Part shown: one piece after another, positions 1 to 50,160 of the stretch | How positions within the stretch are numbered: the first letter of the stretch is position 1 | Layout: every line of letters begins with the position of its first letter | Assembly (NCBI GenBank): GCA_001799395.1 | Contig: MGTJ01000068.1 | Coordinates: forward strand, 1-50,160 | DNA length: 50,160 nucleotides | Direction of reading: 5' to 3' | DNA from: Desulfobacterales bacterium RIFOXYA12_FULL_46_15 | Lineage (GTDB): Bacteria; Desulfobacterota; Desulfobacteria; Desulfobacterales; Desulfobacteraceae | Position numbers and translations under genes: made by a program | The notes under the pieces: model-generated | Databases searched by the model: none | Told to the model about the DNA's origin: nothing | The model's input: the letters and a program-made list of their open reading frames with translations, nothing else

Positions 1-1
1 A

Positions 2-1345
2 GACCTGGGTCTTGACACTGATGATATCCTTCTGGTTTCGGCAAAAACCGGTATTGGGGTCGAGAGGATATTCGAAGTGGTTGTAAAGAAAATCCCGGCG
101 CCTGTGGTGGACCAGGATGTCAATTTTAAAGCCCTGATATTTGATTCCCATTATGACCCGTTCAGGGGTATTATTGTCCATTTCAGGATTTTTGAGGGCG
201 GGATCAAAAAAGGGGACAGAATCCAGTTCATGTCCAATGACGCCCAGTACAAGGTTGAAGAAGTCGGTTTGTTCCAGATTGTCCGGCAGCCCCAGGCCGA
301 ACTCGTGGCAGGGCAGGTGGGGTATTTTATTGCCGGTATAAAAAATATCAGTGACGTTAAGACCGGGGATACGGTCACCATGCCGGAACGGCGATGCGAT
401 AAACCCAAGAGCGGTTTTAGGGAACCGACGCCGGTTGTTTTTTCATCCATGTATCCGGTGGCTGCCGATGATTATCCGCAATTGACAGAGGCCCTGGAAA
501 AATTGAAATTGAACGATGCTGCGCTGATTTATGAAAAAGACAGTTCCGCTGCCCTCGGGTTTGGATATAGATGCGGATTTTTAGGGCTTCTTCATCTTGA
601 AGTGGTCCAGGAACGGCTGGAAAGGGAGTATGATGTGTCCCTGATTCTTACATCACCATCGGTCCAGTATGAAATCACCTATACTGACGGTGTTGTGAAA
701 ATCATTGACAACCCGGTTCAATATCCTGATCCGTCGGAGATTTTAAAGGTCAGGGAACCTGTTATCAATGCATCCATTATCGTGCCTGATAAATACATGG
801 GCAATGTCATGCAGCTCTGTCATGAATTCAGGGGGGTCAGTAAAAATTACCAGTACCTTACCAGCAACCGCATGGAGATGAAATTTGAATTGCCACTGGC
901 AGAAGTCGTTTACGAATTTTATGACCGCCTGAAAAGCGTTACCCAGGGCTATGGATCCTTTGATTATGTTGTTGCCGGATACCAGGAAACAAACCTGGTG
1001 AAACTTGATTTCCTCATTAACGGGGAACGGGTGGATGCTCTGTCCCAGCTCATCCACCGGGATAAGGCCGAGGCAAGGGCCAGGATAGCCTGTAAAAAAT
1101 TAAGGGAAGAAATTCCAAGACAGCAATTCAAGATTCCCATTCAGGGTGCCATCGGCGGCAAGATCATTTCCAGGGAAACCATTTCCGCGTTCAGAAAGGA
1201 TGTGACTGCCAAATGTTATGGCGGGGATATTTCAAGAAAAAGAAAGCTTCTGGACAAACAGAAAAAAGGAAAAAAACGGATGAAGATGGTCGGTTCAGTT
1301 GAGATTCCTCAATCTGCATTTTTATCGGTCCTCAAAAACGAATAA
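2..1345 (+). CDS. lepA: Elongation factor 4 (LepA), 5'-truncated
   Basis: This is the C-terminal three quarters of a LepA/EF4 translational GTPase, a ribosome-associated factor acting on elongation or initiation. The frame is open from base 2, with no start in the window, so the GTP-binding N-terminus lies upstream. The visible part opens with the end of the G domain (SAKTGIGVERIFE), then domain II, the EF-G-like domains III and V (GFRCGFLGLLH-type stretch near base 570) and the LepA-specific C-terminal domain. It ends in a basic Lys/Arg-rich stretch and the family tail VGSVEIPQSAF. Its TAA stop shares one base with the ATG of the next gene, so the two are probably co-transcribed. LepA is highly conserved and the identification is secure. 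Confidence 0.97.
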   Translation, partial: DLGLDTDDILLVSAKTGIGVERIFEVVVKKIPAPVVDQDVNFKALIFDSHYDPFRGIIVHFRIFEGGIKKGDRIQFMSNDAQYKVEEVGLFQIVRQPQAELVAGQVGYFIAGIKNISDVKTGDTVTMPERRCDKPKSGFREPTPVVFSSMYPVAADDYPQLTEALEKLKLNDAALIYEKDSSAALGFGYRCGFLGLLHLEVVQERLEREYDVSLILTSPSVQYEITYTDGVVKIIDNPVQYPDPSEILKVREPVINASIIVPDKYMGNVMQLCHEFRGVSKNYQYLTSNRMEMKFELPLAEVVYEFYDRLKSVTQGYGSFDYVVAGYQETNLVKLDFLINGERVDALSQLIHRDKAEARARIACKKLREEIPRQQFKIPIQGAIGGKIISRETISAFRKDVTAKCYGGDISRKRKLLDKQKKGKKRMKMVGSVEIPQSAFLSVLKNE

Positions 1346-3324
1346 TGAAAAAGCAGGTCAGCGTCTCCTGTCCCATGGACTGTTTCGATCTTTGCAGGTT
1401 TGTGGTGACAGTGGAAAACAACAGGATTGTCCGTCTCCAGGGGGATAAGAATCATCCCCTCACAAAGGGGGTGATCTGTAAAAAAGGCAGATCCCTGGTT
1501 CAAAGACTGTATCATCCGGAAAGGATTCTTTCTCCTCTTATCCGGCAAAACAATAAATTTGTCAAAGCATCCTATCAAGAGGTCTTTGATATTATTGCTG
1601 AAACGCTTGCATCCATAAAGACAAGCCATGGACCAGCAGCCGTTCTCAATTATAACGGGGATGGGTATGGCGGATTAAAAGGAAAAATCCAGACCCTGTT
1701 TTTCAATTGTTTCGGCGGTGCGTCCCGGCAACAGGGGAGCCTTTGCTGGGGTGCCGGTATGGCAGCCCAGAAATATGATTTCGGCAATTCAAAAGGACAT
1801 TTTCCAGATGATGTACTCAATTCCGGGTTGATTCTGATATGGGGGAGAAATCCGAAAGAAACCGGCATTCATCTTTTTTCCTATCTTAAACAGGCAGAGA
1901 AAAGGGGAAGCCGGGTTATTGTCATAGACCCTGTAAAATCGCCAACTGCCGGGGCATTTGATGATTATATCCGTATCAACCCGGCCACGGACGGTGCCCT
2001 TGCCCTTGCCATGGCCAATGTGATCATTGAAGCCGGTCTTTATGACAAGGCATTTATTGGCTCCCATGTTCTTGGATTTGATGCATTCAGATCCGAGGCG
2101 TCACTGTTTTCTCTGGAAAAAGCGGAAGCGATAACCGGGATACCTGCCGGAACCATAGAATCCCTTGCCTTATCTTATGCAGGGGAAAAAGCGGCGGCCA
2201 TTTATATCGGGTATGGTCTTCAGCGGTACCATAACGGAGGGAATACAGTTCGGTGTATTGATGCCCTTGCCGCCATCACCGGGAAAATAGGGAAAAAGGG
2301 CTGCGGGGTAAATTATGCTGCCAAATCCATCAGCCCGTATCTGAATGACATGGAATTAAAAAGCCGGGACCATATCACAGCAGAACGCAGGTTTAGTGCC
2401 GGTAAGCTGGGTGAGTTTCTGGATGAGGCAAAGGCCCCGCCCATCCGTGCCGTTTTTGTTTCATCGGCCAACCCCCTGAACCAGTGCCCTGATCTTAAAA
2501 AGACAGCGGATGCTTTTTCAAAGATTGGGTTCAAGGTTGTTTTCGATCATTTCATGACAGATACGGCAAGGTTTGCCGATATTGTGATTCCGGCGGCTTT
2601 TGTGTTTGAACAGGATGATATTTTTACCACATCCATGTATTCTCCTTTTTTGAATTATTCACAAAAAGCAGTCGATCCGCCCAGGGACCTGATGCCTGAA
2701 TTTGATTTTTTTCTCAGCCTGGCCTCCCGGATGGGGATTGAAAATCTTGGGTTTAAGGATTCTGACGATTACCTGAAAAAAAGTGTTGCTCCGTTGCTGG
2801 ACAAATTCAACATTGCATATTCCGATCTTAAGGATTCATATTTCTGTATTGAAAAAGATCGGGTTGCATGGGAAGATCTGATCTTTGAAACCCGGTCCAA
2901 TAAAATAGAACTCTACAGCGAACAAGCGTTAACAGACGGTATATCCCCGTTTCCCATATTTACCGGAACATTAAAAAGCAAGGATGATCTGCCTTTGCGT
3001 CTTTTAACCTGTCATACCGGGAAATCCATGCATTCTCAGGGATTTGTCTTTTGTGAGGATATGCCGGTGGTTTATCTGAACCGGAATACGGCACAAACCT
3101 ATGGGATTCAGGACCAATCACATGTTTGTGTCAAAGGGGCAAAACACGCGCTTAAGGCAAGGGTTTCTGTAACCGATGATATCTGTGACAGCACCGTTTT
3201 TATTCACCAGGGATGGCGGCATAAAAGCGGTGCTGTAAATTTTCTGACAAATTCTCTTGTTTCAGATATGGGCGGGCAGGCGGCTTATTATGACAGCTTC
3301 TGCGCCATTGAAGCATCAGACTGA
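1345..3324 (+). CDS. Molybdopterin-dependent oxidoreductase (DMSO reductase family)
   Basis: This is a 659-residue catalytic subunit of the DMSO-reductase/formate-dehydrogenase superfamily, which binds a bis-molybdopterin guanine dinucleotide cofactor and one 4Fe-4S cluster. The cluster ligands are C9, C13, C17 and C45 at the N-terminus. The likely Mo ligand is C134 in the stretch GSLCWGAGMAAQ. The C-terminal cofactor-cap domain occupies roughly residues 540-659. No Tat or Sec signal precedes the first cysteine, so it is predicted to be cytoplasmic. The substrate cannot be read from the sequence, and no iron-sulfur or membrane partner subunit lies beside it. The gene overlaps the lepA stop by one base, suggesting translational coupling to an unrelated housekeeping gene. 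Thiosulfate/polysulfide reductase-like or formate-type activity are both possible. Confidence 0.9.
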   Translation: MKKQVSVSCPMDCFDLCRFVVTVENNRIVRLQGDKNHPLTKGVICKKGRSLVQRLYHPERILSPLIRQNNKFVKASYQEVFDIIAETLASIKTSHGPAAVLNYNGDGYGGLKGKIQTLFFNCFGGASRQQGSLCWGAGMAAQKYDFGNSKGHFPDDVLNSGLILIWGRNPKETGIHLFSYLKQAEKRGSRVIVIDPVKSPTAGAFDDYIRINPATDGALALAMANVIIEAGLYDKAFIGSHVLGFDAFRSEASLFSLEKAEAITGIPAGTIESLALSYAGEKAAAIYIGYGLQRYHNGGNTVRCIDALAAITGKIGKKGCGVNYAAKSISPYLNDMELKSRDHITAERRFSAGKLGEFLDEAKAPPIRAVFVSSANPLNQCPDLKKTADAFSKIGFKVVFDHFMTDTARFADIVIPAAFVFEQDDIFTTSMYSPFLNYSQKAVDPPRDLMPEFDFFLSLASRMGIENLGFKDSDDYLKKSVAPLLDKFNIAYSDLKDSYFCIEKDRVAWEDLIFETRSNKIELYSEQALTDGISPFPIFTGTLKSKDDLPLRLLTCHTGKSMHSQGFVFCEDMPVVYLNRNTAQTYGIQDQSHVCVKGAKHALKARVSVTDDICDSTVFIHQGWRHKSGAVNFLTNSLVSDMGGQAAYYDSFCAIEASD

Positions 3325-3325
3325 A

Positions 3326-3778
3326 TTATTCCGCCTTATGCCAGGTCTGGGTTCGAAAAAAGAAAGCGATATAGCCCCTGACCATGAGTTTCCCATCTTC
3401 AATCCACATTTTACAGGTGTAAATTTTACCCTCCTTGGGGTCTAGAATGGTCCCGTCACTGTATTCGTTATCAGCTTTAACCAGATCCCTGACAATGACC
3501 ATGCCTTTTGTGGGTTGGTTTTTACGGGGATCATCATCCGGACATTTATCACAAACCGGGTCAGGATTATCCCCTTCTTTTATAAAAAGCTCTTTAATCT
3601 GACCGGAATATTTCCCGTCTTTTTCATAGATTTCTACAATGGATTTGGGTTCACCAGTCTTATCATCAATTGTTTTCCATTTTCCAACAATGGAGGTATT
3701 ATCTGCAGCAAAAAGGGAACCAATAGCCAAAAAATAAAAAATCACAGGGAAAATACAAAGCTTGAGAATTTTTTTCAC
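3326..3778 (-). CDS. Secreted DUF2147 family protein
   Basis: This is a 150-residue exported protein. Residues 1-24 form a typical Sec signal peptide: basic start, hydrophobic core, and a cleavage site after SLFA. The mature part begins with the DUF2147 hallmark, a GKWKTIDDKTGEPKS-type stretch, followed by repeated short beta segments (IVEIYEKDGKYSGQI) and a two-cysteine segment VCDKCPDD. DUF2147 proteins are small beta-barrel lipocalin-like proteins of unknown function. Translation starts at a GTG, supported by a GGAGG ribosome-binding site six bases upstream. The gene ends one base from the convergent molybdopterin oxidoreductase gene, so the two transcripts must meet here. Confidence 0.82.
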   Translation of the reverse strand: MKKILKLCIFPVIFYFLAIGSLFAADNTSIVGKWKTIDDKTGEPKSIVEIYEKDGKYSGQIKELFIKEGDNPDPVCDKCPDDDPRKNQPTKGMVIVRDLVKADNEYSDGTILDPKEGKIYTCKMWIEDGKLMVRGYIAFFFRTQTWHKAE

Positions 3779-3889
3779 GATCGACCTCCAATGAATATAA
3801 GATTAATAGAAAAACACTGTTAACCTTCTTACCCTCATGCTTTTTTGGAGTCAAGAAAAATCAGATTGCTTTAAGGATAAAGGTTTTGC

Positions 3890-6091
3890 TCACTGGAGAA
3901 TGAATTTTTTAAGACTCTGGTACATCCTGTCGGACATGGAAGACAGCTCAGTATATGCATCAGAGGTGTTTTTTGCAATTTCCGAATTCTGAAGAACTGC
4001 GTCATTCATCTCGGAGAGGCTTGTATTGATTTCTGAAATACTGGCTGATTGTTCAACTGATGAGTTTGAAATTTCTTTAACGAGTTGGTTTACGTTTTCA
4101 ACAAGGGCGTTTATTTTTACTAAGACTTCAGCCGTTCTGGAGGCATTATCCACACCTTTTTCAATTTCAATGGATGATTGCTTTATCAACTCGTTGGCCT
4201 GGGAAGCAACTTTGGCACTGTTGTCGGCAAGATTCCGGACTTCATCGGCAACCACTGCAAAACCTTTTCCGGCAGATCCTGCCCGGACCGCTTCGATTGA
4301 GGCATTCAGCGCCAGAAGTTTTGTCCTGGAGGCAATATCATTGATACGGCTGATGGCGTCCACTGCCTTTACACTGGTTGCCTCAATATTTTTCATTGAA
4401 TCCAGCATCAACCCCATCCGGCTGTTTCCATCACCTGCCGCTTTAATGGCCTGGCCGCTGATGGTCTGAACCTGGAATGCATGTTGTTCATTATCCTTTG
4501 CCCTGCCTGCAATATTGTTCATGGAAGATGCAATCCGTTTGATTTCACCGGCCTGCTCTCCTGTATTCCGGGATAATGTCCGGGAGGATTCGGACAACTC
4601 ATCTGTTTTTTGAATCAATGCTGAACTGATCTCAATAATCCCGGACAGGGTCTGTCCCAAGAGGTCAATAGATTCATTGATGCTGGTTTTCAGATCTAAA
4701 AGGTCGCCTTTCTGTTCACTGGTTACATGCTGGGAAAAATCGCCCCCGGCCACTGCGTCCATAATCCGGTTGATTTCCGTAATAACGGTCTGCAGGGCAT
4801 TCATGAGGCTGTCAAAAGCCATGGCGGTCTGTCCTACTTCATCATCTGTCATGGAATGAACCCGGATGGAATAGGCTGAATTTTTCTCAACTTCCTGGAC
4901 CGTTGTCTGGAGTTTGAAAAGGGGGGCTGAAATTGCCTGTATGATCAAAAAAGTTGCGATAAAACCTATGATAAGACCGATTACAATGATCAGACCGATA
5001 TAAATCAATGCAGAATTTACCCCTCTCTTGGTTTTATCCTGTACATCCCTGTTGATCTGCTCGCTGGTTTCAAGGACTTTTACCAGAGCATTATTTACTT
5101 TATCTGTGGCCATTGAGAAATTTTGTTGTATGTCCCTGATGTGGATACCGGCTTCCAGGGTCTTTTGATGAAGATTAAATATTCCATCCTTTTCCAATAC
5201 GCTTTTTTTCAATGGCTCATATTTATCGGTCAGGGTCTGCAACGCTGTTTTTTGTCTGTCTGTCTCAAGTTTCCGTTCTATGCGTTTCATCCGTGATGTG
5301 ATGATATTGGCAAGTGATTCATATTTTTCTTGTAGCCGGGATAGGTTTTCCAGGTTCTGTTCGGCAAGATAGGCTTTTGTAAGATTCCGAAGCTCGGCAA
5401 GAAACGTCTTCAGTTGCAGGCCCCCGTTCAAAGCAGGGATACCGCTTCCGAACATTGCCAGAAGAAGGTCGGTGGGTTCTTTTGCGGTTGCATCCGGGGT
5501 CATGGAAATCTTTATGGCAATCTGTTCTTTTTGACCGATGGCGGATTGGGAGGCTTCAACAAAATCGGTCATTGCTGAATCCGTTGCCTGTTGCTGAAGA
5601 TCAAAATCATTTAGTTTTGCGGTTTTGACGGTTTCAATTCCCAGCATTCCTTCATGGGCAGCCATGGCATTTTTTACCTGGTCAAAAAAAGTCTTATTTA
5701 AATTCTGAAGACCCTTTATATCCAGGCTGATTTTTCCTTTTTCCGAAATATCCGAAAGTTCTTTCAGATTCTGATCAATGGCGGTTTCAAATCCCTTGAG
5801 AAGGGGCTGGTTTTCTTTTATTTTTTCTTTATCATTTTCCGACAGAAGGTTTAATACGGTGATGTGGGCTTCCTGCAGGTTGTTGGAAAGAGAACTGGAT
5901 ATCCTGTTCAAGGGTGCAGCCATACCGGAAATGGTTTCAACATGGCTACGGATGGTCATGAGGAAAATCAGGCCGGACCCGCCTGCCCCGGCAATCATGA
6001 TGATCAGGAATAAAAAGGCGAAGATCAGTTTTGTTTTTATCTTCAACTGATTAAAATATCGAATGGCAGACTCGATCCTGGATTTCATCAT
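3890..6091 (-). CDS. Methyl-accepting chemotaxis protein
   Basis: This is a transmembrane chemoreceptor of about 733 residues that relays ligand binding to the CheA kinase. It has a membrane segment near residues 20-45, a long, mostly helical periplasmic sensor region of about 310 residues, a second membrane segment (about 360-385), a HAMP linker, and a cytoplasmic methyl-accepting domain. The hairpin tip reads [14 protein letters not shown] and [12 protein letters not shown], the conserved CheA/CheW contact region with small substitutions. There is no C-terminal CheR pentapeptide. The open frame extends to an ATG at 6103. However, a GAGG motif lies inside that extension, six bases before the internal ATG at 6091, which is the better start. 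No chemotaxis operon is adjacent, and the ligand is unknown. Confidence 0.93.
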
Positions 6092-6204
6092 CTTTAACCT
6101 CATTTATAAAGCGATTAAAAAAACGTATCAGTCAGTATCAGTACTCTGTCAGCAACATAAATCAGCCGGAGCAATTTGAACGAGCGCTCAGTCTGTACGG
6201 TTTT

Positions 6205-6233
6205 TCAATAGTATTGTTTTAAAACTCTGTCAA
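6205..6233 (-). promoter_or_regulatory. Candidate sigma70 promoter and palindrome upstream of the chemoreceptor gene
   Basis: On the minus strand, TTGACA (6228-6233) is followed after 17 bases by TATTGA (6205-6210). About 16 bases beyond lies the 8-bp perfect palindrome GAGCGCTC (6182-6189), where a repressor could act just downstream of the start of transcription. The -35 match is perfect and the -10 is moderate. No regulator can be assigned. Confidence 0.4.
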
Positions 6234-6286
6234 GGTTTAATTTTATCCTGAAAGGAAAATAAAAGAAGAAAGAAGGAGCGGGATTC

Positions 6287-6308
6287 CAGGCAGGGTTTCC
6301 CCTGCCTG
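6287..6308 (-). terminator. GC-rich hairpin after leuA, possible operon terminator
   Basis: A perfect 9-bp inverted repeat (CAGGCAGGG and CCCTGCCTG, loop of 4) starts 24 bases beyond the leuA stop codon. It is strong enough to terminate or stabilise the 3' end of the ilv-leu message. However, no T-run follows directly on the minus strand; only a pyrimidine-rich stretch does. It is therefore not a textbook rho-independent terminator. Confidence 0.4.
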
Positions 6309-6331
6309 TGGTTCAGAGGATGGTTATCAGA

Positions 6332-7876
6332 TCAAAGGTTTTCATGTTTGACTACCGGGTGTTTTTTCAGGTATTCCAGCCGGTTCAGGCCGTTGATATA
6401 GGCCAGGGCGCTGGCAATGATGATATCTGAATCCGCTCCTTTCCCAAGTGCCATGATCCCGTCTTCTTCCAGACGGACCATAACTTCGCCCTGGGCATCG
6501 GTTCCTTCGGTCAGAGCTGAAATGGTGAATCTTAAAAGCTTGGATTTGGTCCCGGTCAGCTTGGAGATAATATTATACACTGCGTCAATGGGGCCGGTAC
6601 CCTCGGTGGCCCCCTGAACCGGCCGGCCATTGATGTTCAACTGGACACTGGCTGTGGGGAAAACCGTATTCCCGGACAGGACATGGATATACTCCAGACA
6701 GAAGGTTTCAGAACTTCTCAATACACCTTCATTGATCAGGGCTTCGATGTCTTCATCCTGGATATTTTTTTTCTTGTCAGCCAGGCGTTTGAATTTTTCA
6801 AAAACCCTGTCCAGTTCCTCTTTGGACAGATTATACCCCAGTTTTTGAACATGATCGTTCAAGGCGTGGCGGCCGGAGTGTTTCCCCAGAACCAGGTTGT
6901 TTTTATTAAGACCGATGGTTTCAGGGTTCATGATTTCATAGGTCATGGGGTTTTTCAATACACCATCCTGGTGGATACCTGCTTCATGGGCAAAGGCATT
7001 GGCACCGACAATGGCCCGGTTGGGCTGGACCAGGATGCCGGTGATCATGCTGACCAGACGGCTGGTGGGGTAAATCCGCTTTGTATCAATGGTCGTGGTC
7101 TGGGGGAAAAAATTCGGCCTTGTATGAAGCGACATGACCACTTCTTCAAGGGATGTATTACCGGCCCTTTCACCGATCCCGTTAACCGTGACTTCCACCT
7201 GTCTCGCACCTGCCTTGATGGCGGCCAGGGTATTGGATGTGGCAAGCCCGAGATCATTGTGGCAATGAACGCTCAATACAGCCTTATGCATATTTGGCGT
7301 GTTTTTCATGACATAGGTGACCAGCTCTGCATATTCTTCGGGGATTGCATACCCTACGGTATCCGGGAGGTTGACGGTTGTTGCACCCGCATCAATAACC
7401 GCTTCAAACACTTTGCACAGAAAATCAGGATCAGACCTTGACCCGTCTTCTGCTGAAAATTCCACATTATCGGTATAGGAGGCAGCCAGTTGAACCGATT
7501 TGACGGCCTGGTCCAGAACTTTTTCCGGGTCCATCTGGAGTTTATATTTCATGTGCAGTTCTGAAGTGGCAATAAAGGTGTGAATTCGAGGGTGTGCCGC
7601 ATTTTTTATAGCTTCCCAGCCTCTTTTGATATCCTCTTCATTGGCCCGGCACAGGGCCGCCACCTGGGCGGTTTTCAGGGTTTCTGCAATGGCTTTGACA
7701 GATTCAAAGTCGCCTTCCGATGCAGCCGGAAACCCGGCTTCGATAACGTTTACACCCAATGTTTCAAGCTGGGTCGCGATCCTGAGTTTTTCAGCCTGGT
7801 TCATGCTGGCGCCGGGCGATTGTTCGCCGTCTCTTAAGGTTGTGTCAAAAATAATGATCTGGTTATCTGTTGTCAT
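6332..7876 (-). CDS. leuA: 2-isopropylmalate synthase
   Basis: This enzyme condenses acetyl-CoA with 2-oxoisovalerate to 2-isopropylmalate, the first committed step of leucine synthesis. At 514 residues it is full length for the bacterial LeuA type 1 group. The catalytic TIM barrel starts with [16 protein letters not shown] and contains the metal-binding HCHNDLG motif and GERAGN. The C-terminal third is the LeuA dimer/allosteric domain that senses leucine. It is the last gene of the operon, and its ATG lies one base after the cimA stop. LeuA and CimA are related, but the start motif (DGEQSPG here, DGMQGEN in the neighbour) separates them. Control probably comes mainly from the attenuator ahead of ilvD and from feedback by leucine. 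Confidence 0.97.
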
Positions 7877-7877
7877 G

Positions 7878-9467
7878 TCATACCGCCTTGTGTTGATTGT
7901 CTAATGAAAGTTTGTATTGAAAACTGTCGGCCAGGGCCTGCCAGCTTGCTTCGATAATGTCTTCGGAAACGCCGATGGTGGAAAAAATGCCGTTTTCATC
8001 CCTGGATTCAATCAAAACCCTTACCTTTGCAGCAGTCCCGTCTTTGCCGTCAATGACGCGGACCTTGAAATCCACCAGGTGCATGGTATTGATCTGGGGG
8101 TAAATAGTGGCCAGGGCCTTTCGAAGAGCATTATCCAGGGCGCTGACCGGACCGTCCCCTTCGGCTGATGTGATTTCCGTTGTATTGCCCACCCGGATTT
8201 TAATCATGGCATGGGAATAGCAGGGGTGTTCCTTGTCTTTCTCCACCACCACCCGGAAGGATTCCAGTTCAAACCGGGGTTTGAACTGATCGGTGAGCTT
8301 TTCCATGATGAGTTTTAAAGAGCCTTCTGCTGCATCAAATTCATAGCCGTAATCTTCCAGGTCCTTGATGCTGGATACGATTTGATGGCCGTTGACCCCG
8401 TTTTCACCCAGATTCACACCCAGCTCTTTTGCCTTAAATTCAATATTGCTTTTTCCAGACTGTTCGGAAACAATCACCCGGCGTTTATTTCCCACAAGCT
8501 CAGGGGCCATATGTTCGTATGCCTTCGGGTTTTTCATGATGGCGCTGACATGGACCCCGCCCTTATGGGCAAAGGCGCTTCTCCCGACAAAGGGCTGTGA
8601 ATTGTTGGGAGGCACATTGGCGGTTTCGGAAATGAACCTGGACAGGTTCAGGAGTTTTTCAAGGTTTTGGGAGGAAATACAGTCGCAGTTCATTTTTAGG
8701 GAAAGGATAGGAATGATGGCTGTCAAATCCGCATTCCCGCACCGTTCCCCATACCCGTTTATGGTCCCCTGGACCATGACGGCGCCGGCATGGACGGCAG
8801 TGACCGAATTGGCAACCGCCATGGCACAGTCATTGTGGGTGTGGATGCCGAAAATCACTTGGGGATGGTCTTTGAAATGCTCCACCATGGCCCTTGTTGC
8901 AGTCTCGATTTCACAGGGCATGGACCCGCCGTTGGTGTCGCAGAGAACCAGACAGTCTGCGCCGCCTTTAACGGCTGCCTCAAGGGTTTTGACAGCATAT
9001 TCCGGGTTGGCCTTATACCCGTCAAAAAAATGTTCGGCATCATAGATTACCTCCCGTCCGTGACCGAGCAGATAGGTGACACTGTCCTTGATCATGGCCA
9101 GGTTTTCGTCTTTTGTATTCTGCATGATGGATTCCACATGCAAGTCCCAGGTTTTCCCGAAAATGGTGACCACAGGCGCTTCGCTCTTGATGAGAGCCCG
9201 GATATTGGCGTCTTCTTCACAGGTTTTATCAGGCCGCCGGGTTGACCCAAAGGCGGCAATCCTGGCATTTTTCAATTTAACATGTTTAATTTCTTCAAAA
9301 AAACTCTGGGCGCCCGGGTTTGATCCTGGCCACCCGCCTTCAATATACTGGATCCCGGCCTCATCCAGGCGTCTGGCAATTCTCAGCTTATCTTCAATGG
9401 AGAAAAAGATATTTTCCCCCTGCATGCCGTCCCTTAGCGTAGTATCGTAAAAAACTGCTTTTTTCAT
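7878..9467 (-). CDS. cimA: (R)-citramalate synthase
   Basis: This enzyme condenses pyruvate with acetyl-CoA to (R)-citramalate, giving the threonine-independent route to 2-oxobutyrate and isoleucine. At 529 residues it is the long CimA type, with the barrel start YDTTLRDGMQGENIFFS, the segment YIEGGWPGSNP that marks citramalate synthases, the metal-binding HTHNDCA and GERCGN motifs, and a C-terminal regulatory domain likely to respond to isoleucine. It sits between ilvN and leuA with gaps of 37 and 1 bases. No threonine deaminase gene (ilvA) lies in the cluster, consistent with CimA supplying 2-oxobutyrate. A 2-isopropylmalate synthase assignment is unlikely because a proper LeuA follows directly. 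Confidence 0.93.
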   Translation of the reverse strand: MKKAVFYDTTLRDGMQGENIFFSIEDKLRIARRLDEAGIQYIEGGWPGSNPGAQSFFEEIKHVKLKNARIAAFGSTRRPDKTCEEDANIRALIKSEAPVVTIFGKTWDLHVESIMQNTKDENLAMIKDSVTYLLGHGREVIYDAEHFFDGYKANPEYAVKTLEAAVKGGADCLVLCDTNGGSMPCEIETATRAMVEHFKDHPQVIFGIHTHNDCAMAVANSVTAVHAGAVMVQGTINGYGERCGNADLTAIIPILSLKMNCDCISSQNLEKLLNLSRFISETANVPPNNSQPFVGRSAFAHKGGVHVSAIMKNPKAYEHMAPELVGNKRRVIVSEQSGKSNIEFKAKELGVNLGENGVNGHQIVSSIKDLEDYGYEFDAAEGSLKLIMEKLTDQFKPRFELESFRVVVEKDKEHPCYSHAMIKIRVGNTTEITSAEGDGPVSALDNALRKALATIYPQINTMHLVDFKVRVIDGKDGTAAKVRVLIESRDENGIFSTIGVSEDIIEASWQALADSFQYKLSLDNQHKAV

Positions 9468-9504
9468 GATCTGTCCTGTTTATTTCTGATATTAAAACGC
9501 ACTG

Positions 9505-9999
9505 TTATTTCCCATTTTCCCTTGCCAGGGCAATGGCCCCGGTGGAAGCGATCTCTATGATCCCCATGGGCTTTAAAAGGGAGATAATGGCCCTGTGCTT
9601 TTCCATATCTCCCGACACTTCGATGGTATAATGGGCAAGCCCCACATCCACAATCTTGCACCGGAAAATATCGACAATTCTCAGGATTTCCGCTTTTTTG
9701 TCCGGCTGGGCATTGACCTTGATCAGGGCAAGCTGGCGCTGAACATATTTTTTATCGGTCAGATCATTGACCGTGATGACATTGATCAGCTTGTGAAGCT
9801 GTTTTTTGATCTGTTCGATGATCTGGGGCTCACATTTTGTTACCATGGTGATCCTTGACACATTGGGCTCTGCCGTGCTGGCCACGCTCAGGCTGTCGAT
9901 ATTGAAACCGCGCCCTGAAAATAATCCTGCAATCCTTGAAAGAACCCCGGGTTCATCGTCTACAAGGATGGAAAGTAAATAGCTGTTCGTTTTCATCAT
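9505..9999 (-). CDS. ilvN: Acetolactate synthase small (regulatory) subunit
   Basis: This is the 164-residue regulatory subunit of acetohydroxyacid synthase. It binds IlvB, raises its activity and confers valine feedback inhibition. The N-terminal ACT domain is clear (LSILVDDEPGVLSRIAGLFSGRGFNI), followed by the conserved SRITMV stretch and the C-terminal small-subunit domain. The length matches the family (about 160-170). The symbol ilvH would fit equally well, since N and H are not separable without comparison. It lies 15 bases after ilvB on the same strand, as expected for subunits made in balance. Confidence 0.95.
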   Translation of the reverse strand: MMKTNSYLLSILVDDEPGVLSRIAGLFSGRGFNIDSLSVASTAEPNVSRITMVTKCEPQIIEQIKKQLHKLINVITVNDLTDKKYVQRQLALIKVNAQPDKKAEILRIVDIFRCKIVDVGLAHYTIEVSGDMEKHRAIISLLKPMGIIEIASTGAIALARENGK

Positions 10000-10014
10000 G
10001 AATATCCTTATATA

Positions 10015-11706
10015 TTAAACCAGAAGCATTTCCGTTATTGATCCGCCTGCCGGAACCATGGGGTAAACCGATTCTTCCCGTTCCACGGTAAAATCCATGA
10101 CAACGGTTCCCTTTGTGTCCAGACCTTTGGCAAGAACCCTGGACACCTGGTCCGGTTTTGTACATCGAAGGCCGGTGGCGCCATAGGCTTCAGCCAGTTT
10201 TACAAAATCCGGGGCATTTTCCATATTGGTGGATGAATAAACCTTGTCATAAAATAATTCCTGCCACTGCCTCACCATGCCGAGATACCGGTTGTTGAGG
10301 ATTACGATCTTTACATCAATTTTGGATTCCACGGCAGTCATCAATTCCTGGATATTCATCTGGATGGACCCGTCACCGGCAATATCCACCACCATTTTAT
10401 CCGGGCAGGCAGCCTTAGCCCCGATGGCTGCAGGAAGACCGAACCCCATGACACCGAGTCCGCCTGAGGTGATGAAATGATTGGGTTCATCAAAATGATA
10501 ATACTGGGCTGCCCACATCTGGTTCTGACCGACTTCGGTCGTAATGATGGCTTTTCCTTCAGTCAGTTCATAGAGTTTTTCAATGACATACTGGGGTTTG
10601 ATGACATCATAGCTCTGTTCAAATTTCAAGGGCACGGCGCTTTGCCATTCCCTGATCCTGGCAAGCCATTCCTGTCTTTTTTCGGTAAGACCGGCCGGAT
10701 TCTTCTCTTCCATCAGATGGATGATTTCTTTTAAAGCAGCTTTGCAATCTCCGACAATGGGGATCTGGACCTCAATATTCTTATGGATGGAGGTGGGATC
10801 GATATCAATCTGGACAATGGTGGCGCCGGGTGCAAATTTTTTGATATTTCCTGTGACCCGGTCATCAAACCTGACCCCTGCCGCAATCATGAGGTCGCAA
10901 TGGCCGATGCTCATATTGGCCCGGTAGGTGCCGTGCATGCCGAGCATGCCGAGCCACAAGGGATCTGAACCGGGAAAAGCCCCAAGACCCATGAGAGAAC
11001 CAGTTACCGGGATATTGGCCATTTTGGCGAGCCGGGTCAGTTCTTTTGATGCCTGGGAGAGAATAACCCCGCCGCCTGCAAAAATAACCGGTCTTTCCGC
11101 TTTTTGGATTAAGTCCGTCACTTTGTTGAGCTGTTTTTTATTGGGCTTATAAGTCGGCTTATAGGATTTTAAGGATATTTCACCCGGTTCCTCAAACTCC
11201 ACCACGGTTTGAACAATGTCTTTGGGCAGATCCACGAGAACCGGTCCAGGTCTCCCGGACCGGGCCAGGTAAAATGCCTCTTTAATGGTAAAAGCAAGTT
11301 TTTCCACACTTTTAACAAGATAATTGTGCTTTGTGCAGGGTCTTGTGATGCCCACAATATCCACTTCCTGGAAGGCATCGTTCCCGATGAGGCCTGTCGG
11401 GACCTGGCCGGTGAACACCACCAGGGGGATGGAATCACAATGGGCTGATGCGATTCCGGTCACTGTATTGGTGGCACCGGGACCTGATGTCACCAGGGCG
11501 ACACCCACGGATTTGTTGGCCCGTGCATAACCATCGGCGGCATGGACGGCTCCCTGTTCATGCCGCACAAGGATGTGTTTGAGCCCTTCCTGTTTTGCAA
11601 GGGCATCATAGATATCAATGACGGCACCGCCCGGATAACCGAAAATCGTGTCAACGCCTTCTGCCTTAATCATCTTGATGAGAATCTGGGCACCTGTAAG
11701 TTTCAT
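10015..11706 (-). CDS. ilvB: Acetolactate synthase large (catalytic) subunit
   Basis: This is the 563-residue thiamine-diphosphate-dependent catalytic subunit of acetohydroxyacid synthase. It makes 2-acetolactate from pyruvate (for valine and leucine) and 2-aceto-2-hydroxybutyrate from pyruvate plus 2-oxobutyrate (for isoleucine). It shows the N-terminal TPP-binding domain with the catalytic glutamate in YPGGAVIDIYD...HEQGAVHAADGYARA, the central FAD-binding domain, and the C-terminal GDGSIQMNIQEL motif that binds Mg-TPP. It lies nine bases after ilvD and directly before ilvN. No frameshift or missing core residue is visible. Confidence 0.97.
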   Translation of the reverse strand: MKLTGAQILIKMIKAEGVDTIFGYPGGAVIDIYDALAKQEGLKHILVRHEQGAVHAADGYARANKSVGVALVTSGPGATNTVTGIASAHCDSIPLVVFTGQVPTGLIGNDAFQEVDIVGITRPCTKHNYLVKSVEKLAFTIKEAFYLARSGRPGPVLVDLPKDIVQTVVEFEEPGEISLKSYKPTYKPNKKQLNKVTDLIQKAERPVIFAGGGVILSQASKELTRLAKMANIPVTGSLMGLGAFPGSDPLWLGMLGMHGTYRANMSIGHCDLMIAAGVRFDDRVTGNIKKFAPGATIVQIDIDPTSIHKNIEVQIPIVGDCKAALKEIIHLMEEKNPAGLTEKRQEWLARIREWQSAVPLKFEQSYDVIKPQYVIEKLYELTEGKAIITTEVGQNQMWAAQYYHFDEPNHFITSGGLGVMGFGLPAAIGAKAACPDKMVVDIAGDGSIQMNIQELMTAVESKIDVKIVILNNRYLGMVRQWQELFYDKVYSSTNMENAPDFVKLAEAYGATGLRCTKPDQVSRVLAKGLDTKGTVVMDFTVEREESVYPMVPAGGSITEMLLV

Positions 11707-11715
11707 TTCTCTCTC

Positions 11716-13392
11716 CTATAATGGTTCTTTAAATATGGCGCCCTTGCCAGCTGAACTGACCATCCGGCTGTACCGGGCCATAAATCCTGTTTTGATTTTA
11801 GGTTCAGGCTTTTTCCATCCTGAAAACCGGCTCCTGATCTCTTCTTCTGATATGAGAAGTTCAATGGTCTTGGCCGGGATATCTATTCTGATCTGATCGT
11901 TTTCTTTTACAACGGCAATAAGACCGCCGTCGGCTGCCTCTGGTGAAACATGGCCGATGGACGCTCCTTTGGTGCCGCCGGAAAACCTGCCGTCCGTGAT
12001 CAGGGCAACGGTTTCATCAAGACCCATGCCGGCTATGGCCGATGTCGGGGTCAGCATTTCCCTCATGCCCGGTCCGCCGGCAGGCCCTTCATACCGGATG
12101 ATAATGACCTCTCCTTTATTGATTTTATTTCCAAGTATGGCTTCTGTTGCTTCTTCTTCAGAATTGAACACCCTTGCCGGTCCCTGATGTTTCAGCATTT
12201 TTTCAAGAACGGCGGATTGCTTTACCACACAGCCTTCAGGGGCAAGATTGCCGAAGAGAACGGCAAGCCCGCCTTCTTTGTGATATGGGTTACTGACAGG
12301 CCGGATGACTCCTTGGTCTTTAACAACAACAGCCTCAAGATTTTTAGCCACGGTTTCAGAGGTAACGGTCAGGCAGGACAGATCCAGCATATCGTGATCA
12401 GATAGTTCTTTCATCACGGCCTGGATACCGCCGGCAGCATTCAGGTCTTCGATCCGGTCCTCCCCGCCCGGGCTCAGGGAACATAAATGGGGCGTTTTTT
12501 TGCTGACTTCATTAATAAGGTTCAGATTGATGTCCACATGGGCTTCATGGGCTATGGCCTTTAAATGGAGCACTGTATTGGTGGAGCACCCAAGGGCCAT
12601 ATCCACCACCAGGGCATTTTGAAACGCTTTTGGGGTCAGGATTTTATCCGGTGTCACATCTTTTTTTAAAAGCTCCATGATTTTCATCCCTGTCTCTTTG
12701 GCCAGCCGGATTCTTTCCGACATAGGCTCCGGAATGGTGCCGTTACCGGGGAGTGCCATACCAATGGCTTCGGTCAGGCAATTCATGGAATTCGCCGTAA
12801 ACATCCCGGCGCAGGAGCCGCAGGTGGGACAGGCGGAATTTTCGATTTCCAGAAGCTCTTTTTCCGTCATCCTTCCGGACTGGACAGCACCCACGGCTTC
12901 AAAAACAGTGACCAGATCAATTTTTTTATTTTTATTCTGCGGGTGGCGGCCTGAAAGCATGGGGCCGCCGCTGATGACGATGGCCGGGATATTCAGCCGT
13001 GCTGCAGCCATGAGCATGCCGGGAATGATCTTGTCACAATTGGGCACCAGGACCAGGGCATCAAAGGGGTGGGCCATGGCCGTGACTTCAATGGAGTCTG
13101 CAATCAGTTCCCTAGAAGCCAGGGAATAGTGCATGCCTGTATGATTCATGGCAATCCCGTCACATATACCGATGGTTGAAAATTCCATGGGAGTTCCCCC
13201 GGCCATGCTGATGCCGGATTTGACCGCCTTGACAATGGTGTCAAGGTGCATGTGGCCGGGAATCAGTTCATTAGCAGAGTTGGCAATGCCTATCAGGGGC
13301 CGGGAAATCTCCTGATCCGTATAGCCCATGGCCTTCATCAGACTTCTGTGGGGTGCTCTTGCGATACCTTTTGTTGCAATGTGGCTTCTCAT
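11716..13392 (-). CDS. ilvD: Dihydroxy-acid dehydratase
   Basis: This iron-sulfur enzyme dehydrates 2,3-dihydroxy-isovalerate and 2,3-dihydroxy-3-methylvalerate, the third common step of valine and isoleucine synthesis. At 558 residues it is the usual length. Cluster-binding cysteines are visible in NCDKIIPGM and [11 protein letters not shown], and the family signatures GRFSGGTKG and GHVSPEA occur near the C-terminus. It is the first structural gene of the operon. A GGAG ribosome-binding site lies just downstream of the attenuator terminator, so ilvD translation begins only if transcription reads through. The reductoisomerase gene ilvC that normally acts before it is not in this window. Confidence 0.97.
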
Positions 13393-13417
13393 TTGTGTTT
13401 GTCTCCAAATTAAAAAA

Positions 13418-13457
13418 GCCGTTATCTGCCTTTTCGGGGCTGATAACGGCTTTTTTG
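13418..13457 (-). terminator. Attenuator terminator of the ilv operon leader
   Basis: On the minus strand a GC-rich hairpin with a 9-bp perfect outer stem (GCCGTTATC and GATAACGGC, extended by A/T pairs) and a short inner GCC/GGC helix is followed at once by six T residues. It lies between the leader peptide stop and ilvD, exactly where a classic amino acid operon attenuator terminates. The sequence GCCCC in its loop can pair with GGGGC near the leader stop codon, which offers a possible alternative fold. That pairing is my inference and has not been folded. Confidence 0.85.
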
Positions 13458-13476
13458 TCTTTTCAGGCTTATGCCA

Positions 13477-13563
13477 CTACGTGCCCCTTCTCCCGGAGGT
13501 GTTAATAATCACCTCCACGATAATAAGGACAAGTAGTAGTATGTTAATCATATTAGTCTTCAT
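13477..13563 (-). CDS. ilv operon leader peptide (28 residues)
   Basis: A 28-codon frame with its own ATG and TAG lies 85 bases upstream of ilvD. It encodes 6 Ile, 4 Leu and 3 Val, almost all between residues 6 and 20 (segments INILLLVLIIVEVII). Thirteen of 28 residues are therefore the three end products of the operon. A terminator hairpin follows its stop codon. This is the arrangement of the enterobacterial ilvL and ilvB leaders: a ribosome that stalls on scarce Ile, Leu or Val codons prevents the terminator from forming and lets the operon be read. The upstream Shine-Dalgarno is weak. The peptide itself is probably without function. Confidence 0.85.
   Translation of the reverse strand: MKTNMINILLLVLIIVEVIINTSGRRGT
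13495..13516 (-). promoter_or_regulatory. Leader pause hairpin inside the ilv leader peptide
   Basis: A perfect 7-bp inverted repeat (GGAGGTG, 8-base loop, CACCTCC) lies within the leader coding sequence. Its loop is formed by Ile-Ile-Asn codons. A ribosome stalled on these branched-chain codons would melt this stem, freeing the downstream half to compete with the terminator. This corresponds to the 1:2 pause hairpin of known attenuators; the role is inferred from its position. Confidence 0.65.
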
Positions 13564-13590
13564 AATTTTTACTTTATATAAATAATATTT

Positions 13591-13617
13591 ATTATATATA
13601 AATTTTATAGGTGTCAA
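13591..13617 (-). promoter_or_regulatory. Promoter of the ilvD-ilvB-ilvN-cimA-leuA operon
   Basis: On the minus strand, a perfect TTGACA (13612-13617) is followed by a perfect TATAAT (13591-13596) with a short 15-base spacer, in a very A/T-rich stretch 28 bases upstream of the leader ATG. It faces away from the promoter of the kinase gene. Confidence 0.65.
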
Positions 13618-13660
13618 GCAAAAAAACCAGTATAAAAAAAAACTTTACTAAAAATTAAAT

Positions 13661-13690
13661 TTGACAAGCAAGTCCCGGGTTCTATATACT
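13661..13690 (+). promoter_or_regulatory. Promoter of the hybrid kinase gene
   Basis: TTGACA at 13661-13666 is followed by TATATA (16-base spacer) or TATACT (18-base spacer), about 95 bases before the kinase start. Its -35 box lies about 43 bases from that of the divergent ilv promoter, so a protein bound between them could affect both. Confidence 0.5.
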
Positions 13691-13782
13691 TTGTTACATC
13701 GGGAAGGCTCCAGCATACAGGTTTTTTGATAAATTTCCCTGTTTTTCAGTTTGATTGATTTTCAACAGCACTATTATAGTTA

Positions 13783-16365
13783 ATGAATTCAGCTATGGAT
13801 GATTCAAATAACCTAAGAAATTTTTCTCTTTTTTTATCAGGACTGATTCTTGTTCACTCCATCCTGTTTTTGAAATTGGGTGCGCCCGGTCTCTTTCTTT
13901 TCTGCGGCGTCTGTTTTCTGCTCATCATAGTCAATGCCCTGCATATCAGAAAGGACAAAAGGATTTTAGCCGGTCATGTTTTAAACGTGATATATCTTAT
14001 CTATGTGATCGTACTCTGCCATAAAACAGGAGGATTTTACAGTGTCCTGATCTTTATGCTGTTTTTCACCCCGGTTCTTACAACAGTGTTCCCTGGGAAA
14101 AAAGAAAAAATAGGTTATAGCAGTCTTGCGCTTTGTGCTTTTTTGATTTTTTCTTTTGGGCAAGGCTTTCCTCTTGTAACTGCCATGCCTGAAAAATTGG
14201 TTAATTTAAGCTATTTCAGATTTGTGCATCTTTTTGCCTTGTTTGTATTTTTCAATGCTTCCATCCTGCTTATAATTGCAGAAAAAGGCAGGATACAGGG
14301 TTTGCTGAATCATGCCGAAGAAGAAAAGAATCGTATCGAAGAAGATTCAAAAACGGCAATGAAAATCAAAAATGAATTCTTAGCCAATATGAGCCATGAA
14401 ATCCGAAACCCCATGAACGGCATTATCGGGATGATGCATGTTCTTCTGGATTCTGATCTTAATGAGGATCAGAGAAAATATTCTCAGATTGTATACAACA
14501 GCGCAATGGCTTTATTAACCATTGTCAACGATATCCTGGACCTGTCAAAAATAAAAGCAGGAAAACTTGAACTGGATATCCGGGATTTTGATCTGGAGGT
14601 TTCCATAAAGGATATTGTCGCTCTGCCCGAACTTCAGGCAAGGCAGAAAGGGATTGATTTTATTTATTCCATAGACCCGGATGTGCCCTGTCTGTTACAG
14701 GGAGATATCGGCCGGATACGGCAGGTGATCAATAATTTTACGGGAAATGCCATCAAATTCACAGACCAGGGTCAGGTCATACTTTCAATTAAATTGAAAT
14801 CAGATGACAAATCTTTTGCCACCCTTTATTTCAGCGTGGAGGACACCGGCATAGGGATAAAGGAAGAAGTCATCGGTTCTCTTTTTGAATCTTTCACCCA
14901 GGCAGATATGTCCATTACAAAAAAATATGGAGGAACCGGCCTGGGGCTTGCCATATCCAAACTTTTTGTTGAAAAAATGAATGGAACCATAGGGGTTGAA
15001 AGTATTGACATGATCGGTTCAACTTTCTGGTTTACCCTTCCCTTAAAAAAACAGGAAGAGAAAAAAGAATCCCATGATCTGCCTTGTAAAGAACTAAGTG
15101 AATTAAAGGTCCTTGTGACTACTGACGGACTTGATCTGGGAAAAAATTTTGAAAAAAATTTAAATGAGCTTAAGATTGATTATAAACTGGCCTTGGATGA
15201 AACACAGGCTGTGAAAATGCTCAATCGTGCCTTTGAAGAAGATCAGCCTTTTCATCTGGTGATTATGGAAGCCAAAGAATCCGATACCCCGGCGGAACAT
15301 ATAGGCCGGCAAATCAAACAGGATGCTGATTTAAAACAGACAAGGCTCATGCTTCTGACTTCCATCGGGAAACAGGGGGATGCCAGGAGATTTGAGGAAA
15401 TCGGGTTTTCCGCCTTTCTCAGCAAACCTGTTGAAAAATCACTTCTTCAGGACTGTATCAAGGCAGTGATCGAGGGGCCGGATGCCGGCATCGATCCTGC
15501 GCTTCCCATCATCACCCGTTACAGTATTATTGAAACAAAGAAACATTTAAGACTGATTCTGATTGTGGAAGACATGGAAACCAACCTGTTGACGGCCAAG
15601 GTCCTGATCGGGAAACAGGGATATAAGACTGATGAAGCAAAAAACGGTCTTGAGGCTGTTGAGAAATATCAGAAAAACCACTATGATCTCATCCTGATGG
15701 ACTGTCAGATGCCCGTGTTGGACGGGTTTGAAGCTACCCGGAGGATCAGGGAAAATGAAAAAAACCGGAATCTTGCCCATACCCCCATCATTGCCATGAC
15801 GGGGAATGCCTTTGACAGTGACAAACAGAAATGTTTTGAAGCAGGGATGGATGATTTCATTGCTAAACCGGTTGACCCTGAAACCCTGGCCAGGAAGATC
15901 AGTTCAAACCTGGCGGATATTAAAACGAACAAAGGGGATTCACCCGGAGAACAAAAAGAAAAAACCGGTTTTTACGGAGATGATTCCCCAAAAAAAGCAT
16001 TGGCAGAATCCGATCCCCTTGTTGAGGAAGACCTAAGTTTTGACAGGAAAAAACTCCTGGAAAGATTTGGGGGCGATGAGGAAGCAGCGCTGATTATATT
16101 AGACTCTTTTTTCCAGGAAGCCCCTGAGTTCCTGGAAAAAATCGGGGATGCAATTAATAAAAAGGATATGGAAGAGGTTCGATGCAATTCCCATGCTTTG
16201 AAAGGGGCGGCTGCCAATGTTAATGCAGAGAGGTTGAAAAAAACCGCCCTGGAAATGGAAAACAAGGCAAAGAATGGCAATCCGGATTCTTTTGTTGAAA
16301 TTTATCCAACACTTCAGAACGAATACCAAAGGTTTATGAGGGAAGCAAACCATGATAAATACTGA
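13783..16365 (+). CDS. Membrane hybrid histidine kinase with two receivers and an HPt domain
   Basis: This is an 860-residue phosphorelay sensor. About six hydrophobic segments fill residues 12-165, with no large periplasmic loop, so the stimulus is probably sensed in or near the membrane. A short coiled coil leads to the HisKA domain with the phosphorylated H205 (NMSHEIRNPMNG). The ATPase domain follows, with N box near 318, EDTGIGI near 353 and GGTGLGLAIS near 382. A first receiver-like domain (about 442-565) has glutamate where the phospho-acceptor aspartate should be (VIMEAKES) and looks inactive. A second receiver (about 585-710) is intact with D640 (LMDCQMPVLDG). The C-terminal HPt domain carries H804 (SHALKGAAANV). 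It overlaps the next gene by 14 bases. The start has no clear ribosome-binding site; the ATG at 13795 is an alternative. Confidence 0.93.
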   Translation: MNSAMDDSNNLRNFSLFLSGLILVHSILFLKLGAPGLFLFCGVCFLLIIVNALHIRKDKRILAGHVLNVIYLIYVIVLCHKTGGFYSVLIFMLFFTPVLTTVFPGKKEKIGYSSLALCAFLIFSFGQGFPLVTAMPEKLVNLSYFRFVHLFALFVFFNASILLIIAEKGRIQGLLNHAEEEKNRIEEDSKTAMKIKNEFLANMSHEIRNPMNGIIGMMHVLLDSDLNEDQRKYSQIVYNSAMALLTIVNDILDLSKIKAGKLELDIRDFDLEVSIKDIVALPELQARQKGIDFIYSIDPDVPCLLQGDIGRIRQVINNFTGNAIKFTDQGQVILSIKLKSDDKSFATLYFSVEDTGIGIKEEVIGSLFESFTQADMSITKKYGGTGLGLAISKLFVEKMNGTIGVESIDMIGSTFWFTLPLKKQEEKKESHDLPCKELSELKVLVTTDGLDLGKNFEKNLNELKIDYKLALDETQAVKMLNRAFEEDQPFHLVIMEAKESDTPAEHIGRQIKQDADLKQTRLMLLTSIGKQGDARRFEEIGFSAFLSKPVEKSLLQDCIKAVIEGPDAGIDPALPIITRYSIIETKKHLRLILIVEDMETNLLTAKVLIGKQGYKTDEAKNGLEAVEKYQKNHYDLILMDCQMPVLDGFEATRRIRENEKNRNLAHTPIIAMTGNAFDSDKQKCFEAGMDDFIAKPVDPETLARKISSNLADIKTNKGDSPGEQKEKTGFYGDDSPKKALAESDPLVEEDLSFDRKKLLERFGGDEEAALIILDSFFQEAPEFLEKIGDAINKKDMEEVRCNSHALKGAAANVNAERLKKTALEMENKAKNGNPDSFVEIYPTLQNEYQRFMREANHDKY

Positions 16366-17500
16366 AAACATGTCTATCCTTATTGTGGATGATATGAAAA
16401 GCATGCGGCTGACTATCCGGAAAATGCTGCAAACTCTAAAAATAGGGGGAACTTTAAAATTTGCCGAAAACGGCAAGGAAGGCCTGGAGATATTGCATCA
16501 GTCAAGATGTGATCTTGCCATTGTGGACTGGAATATGCCGGTTATGAACGGAATTGAGATGCTCGAGACCATCCGGAATGATAAGGTTATCAGGGATCTG
16601 CCGGTAATCATGGTGACTGCTGAAGCTGAACGGGATATTGTTTCGGAAGTGGCGGAAACGGAAATTGACGGGTATCTCTTAAAACCCTTAACCCTTTCCT
16701 CTCTGGACAATAAAATCAAATCTGTTGTGGAAAAAGCCAATAACCCTGATCCGGCAACCATGCACCGGATTAAGGCAAGGGAACTTGAAGAAATGGGGGA
16801 TTATGATTCAGCATTGGAACAAATCCGGATCGCACTGGTTCATAAGCCTTCTGCCTCCAGGCTCCTGCGCCAGCTTGGTTTGCTGAATTTTAAAATCGGA
16901 AAACCAGCAATAGCTGAAAAATGCCTTTTAAAGGCAGCCTCGGTCAATAAACAGGACACCATCACCAGGGCCCATCTTGCAGAGTATTATATCGATATAA
17001 AAGACCTTGAGAAAGCAGGCCGGTATTATCTTGAAATCATGGGCTTGAGCACACGATATTTTGATCAGGCCCAGGATCTTGGTGAGAAACTTTTGAAAAA
17101 AGGGTCAAGGCAGCTGTCAATGGATATCTTTTCCAAGATTATTACACTTTCAAAAAAACGCATTGCAGCAAGAGAAAAAATAATTGAGATCTGCATGGCC
17201 GCCAATGAGATTGAATACCCCCTGCAATTGCTTGAACAGAGCATAAAGGAAAATCCTTCAAACTATGATACCATATTTAAGACAGGGCTGGTTTATCTGG
17301 AGACAGGAAATACTGAAAAGGCATTGAATCATTTTCTTGATGTTGATTCACATGTCAGAAGCCATATTGAAGCAAAATTTAATATTGCGAAAATATATTT
17401 TTCAAAAGGAAAGGTACTCCAGGCTGACGATTACCTGAACCAGATCCTCAGGATTGATCCTAGAAACCGGGAAGCCATTGCTCTTAGAAGGGAAATCTGA
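16352..17500 (+). CDS. Response regulator with TPR repeats
   Basis: This is a 382-residue protein with an N-terminal receiver domain (residues 6-125) whose phospho-acceptor is D59 (IVDWNMPVMNG), with the conserved lysine in YLLKPLT. From about residue 135 to the end it is built of tetratricopeptide-type helical pairs, for example AGRYYLEIMGLSTRYFDQA and EKALNHFLDVDSHV. There is no DNA-binding or enzymatic output domain, so phosphorylation probably alters a protein-protein interaction. The start, backed by a GAGG site, lies inside the end of the hybrid kinase gene. It is therefore the obvious recipient of phosphate from the kinase HPt domain. The target of the TPR part cannot be told from the sequence. 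Confidence 0.9.
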   Translation: MINTENMSILIVDDMKSMRLTIRKMLQTLKIGGTLKFAENGKEGLEILHQSRCDLAIVDWNMPVMNGIEMLETIRNDKVIRDLPVIMVTAEAERDIVSEVAETEIDGYLLKPLTLSSLDNKIKSVVEKANNPDPATMHRIKARELEEMGDYDSALEQIRIALVHKPSASRLLRQLGLLNFKIGKPAIAEKCLLKAASVNKQDTITRAHLAEYYIDIKDLEKAGRYYLEIMGLSTRYFDQAQDLGEKLLKKGSRQLSMDIFSKIITLSKKRIAAREKIIEICMAANEIEYPLQLLEQSIKENPSNYDTIFKTGLVYLETGNTEKALNHFLDVDSHVRSHIEAKFNIAKIYFSKGKVLQADDYLNQILRIDPRNREAIALRREI

Positions 17501-17526
17501 TACCCGGGTTAATTTTTCAGCAATGA

Positions 17527-18285
17527 TCAGGCCATTGCTATATGGTTAATGGAAGAGGCCATAAAGCCTGCTCCGAAACCATTGTCTATGTTGACCACGG
17601 CTATATTGGAACTGCATGAATTAAGCATCCCGAGAAGTGCCGCAACCCCGCCAAACCCTGTCCCGTATCCGATACTGGTTGGAACTGCAATTACAGGAGA
17701 CCTTACCATTCCGGCCACAACACTCGGCAGAGCTCCTTCCATTCCTGCTACAACAATGATGACAGATGCCCCCATGATTTTTTGATGATATGCAAAAAGA
17801 CGGTGAATGCCGGCTACCCCGACATCAAAAATCGACTCCACGTCGTTTCCCATAGCCTTGGCTGTAAGAAAAGCCTCCCTTGCAACCGGGATATCGGATG
17901 TGCCGGCTGAAATTACAAGAATTCTGCCAAACCCGGTGATGACAGGGTCCTGTTTTTTTATCCATAAAAGCCTTGCATCTTCAAAATATTCTGCATCAGC
18001 GAACAAAGGTTTTATGATGTCGGCCTTTGCTTTTTCAAGCCGGGTGACAAGAACGATATTCTCGGCAGGGCTTATTTTCTGAAGAATACCTGTAATCTGT
18101 TCCGGGGTTTTGCCTTCACCAAAGATGACTTCCGGGAACCCTTTTCTAAGGGACCTGTGGTGGTCAATCCGGGCAAAGTCAATGTTTTCAAAGTCAAGAT
18201 GCAGAAGATGCTTTTGCCCGTCTTCAACAGAAAGATCACCCGCAGCAATGCGGGACAGGATATCTTTGAGATTTTCTACGTTCAT
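17527..18285 (-). CDS. larB: Nickel-pincer cofactor biosynthesis protein LarB
   Basis: LarB carboxylates and hydrolyses nicotinic acid adenine dinucleotide to pyridinium-3,5-dicarboxylate mononucleotide, the first step in making the nickel-pincer nucleotide of lactate racemase and related enzymes. At 252 residues it has the usual length. It shows the LarB N-terminal segment and the C-terminal PurE-like carboxylase fold with SAGTSDIPVAREA and GMEGALPSVVAGMV. No larC, larE or larA lies nearby, so the rest of the pathway must be elsewhere or the protein serves another NPN enzyme. It lies 14 bases after the actin-like gene on the same strand, which suggests a shared transcript. Confidence 0.93.
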   Translation of the reverse strand: MNVENLKDILSRIAAGDLSVEDGQKHLLHLDFENIDFARIDHHRSLRKGFPEVIFGEGKTPEQITGILQKISPAENIVLVTRLEKAKADIIKPLFADAEYFEDARLLWIKKQDPVITGFGRILVISAGTSDIPVAREAFLTAKAMGNDVESIFDVGVAGIHRLFAYHQKIMGASVIIVVAGMEGALPSVVAGMVRSPVIAVPTSIGYGTGFGGVAALLGMLNSCSSNIAVVNIDNGFGAGFMASSINHIAMA

Positions 18286-18299
18286 ATCAGTCCGCAGAT

Positions 18300-19478
18300 T
18301 CAGCTTTGACGCCGAAGCCAGGAAAGTCCTTTGATGGTTTTTTCAGGTACGCTCGCTTCTGTTTCAGGTTTGCGGGTGGGTTTGTTATCTTCTTCAGTCC
18401 CTTCAATATTTTTTTGCTTTATTGCAGCGATTTTTTCTTCAATGCCCTGTTCTTCTGAAAGGTGTCGGGTATACCCCCATTTGTACCGGCCGAATTTGCA
18501 ATATCCCTGGACATTATTAAACCGGGCATCAATATTTTTTGGAATGGGAATGATATTTCCTTCAATACCTGAAACCAGGTAATCTGCCAGTTCAACGCTG
18601 CCGCCGCCGGAAAGGATAATGGAATCAATATCCCAGTCGTTTTCCCAGAGGCGGTTCAGATCTGAAACAACGGCGGCCGCCGCATGGGTATAGACCCGTT
18701 TTTTCAGATTGCCGATATTATATTCCTTCCCCTTGATTTTGATCATACCGGATTCGATAAATTTGAACATCCTGAACAATTCGATGGTAATATTGCTTTC
18801 CTGTTTTAATTTGCCGGCAATGACGGAAAAGCATTTTGAAATTCCGGTATCCATGGTGGAAGACCCTCTTTCAATATATTGAAGATGGTCAAAAATGCTG
18901 AAATCGGTTGTTTTAAACCCGATGTCCACCACACCGAGCTTCTGGCCTGCCAGTACTTTGTCTATGATTCTTCCCTGTTCATCAAAGATCAGGTTGAAAA
19001 TCGATCCGATGGGCTGGGGGATGACATGGATTTTTTCAATATTGATTTTCCGTATGATATCTTTCCCATCAGGGTGGTGAAAGGTGATGGTATGAACGCC
19101 GGTGGTAATTTCCTTTAATCTTTTGGTGTCCCTTTTCAAATAACCGACAGGAAGACCGGTTACAATACGGATGGGCGCCGGTGTATCCGTACAAAGCCCT
19201 GCAGCGGTAACAGCAAGAATTTTGAAATAATTTTCCAGTAATTTTTCCTGGTCAAGGGTAAATTCCCGTATATTGGACTGGAGTTCGGCATAGCTGCCAA
19301 GATAATAGGATTTCTCATCCAGGGTAATGTGCAGGTTTGAAGTGGAAGAATCATCTCCCAGTACGGAATGAAACTGGATATCGGTTGCATCACCAATGAC
19401 GGATTTGAATATGACGGAATTCTTGCCATTATAGGCTTTTGTAAAACCAAACCCGACATCGATTCCAATAATTTCCAT
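18300..19478 (-). CDS. ParM/Alp-like bacterial actin
   Basis: This is a 392-residue actin-fold ATPase related to the ParM/StbA and Alp families. Phosphate-1 (IIGIDVGFGFTKAY), phosphate-2 (LGVVDIGFKTTDF) and adenosine (IILSGGGSVELADYL) motifs are all present. The last 45 residues form a charged, low-complexity tail. ParM proteins build filaments that push plasmids apart, aided by a ParR adaptor and a parC repeat array. Neither is visible here: no small ParR-like gene adjoins, and the 187-base upstream gap holds no tandem repeats. The neighbour is larB. It could be a chromosomally domesticated segregation or cytoskeletal protein, and its function is unknown. FtsA, MreB and DnaK are excluded by length and motif spacing. 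Confidence 0.8.
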   Translation of the reverse strand: MEIIGIDVGFGFTKAYNGKNSVIFKSVIGDATDIQFHSVLGDDSSTSNLHITLDEKSYYLGSYAELQSNIREFTLDQEKLLENYFKILAVTAAGLCTDTPAPIRIVTGLPVGYLKRDTKRLKEITTGVHTITFHHPDGKDIIRKINIEKIHVIPQPIGSIFNLIFDEQGRIIDKVLAGQKLGVVDIGFKTTDFSIFDHLQYIERGSSTMDTGISKCFSVIAGKLKQESNITIELFRMFKFIESGMIKIKGKEYNIGNLKKRVYTHAAAAVVSDLNRLWENDWDIDSIILSGGGSVELADYLVSGIEGNIIPIPKNIDARFNNVQGYCKFGRYKWGYTRHLSEEQGIEEKIAAIKQKNIEGTEEDNKPTRKPETEASVPEKTIKGLSWLRRQS

Positions 19479-19665
19479 GGTGTTCTCCTTTAGCAGGTTA
19501 ATGTGGCGTTCATCGGATCCATTAGAGTCTTGATTTCAATCTTAGATATCATTATGGAATATCCTGAGTCAAGGGATAATGAAACATAGGGATTCAAGGC
19601 TGTCTTGCACTTAGTTTAAAAATGGTATAAAGGTTGTAAAAATTTGATCTGCCGGGAAAAGAAAT

Positions 19666-20394
19666 ATGGAAAAAGACAGGCTGTTTGCCGGGAAAAAAGA
19701 AAAAAAAGAACCCTTTCAATTCAACAGGGAAGTGGCTGAAGTGTTTGACGATATGCTCAACCGTTCCGTGCCGTTCTATTGGGAAAGCATCAGACGCCAG
19801 GCTGAGATAACTTTGGAGTATTATCAGGACAAAAGCCGTGTATATGATCTGGGATGTTCCAACGGCAATCTCGGCCTTTTGATCCTGGACCGGATGAAAG
19901 ACCGGAAATTTACCCTGATCGGGGTTGACAGCTCCATGCCCATGATTGAAAAATATGCCAAACGGCTCAGAGAAAACCATGATCAAAAGCCTGTCCGCCT
20001 TGTCTGTGGATTCCTGGAAGACGTAAAGATCCAAAATGCCTCGGTGGTGCTGATCAACCTGACCCTTCAATTTATTGATCCGCAAAAGCGGGATTCAGTC
20101 TTGACTCGTATTTTCCAGGGCCTGAACCCGGGTGGCATTCTTTTATTAACGGAAAAAACCGTTCACGGCAAACAGGAATTCAATGACCTTCAAACCCGCT
20201 TTTATAAGAAATTCAAACTTGAAAACGGGTATTCCGAACTTGAGATCAGCCGGAAAAGAGAGGCCCTTGAAAATGTGCTGTGCCCGGATACCGTTGAAAC
20301 CCATGAAAAAAGACTGAAGCAGGCCGGTTTTGAATCCATTGATCTCTGGCTGAAATGGTTTAATTTTGCATCCTTTATTGCGGTTAAGAAATAA
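19666..20394 (+). CDS. cmoA: Carboxy-S-adenosyl-L-methionine synthase
   Basis: CmoA converts S-adenosylmethionine and prephenate to carboxy-SAM, the donor for cmo5U34 wobble modification of tRNA. At 242 residues it is the standard length, with the SAM-binding loop YDLGCSNGNLGL and the family-specific segments GVDSSMPMIEKYAKRL and VLINLTLQFI. CmoB follows three bases downstream, which makes the assignment firm. A possible weak promoter (TTGCAC at 19605, TATAAA at 19626) lies just upstream. Confidence 0.95.
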   Translation: MEKDRLFAGKKEKKEPFQFNREVAEVFDDMLNRSVPFYWESIRRQAEITLEYYQDKSRVYDLGCSNGNLGLLILDRMKDRKFTLIGVDSSMPMIEKYAKRLRENHDQKPVRLVCGFLEDVKIQNASVVLINLTLQFIDPQKRDSVLTRIFQGLNPGGILLLTEKTVHGKQEFNDLQTRFYKKFKLENGYSELEISRKREALENVLCPDTVETHEKRLKQAGFESIDLWLKWFNFASFIAVKK

Positions 20395-20397
20395 ACC

Positions 20398-21369
20398 ATG
20401 GAAAGACTTCTGCAAAACATCAAAACGCTGAGGCTCAATCATTGTCATACCGAACTTGACACACTGATCAAAAAAAAAAGAACGTTTCTGGATCAGGCAA
20501 AGGGTAATTTTTTAAAATTCAGGAAAATTGTCGAAAAAATTCAGGATCACGTTCCGTCGGTTATTGATCTGGATGACCGGGTGGTCACCGTCGGCAACCC
20601 GGCCGATCTGGACCCTGAAGCATCAAAAGCGCTTTATCATAGCCTTGATAAGCTCAGCCCCTGGCGCAAAGGGCCATTTAATCTTTTTGGGATTCATATT
20701 GATTCGGAATGGCAATCCTGGATGAAATGGGAAAGGCTTTCCCCCCACATCAAAAGCCTCAAAGGCCGGTGTATACTGGATATAGGGTCCAGCAACGGAT
20801 ATTACATGTTCAGGGCCGCGGCTAAAGCCCCCTTCATGGTGCTGGGTCTGGAACCCCAGAGTTATTTTTATTTTCAATACCTGGCCATACAGAAATTCCT
20901 GAAAAAGGACAATGTCTTCTGTCTTCCCATTCCCCATGATGAACTGCCCAAAACAGACCACTATTTTGATACGGTATTCTGCATGGGAGTCCTTTACCAC
21001 AGGCCGTCCCCGGTCGAAATGCTGAGGGAGATCCATGATTCCATGAAAAAAGGCGGGGAACTGGTTCTTGAAAACCTGATCCTGGAAACACGGGAGAATA
21101 TCTGTCTTTTCCCCAGGGACCGGTACGCAAAAATGCGAAATGTTTATTTTATCCCGGATTATTTATCCATGGAATCCTGGCTTTTGCGGGCCGGGTTCAT
21201 AAATGTCCGGTGCGTGGATGTCGCTAAGACAGCTCTGGAAGAACAGAGAAAAACAAGGTGGATCCAGACCGAATCATTAAAGGATTTTCTTGACCCTGAT
21301 GATCCTGATAAAACCATAGAAGGATATCCGGCCCCGGTCCGGGCCATTTTCCTGGCAGATGCAGGTTGA
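20398..21369 (+). CDS. cmoB: tRNA U34 carboxymethyltransferase
   Basis: CmoB transfers the carboxymethyl group of carboxy-SAM to 5-hydroxyuridine 34 of tRNA, giving cmo5U and widening wobble decoding. At 323 residues it is full length, with the N-terminal CmoB-specific region (LSPWRKGPFNLFGIHIDSEW) and the methyltransferase core (LDIGSSNGYYMFRA, FCMGVLYHRPSPVEML). It is directly coupled to cmoA. The intergenic region after it changes character and leads into the GNAT islet. Confidence 0.96.
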   Translation: MERLLQNIKTLRLNHCHTELDTLIKKKRTFLDQAKGNFLKFRKIVEKIQDHVPSVIDLDDRVVTVGNPADLDPEASKALYHSLDKLSPWRKGPFNLFGIHIDSEWQSWMKWERLSPHIKSLKGRCILDIGSSNGYYMFRAAAKAPFMVLGLEPQSYFYFQYLAIQKFLKKDNVFCLPIPHDELPKTDHYFDTVFCMGVLYHRPSPVEMLREIHDSMKKGGELVLENLILETRENICLFPRDRYAKMRNVYFIPDYLSMESWLLRAGFINVRCVDVAKTALEEQRKTRWIQTESLKDFLDPDDPDKTIEGYPAPVRAIFLADAG

Positions 21370-21486
21370 TAGCGGAAAACAATACCCACGGCCCAATAGC
21401 CACCCCTCTGGAGCGGCTTCTATTATTGCTGTGAATTCTACTTTTATTTTAATTTCTATAATGTTTTGATGTTGGCCAAACGCGCC

Positions 21487-21521
21487 ACTCAACTGCGCTG
21501 TTTTTTTGGTGTCGGTTGAGC
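21487..21521. repeat. Inverted repeat after the GNAT gene, attC-like outer arms
   Basis: The 7-base arms ACTCAAC and GTTGAGC flank 21 bases just beyond the GNAT stop codon; six of the seven bases pair. The arms fit the integron attC outer-box consensus (RYYYAAC and GTTRRRY) on either strand. However, the whole element is only 35 bases, shorter than typical attC sites of at least about 57 bases, and inner L boxes are not evident. It may be a decayed cassette end or a plain terminator hairpin with its T-run on the loop side. Confidence 0.3.
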
Positions 21522-21528
21522 AGCTATA

Positions 21529-21990
21529 TTAGCTGGTTTTGTCTGGCAATTCCTTGCGCATGTATACGCGTTGATATCCCTGAACGGTCTTTCGTTCTGT
21601 TTCCATATAACCGAGTCTCTTGTATAGCTCGATGTTCTCGGTCATCTGCTCGTTCGTGTACAGCGTAACTGCCGCCAACCTCATGCATCGGGCTTCATCT
21701 TCTGCGCGTACTATCAATTGCCGCCCCAATCCTCTCCCTTGATAAGCAGGATGAACCGCAACATTGTCCAACAAAAGATTCCGGATTTGTCGGATGAGGA
21801 CAAGGACCCCGACAACATTCATTCCATCGACCAAAACGAGAACGCGATGCTGTTGAACCACTTTCCTGTAGTCCTCCAGCATCGGGCCGGGTGGTTTACC
21901 GATTCGATCAATGTAGTGACAATAGGCAGCAGCCACACATTCTGTAATTGCAGGGACGTCTTCAATGCGTGCTAAGTTGATGGTTGTCAT
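21529..21990 (-). CDS. GNAT family N-acetyltransferase
   Basis: This is a 153-residue single-domain acetyltransferase of the Gcn5-related fold. The acetyl-CoA binding loop is in AVHPAYQGRGLGRQLI (motif A, Q/RxxGxG/A), preceded by the beta strand NLLLDNVAV and followed by VTLYTNEQMTENIELYKRLGY. The substrate cannot be inferred. Proteins with this TNEQMTEN and YKRLGY layout are common in mobile gene cassettes; that is an impression from memory, not a search. The gene stands alone in a 1.2-kb patch with a loose coding layout, an inverted repeat after its stop and an amidase fragment behind it, which suggests it was acquired. Confidence 0.85.
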   Translation of the reverse strand: MTTINLARIEDVPAITECVAAAYCHYIDRIGKPPGPMLEDYRKVVQQHRVLVLVDGMNVVGVLVLIRQIRNLLLDNVAVHPAYQGRGLGRQLIVRAEDEARCMRLAAVTLYTNEQMTENIELYKRLGYMETERKTVQGYQRVYMRKELPDKTS

Positions 21991-22386
21991 TTTAGATTTT
22001 GCTCCGTTCTCTTTGACTTGCTTCTGAATGGGGCGGGCTCAATGGAATATCCGGAAAGCCTGCATGCAATATCATATCGGCTTGATAATTTACAAAATCT
22101 TCAAAAATATATTCATTTCAAAAAAGTTTATTTTTTCCATATTTCATATAAGGATTCATAAGCTTTGATTTTGTTTTTTTAACCTGTCTATTACCTTTTT
22201 TGATATTGGTCCCATTATCAATTCCCGTTGTTTACCTTATAAGTCCCATCCAATCGTTTCCACATTTCTTTAAGTTTTTGATCCGGATATATTGCACTTG
22301 GGGGAGGGAATTTCAAGACTAAAATCAAAAGGGGGCTTCCCAAATTTCCTGACTATGATCATGTAAACCGTATACTTATTACTTAA
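21991..22386. other. Intergenic region of the islet, no intact gene
   Basis: About 400 A/T-rich bases between the GNAT start and the amidase remnant. Several short minus-strand frames run out at stops within 20-45 codons. One ends at 22218 and reads like coding sequence, including the segment IYPDQKLKEMWKRLDGTYK. It may be decayed coding sequence, but I do not recognise it. No tRNA, promoter pair or insertion sequence end is convincing. Confidence 0.4.
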
Positions 22387-22581
22387 TCAAGCCTGTCTTG
22401 TGCACCTCAGATTACAATTCCTGTGGCTGACGCTGATGGCGTGCCCATCGGGCTTTCTTTTGTTGCAGGATATGGGCAGGATATGATGCTTATAAGCTTT
22501 TGCAATCAATTATATTCACGAGTGTTTTGGCCGCGTGAGCCAGGTTTCATGGTTGCCAAAGAGGTACCCACTATCCCATGA
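22387..22581 (+). pseudogene. C-terminal remnant of an amidase (GatA-like) gene
   Basis: A 64-codon open stretch contains APQITIPVADADGVPIGLSF followed by VAGYGQDMMLI. This matches the conserved end of amidase-signature enzymes, where the usual form is LPQITIP...DGLPVGLSFVG..GSD. A stop codon lies directly upstream (22384) and the rest of the amidase (Ser-Ser-Lys catalytic core, about 400 residues) is missing, so this is a truncated relic. Its end overlaps the end of the convergent Hsp70-like gene by 11 bases. Confidence 0.7.
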
Positions 22582-23857
22582 GACTGCCGTACAATCCCAG
22601 GCCATAAGCAACGCTGGTAAATGCATTGCCGCTCCTGATCCTGTCCTTGTCCAGCCGTTTTTCGAACAAGCCCCGGATCAGGGGGATATAAGAAGATCCT
22701 CCGGTCAGGAAGACAACATCAATATCGGCAGCCTTAAGGCCTGCATCTGCCAGGGTTGAATCGATGCAGGTATCGATGGCAGCGGCCTTTTCGCGGATCA
22801 TGGCTTCAAATTCATCCCTGGACAAAAACTCGTCAATGCAGATACCGTAATCATGGAACCGGATGCGTGATGACTCCCGTCCGGACAGCTCGCATTTTGT
22901 TTTTTCAATGGACTGGAACAGGAGGTAGCCGTAATTGGCCTCGATCAGGTTTTCCAGATTGCCGATCAGTTCCTTGTCCCTGAAACTTGCCGTAACCTTG
23001 AGTTCCTTGATATTGTTCAATGTCGCCGGCCGCCGGAGCTGCGGAATGAGATGCCAGTGCAAAAGGTTTCGGATCACAACAGGGGAAAGCCCGAAATAAT
23101 TGTCGCTGAACATGGATTTGGCCTGGACATTTTTTCCGTAATAGGCGGCTGTTTTTTCTTTCATGATGTCTGAGTCAAACAGATCCCCCCCGATATATAC
23201 ACCGCCCACTGACAGGATATCCTTTTCCCGCCCGGTCCGGCTGCCCGCATGTTTCCCGGCCTTGTGAATAGTGAAATCCGAACTGCCCGCCCCAAAATCA
23301 CCCACCAGTACAATCTGTTCAACTCCTGGCGAAAGGCTGTTTTCATAGGCCAGGGCCGCTGCAATAGGTTCCATCTGGAAAGCGATGTTCTTGAACCCGG
23401 CCAGCCGGGCTGCACTCTCCAGGCGATCCTGAGCGATCCGGTCCCGCTCCCGGTCCTCGGAAAAAATTACAGGACGCCCTAGGACCAGGTCTGACACATC
23501 CCTGCCAATGAGAGTTTCGCCACGCTCTTTCATAACCCTGAAAAAAATAGAGATCAATTCTTCCAGGGTGTAGCGTTTCCCGTAAATGGAAGTCTTTTCA
23601 AAAGCCGTATCCGGCAGAAAAGTCTTGATGGACTGCATGTACCTGCCGTCTGCCCCGTTTTCAATATATTTGTTGACCCCTTCATATCCGACATAGGTGG
23701 TGGTCTGCCCGTCTTCCTTTAAAAAATAGAGAATGGATTTCAAAGAATTGGAAATGGGGTTTCCCCTGTCCACGTCCAGCATCCGTACCGTGTTGTTTTC
23801 GTTGACGGACAATGCGGAGTTGGATGTGCCGAAATCAATGCCGAAGATCGCTGACAT
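22571..23857 (-). CDS. Hsp70-like ATPase (YegD family)
   Basis: This is a 428-residue protein made of the Hsp70/actin ATPase domain only, lacking the substrate-binding and lid domains of DnaK. The phosphate-1 loop is FGIDFGTSNSALSV, phosphate-2 is VLVGDFGAGSSDFT, and the adenosine motif is VVFLTGGSSYIPLIRGLFE. The length and the GTSNSA form of the first loop match the E. coli YegD group, whose role is uncertain (putative chaperone). No DnaJ or GrpE gene adjoins. The 3' end overlaps the amidase remnant on the other strand. Confidence 0.87.
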   Translation of the reverse strand: MSAIFGIDFGTSNSALSVNENNTVRMLDVDRGNPISNSLKSILYFLKEDGQTTTYVGYEGVNKYIENGADGRYMQSIKTFLPDTAFEKTSIYGKRYTLEELISIFFRVMKERGETLIGRDVSDLVLGRPVIFSEDRERDRIAQDRLESAARLAGFKNIAFQMEPIAAALAYENSLSPGVEQIVLVGDFGAGSSDFTIHKAGKHAGSRTGREKDILSVGGVYIGGDLFDSDIMKEKTAAYYGKNVQAKSMFSDNYFGLSPVVIRNLLHWHLIPQLRRPATLNNIKELKVTASFRDKELIGNLENLIEANYGYLLFQSIEKTKCELSGRESSRIRFHDYGICIDEFLSRDEFEAMIREKAAAIDTCIDSTLADAGLKAADIDVVFLTGGSSYIPLIRGLFEKRLDKDRIRSGNAFTSVAYGLGLYGSLMG

Positions 23858-23959
23858 GGTTTGTTTTCCTAAAGTTCACATTTTTCCCGGGTACAAAAAA
23901 GGGGTAAAAGTACTGGATTTCCATTGGTTTGTAAAGTAAAATAATGAAAACTTTAATTC

Positions 23960-23987
23960 TTTACATTTTTTGAATTTTTTGTATAAT
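23960..23987 (+). promoter_or_regulatory. Promoter of dksA
   Basis: TTTACA (23960-23965), a 16-base spacer and a perfect TATAAT (23982-23987) lie 45 bases upstream of the dksA ATG, in an A/T-rich gap. This is the best sigma70-type match on the plus strand between the divergent Hsp70-like gene and dksA. It probably drives the downstream PHP-RNase III cluster too. Confidence 0.6.
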
Positions 23988-24031
23988 AACTGACTTTTGA
24001 GTGCATCTATTAAAGACAAAGGGGATAGGCT

Positions 24032-24394
24032 ATGAAAAAAGAAGATTTGGATTTTTTTAAGAATCTTTTAACAGAGAGGCTCACTGAGCTTCTTTCCCAT
24101 GCTGATAGTACGGTTACCGGAATGACAAAGCCCAAAGAGAATTTTGCCGACCCTACAGACCGGGCTTCCCACGAGGCAGACAGAAGTTTTGAATTAAGAA
24201 TCAGGGACCGTGAACATAAGCTGATCAAGAAAATACGAAACGCACTTGAGCGAATTGAAAATGGGAATTTCGGGGTATGTGAGACCTGTGATGAAGAAAT
24301 TTCCATTCAACGCCTCAAGGCGAGACCTGTTACCACCCAGTGCATTGATTGTAAAACCCGTGAAGAGGATATGGAAAAAGCCCTTGGTATTTAG
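24032..24394 (+). CDS. dksA: DksA/TraR family zinc-finger transcription factor
   Basis: This is a 120-residue RNA polymerase secondary-channel protein that works with ppGpp to adjust rRNA and amino acid promoters. The coiled-coil N-terminal part carries the acidic tip segment ADPTDRASHEAD with the aspartates needed for activity. The C-terminal zinc finger has four cysteines (CETCDEE and CIDCKTRE). The final residues EDMEKALGI form the terminal helix. It is short compared with E. coli DksA (151 residues), as is usual in Deltaproteobacteria. The next gene starts 18 bases downstream. Confidence 0.92.
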   Translation: MKKEDLDFFKNLLTERLTELLSHADSTVTGMTKPKENFADPTDRASHEADRSFELRIRDREHKLIKKIRNALERIENGNFGVCETCDEEISIQRLKARPVTTQCIDCKTREEDMEKALGI

Positions 24395-24412
24395 CCGGAG
24401 CAGGATAGTTTT

Positions 24413-25969
24413 TTGATTGACCTTCACATACATTCAACTGCATCAGACGGTTCTCTCACCCCTTTGGAAATTTTGGCCCTGGCCGGGGAAACAGGGCTTA
24501 AGGCCATTTCCATTACCGACCATGATACCATTGACGGTGTCCTTGAAATACTAAAACAACTCACCTGCACATGTCTGGAATTTATTACCGGTGTTGAAAT
24601 CAGTTGCGAACCCCCTCCCGGATTTAGCAATCTTGGCAGTATCCACCTTTTGGGGTATGGGTTCAGCGTTTATGATAAAAAGCTCAATGCAATCTTGAAT
24701 ACTGCAAAAAAAGCCAGGATACAGAGAAATCCGAAAATTATTGAAAAACTGAATCTCCTCGGGGTTGAGATCAGCATGGACCAGGTCCGGGCCCGTTTCG
24801 GCGCGGATCAGACAGGGCGGCCCCATATTGCAGAACTTTTAAAGGAATTGGGCTATGTAAAAACCTTTCATGAGGCCTTTGATATATATCTCGGCAAAGG
24901 TAAACCCGCCTATGTGGAAAAATATAAAGTATCCTGCGAGGAGGCGATAAAGACTGTTATAGAGGCTGGCGGAATTCCTGTGCTGGCCCATCCGGGGCTC
25001 CTTTCCTTTGCCGGAAGCGATCAGGTCGAAGGCTTTATCGATACCCTTATAGAGTACGGCCTTGGTGGTGTAGAGGTCTATTATACGGACCATAGTGAGC
25101 CTGTCACTTCTTTTTATAAAAACTTCTGCACCCGGAAAAATCTGATTGCAACAGGGGGTTCGGATTTCCACGGGTCTTTCAATGAAGGGGTTTTTCTGGG
25201 TAAGGGCAATAATAATCTGAATATCTGTTTTTCAGTATTCAAATCATTAAACGCCCGGCTGGAAAAAAATAAGGAAGCCGATACGGATATTCTTGAAAAT
25301 AATATGGGGTATAGATTTAAAAGCAGATCATTTTTAAATAATGCCCTTTGTCACAGGTCTTATCTGAATGAGAATCAGAATACCTGTGATTCAGACAATG
25401 AACGGCTGGAGTTTTTAGGGGATGCAGTACTCGGGCTTTGTATTGCCCAGCTTTTGATGGAAAAAAGTCCTTTAAAAAAAGAAGGAGAGCTTTCCAAACT
25501 AAGGGCTAGCCTGGTCAGTGAGCCGGCCCTGGCACAAATGGCAAGAACCATTGATCTTGGACGGTTCATCAGGCTTGGGAAGGGTGAAGCAATTTCCAGG
25601 GGGCATGACAAGAATTCCATCTTGTCGGATGCATTTGAGGCCGTGATTGCCGCTGTATACCTGGATAGCGGGTTTGAACAGGCCTGTGGGCTGATTCGCC
25701 ACCTTTTCAATGAAGTCCTGGATGAGGTGGTGTCCAATGAAAAGATCATTGATTATAAAAGCCAACTTCAGGAATATGCCCAGGAAAGGGGGGTCGCAAC
25801 CCCTTGTTATGTTGTGGTGAATGAGACAGGCCCTGACCACGATAAAACTTTTGAGATGTGTTTAACCCTTTTTGGGTTTGAATCCAGGGGATTTGGAAAA
25901 ACAAAAAAATCTGCCGAACAGGATACGGCAAAAAAAACCTTAATAAAGCTGAAAGAGGTTTTTCCTTAA
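24413..25969 (+). CDS. rnc: PHP-domain phosphoesterase fused to ribonuclease III
   Basis: This is a single 518-residue frame joining two normally separate enzymes. Residues 1-285 are a PHP metal phosphoesterase of the YciV/RNase AM type, with H5, H7, D12, D36-H37-D38 (SITDHDT), E62, H193 (LAHPG) and D251-H253 (GGSDFHG) all intact. Residues 298-440 are RNase III, with the signature NERLEFLGD (E330, D337) and D406/E409 (DAFEAVIAAVYLD), matching E. coli D45, D114 and E117. Residues 445-518 are a double-stranded RNA-binding domain ending GKTKKSAEQDTAKKTL. Only about 15 charged residues link the halves. The C-terminal 221 codons alone equal a normal rnc gene. Translation begins at TTG. RNase III cuts rRNA precursor stems and RNase AM trims rRNA 5' ends, so a joint rRNA-maturation role is inferred. 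An internal ATG at 25304 could also yield free RNase III, but no ribosome-binding site is seen there. Confidence 0.93.
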   Translation: MIDLHIHSTASDGSLTPLEILALAGETGLKAISITDHDTIDGVLEILKQLTCTCLEFITGVEISCEPPPGFSNLGSIHLLGYGFSVYDKKLNAILNTAKKARIQRNPKIIEKLNLLGVEISMDQVRARFGADQTGRPHIAELLKELGYVKTFHEAFDIYLGKGKPAYVEKYKVSCEEAIKTVIEAGGIPVLAHPGLLSFAGSDQVEGFIDTLIEYGLGGVEVYYTDHSEPVTSFYKNFCTRKNLIATGGSDFHGSFNEGVFLGKGNNNLNICFSVFKSLNARLEKNKEADTDILENNMGYRFKSRSFLNNALCHRSYLNENQNTCDSDNERLEFLGDAVLGLCIAQLLMEKSPLKKEGELSKLRASLVSEPALAQMARTIDLGRFIRLGKGEAISRGHDKNSILSDAFEAVIAAVYLDSGFEQACGLIRHLFNEVLDEVVSNEKIIDYKSQLQEYAQERGVATPCYVVVNETGPDHDKTFEMCLTLFGFESRGFGKTKKSAEQDTAKKTLIKLKEVFP

Positions 25970-25982
25970 TAATGGGTTGCCT

Positions 25983-27044
25983 ATGAATCTGCCGGCAAAA
26001 CCCCTTGTCATTCCCGTATTTATTCCCCATTCCGGTTGCCCCCATCAGTGTGCTTTCTGTAACCAGTCCGTTATAACCTCAAAAAAATTACCATTGCCAT
26101 GTCTTTTAGACATTGAAGAGTCAGTCAGCCAGTATCTGAAATTTAAAGGCAGACGGGAAAAGGTGGAGATCGCCTTTTTCGGTGGTAATTTTCTGGGGCT
26201 TAGCCGGGAAACCCTTATCTGCCTGCTGGATTATATAAAACCCTATATCCGTGAAAATAAAATTCACGGCATCCGGTTTTCCACCCGTCCTGATACAATC
26301 ACACAGGAAACCCTTGAACTGATTTCACCCTATCCCATATCTGCAGTTGAAATCGGGGTCCAGTCCATGAATGATAAGGTTCTTTTTGCATCAAAAAGAG
26401 GACATACCAGCCTTGATATCATCAATGCCATGGCAAGACTCAAACAAATCCCGGTGAAAATCGGGGTTCAGGTCATGGTGGGGTTGCCAAAGGATGATGA
26501 AACATCATTATTTGAGAGCACACGGAAAATCGCCGGTCTTTTACCTGATTTTGCAAGAATCTATCCTTTAATGGTGCTGAAGGGCAGCATGATGGAGAAA
26601 TGGTATGCCCAAGGCCGGTATCAACCCCTGGACTTGCCGGAGGCGACACGGCTTGCCAAAGAGATGTATCGGATATTCCGGGCAGCCGGTATCGATGTGA
26701 TTCGTATGGGACTCCAGGCATCGGATATGATGGAGGACCCGTCCATGGTCCTTGCCGGCCCATGGCACCCGGCCTTCGGACATCTCGTTTTTTCAGAAAT
26801 GATGTATGACACCGTTTGTGAGAGAATTGACCGATGCCCGGATCTTTACAGGCCAGAGACGCTTGTCCTGACGGTTCACTCAAGATCCGTATCCAGGCTG
26901 AGAGGAGAGAAAAACAGCAATATGAAAAAATTGAATATAAAATATCCGGGGCATGAATTTATAACCCGTACGGATGATGATCTTGACATGGATGATATCG
27001 AAATTCATGGATGTGATAAAATAAATAAAGGAAGAACAGAATGA
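25983..27044 (+). CDS. Elp3-like radical SAM protein
   Basis: This radical S-adenosylmethionine protein of about 353 residues carries the cluster motif Cx3Cx2C in SGCPHQCAFCNQ near residue 20, then FFGGNFLGL, the glycine-rich SAM-binding strand, and VEIGVQSMNDKVL, typical of the Elp3/HemN-like branch. It lacks the acetyltransferase domain of true Elp3. The same family often lies beside rnc in other bacteria (recalled, not checked), and here it follows the PHP-RNase III gene by 13 bases. RNA modification is a reasonable guess, but the reaction is unknown. The frame extends to a TTG at 25977; the ATG at 25983 is preferred. The final codons overlap the dipeptidase start by 4 bases. Confidence 0.87.
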   Translation: MNLPAKPLVIPVFIPHSGCPHQCAFCNQSVITSKKLPLPCLLDIEESVSQYLKFKGRREKVEIAFFGGNFLGLSRETLICLLDYIKPYIRENKIHGIRFSTRPDTITQETLELISPYPISAVEIGVQSMNDKVLFASKRGHTSLDIINAMARLKQIPVKIGVQVMVGLPKDDETSLFESTRKIAGLLPDFARIYPLMVLKGSMMEKWYAQGRYQPLDLPEATRLAKEMYRIFRAAGIDVIRMGLQASDMMEDPSMVLAGPWHPAFGHLVFSEMMYDTVCERIDRCPDLYRPETLVLTVHSRSVSRLRGEKNSNMKKLNIKYPGHEFITRTDDDLDMDDIEIHGCDKINKGRTE

Positions 27045-28096
27045 AATTTTTTGATCTCCATTGCGATACCATTCAGAAAATAGTTGAAGCGGGAAAAGAT
27101 TTCAGCACATCCCCAAATCTTCATGTCAACCTGCCCGGTATTATTTCTTCAAATGTGGCGGCCCAGGTATTTGCTTGTTTTGTTCATGGTTCAGGCCGGT
27201 TTGGAAACCCGTTTCAAGCCTGCAATACCTACATTGATGCCATTGAGGAATTGATGAAAACCCATAATGACAGGCTGATCCCGGCCACATCCTCCCAAAC
27301 GATTTCCCTGGCTTTGGAATCCAAAGGAAAAACAGCCGTGATCATTGCCATCGAGGGTGCAACGCCTTTGATGGGAAAGGTGGAAGGTCTGGAGCATTTT
27401 TATAAAAGAGGAGTCAGGCTTCTCACCATTGCATGGGATGATAACGAATTTTGTGGAACCGTGTTTGGGGATAACAGCGGATTGACAAAATTGGGGGAGC
27501 ATCTTATCCGCTTTTGCAATGAACTCGGGGTTATAGTTGATGTATCCCATGCGTCGGACAAGGCTTTTTATGATATTGCCGCCATTACGAAAATTCCCTT
27601 TCTGGCAAGTCATTCCAATGCAAGGCATGTCTGCCCCAATAACAGGAATCTTACAGATGACATGATCCGGGTTATTGCCCAAAGAGGGGGCGTGATCGGG
27701 CTTGTTTTTGGATCCGGGTTTATCAGCCCCAAATACTATCAACAGGAAAAAGCCAACCGGGACAGGGTCATCAAAGGGCTCAGAGACAAGACCATGACAT
27801 TTCAGGATGCAGGGAAAATCAGCCGGAAGGCTTTATCCGGTTTGCCGGATGCCCCCCTTTCCCTCCTGGTGGAACATGTAAAATACATTTTGAATATAGG
27901 CGGTGAAGACTGTCTTGGACTGGGAAGTGATTTTGACGGCGTAGACAGTCTGCCGCAAGGCATGACCGGGGTTCAGTCCCTTCCTCTCTTGGTGATGGAA
28001 ATGGAGAGAATGGGTATTGCTCCCCGGGTTATTGATAAAATCTGTTATCAGAATACATACCGGTTTTTTAGCAGCAATATCCGGTCAGGTTTTTGA
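27041..28096 (+). CDS. Membrane dipeptidase (peptidase family M19)
   Basis: This is a 351-residue zinc dipeptidase of the renal dipeptidase family. The metal ligands are visible in FFDLHCDT (His and Asp), IAIEGATPL (bridging Glu), VDVSHASDK and FLASHSNARH, and the late LGLGSDFDG motif is present. No signal peptide or lipid anchor is seen, so it is predicted to be cytoplasmic. Bacterial members cleave varied dipeptides, including D-amino acid and beta-lactam-like substrates. It is translationally coupled to the radical SAM gene (ATGA overlap), and a cell-wall penicillin-binding protein converges on it from the other side. Confidence 0.9.
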   Translation: MKFFDLHCDTIQKIVEAGKDFSTSPNLHVNLPGIISSNVAAQVFACFVHGSGRFGNPFQACNTYIDAIEELMKTHNDRLIPATSSQTISLALESKGKTAVIIAIEGATPLMGKVEGLEHFYKRGVRLLTIAWDDNEFCGTVFGDNSGLTKLGEHLIRFCNELGVIVDVSHASDKAFYDIAAITKIPFLASHSNARHVCPNNRNLTDDMIRVIAQRGGVIGLVFGSGFISPKYYQQEKANRDRVIKGLRDKTMTFQDAGKISRKALSGLPDAPLSLLVEHVKYILNIGGEDCLGLGSDFDGVDSLPQGMTGVQSLPLLVMEMERMGIAPRVIDKICYQNTYRFFSSNIRSGF

Positions 28097-28139
28097 ATGC
28101 AATGATTTGCCCTGATCATGCTTATAACCGGTTTCATTT

Positions 28140-30554
28140 TCAGATTCCTTCTTTATAGAAATCCTCAATCTCAGAAGCGTTATCCGGTTTGGATGAAGAT
28201 TCTGTCGGAACAGTCCCTTCCTTGAAACACTCAAAGATGGTTTCTTGAGAATTTGAAGCCGGCAGAAGTCCTGTTTTGGCATCAATTCTGGCAAAGACAA
28301 TACCTTCAGGAACTGTAAAAGATCTAACCGGTTTCCCTTCCAGGGCTTTTTTCATATAATTGAGCCAGATGGGGGCGGCAGCCTTTGAACCGGTTTCGTC
28401 TTTACCGAGAGGGGCTTCCTGGTCAAGACCGACCCAGACGCCTGTGGTGTATCTGGGGGTATACCCGACAAACCATGCATCATAGAGGTTGTTGGTCGTT
28501 CCTGTTTTTCCTGCAGCCGGCCGGTTAAGTGCCAGAATCTTTTTTCCGGTTCCTGTTTTTATAACACTTTCCAGGATGCTTGTCATAATATAAGCAGTAT
28601 CCATATCAATGACTTTTTTCCGGATGAGTTGAGCGCTTTCTAAGAGTTTCCCGTTCCGGTCCTCTATTTTTGTGATAAAGACAGGTTCAATGGAATACCC
28701 AAGGTTGGAAAAGACGGAATAGACGTTTACAAGTTCAAGCAGGGAAACACCGGATGAGCCCAGTGCAATGGATAGATTGCGACCAATTTCTGAAGTGATT
28801 CCAAGCTTTTTTGCATAGTCGATGACATAGTCTAACCCGATATCCTGAAGGATTTTAATGGTGACGATATTTCTTGATTTTGCAAGTGCTTCACGAAAAA
28901 GGGTGGGGCCGTAAAATTTCTCACCATAATTACGCGGCTCCCATATATTACCACTATAAGGGTCTTCAAAAACAATCGGGGAATCAAGGATAGTGCTTGC
29001 TGCCGTATATCCCTTATCAAGGGCTGCAGCATAAACAATGGGTTTGAATGCACTTCCGGGCTGGCGTCTGGACTGATAGGCCCGGTTGAATTGGCTGTTT
29101 CTATAGTCCCGGCCGCCGATCATTGCTTTGACATGACCGGTTTCTGCTTCAATGCTCAATAAAGCGGATTCGGCAACAGGCTCCTGGTCCAGTGTGAATT
29201 CAAGGTCGCCATCTTTTGCAGAATCATTGAGCAGCTTCACCAGTATGACATCTCCGGATTTGAAAACCTGGGAAGGGTTTTTTACTTTTTCTTCATAATC
29301 GAAAATTTCAGGATTGGGTTTCCTTGCCCAGGTCATGGTTTCAAGTTTGATGATGCCTTGGGAATTTCCGACCCTGACCCGGGTGAGGGCGTGTTCATCG
29401 TCGATGCTGAGAACGACTCCCTGATATGAAATGTTTTTTTCCAATACTGAAGTTCCTATATTTTCAGATACTTCCCGGCAGAAATGTTCTATTTCAAGGC
29501 TGGAAATATTTTTTAGAGGACCCCGGTATCCCATACGCCGGTCCAGTTCCATCAGGCCCTGGGCCACCGCATCCGTTCCGAATTTCTGAAGTTCAATATT
29601 GACGGCTGTATGAATCTGAAGGCCTTGATTATAGAGTTCATCTTTGCCATAGGTTTTTTCAACATAACGCCGTACATGTTCCGTATAGCAGGGCACACTC
29701 TCGATAAACCAGTTTTTTCTTGGCTTGATATCCAGTTTCTGATTCATTGCGTCCGTGGCTTCAAGATTTGTAATGAGGTTGTCTTCCTTCATGCGGTTCA
29801 ATACATAAATCTGCCGCTGTCTTGCCTTGTCCGGAAAGCTGAAGGGTGAATATTTGCTTGGTGCCTGGGGTAGTCCTGCCAGCATTGAGCATTCTGCCAG
29901 GTTAAGGTCTTTTGTATGTTTTCCAAAATAGTTTTCAGATGCCGATTCCACGCCATAGGCACCGTGACCCAGGTAAATCTGGTTTAAATAAAGAAAGAGG
30001 ATCTCATCCTTTGTAAAATTTTTTTCGATCCTGTAGGCCAGGATGGCTTCTTTAAGCTTTCTCTTATAAGTCCGCTCCGGAGTCAGGAGAAAGGATTTGG
30101 TGACCTGCTGGGTAATTGTGGATCCTCCCTGAACGATCTCACCGGCCCTAAAATTTTTCACAGATGCCCGGAGAATGGATATAATATCAATTCCGGGGTG
30201 TTCACGGAATCTTGAGTCTTCTGCTGCAATAAAAGCATTGATAAGGTTCTGCGGCATTTCAGATAAGGGAATGACAATTCTTCGTTCTTCAAAAAATTCA
30301 CCGATTTTTCTTCCGTCATCTGAAAAAACATTGGTAACGATGGGCGGATGGTAATCACTGAGAGTGTTGATTTTCGGCAGATCCTGATTCAGATAGGAAT
30401 AGAGGCCGATAAGACCTGCGGTTCCCAGGAGACCTGTGAGTATGAATAAAATAAATATCCATTTTATGCAGAAAAGGATGATATGGCTTTCTTTTTTTTT
30501 GCTTCTCTGTTTGAGTACCTCTGATTTGCTTTTTATTTTTGTCATAATACCCAT
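28140..30554 (-). CDS. mrcA: Class A penicillin-binding protein (PBP1A type)
   Basis: This is an 804-residue bifunctional peptidoglycan synthase anchored by one membrane helix (about residues 27-50). The glycosyltransferase 51 domain has the catalytic glutamate in FIAAEDSRFREHPG and the motifs GGSTITQQVTKSFLL and FLYLNQIYLGHGAYGVE. An OB-like insert follows. The transpeptidase domain carries the active-site serine near residue 500 (QPGSAFKP), SRN, and KTGTTNN. Residues 745-804 are an acidic tail. The frame offers two starts, ATG at 30554 and ATG at 30545; neither has a strong ribosome-binding site. The symbol follows the general class A nomenclature and does not imply strict orthology. Confidence 0.95.
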   Translation of the reverse strand: MGIMTKIKSKSEVLKQRSKKKESHIILFCIKWIFILFILTGLLGTAGLIGLYSYLNQDLPKINTLSDYHPPIVTNVFSDDGRKIGEFFEERRIVIPLSEMPQNLINAFIAAEDSRFREHPGIDIISILRASVKNFRAGEIVQGGSTITQQVTKSFLLTPERTYKRKLKEAILAYRIEKNFTKDEILFLYLNQIYLGHGAYGVESASENYFGKHTKDLNLAECSMLAGLPQAPSKYSPFSFPDKARQRQIYVLNRMKEDNLITNLEATDAMNQKLDIKPRKNWFIESVPCYTEHVRRYVEKTYGKDELYNQGLQIHTAVNIELQKFGTDAVAQGLMELDRRMGYRGPLKNISSLEIEHFCREVSENIGTSVLEKNISYQGVVLSIDDEHALTRVRVGNSQGIIKLETMTWARKPNPEIFDYEEKVKNPSQVFKSGDVILVKLLNDSAKDGDLEFTLDQEPVAESALLSIEAETGHVKAMIGGRDYRNSQFNRAYQSRRQPGSAFKPIVYAAALDKGYTAASTILDSPIVFEDPYSGNIWEPRNYGEKFYGPTLFREALAKSRNIVTIKILQDIGLDYVIDYAKKLGITSEIGRNLSIALGSSGVSLLELVNVYSVFSNLGYSIEPVFITKIEDRNGKLLESAQLIRKKVIDMDTAYIMTSILESVIKTGTGKKILALNRPAAGKTGTTNNLYDAWFVGYTPRYTTGVWVGLDQEAPLGKDETGSKAAAPIWLNYMKKALEGKPVRSFTVPEGIVFARIDAKTGLLPASNSQETIFECFKEGTVPTESSSKPDNASEIEDFYKEGI

Positions 30555-30635
30555 TTAAATATTTTATTTTTCTGGTTATTACCAGATTACAGGATATAAG
30601 GCAATACTTATGAAAGCGGATTTATTTTTTAAAAA

Positions 30636-30664
30636 TTGACTTTTTTAACAATACCGGCTATTTA
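30636..30664 (+). promoter_or_regulatory. Promoter of the hisI-hisG-aminotransferase-engB-era run
   Basis: TTGACT (30636-30641), a 17-base spacer and TATTTA (30659-30664) lie about 45 bases ahead of the hisI start. No transcription break is apparent in the following six overlapping genes, so this promoter probably serves all of them. Confidence 0.5.
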
Positions 30665-30710
30665 GTTAAGTTTTGATTATTATAATGCATTGGGAGTTTG
30701 TTTGGATGTC

Positions 30711-31085
30711 ATGCTAAAACTAGATTTTAAAAAAAACAATGGATTGATTCCTGTCATAGCCCAGGATTACGGAACAGGAGAGGTTCTGATGCTTGCTTAT
30801 ATGAATGAACAGGCCTTTGAGGAAACCATGAGAAGCAAAAAGGCAACTTATTACAGCAGGTCAAGAAAGTCTTTATGGGTAAAAGGCGAAACATCCGGTC
30901 ATGTTCAGCATGTAAAAGAAATCAGGGTGGATTGTGACCTGGATACGATTCTTTTAAAGGTGGAGCAGATCGGTAATGCAGCCTGTCATAAAGGTTATAA
31001 GAGTTGTTTTTTTTCAAAAGTGGAAGAAAATGATCTAAAGATTACGGAGTCAATCATTTTTGATCCGGACGAGGTATATAAATAA
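30711..31085 (+). CDS. hisI: Phosphoribosyl-AMP cyclohydrolase
   Basis: This enzyme opens the adenine ring of phosphoribosyl-AMP in the third step of histidine synthesis. At 124 residues from the ATG it is the monofunctional form, without the HisE pyrophosphohydrolase domain. The family motifs are [33 protein letters not shown], and the metal site [12 protein letters not shown]...[14 protein letters not shown]. The frame extends to a TTG at 30690, but the ATG at 30711 fits the usual start just before the LDFKK segment. HisG follows with a one-base overlap. Other his genes except hisG are not in the window. Confidence 0.95.
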
Positions 31086-31960
31086 TGGAAAAAATACTTA
31101 AATTAGGAATTCCCAAGGGAAGTCTTCAGGACGCAACCGTTAATCTTTTCAAACGTTCAGGATGGAAAATCAGTGTTGAAGGAAGAAGCTATTTCCCTGA
31201 TATTAATGATGATTCGATTGAATGTGCCCTGTGCCGGGCCCAGGAAATGTCCATCAATGTGGAAAGCGGTGTGATTGACGCAGGATTGACAGGTCTTGAC
31301 TGGATTGCCGAGCATGAATCCGATGTTCATGTGGTGACCAACCTGGTTTATTCAAAGGTCAGCAACCGGCCTGCCAGATGGGTAATCGCAGTGGCCAACG
31401 ACTCCTCCATAAAAACCCTTGAGGATCTTGCCGGGAAAACCATCTCAACCGAACTTGTCAAATTTACCACCCGGTTTTTCAAAGAAAGAAATATTAACGT
31501 CAATGTGAAATTTTCCTGGGGTGCCACAGAGGCAAAGATTGTTTCAGGGCTTGCCGATGCCATAGTTGAGATCACGGAAACCGAAAGCACCATCAGGGCC
31601 CATAACCTCCGGGTGATCCATGAAATGATGCAGACCAACACCCAGTTGATTGCCAATAAAAAAGCCTGGGAAAACACTCTGAAAAGAGAAAAGATAGAAC
31701 AGATCGCTATGCTGCTCCAGGGCGCACTCCTGGCTGAAAAGCTCGTGGGTATAAAAATGAATGTACCTGAAAATAAAATCGCCAAGGTTGTTTCTCTTTT
31801 GCCGAGCCTGAATGCACCCACCATTGCATCATTATATAATTCCGACTGGTATTCCGTTGAAAGCATTGTGGATACCGGGCTGGTCAGGGATCTTGTTCCA
31901 AAACTCCTGAAAGCCGGTGCTGAAGGCATTATTGAATACCCATTGAATAAGGTGCTTTAA
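31085..31960 (+). CDS. hisG: ATP phosphoribosyltransferase (long form)
   Basis: HisG joins ATP and phosphoribosyl pyrophosphate in the first step of histidine synthesis. At 291 residues it is the long, HisZ-independent form, with the two-lobed catalytic domain (LGIPKGSLQDATVNLFKRSG; ISTELVKFTTRFF; DAIVEITETESTIRAHNLRV) and a C-terminal ACT-like domain (about residues 215-291) that binds histidine for feedback inhibition. It starts on the last base of hisI and ends on the base before the aminotransferase ATG, so the three are translationally coupled. Confidence 0.95.
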   Translation: MEKILKLGIPKGSLQDATVNLFKRSGWKISVEGRSYFPDINDDSIECALCRAQEMSINVESGVIDAGLTGLDWIAEHESDVHVVTNLVYSKVSNRPARWVIAVANDSSIKTLEDLAGKTISTELVKFTTRFFKERNINVNVKFSWGATEAKIVSGLADAIVEITETESTIRAHNLRVIHEMMQTNTQLIANKKAWENTLKREKIEQIAMLLQGALLAEKLVGIKMNVPENKIAKVVSLLPSLNAPTIASLYNSDWYSVESIVDTGLVRDLVPKLLKAGAEGIIEYPLNKVL

Positions 31961-33115
31961 ATGGAACCTGCAAAACGATGTAATGCTATAACCCCCTTTA
32001 TTGTCATGGAGATTCTTGAAAAAATCCATAAAATGGAAGCATCTGGCATTGATGTGATTCACATGGAAATCGGAGAACCTGATTTCAATGTGCCCGAATG
32101 TGTCAATAAGGTCGGTATAGAGGCTTTTTTAAGCAATCAGACCCATTATACCCACAGCCTCGGTGATATCCGGCTGAGAGAGGCCGTCAGAGACTATCAC
32201 CAAAAGACTTACGGCACCACTATTGATCCGGGACAGATACTAGTGACGTCCGGTACTTCTCCTGCCATGCTCTTATTGTTTTCAGCCCTTGTCAACCCGG
32301 GAGACGAGATCATTATTTCCGATCCCCATTATGCCTGCTATGCCAATTTCATCACCTATGTGCAGGGAGTTCCGGTTACGGTTCCGATCTATGAGGATGA
32401 AGGGTTTATCTTTTCACCACAAGCCATTCAAAAAAAGATTACCTCCAGGACAAAGGCGATTTTTATCAATTCCCCGGCCAATCCGACCGGGGTTGTCATC
32501 CCTGAGGACAGGATGAAAGAGATTGTGGATGTCGCAAGGGCCAATGGTCTTTATGTCATTTCCGATGAAATATATCATGGTCTGGTGTATGAAGGTAAAG
32601 AACATTCAATTTTTGAATTTACCGATAAAGCCTTTGTTCTGAATGGTTTTTCAAAGCTTTTTGCCATGACTGGCCTGCGCCTGGGGTATTTGATTTCACC
32701 CCCTGAATTCGTCCGGGCTTTGCAGGTCCTGCAACAGAATTTTTTCATATGCGCCAATTCAGTTATCCAGCTTGCCGGGGCCGCAGCATTGACAGATGCA
32801 GACAAAGAAACCCGGGTCATGCGGGAAATTTACAACAGTCGCCGCGTCTACATGATTGATCGGTTAAAGCAGATGGGGTTTGGCATGGCAACGGAACCTA
32901 CCGGCGCATTTTATGTATTTGTCAATGCCAAGCATATTTCAACCGACTCCTATGCTCTTAGCCTTGATATTCTTGAAAAGGCCCATGTCGGTGTGACCCC
33001 TGGGATTGATTTCGGTGCAAACGGAGAAGGCTATCTGCGATTTTCCTATGCCAATTCCCTGGAGAATCTGAAAATCGGTCTTGACCGTGTGGAAGGATAT
33101 TTAAAAAAACAATGA
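31961..33115 (+). CDS. Class I/II pyridoxal-phosphate aminotransferase
   Basis: This is a 384-residue fold-type I aminotransferase of the aspartate/alanine aminotransferase branch. PLP binding is through K232 (NGFSKLFAMTGLRLGYL); the stretches SPANPTGVVIP and VISDEIYHGL supply the conserved Asn and Asp, and the C-terminal arginine sits in GYLRFSYAN. Its ATG follows the hisG stop without a gap. That position could mean it supplies histidinol-phosphate aminotransferase activity, but the sequence looks more like a general aspartate- or aromatic-type enzyme, so the substrate is left open. It overlaps engB by four bases (ATGA). Confidence 0.88.
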   Translation: MEPAKRCNAITPFIVMEILEKIHKMEASGIDVIHMEIGEPDFNVPECVNKVGIEAFLSNQTHYTHSLGDIRLREAVRDYHQKTYGTTIDPGQILVTSGTSPAMLLLFSALVNPGDEIIISDPHYACYANFITYVQGVPVTVPIYEDEGFIFSPQAIQKKITSRTKAIFINSPANPTGVVIPEDRMKEIVDVARANGLYVISDEIYHGLVYEGKEHSIFEFTDKAFVLNGFSKLFAMTGLRLGYLISPPEFVRALQVLQQNFFICANSVIQLAGAAALTDADKETRVMREIYNSRRVYMIDRLKQMGFGMATEPTGAFYVFVNAKHISTDSYALSLDILEKAHVGVTPGIDFGANGEGYLRFSYANSLENLKIGLDRVEGYLKKQ

Positions 33116-33705
33116 TCATTAAAACCGTCCAATTTGTTAAAAGTGCGGTAAAACCCTCCCAGTATCCTGAATATGATTTCCCTGAAATTGCCTTTGCAGG
33201 GCGATCCAATGTGGGAAAATCATCTCTAATCAATACGTTGATAAACCGGAAAGACATGGTGAAAACCAGTGCAAAACCCGGGTGCACACAGCTTATCAAT
33301 TTTTTTCTGGTAAACGAAGACCTTTCGTTTGTAGATCTCCCAGGGTATGGATATGCAAAAGTGTCAAGGGAAATAAGATCTCAATGGCAGCCCATGATCA
33401 ATCAGTATCTATCCGAGCGAAAAAATCTTTTAGGATTGATACTATTGATCGATATCCGCAGGGACCCTGAAAAAGAGGAATTTGATATGGTGAAATGGCT
33501 GGAAGGCCATGAACTGTCATATCTTTTGATATTGACCAAATCCGACAAGCTGTCAAAAACACAGCAGCAGAAAAGGCTTACTGCCATCTGTAATCTAATG
33601 AACCGGGAAACCGGCAGCACCATCCTTTTCTCATCAAAGACAAAACTTGGAAGGGATACGGTATTGCAGGAAATAATGAATTTATTGGATTGGAATAATG
33701 AATAA
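33112..33705 (+). CDS. engB: Ribosome biogenesis GTPase EngB (YsxC/YihA)
   Basis: This is a 197-residue GTPase needed for assembly of the large ribosomal subunit. Its G motifs are clear: G1 FAGRSNVGKSSLIN, G2 threonine in KPGCTQLINFF, G3 FVDLPGYGYAKV, G4 LTKSDKLSK and G5 FSSKTKLG. The length is typical. It overlaps the aminotransferase gene by 4 bases and era by 8 bases, so two ribosome-assembly GTPases are translated from one coupled unit. Confidence 0.96.
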   Translation: MIIKTVQFVKSAVKPSQYPEYDFPEIAFAGRSNVGKSSLINTLINRKDMVKTSAKPGCTQLINFFLVNEDLSFVDLPGYGYAKVSREIRSQWQPMINQYLSERKNLLGLILLIDIRRDPEKEEFDMVKWLEGHELSYLLILTKSDKLSKTQQQKRLTAICNLMNRETGSTILFSSKTKLGRDTVLQEIMNLLDWNNE

Positions 33706-34594
33706 TACAGACGAAAAGAATATCCGATCCGGATTTGTCGGCATCATCGGTGCTCCCAATGCCGGAAAATCAACACTCCTGAATCAGGTTTTAGGACAGA
33801 AGATCTCCATCACCTCCAAAAAGCCCCAGACTACCCGGGACAGGATACTGGGGATTGTCAACAGGCCTTTATCCCAGGTTATTTTTATTGATACTCCTGG
33901 GATACACCGGAGCAAAAGCCTTTTTAACAGGCGAATAGTTGACCAGGCCGTTCTGGCTATGGAAGACGTGGATATTATCCTGTTTATGATTGATGCGTTT
34001 TCCAGAAATCATACTGCAGAGAAGATGATTCTGGCTCAACTGAAAAAAACCCCAAAGCCGGTGATTCTCGCATTGAATAAAATTGACCTTGTGAAAAAAG
34101 ATCAGGTGTATACCCTGGTTGAGGAATTTAAAAAATTACATGATTTCAAGGCCATTGTTCCTGTCTCTGCCGAAAAAGGGGTCCAGTTGGAAGATCTTTT
34201 AAATGAAATAGAGAATTCATTGCCAAAAGGGGATAGGCTTTATCCTGAAGAAACATTGACCGATGTTTCGGAAAGATTCCTGGTAAAAGAGATGATCAGG
34301 GAAAAGGTATTCCGGTTGACCGGGATGGAAATCCCTTATTCGAGTGCTGTTACAGTGGATTCATTTACCGTTGAGAAAAGACTTGTTGTTATTCATGCAA
34401 GCATTCATGTGATCAAGGATTCCCAGAAAGGAATCATTATCGGAAAAAAGGGAGCCATGTTGACAAAGATCGGGGAAAAAGCAAGAAAAGATATTGAAGA
34501 GATGATCGGCAAAAAAGTTCTCTTGAAACTGTTTGTAAAAGTGACCCGGAACTGGGTTGAAAATGAAAGAATTCTCTCTGAGTTCGGCTATTGA
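33698..34594 (+). CDS. era: GTPase Era
   Basis: This is a 298-residue essential GTPase that binds the 3' end of 16S rRNA and checks small-subunit maturation. G motifs are GIIGAPNAGKSTLLN, KPQTTRD, FIDTPGIHRSK, ALNKIDLV and PVSAEKGVQ. The C-terminal KH domain has IIIGKKGAMLTKIGEKARKDIE, the RNA-binding GxxG loop. It is linked in order with engB. The last 32-38 bases are shared with the start of the HNH gene in another frame. In many bacteria era lies next to rnc; here the RNase III fusion gene is about 7.7 kb upstream. Confidence 0.97.
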   Translation: MNNTDEKNIRSGFVGIIGAPNAGKSTLLNQVLGQKISITSKKPQTTRDRILGIVNRPLSQVIFIDTPGIHRSKSLFNRRIVDQAVLAMEDVDIILFMIDAFSRNHTAEKMILAQLKKTPKPVILALNKIDLVKKDQVYTLVEEFKKLHDFKAIVPVSAEKGVQLEDLLNEIENSLPKGDRLYPEETLTDVSERFLVKEMIREKVFRLTGMEIPYSSAVTVDSFTVEKRLVVIHASIHVIKDSQKGIIIGKKGAMLTKIGEKARKDIEEMIGKKVLLKLFVKVTRNWVENERILSEFGY

Positions 34595-34889
34595 CGGTAT
34601 GGATCGGTTTTTAACCTTAACAGACGAAGTTTTCCTGAAAAAAGAACGGGACAAAGCAAGAAAGCTAAAGTCAAGCCAGTGGTGGAAACGCAAACGCTCT
34701 ACAGGAATCTGTCATTATTGCAAACAAGTCTTCCCCCCAGGGGAATTGACCATGGATCATATCATTCCCCTTTCAAGAGGCGGCAGGACGGAGAAATTCA
34801 ATGTAACGGCCTGTTGCAAAGCATGCAATACGAAAAAAAGAAAATTTCTTCCTTCTGAGTGGGATGAATATATGTCGTCTTTAAAATAA
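34563..34889 (+). CDS. Small HNH endonuclease family protein
   Basis: This is a protein of about 108 residues with a single HNH module. A zinc ribbon is formed by CHYCKQ and CCKACN, and between them lies the nuclease core LTMDHIIPLSRGGRTEKFN, containing the catalytic His pair and the metal-binding Asn. The N-terminal 45 residues are helical and basic. The likely ATG is 32 bases inside the era gene; an ATG at 34599 just past the era stop is an alternative. The target is unknown. The operon position hints at RNA- or DNA-linked housekeeping rather than a restriction system, since no methylase or phage gene is near. Confidence 0.85.
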   Translation: MKEFSLSSAIDGMDRFLTLTDEVFLKKERDKARKLKSSQWWKRKRSTGICHYCKQVFPPGELTMDHIIPLSRGGRTEKFNVTACCKACNTKKRKFLPSEWDEYMSSLK

Positions 34890-34942
34890 AAAGAGTGGTA
34901 AAAATGATTTCCCACTCTTTTTATTTTTATGGATGCAAAGGC

Positions 34943-35695
34943 TTATTTTTTATTGCAAAGCCTGTGGATAGTCTGTGCATGCCACTCGCCGCGGCCTGAG
35001 AAAGTGGGTTGTCCAAGTTCAATTAAACGGGCTGCAACCTGATCAAAGGTGGCGCCATCGTTGCGCATGGTGTAGATGATATCCATGACGGCCTCACGGC
35101 TGAGAAGCTGGGTTTCCGTTGAAACAATCTCTTTGGGTTTTTCAGTAACGACTTTTTTTCTTTTTCGAATGGCGGGCCTTTGAGGTTCTGCATCTGCCAC
35201 AGGTGCTTCTGCTGCAACAACCGGGTCGGCCTCGGATTTTTGAGGAGTGACATAATGATGCTTGAAAACTCTGACCGGCTCATTTTCTTCCATGGGTTCT
35301 TCTGCATCCGGCATGGGAGCGATATTCAGATGATCGACAATCCTTTCAATGGCAATGGCCTGACGTTCCAACATATCAGCTGTTCTTTCCTGGACATTGA
35401 TCAGATAGTCCTGATTCTTTGCCAGGGTTTCAATATGGCTGCTCAAATTTTCAATGGCTTCTGCGAGCATGGATGTAACCGATGTTTCATCCATGGGCAG
35501 CCCATTTCCGCTTTGAAGTACCGGCATGGGCGGTCTTTTCACGTTCTGGTTTCTTGTATTCTGGTATCCTCCCCCATAGGAGTTGTTAAATCTTTGAGTG
35601 GTATAATGATAAGGATTATCATAGTTTTTGCGCGTTTTAGGGGTGCGCGGTTTCTCAGCCTGGCCATTTCTTAGGCTTTGTAAAAAGTCGTTCAT
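34943..35695 (-). CDS. Uncharacterised protein with coiled coil and recombinase-like C-terminal segment
   Basis: This is a 250-residue protein I do not recognise by name. Residues 1-65 are polar and rich in Asn, Tyr, Gly and Arg, probably disordered. Residues 70-125 form a helical or coiled-coil stretch (MLAEAIENLSSHIETLAKNQ). Residues 126-195 are acidic then basic and Pro/Ala-rich. The last 50 residues (MDIIYTMRNDGATFDQVAARL, then GQPTFSGRGEWHAQTIHRL) resemble the helical DNA-binding segment that follows the catalytic domain in large serine recombinases, where G.s...ia..Ln..G.pt..g..W....v is typical. No catalytic domain is present. A GGAGG ribosome-binding site precedes the ATG. DNA binding is inferred only. 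Confidence 0.75.
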   Translation of the reverse strand: MNDFLQSLRNGQAEKPRTPKTRKNYDNPYHYTTQRFNNSYGGGYQNTRNQNVKRPPMPVLQSGNGLPMDETSVTSMLAEAIENLSSHIETLAKNQDYLINVQERTADMLERQAIAIERIVDHLNIAPMPDAEEPMEENEPVRVFKHHYVTPQKSEADPVVAAEAPVADAEPQRPAIRKRKKVVTEKPKEIVSTETQLLSREAVMDIIYTMRNDGATFDQVAARLIELGQPTFSGRGEWHAQTIHRLCNKK

Positions 35696-36001
35696 TTAAT
35701 TCATTTCCTCCTTGGGCTATTAAAATGTCAAAACTGGCGGCGCCGGTTTTTGACAAAAGGTAACTCAGAATTTGCAACTTATTGATTTTTATAAAAGTTA
35801 CAGTACAGGGCGTTTCTTATTGTCAATAATATGTAAACGCTGCGTATATATCCTTTGTTTCAAAATCTTTGTCAAGCTTTTTTTACGATATTTTAAATGG
35901 CGATATGGATGCGCTTTTCGTTGTTTTATTCGTTTGAAACACATTTTTTTTTATGATAAAAGGTATTCTCCTGTTAACCATATGAGAGGGACCGCATTAA
36001 A
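35696..36001. other. Divergent intergenic region before queF
   Basis: About 306 A/T-rich bases separate the divergent unknown gene and queF. A GAGGG ribosome-binding site precedes queF (35986-35990), and the strong GGAGG of the opposite gene lies at the left edge. I looked for a preQ1 riboswitch, because queF genes often carry one, and found neither its conserved loop nor a matching A-rich tail. No convincing promoter pair, repeat or RNA gene is visible. Confidence 0.5.
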
Positions 36002-36415
36002 ATGGTTGAAAATAAAATTTATAAAACCAGTTATCAAATTGAAGACCCAGGAATTGTCAAAGCGGAAATCCTTGAACCGATTCCCTATGTTTATAAATCA
36101 AAAAGAAGTATCGATATCACCATCAGACAGCCTGAATATACATCGGTTTGCCCCATGACCGGCCTGCCGGACAACGGCTGCATTACCATAAAATACAGGC
36201 CGGATCAAACCATTGTTGAACTTAAATCATTGAAGTATTACCTCTTGCAGTACAGGAATGTCGGGATGTTTTATGAACATGTGGTCAATAAAATTCTGGA
36301 TGATCTGGTTCAGGTGTTAAAACCTTTACGCATGGAGGTTACCGGTGAATTCACACCAAGAGGCGGTATCAGCTCTCTTGCAACGGCTGTGTATGAAAAA
36401 GAGGAAAAGAGTTAA
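36002..36415 (+). CDS. queF: NADPH-dependent 7-cyano-7-deazaguanine reductase (short form)
   Basis: QueF reduces preQ0 to preQ1, the base that is inserted into tRNA on the way to queuosine. At 137 residues it is the unimodular short form of the T-fold enzymes. The catalytic cysteine is in TSVCPMTGLPD, the QueF NADPH motif is VELKSLKYYLLQYRN, and a substrate glutamate occurs in FYEHVVNKI. No other queuosine gene is adjacent. Its TAA stop overlaps the stop of the convergent dus gene in a shared TTAA. Confidence 0.95.
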   Translation: MVENKIYKTSYQIEDPGIVKAEILEPIPYVYKSKRSIDITIRQPEYTSVCPMTGLPDNGCITIKYRPDQTIVELKSLKYYLLQYRNVGMFYEHVVNKILDDLVQVLKPLRMEVTGEFTPRGGISSLATAVYEKEEKS

Positions 36416-37377
36416 CCTGTCAGGATCTCAAATTCTTTTATAAGGCTAAGGGCCTGATTCCCGGATTCAATTGCGGACAGTCTTTTTCTAAAAGAAGAAC
36501 ACCCGGGTATTCCTTTGACAAACCATGACAGCCTGCCCCTGAGCATCCTGCAGGCAGGTTCTTCACCGAAAAAATCAATATATCCATGGATCAGATGGGC
36601 CATTGCATTGAATATTTGCCCATGGGAAGGGGTTTGAAAACTGCCTGTTTCAAGGAAAGAATCAATCTGGGAGAAAATAAACGGATTGCTTAAGGCCGCC
36701 CTTCCCACCATGACGGCATCACACCCGGTATACAATAACATCTTCACGGCATCATCCACACAGGTGATGTCCCCATTGCCGATAACCGGGATTGAAAGCG
36801 TCTGTTTCAATTCTTTAATCAGATTCCAATCCGCCTTGCCTTTGAATCCCTGGCCGGCTGTTCTTGGATGCAGAATTAGGGCATCGACTCCGGCATCCTG
36901 GGCAATTTTTGCAATTCTGAAAGCATCCTGTCCGGATGGGTCCCAGCCGGAGCGGATTTTGATGGTCAGGGGCAGGTCCATAGCCTTCCGGATAGAGGAT
37001 AATACGGAATGAGCAAGCGCCGGCTGTTTCATTAAAGCAACCCCGGCTCCCTGTTTGATGACTTTTTTTACGCTGCACCCGAAATTGATATCGATTATCT
37101 GAGCCGCTTTCATATCCTGGACCGCACGGGCACAATTTGCCATCAAGTCTGCATCAGACCCAAAAAGCTGTATGGACAGGGGCTGTTCTTCATCTCTTGA
37201 AGATAGAAGCCTCAGGGTTTTTTCCGAATTATAGAAAAATCCTTTGGCGCTGACCATTTCAGAAGAGACTACGGCACAGCCGCATTTTTTTACAAGAAGC
37301 CGGAAGGGCAGGTTGGTGACCCCGGCAAGGGGTGCAAGAAATGTTCTTCCATGGATGCAAAGATCTTTGATTTTCAT
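36412..37377 (-). CDS. dus: tRNA-dihydrouridine synthase (DusB-like)
   Basis: This is a 321-residue flavoenzyme that reduces uridines of tRNA to dihydrouridine. It has the FMN-barrel start LAPLAGVTNLPFRLLV, the catalytic cysteine in DINFGCSVKKVIKQGAG (serine replaces the usual proline after the Cys), RSGWD, and VMVGRAALSNPF near the phosphate site. The C-terminal helical tRNA-binding domain is present. The VKKV..GAG pattern is that of the DusB group. The ATG lies directly at the end of the DUF1848 gene, so it is the last gene of a three-gene minus-strand operon. Confidence 0.93.
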   Translation of the reverse strand: MKIKDLCIHGRTFLAPLAGVTNLPFRLLVKKCGCAVVSSEMVSAKGFFYNSEKTLRLLSSRDEEQPLSIQLFGSDADLMANCARAVQDMKAAQIIDINFGCSVKKVIKQGAGVALMKQPALAHSVLSSIRKAMDLPLTIKIRSGWDPSGQDAFRIAKIAQDAGVDALILHPRTAGQGFKGKADWNLIKELKQTLSIPVIGNGDITCVDDAVKMLLYTGCDAVMVGRAALSNPFIFSQIDSFLETGSFQTPSHGQIFNAMAHLIHGYIDFFGEEPACRMLRGRLSWFVKGIPGCSSFRKRLSAIESGNQALSLIKEFEILTG

Positions 37378-38294
37378 CAGGTTTCATCTTTTTTCAGTCT
37401 TTTGTCAATGTCAGGGGCTGCATAACAAAAAATGCAGTTATGAAAGCATGGGTGTTCGTCATAGGAACCAATATCTATGGACCGGGTACATCTGCACCCT
37501 TGTTTTGAACGCTGGCCGTAATCTCTTTTGGTTTCAGGAAGGCCCCCGAAATTTGCTTTTAAAAGATTTCCATCCACACAGGCGTTTTCAAGAATTGTTG
37601 AGCCGGTATCCGGATGAGACGCCAATTCCTTTTCACAACACAGAGACAGGTGCATATTGAGTTGGGACAGGTGTTTTTCCATCCATTGGAGCACCTGTAA
37701 TTTTTTTTCCAGGCAAGGATTGGTGAAGATAAGGGGTATCGTTTTTTTTCGGGATAAATATTGAAGCCTTTTATGGATTTTAGGATATATATCCAGGAAA
37801 CTGGTCACACATTTTTTAATTCCTAACCCAGAGGCTTTTTCCGAAATGAGAGCAAAATCTGAAAGATTGTTTTTTTCACATCCATCCGGTTCTGTTTTAT
37901 AAAAACAGACAGGATCAAAGCGCCAGGCAATATTCTCAGCTCCGAAAAGGGATGAAAGCGATTCTAACTGATTCAGCCTCTGGCTCAAAGGTAAAACTCC
38001 GGGCTCCAGAAGAGCGGATTCGGAATTGATGGTAAAATTGAAATACAGGTTGAATCCCAGTCGTCTCAGTTTTTCGCCTGCCCTGCTATGAATGAAGATC
38101 TCATAGTTTTTTGACCAGAAGACAATGGAATGGATGGATTCTATAGATACTTCAATTTTTTTAACTATTCGATTATAGGGGTTTTTGATTTCAAAAGATC
38201 CGATCCGGATATGTTCCATGAACCAGTCCATATAAAACCCCGGGATATCCGTTCGTCGTGAAGCAGATAGAATATTAGCCGGGTTCGGGGTCAT
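37377..38294 (-). CDS. DUF1848 family protein with radical-SAM-like cysteine cluster
   Basis: This is a 305-residue protein of the uncharacterised DUF1848 family. It starts with the family hallmark ILSASRRTDIPGFYMDWF and has VFWSKNYEIF and RFDPVCFY, strand-like segments resembling a TIM-barrel. The C-terminal 40 residues carry a dense cysteine set: CRCTRSIDIG (about 267-276), then CFHNCIFCYA (about 283-292), a Cx3Cx2C spacing as in radical SAM enzymes but placed at the C-terminus instead of the N-terminus. A Cys-Cys pair occurs earlier (LSLCCEKEL). Iron-sulfur binding is inferred. It overlaps the small upstream gene by 20 bases and abuts the dus gene downstream, so a link to RNA metabolism is possible. 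Confidence 0.82.
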   Translation of the reverse strand: MTPNPANILSASRRTDIPGFYMDWFMEHIRIGSFEIKNPYNRIVKKIEVSIESIHSIVFWSKNYEIFIHSRAGEKLRRLGFNLYFNFTINSESALLEPGVLPLSQRLNQLESLSSLFGAENIAWRFDPVCFYKTEPDGCEKNNLSDFALISEKASGLGIKKCVTSFLDIYPKIHKRLQYLSRKKTIPLIFTNPCLEKKLQVLQWMEKHLSQLNMHLSLCCEKELASHPDTGSTILENACVDGNLLKANFGGLPETKRDYGQRSKQGCRCTRSIDIGSYDEHPCFHNCIFCYAAPDIDKRLKKDET

Positions 38295-38643
38295 GTTTTT
38301 TTTTAAAATCTGAAAAAGAGATGATCCGCCCTTGTTTTTTCTCCTCCGTCCCGGATTTCTTTTCCTCCCCCCTGTCTCTTATGGCAGGGGAGGGGACCGG
38401 GAGGCCCTCAACAGGGCTTTCAACTTTTTCCAGCCTCATTTTTTTACCGTTCATAAAAAATTCATGGCCATTGATATAATCGTTTTTTAAAATCCATGAT
38501 ACGGTTTGCAAAGGAATCTGGAGCATCAAAAGACGGATCCGGTACCAGTCTTTTTTGGCATCAGGAAGAATACTTTCAATCCTGGCAAAGGACACGGGAG
38601 TATCCTCAAGGTATAAAAGAACAATATCATTGATAGTGGACAA
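38275..38643 (-). CDS. Small uncharacterised protein upstream of DUF1848
   Basis: This is a 122-residue protein without a recognised family name. Residues 1-75 look folded (IVLLYLEDTPVSFARIESI, then the Trp-containing KDWYRIRLLMLQIPLQ and WILKNDYINGHEFFMNG). The remaining third is charged and low-complexity, rich in Glu and Lys. It overlaps DUF1848 by 20 bases on the same strand and so is translated with it. I have the impression that similar proteins occur in other sulfate reducers, but this needs a search. Confidence 0.75.
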   Translation of the reverse strand: MSTINDIVLLYLEDTPVSFARIESILPDAKKDWYRIRLLMLQIPLQTVSWILKNDYINGHEFFMNGKKMRLEKVESPVEGLPVPSPAIRDRGEEKKSGTEEKKQGRIISFSDFKKKHDPEPG

Positions 38644-38729
38644 AGGTTTTCTCCGTATGGTTTGATTTTTCTTGTCAACCGGTCTGATATAACATAATCT
38701 TTTCAGAACAGAAAGAATGGAATTCAGGC

Positions 38730-40142
38730 ATGACCTTTATTTATCAAAAAAAATGGCAGATATTTTTTCTTGTGGCAACATCCATTTTCATGTCCACACT
38801 GGATTCCAGTATTGTCAATGTAGCCCTTCCCTATATGATGAAAGATTTACAGACCCATGTTTCGACCATCCAGTGGGTTGTCCTGATCTATCTTGTAACG
38901 GTTTCCGCCTTGCTTTTAACCTTTGGCCGTCTCTCTGACATAAAAGGCAGAAGACCTGTTTATGTGATGGGGTTCGCCGTATTTACGGCCGGTTCCCTGT
39001 TATGTGGTATGGCCGGGGATGCTTTTTTTTTAATTTTTTCACGAACTATCCAGGGACTCGGGGCAGCCATGCTGATGGCATGTTCTCCAGCCCTGGTAGT
39101 GGATGCCTTTCCGTTCCGGGAACGGGGAAAAGCGCTTGGCATGATCGGGGCTGTGGTGGCGGCCGGGCTTACCATTGGGCCTGTTGCTGGCGGATTCATC
39201 CTCGAATATCTTTCCTGGCGGTATATTTTTTATATCAATATCCCCATTGGTTTTACTGCTGCCATTGGCGGTATGATGATTTTAAAAGACATCCGGTCGG
39301 CAGCCGGCAGTGGCGAACCCATGGACATCAAGGGGAGCTTCCTTTTGATCCTTATTTTATCTTGCTTTATTCTTTTTATGACACAATGGTCCAAATGGGG
39401 GGCGTTTTCGCTTTTGTCCATCTCATGCGCCTGTACAGCGCTTCTGGCTGGTATCGGGTTTGCCCAGAATGAATATAGGACCCCATATCCTTTATTTGAT
39501 ATGGCACTTCTGAGAATCCGGTTATTTCTTTTTCCTGTGATGGGAGCAGCCCTTTTGTTTGCTTCTCTTTTTGTGATCGTCTTTCTAATGCCGTTTTATC
39601 TTACCTACCCATGCGGGTTCCCTGCTTCAAAGACGGGTTTTATCATGATTGTTCCGTTTTTGTTTCTGCTTGTCATCAGCCCAATCTCCGGAATTCTATA
39701 TAACAAATTCGGGTCCCGCCGGTTGTGTTTTACCGGCATGACTGTGTTGATGCTGTCCCTTGTCTCTTTGTTAACAGTTCAGCCGTCCCAGGGGATTTTA
39801 TCACTCCTGTGGCGGATCGGTCTTGCCGGGATCGGGACAGCCCTCTTTGTTTCCCCTAATAATACGGTCATCATGAGCTCCATTCCCCATGACCGGCGAG
39901 GGATCGCATCTGGCGCGGTTGCAACGGCCAGGAATATTGGAATGGTGACAGGCGTGGCTCTGGCCGGGTTGATATTTTCAGCCTCGTTTTCATCCCTGAC
40001 CCATGGAGCAGGCCTTGAAAATTATACACCTGATCTGGAACCGTTTTTTTTGAGCAGCTTCCGGCGGGCTTTGATGACGGGTGTTATCCTTTCAATAGCC
40101 GGGATATTCGTGACTCTTGTCAGGGGCAGGGAATCAAAATAA
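38730..40142 (+). CDS. MFS drug efflux transporter (DHA2, 14-helix type)
   Basis: This is a 470-residue proton-driven exporter of the EmrB/QacA family with about 14 hydrophobic helices. Motif D1 is visible in helix 1 (STLDSSIVNVALPYM), motif A follows helix 2 (GRLSDIKGRRPVYV), and motif C is in helix 5 (GLTIGPVAGGFI). Substrates of this group are varied lipophilic cations and drugs; the specific one is unknown. No EmrA-like adaptor or regulator is adjacent, and the gene stands alone on its strand. Confidence 0.92.
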   Translation: MTFIYQKKWQIFFLVATSIFMSTLDSSIVNVALPYMMKDLQTHVSTIQWVVLIYLVTVSALLLTFGRLSDIKGRRPVYVMGFAVFTAGSLLCGMAGDAFFLIFSRTIQGLGAAMLMACSPALVVDAFPFRERGKALGMIGAVVAAGLTIGPVAGGFILEYLSWRYIFYINIPIGFTAAIGGMMILKDIRSAAGSGEPMDIKGSFLLILILSCFILFMTQWSKWGAFSLLSISCACTALLAGIGFAQNEYRTPYPLFDMALLRIRLFLFPVMGAALLFASLFVIVFLMPFYLTYPCGFPASKTGFIMIVPFLFLLVISPISGILYNKFGSRRLCFTGMTVLMLSLVSLLTVQPSQGILSLLWRIGLAGIGTALFVSPNNTVIMSSIPHDRRGIASGAVATARNIGMVTGVALAGLIFSASFSSLTHGAGLENYTPDLEPFFLSSFRRALMTGVILSIAGIFVTLVRGRESK

Positions 40143-40219
40143 GTCTTTATAAATTTTTCCATAAGCAGTTCTGATTTTTGACAGATCAGCTTTGCCGGGT
40201 ATTTTTTTTAAAAAATGCT

Positions 40220-41182
40220 TTAATATAAAAATTCGGATTCCGGGGAAAAGAAATCGGCTGATATGTCCTTGTACCTGTTTATGGATTCTGATTTCATGAT
40301 ATTTTTCAATGATTTTTCCTTTTTTCTGAAAGAAGGTCCAAAATAGCTCCAGAATCCTTTCATTCGTCCTATCAGATGGGCCGGGCCTGAATAAATTTTT
40401 TGATAACCTAAAAAAAGATCATCATGGAAGTTTTTTAACCGTGCCGTTTTATTCCCTTTTGACGGGATACCTTTTATGGCTTCGGCAAGAAACGGATTTG
40501 AAAGAAGCCCCCGGCCGATCATAAAATCACGGATATCTGGAAATTTTTTCCTAAGTTCGTAAAAGGAAACCAAATCCTTTATATCACCGTTATAGACAAA
40601 GGTATGACGGCTTAAAAGAAGAGCTTCGCCAAAGGCACTATGATCCGGGGCACCTTCGTACATCTGGATTCCGGTCCTGGGATGGAGAATGATTTCATCC
40701 AGCGGGTATTTGTCAAATATGGGCAGAAGTTCATGGATTTCATTTTTTGATATCCTTCCCAATCTAATTTTAACGGAAAGCCTGTTTGAAATCTTGGATA
40801 ATACCGTATTAAGGAAAGCATCAATTCTTTTTGGATGCATTAAAAGACCTGACCCCCTGTTTTTGTTGGCCACCTTGGAATGGGGGCAGCCAAGATTCCA
40901 GTTGATTTTCTTGTGTCCCATATCATGGAGGCAGCCGGCAAGAAAGATGAAATCCTCGGCATTGTTTCCAAGGATCTGGGGGATAGTGGATAGTTTCTTA
41001 TTGTTTTCAGGAGCCACATCTTTCAGCCTGGCGAGTTTCAGCTTCTTTTTGCCCATGGTCGGGATAAAAGGGGCCATGGCTTCATCCACACCGGCAAAAT
41101 GATCGGCAAAAACATTACGGAAGGTTATATCGGTGAACCCCTGCAAAGGCGCAAGAATGATCTTAATATCTGTGTTTTCCAT
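40220..41182 (-). CDS. dus: tRNA-dihydrouridine synthase (second copy, DusC-like)
   Basis: This is a second 320-residue dihydrouridine synthase. It has the start LAPLQGFTDITFRNVFADHF, the catalytic cysteine in NWNLGCPHSKVANKNRGSGLL, IILHPRTGIQMYEG and DFMIGRGLLSNPFLAE. The NLGCP-x-SKV pattern and PLQG start place it closer to DusA/DusC than to the DusB-like gene 3 kb away, so the two probably modify different tRNA positions. It diverges from the acyl-CoA synthetase gene across a 150-base gap. Confidence 0.92.
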   Translation of the reverse strand: MENTDIKIILAPLQGFTDITFRNVFADHFAGVDEAMAPFIPTMGKKKLKLARLKDVAPENNKKLSTIPQILGNNAEDFIFLAGCLHDMGHKKINWNLGCPHSKVANKNRGSGLLMHPKRIDAFLNTVLSKISNRLSVKIRLGRISKNEIHELLPIFDKYPLDEIILHPRTGIQMYEGAPDHSAFGEALLLSRHTFVYNGDIKDLVSFYELRKKFPDIRDFMIGRGLLSNPFLAEAIKGIPSKGNKTARLKNFHDDLFLGYQKIYSGPAHLIGRMKGFWSYFGPSFRKKEKSLKNIMKSESINRYKDISADFFSPESEFLY

Positions 41183-41235
41183 AAAAGGTGCCTGGGTTTG
41201 ATCCCTGTTATATTGTCTTAATCTTCAAAAAAACT

Positions 41236-41265
41236 TTGACAAACCCGATGGTGATAATCTATACA
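41236..41265 (+). promoter_or_regulatory. Promoter of the acyl-CoA synthetase gene
   Basis: A perfect TTGACA (41236-41241), an 18-base spacer and TATACA (41260-41265) lie 68 bases upstream of the ATG, in the gap shared with the divergent dus gene. Confidence 0.55.
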
Positions 41266-41332
41266 CCAAGTATTTTGACCTTTGCTTTTATAATCGAAGA
41301 CAACCGAAGATTGCAAGGAGTGTTTTGCAGGT

Positions 41333-43108
41333 ATGAAAGAGTTTTTTAAAGAAGTCATCCGGATCAATATGATGGAGGACACCCTTGACAAGGAATCCTC
41401 AGCCAGAGAAATGTTCATACGACTCAATTCAGTTAAGACACCTGAATATTTTAATTGGGCTGTTGAGATCTTCGAAGGACTTCATGTAAGCCGAAATCCT
41501 GATAAAAAAGCCCTGGTCTGGACTGATCTGGATACCCTTGAGGTTAAAACCTATACCTACGGGAAATTGCTGCAAAAAGCCAACCAACTGATTAATTTTC
41601 TATCAAAATCAGGGGTAGAAAAAGGGGCTAATCTTTATATGATGAGCCCTGTTTCGCCTGAAAACTGGTTTGCCTGCCTTGCATGTATCAAAGCAGGAAT
41701 CGTGATGGTGCCGACAGCTACTACAATGACGCAACGGGAACTGGAATTCAGATTTGAAACCTATCCCCCGGCAGCCCTCCTGGCGGATGCGAAAGGGGCC
41801 TGCCTGATTGATAAAGCCCTTGAACAAACCCGGATCGAGCCCAGGGTTAAATTAGTGCTGGGGAAAAAAGAAGGCTGGATATCCTTTGAAGAGACTGAAA
41901 ATGAAATTACTGAAGCAGGTGCCGGCAAAACAAAAAGCAGTGATATCCTTTTCTGTTTTTTTACATCCGGAACTACAGGCCTTCCCAAAAGGGTCGGTCA
42001 TACTGCGGCTTCATATCCCTTAGGCCATTTGTCCACCACAGTGATGATCGGTGTTCAACCTGATGATATCCATCACAATTTAAGTGCGCCGGGATGGGCA
42101 AAATGGGCCTGGTCCGGTTTTTTTGCACCTTTTAACGTGGGTGCCGCAACAACCGGGTTTAAATTTTCCGTTCTGGACGGTGAACAATATCTGGATGCGG
42201 TTTCAAACCATAAGATCACGACTTTCTGCGCCCCTCCGACAGCCTGGAAAATGTTTGTCAACATGAATCTGGACTCTTTTAACCTTTCCTGCATCAGACA
42301 ATCCGTCAGCGCAGGAGAGCCTTTGAACGCCAGCGTGATTGAAAGATGGAAAAAACATACCGGGACCGAGATCAGGGATTTTTATGGGCAGACGGAAACC
42401 ACGGCCATGATCGGAAATCCTCCCTGGATGGCCGGTCGGCTCAAACCCGGATACTTTGGTTTCCCTTCTTTTATGTATGATGTCGCTCTGGTGGATAATG
42501 AGGGCAATGAAATACATAATGCCGGGCAGGTGGGACATATTGCAGTGAAACTGGACCAATGGCGGGCAAAGGGATTGTTTCTGGAATATATCGGCAGCCC
42601 TGAAAAAATGAGTTCCGTGTTTGTGGATCATTATTATTATACCGGTGACCGGGCATCCTTTGATGAGGAAGGTTATTGGCGGTTTGAAGGAAGAGCTGAT
42701 GATGTTATTAAATCCTCGGATTACAGGGTAGGGCCCTTTGAGGTGGAAAGCGCGCTGATTGAACATCCTGCCGTGATGGAGGCTGCTGTTGTCGGTGCTC
42801 CTGATCCGAATCGCTATCAGCTTGTAAAGGCCTATGTGATATTAAATTCAGATTATAAGGCATCCAGGGCGCTGGCTCTGGAGCTGTTTAAACATACCAT
42901 CACGATTCTTCCCAAATTTAAAATCCCAAGGATTATTGAATTTGTCCCTGAAGTCCCAAAAACCGTGAGCGGTAAAATCAGGCGGATAGAATTAAGACAG
43001 CTTGAAGCTTCAAGACAAAATAGTGGGGCACCTGATCAGAAGATCAATGAATATTTTTACTGGGATTTCCAGGAATTGAGTTCAAAAAAAGATAAGCCGG
43101 TCAAATAA
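41333..43108 (+). CDS. Acyl-CoA synthetase (AMP-forming, medium-chain type)
   Basis: This is a 591-residue enzyme of the ANL superfamily that activates a carboxylic acid to its acyl-CoA through an acyl-adenylate. It shows the P-loop FTSGTTGLPKRVGH, the A4-A5 motifs APPTAWKMFV and DFYGQTETTAM, the hinge YYTGDRASFDEEGYWRF...GRADDVIKSSDYR, and the C-terminal catalytic lysine in PKTVSGKIRR. The order and length resemble ACSM-type medium-chain or aromatic acid synthetases. Its 3' end overlaps that of the convergent PNPOx gene by 27 bases. The substrate is unknown; fatty, branched or aromatic acids are all plausible for an anaerobic degrader. Confidence 0.9.
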   Translation: MKEFFKEVIRINMMEDTLDKESSAREMFIRLNSVKTPEYFNWAVEIFEGLHVSRNPDKKALVWTDLDTLEVKTYTYGKLLQKANQLINFLSKSGVEKGANLYMMSPVSPENWFACLACIKAGIVMVPTATTMTQRELEFRFETYPPAALLADAKGACLIDKALEQTRIEPRVKLVLGKKEGWISFEETENEITEAGAGKTKSSDILFCFFTSGTTGLPKRVGHTAASYPLGHLSTTVMIGVQPDDIHHNLSAPGWAKWAWSGFFAPFNVGAATTGFKFSVLDGEQYLDAVSNHKITTFCAPPTAWKMFVNMNLDSFNLSCIRQSVSAGEPLNASVIERWKKHTGTEIRDFYGQTETTAMIGNPPWMAGRLKPGYFGFPSFMYDVALVDNEGNEIHNAGQVGHIAVKLDQWRAKGLFLEYIGSPEKMSSVFVDHYYYTGDRASFDEEGYWRFEGRADDVIKSSDYRVGPFEVESALIEHPAVMEAAVVGAPDPNRYQLVKAYVILNSDYKASRALALELFKHTITILPKFKIPRIIEFVPEVPKTVSGKIRRIELRQLEASRQNSGAPDQKINEYFYWDFQELSSKKDKPVK

Positions 43109-43597
43109 ATTCATCTTTTCCTGGGTCATCCGGCCGGTTAAAACCGGTTCAAACCGGGTGAAATAAAGATCCCGAACCCATTGTCCCTGCTCCCACAGAA
43201 GTTTATAACCCTTCAGGGGTTTTGCCCATCTTACCCGGTTGCGCCACCGGGCAAGTTCCTCTGGCGTTCCTTTTCGTTTTGGGCCTGCGGTTCCATATAA
43301 ACGGATGCCGGGCCAGGTTTTGAATGATCCCGTTATCAGGCTTTTCAGCCAGAACCGCTTGCTGCCGTTAACAGCCATGATGCAGACAGCCTCGTTTTGC
43401 TTCAGATTCCGGGGCAGGTTTTTGGGGAATTCCTCCCAGAAATATCCCTGGCAATTTTCCTTGAGCATCAGTGAACCGATGGGGGTGATATGCGGTGTTC
43501 CATCCGGGTTAAGGGTTGCCAGGGAAACATAATGATTGGTTTTAAGCCCCTGGTTGACAAGGGTGACAAGTTCGGGCCAGTAAGCATGGATATCCAT
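43082..43597 (-). CDS. Pyridoxamine 5'-phosphate oxidase-fold protein
   Basis: This is a 171-residue split-barrel flavin-binding protein, as judged by HYVSLATLNPDGTPHITPIGS at the start, followed by EAVCIMAVNGSKRFWLKSLI. The open frame extends 52 codons further upstream into the kinase gene. However, the ATG at 43597 has a strong AAGGAGG site eight bases before it and gives the usual family length, so it is chosen. Members bind FMN, F420 or haem, and the ligand cannot be read here. It is the last gene of the TetR-UbiB kinase operon and converges on the acyl-CoA synthetase. Confidence 0.83.
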   Translation of the reverse strand: MDIHAYWPELVTLVNQGLKTNHYVSLATLNPDGTPHITPIGSLMLKENCQGYFWEEFPKNLPRNLKQNEAVCIMAVNGSKRFWLKSLITGSFKTWPGIRLYGTAGPKRKGTPEELARWRNRVRWAKPLKGYKLLWEQGQWVRDLYFTRFEPVLTGRMTQEKMNLFDRLIFF

Positions 43598-43655
43598 ATG
43601 GATTTCCTCCTTGAGTTGGGGTATAGGGTTTATGCTGCGCGGATTTTTCATTTTT

Positions 43656-44954
43656 TTATGCCGGCCACTCCCAGGCGTTTCGAAACGTAAGGCAGGCCCG
43701 CATCTGTTCAAAAAGCCGGAGCAGACCGTATCGGGTCCGGTCCAGGAATACAAAATCCGGGTTCATGTCGATATGATGCCGTAGCCTGTAAATACGCTCC
43801 CGAATAGGTTTCATCTGCATGATAAAATCCGGGTGCTGTCCGAAATCAAAATACTCTTCCGTGAAAAGCCGGCCGAACATTGGCCTAAAATCCATGAGGG
43901 CTTCGAAGAGTGCTTCCTTGACCTCGGAACCGGCTTTGGGGGAAATAATATGGAAGGTATCCAGGAGTTCAAAATAGGCTTTTTTCCTGCCGGATACCAT
44001 CACTTGCGGGATTTGAGCGTATTGGTCCGTGAACCCGCGGCTCAAATGTTTTACACAGCCGAAATCCACAAGCCCCACGGTCAGATCGTCGGCAATCAGG
44101 AAATTGCCGGGATTGGGGTCTGCATGGATACAGCGCAACTCGTAGAGGCTTTGGATGAAAAGATCCTGAAGAGACTGGGCCACATGATTGCGCTGCTCCT
44201 GCGAGGGGGACTTTTTCAGCCAGAGATCCAGGGGAATTCCCTCGAACAAACTAGTGCTGATCACGGTTTCATGGCTCATGGCCCCATACACATCCGGGAT
44301 GTGGATGGCTGCTGAATCCAGATGGGACTTGAAAAATCGGATGTTTTCCGCTTCTTTGCGATAATCGATTTCTTCCATTAACCGGGCCTGGATCTCATCA
44401 ATGGCCGGTTTCAGGAGATTGTAGTCCGCAAGGGGCCACAGTATGGAGCGCACCAGGGAAATATCGCTTTCGATGGTGGCGGCAATGCCCGGGTATTGAA
44501 TTTTTACAGCCAGTGCCCGACCACTATGGGAAACTGCATGATGAACCTGGCCGAGGCTGGCTGCTGCGAAAGCCCGGTCATCAAAGGTTTGAAACAAATT
44601 TTCCGGGGAATTGCCCAACCCAATGTGAATTGCTTTTCTCGCTAGGGCCCGGTTGATGGGCGGTACCTGGTGATAGGATTTTTCCAGCTCTTTGCGGATG
44701 GCATCCGGAAAAACATCGGTTTCCAGGCTGAGCTGCTGGGCAACCTTGAGAGCAGTTCCTTTGAGCAGGCTCATGGCCTTGAACAGGATATCCGCACTCT
44801 GCCGGTTCAGATCGTCCCGGGCCGACCGGCGGCCGGATTCGGAAAGAAACGGCTGTTTTACCCAATACGAAATCATCTTGCCGCCCACCCGGGCCATGGT
44901 TTTCCCGCCTGTCATACCGCGCTGCCATTTATTTTTGGGAATGGGATCTTTCAT
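43656..44954 (-). CDS. ABC1/UbiB-family atypical kinase
   Basis: This is a 432-residue atypical kinase of the ABC1/AarF/UbiB/COQ8 family. The KxGQ-region signature is present in the variant form KGTALKVAQQLSLE, then ASLGQVHHA (the Ala-rich nucleotide loop), AVKIQYPG with the ATP lysine, the ExD-type segment EEIDYRKEAENI, and the catalytic HADPNPGNFL and VGLVDFG. No transmembrane tail follows, unlike E. coli UbiB. Family members aid quinone or lipid metabolism by ATPase activity. It overlaps the TetR gene by 26 bases, so its synthesis should follow that of the repressor. Confidence 0.92.
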   Translation of the reverse strand: MKDPIPKNKWQRGMTGGKTMARVGGKMISYWVKQPFLSESGRRSARDDLNRQSADILFKAMSLLKGTALKVAQQLSLETDVFPDAIRKELEKSYHQVPPINRALARKAIHIGLGNSPENLFQTFDDRAFAAASLGQVHHAVSHSGRALAVKIQYPGIAATIESDISLVRSILWPLADYNLLKPAIDEIQARLMEEIDYRKEAENIRFFKSHLDSAAIHIPDVYGAMSHETVISTSLFEGIPLDLWLKKSPSQEQRNHVAQSLQDLFIQSLYELRCIHADPNPGNFLIADDLTVGLVDFGCVKHLSRGFTDQYAQIPQVMVSGRKKAYFELLDTFHIISPKAGSEVKEALFEALMDFRPMFGRLFTEEYFDFGQHPDFIMQMKPIRERIYRLRHHIDMNPDFVFLDRTRYGLLRLFEQMRACLTFRNAWEWPA

Positions 44955-45693
44955 GGAGTTTTCCTAAGATCATCTCTTTCATAAGGGTTGCTGTGTGGAC
45001 CTGGTCCCGGATTAAATCCATCCTGCTGAGCACATGATTTTTAAATATGAACATACCCATATCGAAAAATTTATCGATCAGGCCGGATTTCAGAACTGTG
45101 CAGGTCAAATCCAGGCTTTTGTCGATCATTACCGTGGTGTTGGAAAATCCCTTTGACCTATCCGAAAGCCAATATATGACCGCTACAACATAAAAATCCC
45201 AGAAAAGCCGGCCTATGATCTCCTGGAACATCATTCCTGGCAATTCACCGGAAGCCGTGGCCTTATTCAGATGCTCCTGAACAAGAGAAAAAAAATTATC
45301 ACGGATTGGTTTTAGACGGTTGAAATTGTGACTCATGGAAAAGAAGATATCCTTGAAACTCATGTTCACGAATTCCCGGTCCGCCAGATAGAGATCAAGG
45401 CTGGTATCCAGAAAGGCCTGAAGATATTCCTGAAAATTGAAAGTTTCAGATCCCGGAATCGTTGCTGTTTTTGCCGTGCAGGCCTCCAGATGATCCTCAT
45501 AATAGGCATAGAGGATATCCTCTTTGGCAGGAAAATAGTTGTAAATGGTTGCATCACCAATACCGGCGGTTTTTGCAATATGCCTCATGGTGGCCGGTTT
45601 AATCCCTTTTTCGGTCATGATGTCCACTGCGGCCCGCACAATGGCCTGACGCGTCTCCAGTTTCTGTTCTTTGCTGACTTTCATAAATTTCAC
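44929..45693 (-). CDS. TetR family transcriptional regulator
   Basis: This is a 254-residue regulator. The N-terminal helix-turn-helix (residues 12-60) reads IVRAAVDIMTEKGIKPATMR, followed by HIAKTAGIGDATIYNYFPAK, a strong match to the TetR fold. The remaining helical ligand-binding part is unusually long (TetR proteins are often about 200 residues), and its ligand is unknown. It is the first gene of the operon with the UbiB-like kinase and PNPOx genes. A 17-bp palindrome overlapping its transcription start indicates autorepression. A lipid or acyl-CoA signal is possible given the neighbouring acyl-CoA synthetase. Confidence 0.92.
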   Translation of the reverse strand: MKFMKVSKEQKLETRQAIVRAAVDIMTEKGIKPATMRHIAKTAGIGDATIYNYFPAKEDILYAYYEDHLEACTAKTATIPGSETFNFQEYLQAFLDTSLDLYLADREFVNMSFKDIFFSMSHNFNRLKPIRDNFFSLVQEHLNKATASGELPGMMFQEIIGRLFWDFYVVAVIYWLSDRSKGFSNTTVMIDKSLDLTCTVLKSGLIDKFFDMGMFIFKNHVLSRMDLIRDQVHTATLMKEMILGKLHERSHSQK

Positions 45694-45709
45694 CTAAAAA
45701 GAAAATACT

Positions 45710-45726
45710 ATTGATAAAATATCAAT
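45710..45726. promoter_or_regulatory. TetR-type operator
   Basis: This is a perfect 7-bp inverted repeat with a 3-base centre (ATTGATA, AAA, TATCAAT). It lies between the predicted -10 box and the start codon of the TetR gene, a standard position for autorepression. Confidence 0.6.
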
Positions 45727-45737
45727 TATTAGAATTT

Positions 45738-45765
45738 AATATATACCAAATTCGTTTTGAGTCAA
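45738..45765 (-). promoter_or_regulatory. Promoter of the TetR-kinase-PNPOx operon
   Basis: On the minus strand, TTGACT (45760-45765) is followed after 16 bases by TATATT (45738-45743). Transcription would start at about 45731, a few bases before the palindromic operator. Confidence 0.55.
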
Positions 45766-45832
45766 GCTTTTTTTAAGTTATGGATTTATCAGGATTGGAA
45801 GATCAGGTGTGCAATTTCATACCCTTATTGAA

Positions 45833-47701
45833 TCAAGAGGGATCTGTTTCAAAAGGCATTTCAACTTCCACCTCACCGCTCAGGCTTCTTAAGAATCTGG
45901 CAGACGGATATTTTTTCTGGAACACATTTATCATTTTCCGGTTTTCAGCCAGGACAGTGGCAACAAATTTTTTATAATTGTTTTGCTTTGCAATGCTTTC
46001 AAGGATATCCAGGAGAAATGATCCGATTCCCATGCCGTGAAGTTTTTCCTTTACAAGAAAGGCCACTTCGGCTGAATCTTCATCAGCTTCGGCATAGGAG
46101 CCGATGGCAACAATCTGTTTTCGTTTCCCAAGCTGCATCAGCCCGATAATGGTCATATTCCTTCGATAATCCACTTCGGCCCATTGTTTTTGAAGCATAT
46201 CCCTTGAAAACACCTTGCGTTTATTAAAGAACCGGTAATAAATGGAATCTTCCTGAAGGGAATAATAAAAATTCCTGGATTCAAATTCATCAGACGGCAG
46301 AAGCGGCCGGAAATCGATATTTTTCCCTGTGGATAATTTTTTGGAATAAAGATACCGGTCTAAAAAGAGCAGATCCTGGCTAGTGGGGGGGAGCTGATCC
46401 GCAAAGATATATCTTCTTTTCTTTGCCTCTTCGATCAGGTTTTTTCTGAATTTGGGATGGGCAATCCTGGCCAGCTCCATGACCCTCTGATAAATACTTT
46501 TACCTCTCATTTCAGCAATGCCGTATTCCGTTACAATGATGTCAATATCGCCCCGGGTTGTGGCTACACCCGCGCCTTCGCTCAAATGGGGGACAATCCT
46601 TGAAACCTTTTCGTCCTGGGCTGTGGAGGGAATGATAATGATGGAAAACCCTCCTTTAGACATGGATGATCCCCGGATGAAATCAACCTGGTCCCCGATG
46701 CCGCTGTAGAAAAGGTATCCTTTTGAGTCTGTACAGACCTGGCCGGTCAGATCCACTTCAAGGGCGGAACTGATGGAAATAAAATTGTCATTATTGGCAA
46801 TGATATTGGGGTCATTCACAAATTCCGATGATTTGAAATAAAAAATGGGATTGTTGTCCACATAATCATACAATTCCTTTGATCCCATGCAGAGAGAAGC
46901 AATCACCCTGTCTTTGAGATATGATTTTTTCTTATTGGTAATGACGTTGGCTTTTAAAAGGGGCAGAAATCCGTTTGTAATGACCTGGGTATGGATGCCC
47001 AGATCCTTTTTGTCGGAAAGATAGGGAAGAATGGCATCGGGCAGGTGACCGAAACCGATCTGCAGGGTAGCGCCGTCATCCACCAGCATATTGACATAAT
47101 GACCGATTCTTTCAATCACGGTCTGATTTTTAATCCCGGGCATGGATTGCAGGATGGGCTCCTGATACTCGACAAGATAATCAAACCGGTCAATATGAAC
47201 CATGCCGTCCCCCCAGACTCTCGGCATTTCAGGATTTACCTGGGCAATCACAAGATCAGCATTATTCATTCCGGAAAGAGTGATATCCACAGAAATGCCA
47301 AGACTGCAATAACCATGATCATCAGGGGGACTCACCTGTATCAGGGCAACATCAAGACCGATTTCATGGCTTTCAAAGAGTTTTGGAATCTGGGACAGGT
47401 AAACCGGGATATAATCGATTTTTCCTTCAAAGGCGGATTGCCGCATGAGAACGGAAATAAAAAACAGTTTGATTGAAAATCTTGAAAGAAAATTTTCATC
47501 ATTGATATAACGCGACAGGGTTAAGGAAAGCATCTGGTAAATCACAATATCCTGGATGGCCGGGTTCTCAATCATAGCTTTGATTAAACGCTGGGGCTCT
47601 CCGCATCCTGTACCGATAAAGACCCTGGAGCCGTTTTTGATTTTTTTGACACTCTCTTCCGGGCTCAAGAGCTTTTCAGGGCACATATCCTTTAGATTCA
47701 T
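45833..47701 (-). CDS. Acetyl-CoA hydrolase/transferase fused to a GNAT acetyltransferase domain
   Basis: This is a 622-residue two-domain protein. Residues 1-450 form a class I CoA-transferase of the acetyl-CoA hydrolase/4-hydroxybutyrate CoA-transferase family (RVFIGTGCGEPQ; GATLQIGFGHLPDAIL; FKSSEFVNDPNIIANN with a candidate CoA-accepting Glu; and GVATTRGDIDIIVTEYGIAEMRGKSI). Residues 475-622 are a GNAT domain with the acetyl-CoA loop VKEKLHGMGIGSFLLD. The CoA-transferase would exchange CoA between carboxylic acids such as acetate and butyrate. The GNAT part could acetylate a protein, possibly in response to acetyl-CoA. The fusion architecture has been noted in annotated genomes, but its purpose is not settled to my knowledge. 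It diverges from a MocR regulator. Confidence 0.9.
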   Translation of the reverse strand: MNLKDMCPEKLLSPEESVKKIKNGSRVFIGTGCGEPQRLIKAMIENPAIQDIVIYQMLSLTLSRYINDENFLSRFSIKLFFISVLMRQSAFEGKIDYIPVYLSQIPKLFESHEIGLDVALIQVSPPDDHGYCSLGISVDITLSGMNNADLVIAQVNPEMPRVWGDGMVHIDRFDYLVEYQEPILQSMPGIKNQTVIERIGHYVNMLVDDGATLQIGFGHLPDAILPYLSDKKDLGIHTQVITNGFLPLLKANVITNKKKSYLKDRVIASLCMGSKELYDYVDNNPIFYFKSSEFVNDPNIIANNDNFISISSALEVDLTGQVCTDSKGYLFYSGIGDQVDFIRGSSMSKGGFSIIIIPSTAQDEKVSRIVPHLSEGAGVATTRGDIDIIVTEYGIAEMRGKSIYQRVMELARIAHPKFRKNLIEEAKKRRYIFADQLPPTSQDLLFLDRYLYSKKLSTGKNIDFRPLLPSDEFESRNFYYSLQEDSIYYRFFNKRKVFSRDMLQKQWAEVDYRRNMTIIGLMQLGKRKQIVAIGSYAEADEDSAEVAFLVKEKLHGMGIGSFLLDILESIAKQNNYKKFVATVLAENRKMINVFQKKYPSARFLRSLSGEVEVEMPFETDPS

Positions 47702-47835
47702 TCGATTTCTCCTGCCGAGACGGTAAAGACAGCATTGATTATTAAATGAAGAGATTATTCAATACTTTTTCATGAAAGTACAGAGAAAAACAAGAGCCGG
47801 AATTCTATTACTTCAATCGATAGTATTTTTTTTAA

Positions 47836-47864
47836 TTGACATCGTTATATTAATACCATATTAA
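47836..47864 (+). promoter_or_regulatory. Promoter of the MocR-type regulator gene
   Basis: A perfect TTGACA (47836-47841), a 17-base spacer and TATTAA (47859-47864) are embedded in the 11-bp repeats. A protein covering the repeats would occlude RNA polymerase, suggesting autoregulation. Confidence 0.55.
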
Positions 47865-47878
47865 TACCATATTAATAT
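47846..47878. repeat. Three 11-bp direct repeats at the MocR promoter
   Basis: Three head-to-tail copies of an 11-base unit (YATATTAATAC, third copy ending AT) run from 47846 to 47878. The period is close to one helical turn, so the copies face the same side of DNA. MocR/GntR-aminotransferase regulators often bind direct repeats, and this array lies between the regulator and the divergent CoA-transferase. Confidence 0.7.
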
Positions 47879-47889
47879 GTGAGGACTCA

Positions 47890-49437
47890 ATGATTAAGAT
47901 AGAAATCAACAAAAAAGCGGACCAGCCTTTATATGTTCAGATACGGGATAGCCTTGAGAAGGCGATACTGAACAAGACGCTTAAACCCGGTGACAAGCTT
48001 CCGTGTGTTTCAAATTTTGCCAAAGAAGTGGGGGTCACTCAAGCCACAATCCGGAGAGCTCTTGAGGATTTATCAAAACAGGGCCTTACAAAATGTCATG
48101 TCGGAAGAGGCACGTTCATTGAAAATTATGAGAATAAAAAACAGGTTGATGGGAATGCTGCCATAAATCTTTTTAAGGAAAATTTCAATGTGTTTAGAAA
48201 TACTCAATCCCGGCAGGAATTGAAATTTGCAGCCCGGCGGCTCCGGAGGGGGATCTCTGATGGTCTGAATGAGCTGATGAATCTCGCTCAAAAGGAGGAC
48301 CTGATTGCATTCGGTAAAGGTATACCGGATCCTGGGCTTTTCGAGCCTGGTTTTTTTGAGTCCATGGTAAAGGATGCGTTGACAGAGGATCAGATGAAAT
48401 ATATTGGAAGTCCTGACTGCCAGGGCCTCATTGAGCTGAGGGAAGAAATCGCATCCCGATACGTTAAAAAAGGGATTCATATTACGCCGGACCAGGTTTT
48501 GATCACAAATGGATCTATGCAGGCGGCTGCTTTGGTAGCCCTGGATGCTGCAGAAAAAAAACAATCCATCATCTGTGAAGCCCCTTGTTTTCAGGGAATT
48601 ACAGAATTGTTCACGATTCACGGCAATTGGGTGGATACGGTTTTGAGAGATGAATTCGGACCGGTTCCTGAATATCTGAATTGTTTTACCGGTCAGCCTT
48701 TTCTTTTATCTGTATGCCCTGAATTTCATAATCCAGTGGGAACCGATATGACCCCTGACCGGCATGATGCCTTGGCCAAATGGGCAAGAAAAAACAAATC
48801 AACGATTCTTTCAGATGAGATTTTTCAGGATTTAAGGTTGGAAGGAGACCCCCCCTTAAGTTTTTATAATTCTCTTGGTGAAGATCAGACCATCATCATC
48901 AGTTCGATTTCCAAAACGTTGATGTCGGGATTGCGAGTAGGCTGGATGATAAGCTCTGCTGTGCGGATCAGAGAATTTACAAATCTCAAGAGGCTGATGG
49001 ATCATTCCTGCCCGCCTCTGATGCAGGGAATTGTTGCAAAATTTTTTTGTTCCGGAAAATATGATGAACATCTTTTACACATCAGAAAAATCTATCTTGA
49101 AAGAAGGAATCTGATGTTGGAATGCCTGAAACAATTTATGCCCGAAGGGGTGGCATGGACAAGTCCCAAGGGAGGATTTTCCCTGTGGATGACCCTTCCG
49201 GAAGGGTATTCCAGCATTGCATTGTTATTATCTGCCATTGACAAGGGGATCAATTTTTTACCCGGCCCCCTGTTTGATATTGATCAGAGGTTTGTAAAGC
49301 ATTTCAGATTGAGCTATGCCTGGTCCGGCCTGGAGCAGATTGCTGAAGGTATTGAAATCCTGGCAGACGCAGTCAAGGAATTATTGCGTCATCCCCCGGG
49401 AGATTCCGGGTTGAGCGGTCTGGGGAATTTTCAATAA
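47890..49437 (+). CDS. MocR-type regulator (GntR DNA-binding and aminotransferase-fold domains)
   Basis: This is a 515-residue transcription factor of the MocR/PdxR group. Residues 1-72 are a GntR winged helix (PLYVQIRDSLEKAILNKTL; GVTQATIRRALEDLSKQGL). After a linker of about 60 residues, residues 135-500 are a fold-type I aminotransferase-like effector domain. The PLP-binding lysine is K342 (SSISKTLMSGLRVGWM), and the conserved PEFHNPVGTDMT and SDEIFQD are present, so PLP binding is likely. Members sense PLP or amino compounds such as GABA or taurine. It diverges from the CoA-transferase-GNAT gene over 188 bases that contain its promoter and the repeat array. A short unknown gene follows 22 bases downstream. 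Confidence 0.92.
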   Translation: MIKIEINKKADQPLYVQIRDSLEKAILNKTLKPGDKLPCVSNFAKEVGVTQATIRRALEDLSKQGLTKCHVGRGTFIENYENKKQVDGNAAINLFKENFNVFRNTQSRQELKFAARRLRRGISDGLNELMNLAQKEDLIAFGKGIPDPGLFEPGFFESMVKDALTEDQMKYIGSPDCQGLIELREEIASRYVKKGIHITPDQVLITNGSMQAAALVALDAAEKKQSIICEAPCFQGITELFTIHGNWVDTVLRDEFGPVPEYLNCFTGQPFLLSVCPEFHNPVGTDMTPDRHDALAKWARKNKSTILSDEIFQDLRLEGDPPLSFYNSLGEDQTIIISSISKTLMSGLRVGWMISSAVRIREFTNLKRLMDHSCPPLMQGIVAKFFCSGKYDEHLLHIRKIYLERRNLMLECLKQFMPEGVAWTSPKGGFSLWMTLPEGYSSIALLLSAIDKGINFLPGPLFDIDQRFVKHFRLSYAWSGLEQIAEGIEILADAVKELLRHPPGDSGLSGLGNFQ

Positions 49438-49459
49438 GGAGATTGAAAGGAGGGTTGAA

Positions 49460-49693
49460 ATGTGTCTTCCGGATTTGATGTTTATGGAATTGCAGGTTAA
49501 AGAACATAAGGCGGCTTTAGAAAAAGAAGCCGAACAAATACGAATGTTAAGATCTGCCGGAAAAGAACATGGAAAAATTAAAAGATATTGTATTGAAAAA
49601 TTTGCCGATCTGTTGATATCCATAGGTGAGTTCTTGAAAAAGAAATATTGTCCGGGTTCTCCGGTTTGTTTTGGGATCCGGACGACGCTATAA
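49460..49693 (+). CDS. Small uncharacterised protein
   Basis: This 77-residue frame belongs to no family I know. It is supported as a real gene by a strong AAGGAGG ribosome-binding site six bases before the ATG and by its tight fit between two plus-strand genes. Residues 7-30 look like a charged amphipathic helix (ELQVKEHKAALEKEAEQI), and residues 40-63 form a second helix with hydrophobic spacing (FADLLISIGEFLKKKY). Two cysteines (YCPGSPVC) lie near the C-terminus. No signal peptide or membrane segment is seen. Confidence 0.6.
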   Translation: MCLPDLMFMELQVKEHKAALEKEAEQIRMLRSAGKEHGKIKRYCIEKFADLLISIGEFLKKKYCPGSPVCFGIRTTL

Positions 49694-49739
49694 TGGTTTT
49701 GAAGTTTTTAAACTATACTCATTAATTTAAGGAGATGAA

Positions 49740-50160
49740 ATGAAGGTTCTTGTGCTTTATTATTCAAAAGGGGGTAATACCAGAAGGCTTGCTGAAGCAG
49801 TTCTCAAGGGAATTGAAAGTGTACCTGGCGTTCAGGGGATATTCAAACATACTGATGATGTAACAAAGGAGGATTTCATTGATGCAGCGGGTATTATTGC
49901 TGGCTCTCCGGTCTATTTTGGAACCATGGCGGCACCGCTGAAAGCCGTGATGGATGATTTTGTGGGTGTCCGAAGAAAAATGGAGGGAAAGGTGGGGGCA
50001 GCATTTGCCACGTCAGGAGATCCCACTGGAGGAAAAGAAACCACAATCATGTCAATTCTTCAGGCATTTTTGATATACGGTATGGTGATAACCGGTGACC
50101 CGCTGTCTGCAACAGGTCATTATGGAGTTGCCTGTGCAGGTGCCCCGGATGATAAAACAA
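49740..50160 (+). CDS. Flavodoxin-fold NAD(P)H-dependent oxidoreductase (WrbA-like), 3'-truncated
   Basis: The first 140 residues of a flavodoxin-fold protein, cut by the window end. The FMN phosphate loop is YYSKGGNTRRLAEAV directly after the first beta strand. The second and third loops are visible as GSPVYFGTMAAPLKAVMDDF and TSGDPTGGKETT, as in WrbA-type quinone reductases and related small flavoproteins. The ATG at 49740 has a GGAG site. It could protect against oxygen or quinone stress, and it may share a transcript with the MocR gene. Confidence 0.88.
   Translation, partial: MKVLVLYYSKGGNTRRLAEAVLKGIESVPGVQGIFKHTDDVTKEDFIDAAGIIAGSPVYFGTMAAPLKAVMDDFVGVRRKMEGKVGAAFATSGDPTGGKETTIMSILQAFLIYGMVITGDPLSATGHYGVACAGAPDDKT

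Follow-up and report, generated by a model that had tools for sequence, protein, structure and literature searches.

A PHP phosphoesterase-RNase III fusion gene in the Desulfobacterales, putatively encoding a two-step ribonuclease

The stretch of DNA analysed here, hereafter the window, comprises 50,160 nucleotides of the genome of Desulfobacterales bacterium RIFOXYA12_FULL_46_15. Between dksA and a radical SAM gene it carries a single frame in which a PHP-family phosphoesterase is joined to RNase III. The features of this locus are the following (aa, residues of the fused protein; AF2, AlphaFold2):

24032..24394, plus strand: dksA, the upstream neighbour, directly upstream in 128/128 fused or split loci with enough sequence
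24413..25969, plus strand: PHP-RNase III fusion gene, 518 codons, TTG start
24413..25246, plus strand: PHP phosphoesterase half (aa 1-278), RNase AM / CV1693-like, including R102, R105, R136 and F156
25229..25306, plus strand: junction, with an AF2 helix at 273-289 followed by a helix at 291-298; linker at about aa 279-297
25295..25948, plus strand: RNase III catalytic domain and dsRBD (aa 295-512), with E330, E333, D337, D406 and E409
25304..25306, plus strand: internal ATG (aa 298), proposed as an alternative rnc start; not conserved and with no SD-like motif
25977..27044, plus strand: radical SAM gene, Elp3/YtqA-like (below the cut-offs of those models), the downstream neighbour in 119/125 loci with enough sequence

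No tRNA and no Rfam family were found in the window. On its minus strand, at 22571-23857 and divergent from dksA, lies a gene for a 428-aa HSP70-like chaperone of the PRK11678 kind, which scores below the cut-off of that model. At 19666-21369, cmoA and cmoB (tRNA wobble uridine modification) adjoin, each above its TIGRFAM-type cut-off.

The two halves of the fused protein

A first-pass annotation of this DNA had described a complete PHP domain and a complete RNase III with its dsRBD in one 518-codon frame, a description that is confirmed by the open frame itself and by both Pfam and NCBIfam. Pfam places PHP at aa 3-69, Ribonucleas_3_3 at 307-431, Ribonuclease_3 at 330-420 and dsrm at 448-513. 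Every one of the active-site motifs that had been named is present in the fused frame, and the estimate of a linker of about 15 residues proved correct. Upstream of the TTG start, an AGGA motif recognised by eye ends 7 bases before it. The comparisons below draw on 132 non-redundant loci with both genes, obtained from 162 usable ones, of which 55 are fused and 77 split, counts that are not to be read as frequencies because most loci were picked for full-length matches or long frames.

RNase III is a homodimer that cleaves double-stranded RNA and leaves 5'-phosphate ends and 3' overhangs of 2 nt. Residues 295-512 of the fused protein score as RNase III (TIGR02191, 237 bits against a cut-off of 166) and display the NERLEFLGDA signature and the acidic catalytic residues, and the C-terminal dsRBD is present in the AF2 model as well as in the Pfam search. 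The resemblance to bacterial RNase III extends over the full catalytic domain, the dsRBD and the catalytic residues, but in the fusion an enzyme domain of some 280 residues stands N-terminal to it, in the place of a start codon of its own. We take E330, E333, D337, D406 and E409 to be the equivalents of the E. coli catalytic residues. Those at 333, 337, 406 and 409 are retained in 55/55 fused genes, and position 330, the first Glu of NERLEF, is Glu in 45/55 of them, the window's gene included, and Gln in the other 10 (L031, L032, L051-L055, L063, L160 and L161) as well as in 1/77 split genes (L159). At the position that presumably corresponds to E. coli D114, Asp is found in 55/55 fused and 48/77 split genes, the other split genes having Asn (23) or Gly (6) within a neighbouring motif that is otherwise intact; once corrected for the tree, the association of this Asp with the fusion state comes down to four independent pairs with a median p of 1. 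The possibility of a separate rnc elsewhere in the genome, which had been raised earlier, was also examined: a search of the window's genome, rated 96% complete, with the RNase III model matched the fused gene only.

The kinship of the PHP half has to be judged from model scores, solved structures and residues. Among the NCBIfam PHP models the top score is that of the 3',5'-nucleoside bisphosphate phosphatase (NF041577; 171 bits over aa 2-277, cut-off 400), against 152 bits over aa 1-255 for RNase RNM (NF047791; cut-off 375). Scored alone, the PHP half reaches 174 and 153 bits, respectively, again under both cut-offs. Its best sequence match among solved structures, at 113 bits, is 2yb1, which we take to be the 3',5'-nucleoside bisphosphate phosphatase CV1693; CV1693 differs from the window's protein in standing alone, and the NCBIfam phosphatase model remains below its cut-off for the PHP half. 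One distant PHP paralogue occurs elsewhere in the window's genome, with 35% identity over the PHP half and scores below both cut-offs. A Foldseek search with the AF2 model returned as first match the RNase AM of V. cholerae (9etk), aligned to the PHP half, followed by RNase III structures from E. coli and other species; none of the 50 matches listed is a PHP-RNase III protein by its title. RNase AM (YciV/Rnm; 7ug9 from E. coli, 9etk from V. cholerae) shares with the PHP half the fold and the residues of the active site and the 5'-phosphate pocket, at 20-26% identity in the fold alignment. It differs in that the PHP half is here joined to RNase III and falls below the RNase RNM cut-off.

At the residue level, the relationship to RNase AM that had been proposed is borne out. 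Nine PHP active-site residues were tested and found invariant in 55/55 fused and 77/77 split genes, and the same conservation applies to the pocket-matching R102, R105, R136 and F156; H138 is kept in 54/55 fused and 76/77 split genes. R105 is the sole invariant column across 43 rows, one of which holds RNase III only. D12, E62, D251 and H253 align with D20, E72, D255 and H257 of RNase AM, and the four pocket residues with R107, R110, R141 and F161 of the E. coli enzyme; for the other PHP ligands among the nine tested positions, the assignment is our assumption. One study gives the roles of D20, E72, D255 and H257, and in it the authors place R107, R110, R141 and F161 in the 5'-phosphate pocket or at the stacked base and describe the digestion of 5'-phosphate RNA by RNase AM starting at the 5' end (PMC9410882). 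A related clue, from a second study, is the co-localisation of yciO genes with rnm genes in many species (PMC12506659). By these residues the PHP half groups with RNase AM / TrpH, and a 5'-phosphate-dependent 5'->3' exoribonuclease activity is predicted for it.

The PHP half may nevertheless be mainly a small-substrate phosphatase. The first place of the phosphatase model among the PHP models is consistent with a scenario in which packed genes fused in a nearly neutral manner and the PHP half acts alone on pAp, nanoRNA or FAD-capped 5' ends and receives nothing from RNase III; FAD caps are also removed by RNase AM (PMC9410882). We regard this scenario as possible but rather unlikely, and further evidence on it comes from the distribution of the fusion, its gene neighbourhood and its junction.

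Distribution, gene neighbourhood and history of the fusion

The fused frame is found in 34 of the 35 genomes of the window's family, its own included, so that neither chance nor sequencing error can account for it. Two of these 34 loci (G007 and G014) end at contig edges yet span the junction, and the 35th genome (G031, 70% complete) has just a distant PHP match. The nearest named relatives among the 80 best matches belong to Desulfobacula, then to Desulfobacter and Desulfamplus, and the loci of the window's family coincide with records of these three genera. The same frame is present in independent assemblies, such as those of Desulfobacter vibrioformis DSM 8776 (L049) and of a single-contig genome of the window's own genus (G008). 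This refutes the sequencing artefact that had been considered at first, and with it an assembly error at the junction. The idea that relatives would always keep the two genes separate has fared less uniformly: separate neighbours are the case in most sampled families of the order, whereas the genes are fused throughout the window's family. In a sample of 211 genomes of the order, 13/13 of the window's family are fused, and outside it at least 12 of 198 genomes, in eight further families, carry a fusion, each of the 12 having been checked. The presence of the fusion in 34/35 family genomes and in several other lineages speaks against a near-neutral event.

Beyond the order, no full-length fusion match was found among the matches listed for 152 genomes (of 158 phylum genomes), and in the phylum of G394 (Clostridiaceae) 0/101 genomes gave a match at E <= 1e-85, a weak result from a run without a positive control. 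Other phyla are covered through the 80 best matches of the search for relatives. Two other genomes of the phylum (G259 and G374; loci L198 and L199) have long frames around rnc that do not look like fusions; inspected by eye, these resemble overlapping frames left open in GC-rich DNA, extending over the upstream gene, which we take to be MtaB-like. At L199 (1154-5093) rnc lies between this gene and presumably radical-SAM-like and Era-like genes, an arrangement read by eye, by which rnc may have been paired with the radical SAM gene before it came to adjoin php.

The split relatives examined have php and rnc next to each other, flanked by dksA and the radical SAM gene, which is also where the fusion lies. 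Considering split loci with enough sequence, dksA lies upstream in 76/76 and the radical SAM gene downstream in 71/74, and in the split loci chosen by their PHP match alone (L177-L191) rnc begins within about 330 bases after php in 15/15. The split pairs of other families of the order share with the window's gene the related halves and the order dksA - php - rnc - radical SAM, but consist of two open frames with a stop codon between them. This shared cluster indicates that the fusion grew from a neighbour pair. The neighbourhood is not universal, since four named loci (L077, L092, L093 and L098) show dksA - php with no rnc match in 1.4 to 4 kb downstream. The adjacency of php and rnc in split relatives would make an accidental fusion easy, which favours the near-neutral scenario; set against this, no side-by-side PHP/rnc pair was seen by eye among the matches listed for the rest of the phylum, which suggests that the adjacency within the order is meaningful. 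A read-through or programmed frameshift in split relatives was also considered and is unsupported: the two genes share a frame in 6/21 split loci, ranked by similarity rather than sampled at random, against about 7 by chance. Same-frame splits among loci picked for full-length matches or long frames are uninformative on read-through.

The history of the fusion was addressed with a tree of the two domains, excluding the linker (132 rows, 497 columns; LG+G4 in quick mode, with long-branch warnings). A 42-row group that holds the window's family is fused throughout, with a support of 100, and the remaining 13 fused rows are scattered. The tree requires at least 10 changes of fusion state, 4 of them forced by well-supported branches; a quick tree of 62 rows gives 11 changes, 5 of them forced. 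Monophyly of the fused genes is rejected (p-AU 1.3e-14) in a set of 27 rows hand-picked after the larger tree had been seen, with 11 of the 55 fused and 16 of the 77 split genes. The fused state has apparently been gained or lost repeatedly, the tree itself being blind to gain versus loss, and the linker lengths, which differ between groups, favour several fusions.

The junction: one protein or two

The remaining form of an artefact would be the translation of RNase III solely from an internal start. The ATG at 25304 that had been proposed for this role does exist, at aa 298, and is the one observation in favour of such a start; what did not hold is its significance, as relatives do not conserve it and no Shine-Dalgarno-like motif precedes it. 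In the region from about aa 265 to 303, an ATG occurs in 25/55 fused genes and is absent from the other 30, 13/55 have no ATG, GTG or TTG at all, and an ATG with an SD-like motif is present in 4/55. In the split genes the stretch examined starts where the rnc frame opens and ends at the same position; it holds an ATG in 74/77, and one accompanied by such a motif in 22/77, a proportion that makes the SD test weak when taken alone. The loss of the ATG at the old rnc start in fused genes is clear, and a conserved internal rnc start is rejected, none having been found in the 55 genes. Together with the fused frame in independent assemblies, these counts make an artefact of either form extremely improbable.

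The linker evolves in a way that fits its translation. Over all 496 pairs of 32 close relatives, pN/pS is 0.47 for aa 279-297, against 0.30 for the PHP half and 0.26 for the RNase III half, and restricting the comparison to the 135 closer pairs gives 0.44, 0.22 and 0.20, respectively; at third codon positions the linker is the most variable part too. Both measures fit translation through the linker, though under less constraint than in the domains, and on this sequence evidence we consider that the linker is subject to a protein-level constraint weaker than that of both domains. The weaker constraint agrees with a near-neutral fusion. The length of the segment at aa 277-298, however, disagrees with it, as it measures 22-24 residues in 31/32 close relatives and 29 in the remaining one.

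AlphaFold2 modelling of the monomer from a 43-row alignment (mean pLDDT 88.9, pTM 0.72) predicts that the helix at 273-289 runs almost straight into that at 291-298. In this monomer model, the almost unbroken helix of the linker suggests that the domains are held in a fixed arrangement, as would be expected if the PHP half mainly served to target or regulate RNase III, acting on substrate choice, on the placement of the dimer or on the control of its own dksA operon mRNA, with PHP catalysis being minor. The invariance of the nine PHP active-site residues in 55/55 fused genes leaves such a role quite improbable.

A possible two-step ribonuclease

The reading that we prefer, with chances slightly above even, is that the locus encodes a real and long-kept bifunctional two-step ribonuclease, formed when the neighbouring php and rnc of the dksA - php - rnc - radical SAM cluster became one frame. 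Its RNase III half would dimerise and cut double-stranded stems, for instance the leader-trailer helices of 16S and 23S rRNA, and these cuts would leave 5'-monophosphate ends. The PHP half might then remove nucleotides from the 5' ends so produced, or clear away the short 5'-phosphorylated pieces set free by the cut. Through the fusion, each RNase III dimer would carry two PHP sites, with the activities held at a one-to-one ratio, and the simplest mechanism would be that the 5'-phosphate end passes to a PHP site within that dimer. The more specific proposal of a single-polypeptide RNA maturase, in whose dimer cleavage by RNase III is coupled to 5' trimming of the RNase AM type, is put forward tentatively and we would not call it probable.

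The RNAs used by the fusion enzyme may include rRNA. The 16S and 23S genes of three single-contig family genomes are enclosed by leader-trailer helices that beat 200/200 mononucleotide shuffles in all six tests, the rRNA ends being taken from Rfam and two of the 23S genes being placed by similarity to the third. These helices are likely RNase III substrates, a conclusion with no bearing on the PHP half acting there. Partial 16S copies beside full ones occur in three single-contig family genomes (G008:C1:16903-17465, G141:C1:918946-919792 and G238:C1:3654970-3656184), and at another locus (L195) positions 7167-7421 match a group II intron, about 1.5 kb past the 5S gene of an rRNA operon. A coupling of the fusion to the maturation of rRNA 5' ends is plausible.

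Other enzymes could act on the same ends. A gene of the TIGR00649 family, which we take to be RNase J, is present in 8/8 genomes tested, so another 5'-3' exonuclease is probably available; this argues against the PHP half as the sole rRNA 5'-trimmer. Two RNase E/G genes are also found in 8/8 genomes tested. These other routes of 5'-end maturation, together with the position of the PHP half under the NCBIfam cut-offs, count against the two-step ribonuclease, and the many species of the order that keep both proteins separate indicate that neither activity depends on the fusion.

Both enzyme families are known, and the joined architecture appears to be new; a literature search conducted outside most subscription journals found no paper on a PHP-RNase III architecture. 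Gene fusions hint at proteins working together, and this one, which apparently formed (or was lost) more than once, ties a little-studied family of 5'-3' exoribonucleases to RNase III. It constitutes a natural construct for asking if the endonucleolytic release of rRNA or other structured RNA is coupled to the trimming of its 5' end. If the RNA maturase proposal is true, the repeated fusion of php and rnc and their adjacency across the order would mark RNase AM-type enzymes as general processing partners of RNase III, even where RNase J is probably encoded too. The fusion suggests that one protein may both cut and trim RNA in these sulfate-reducing bacteria.
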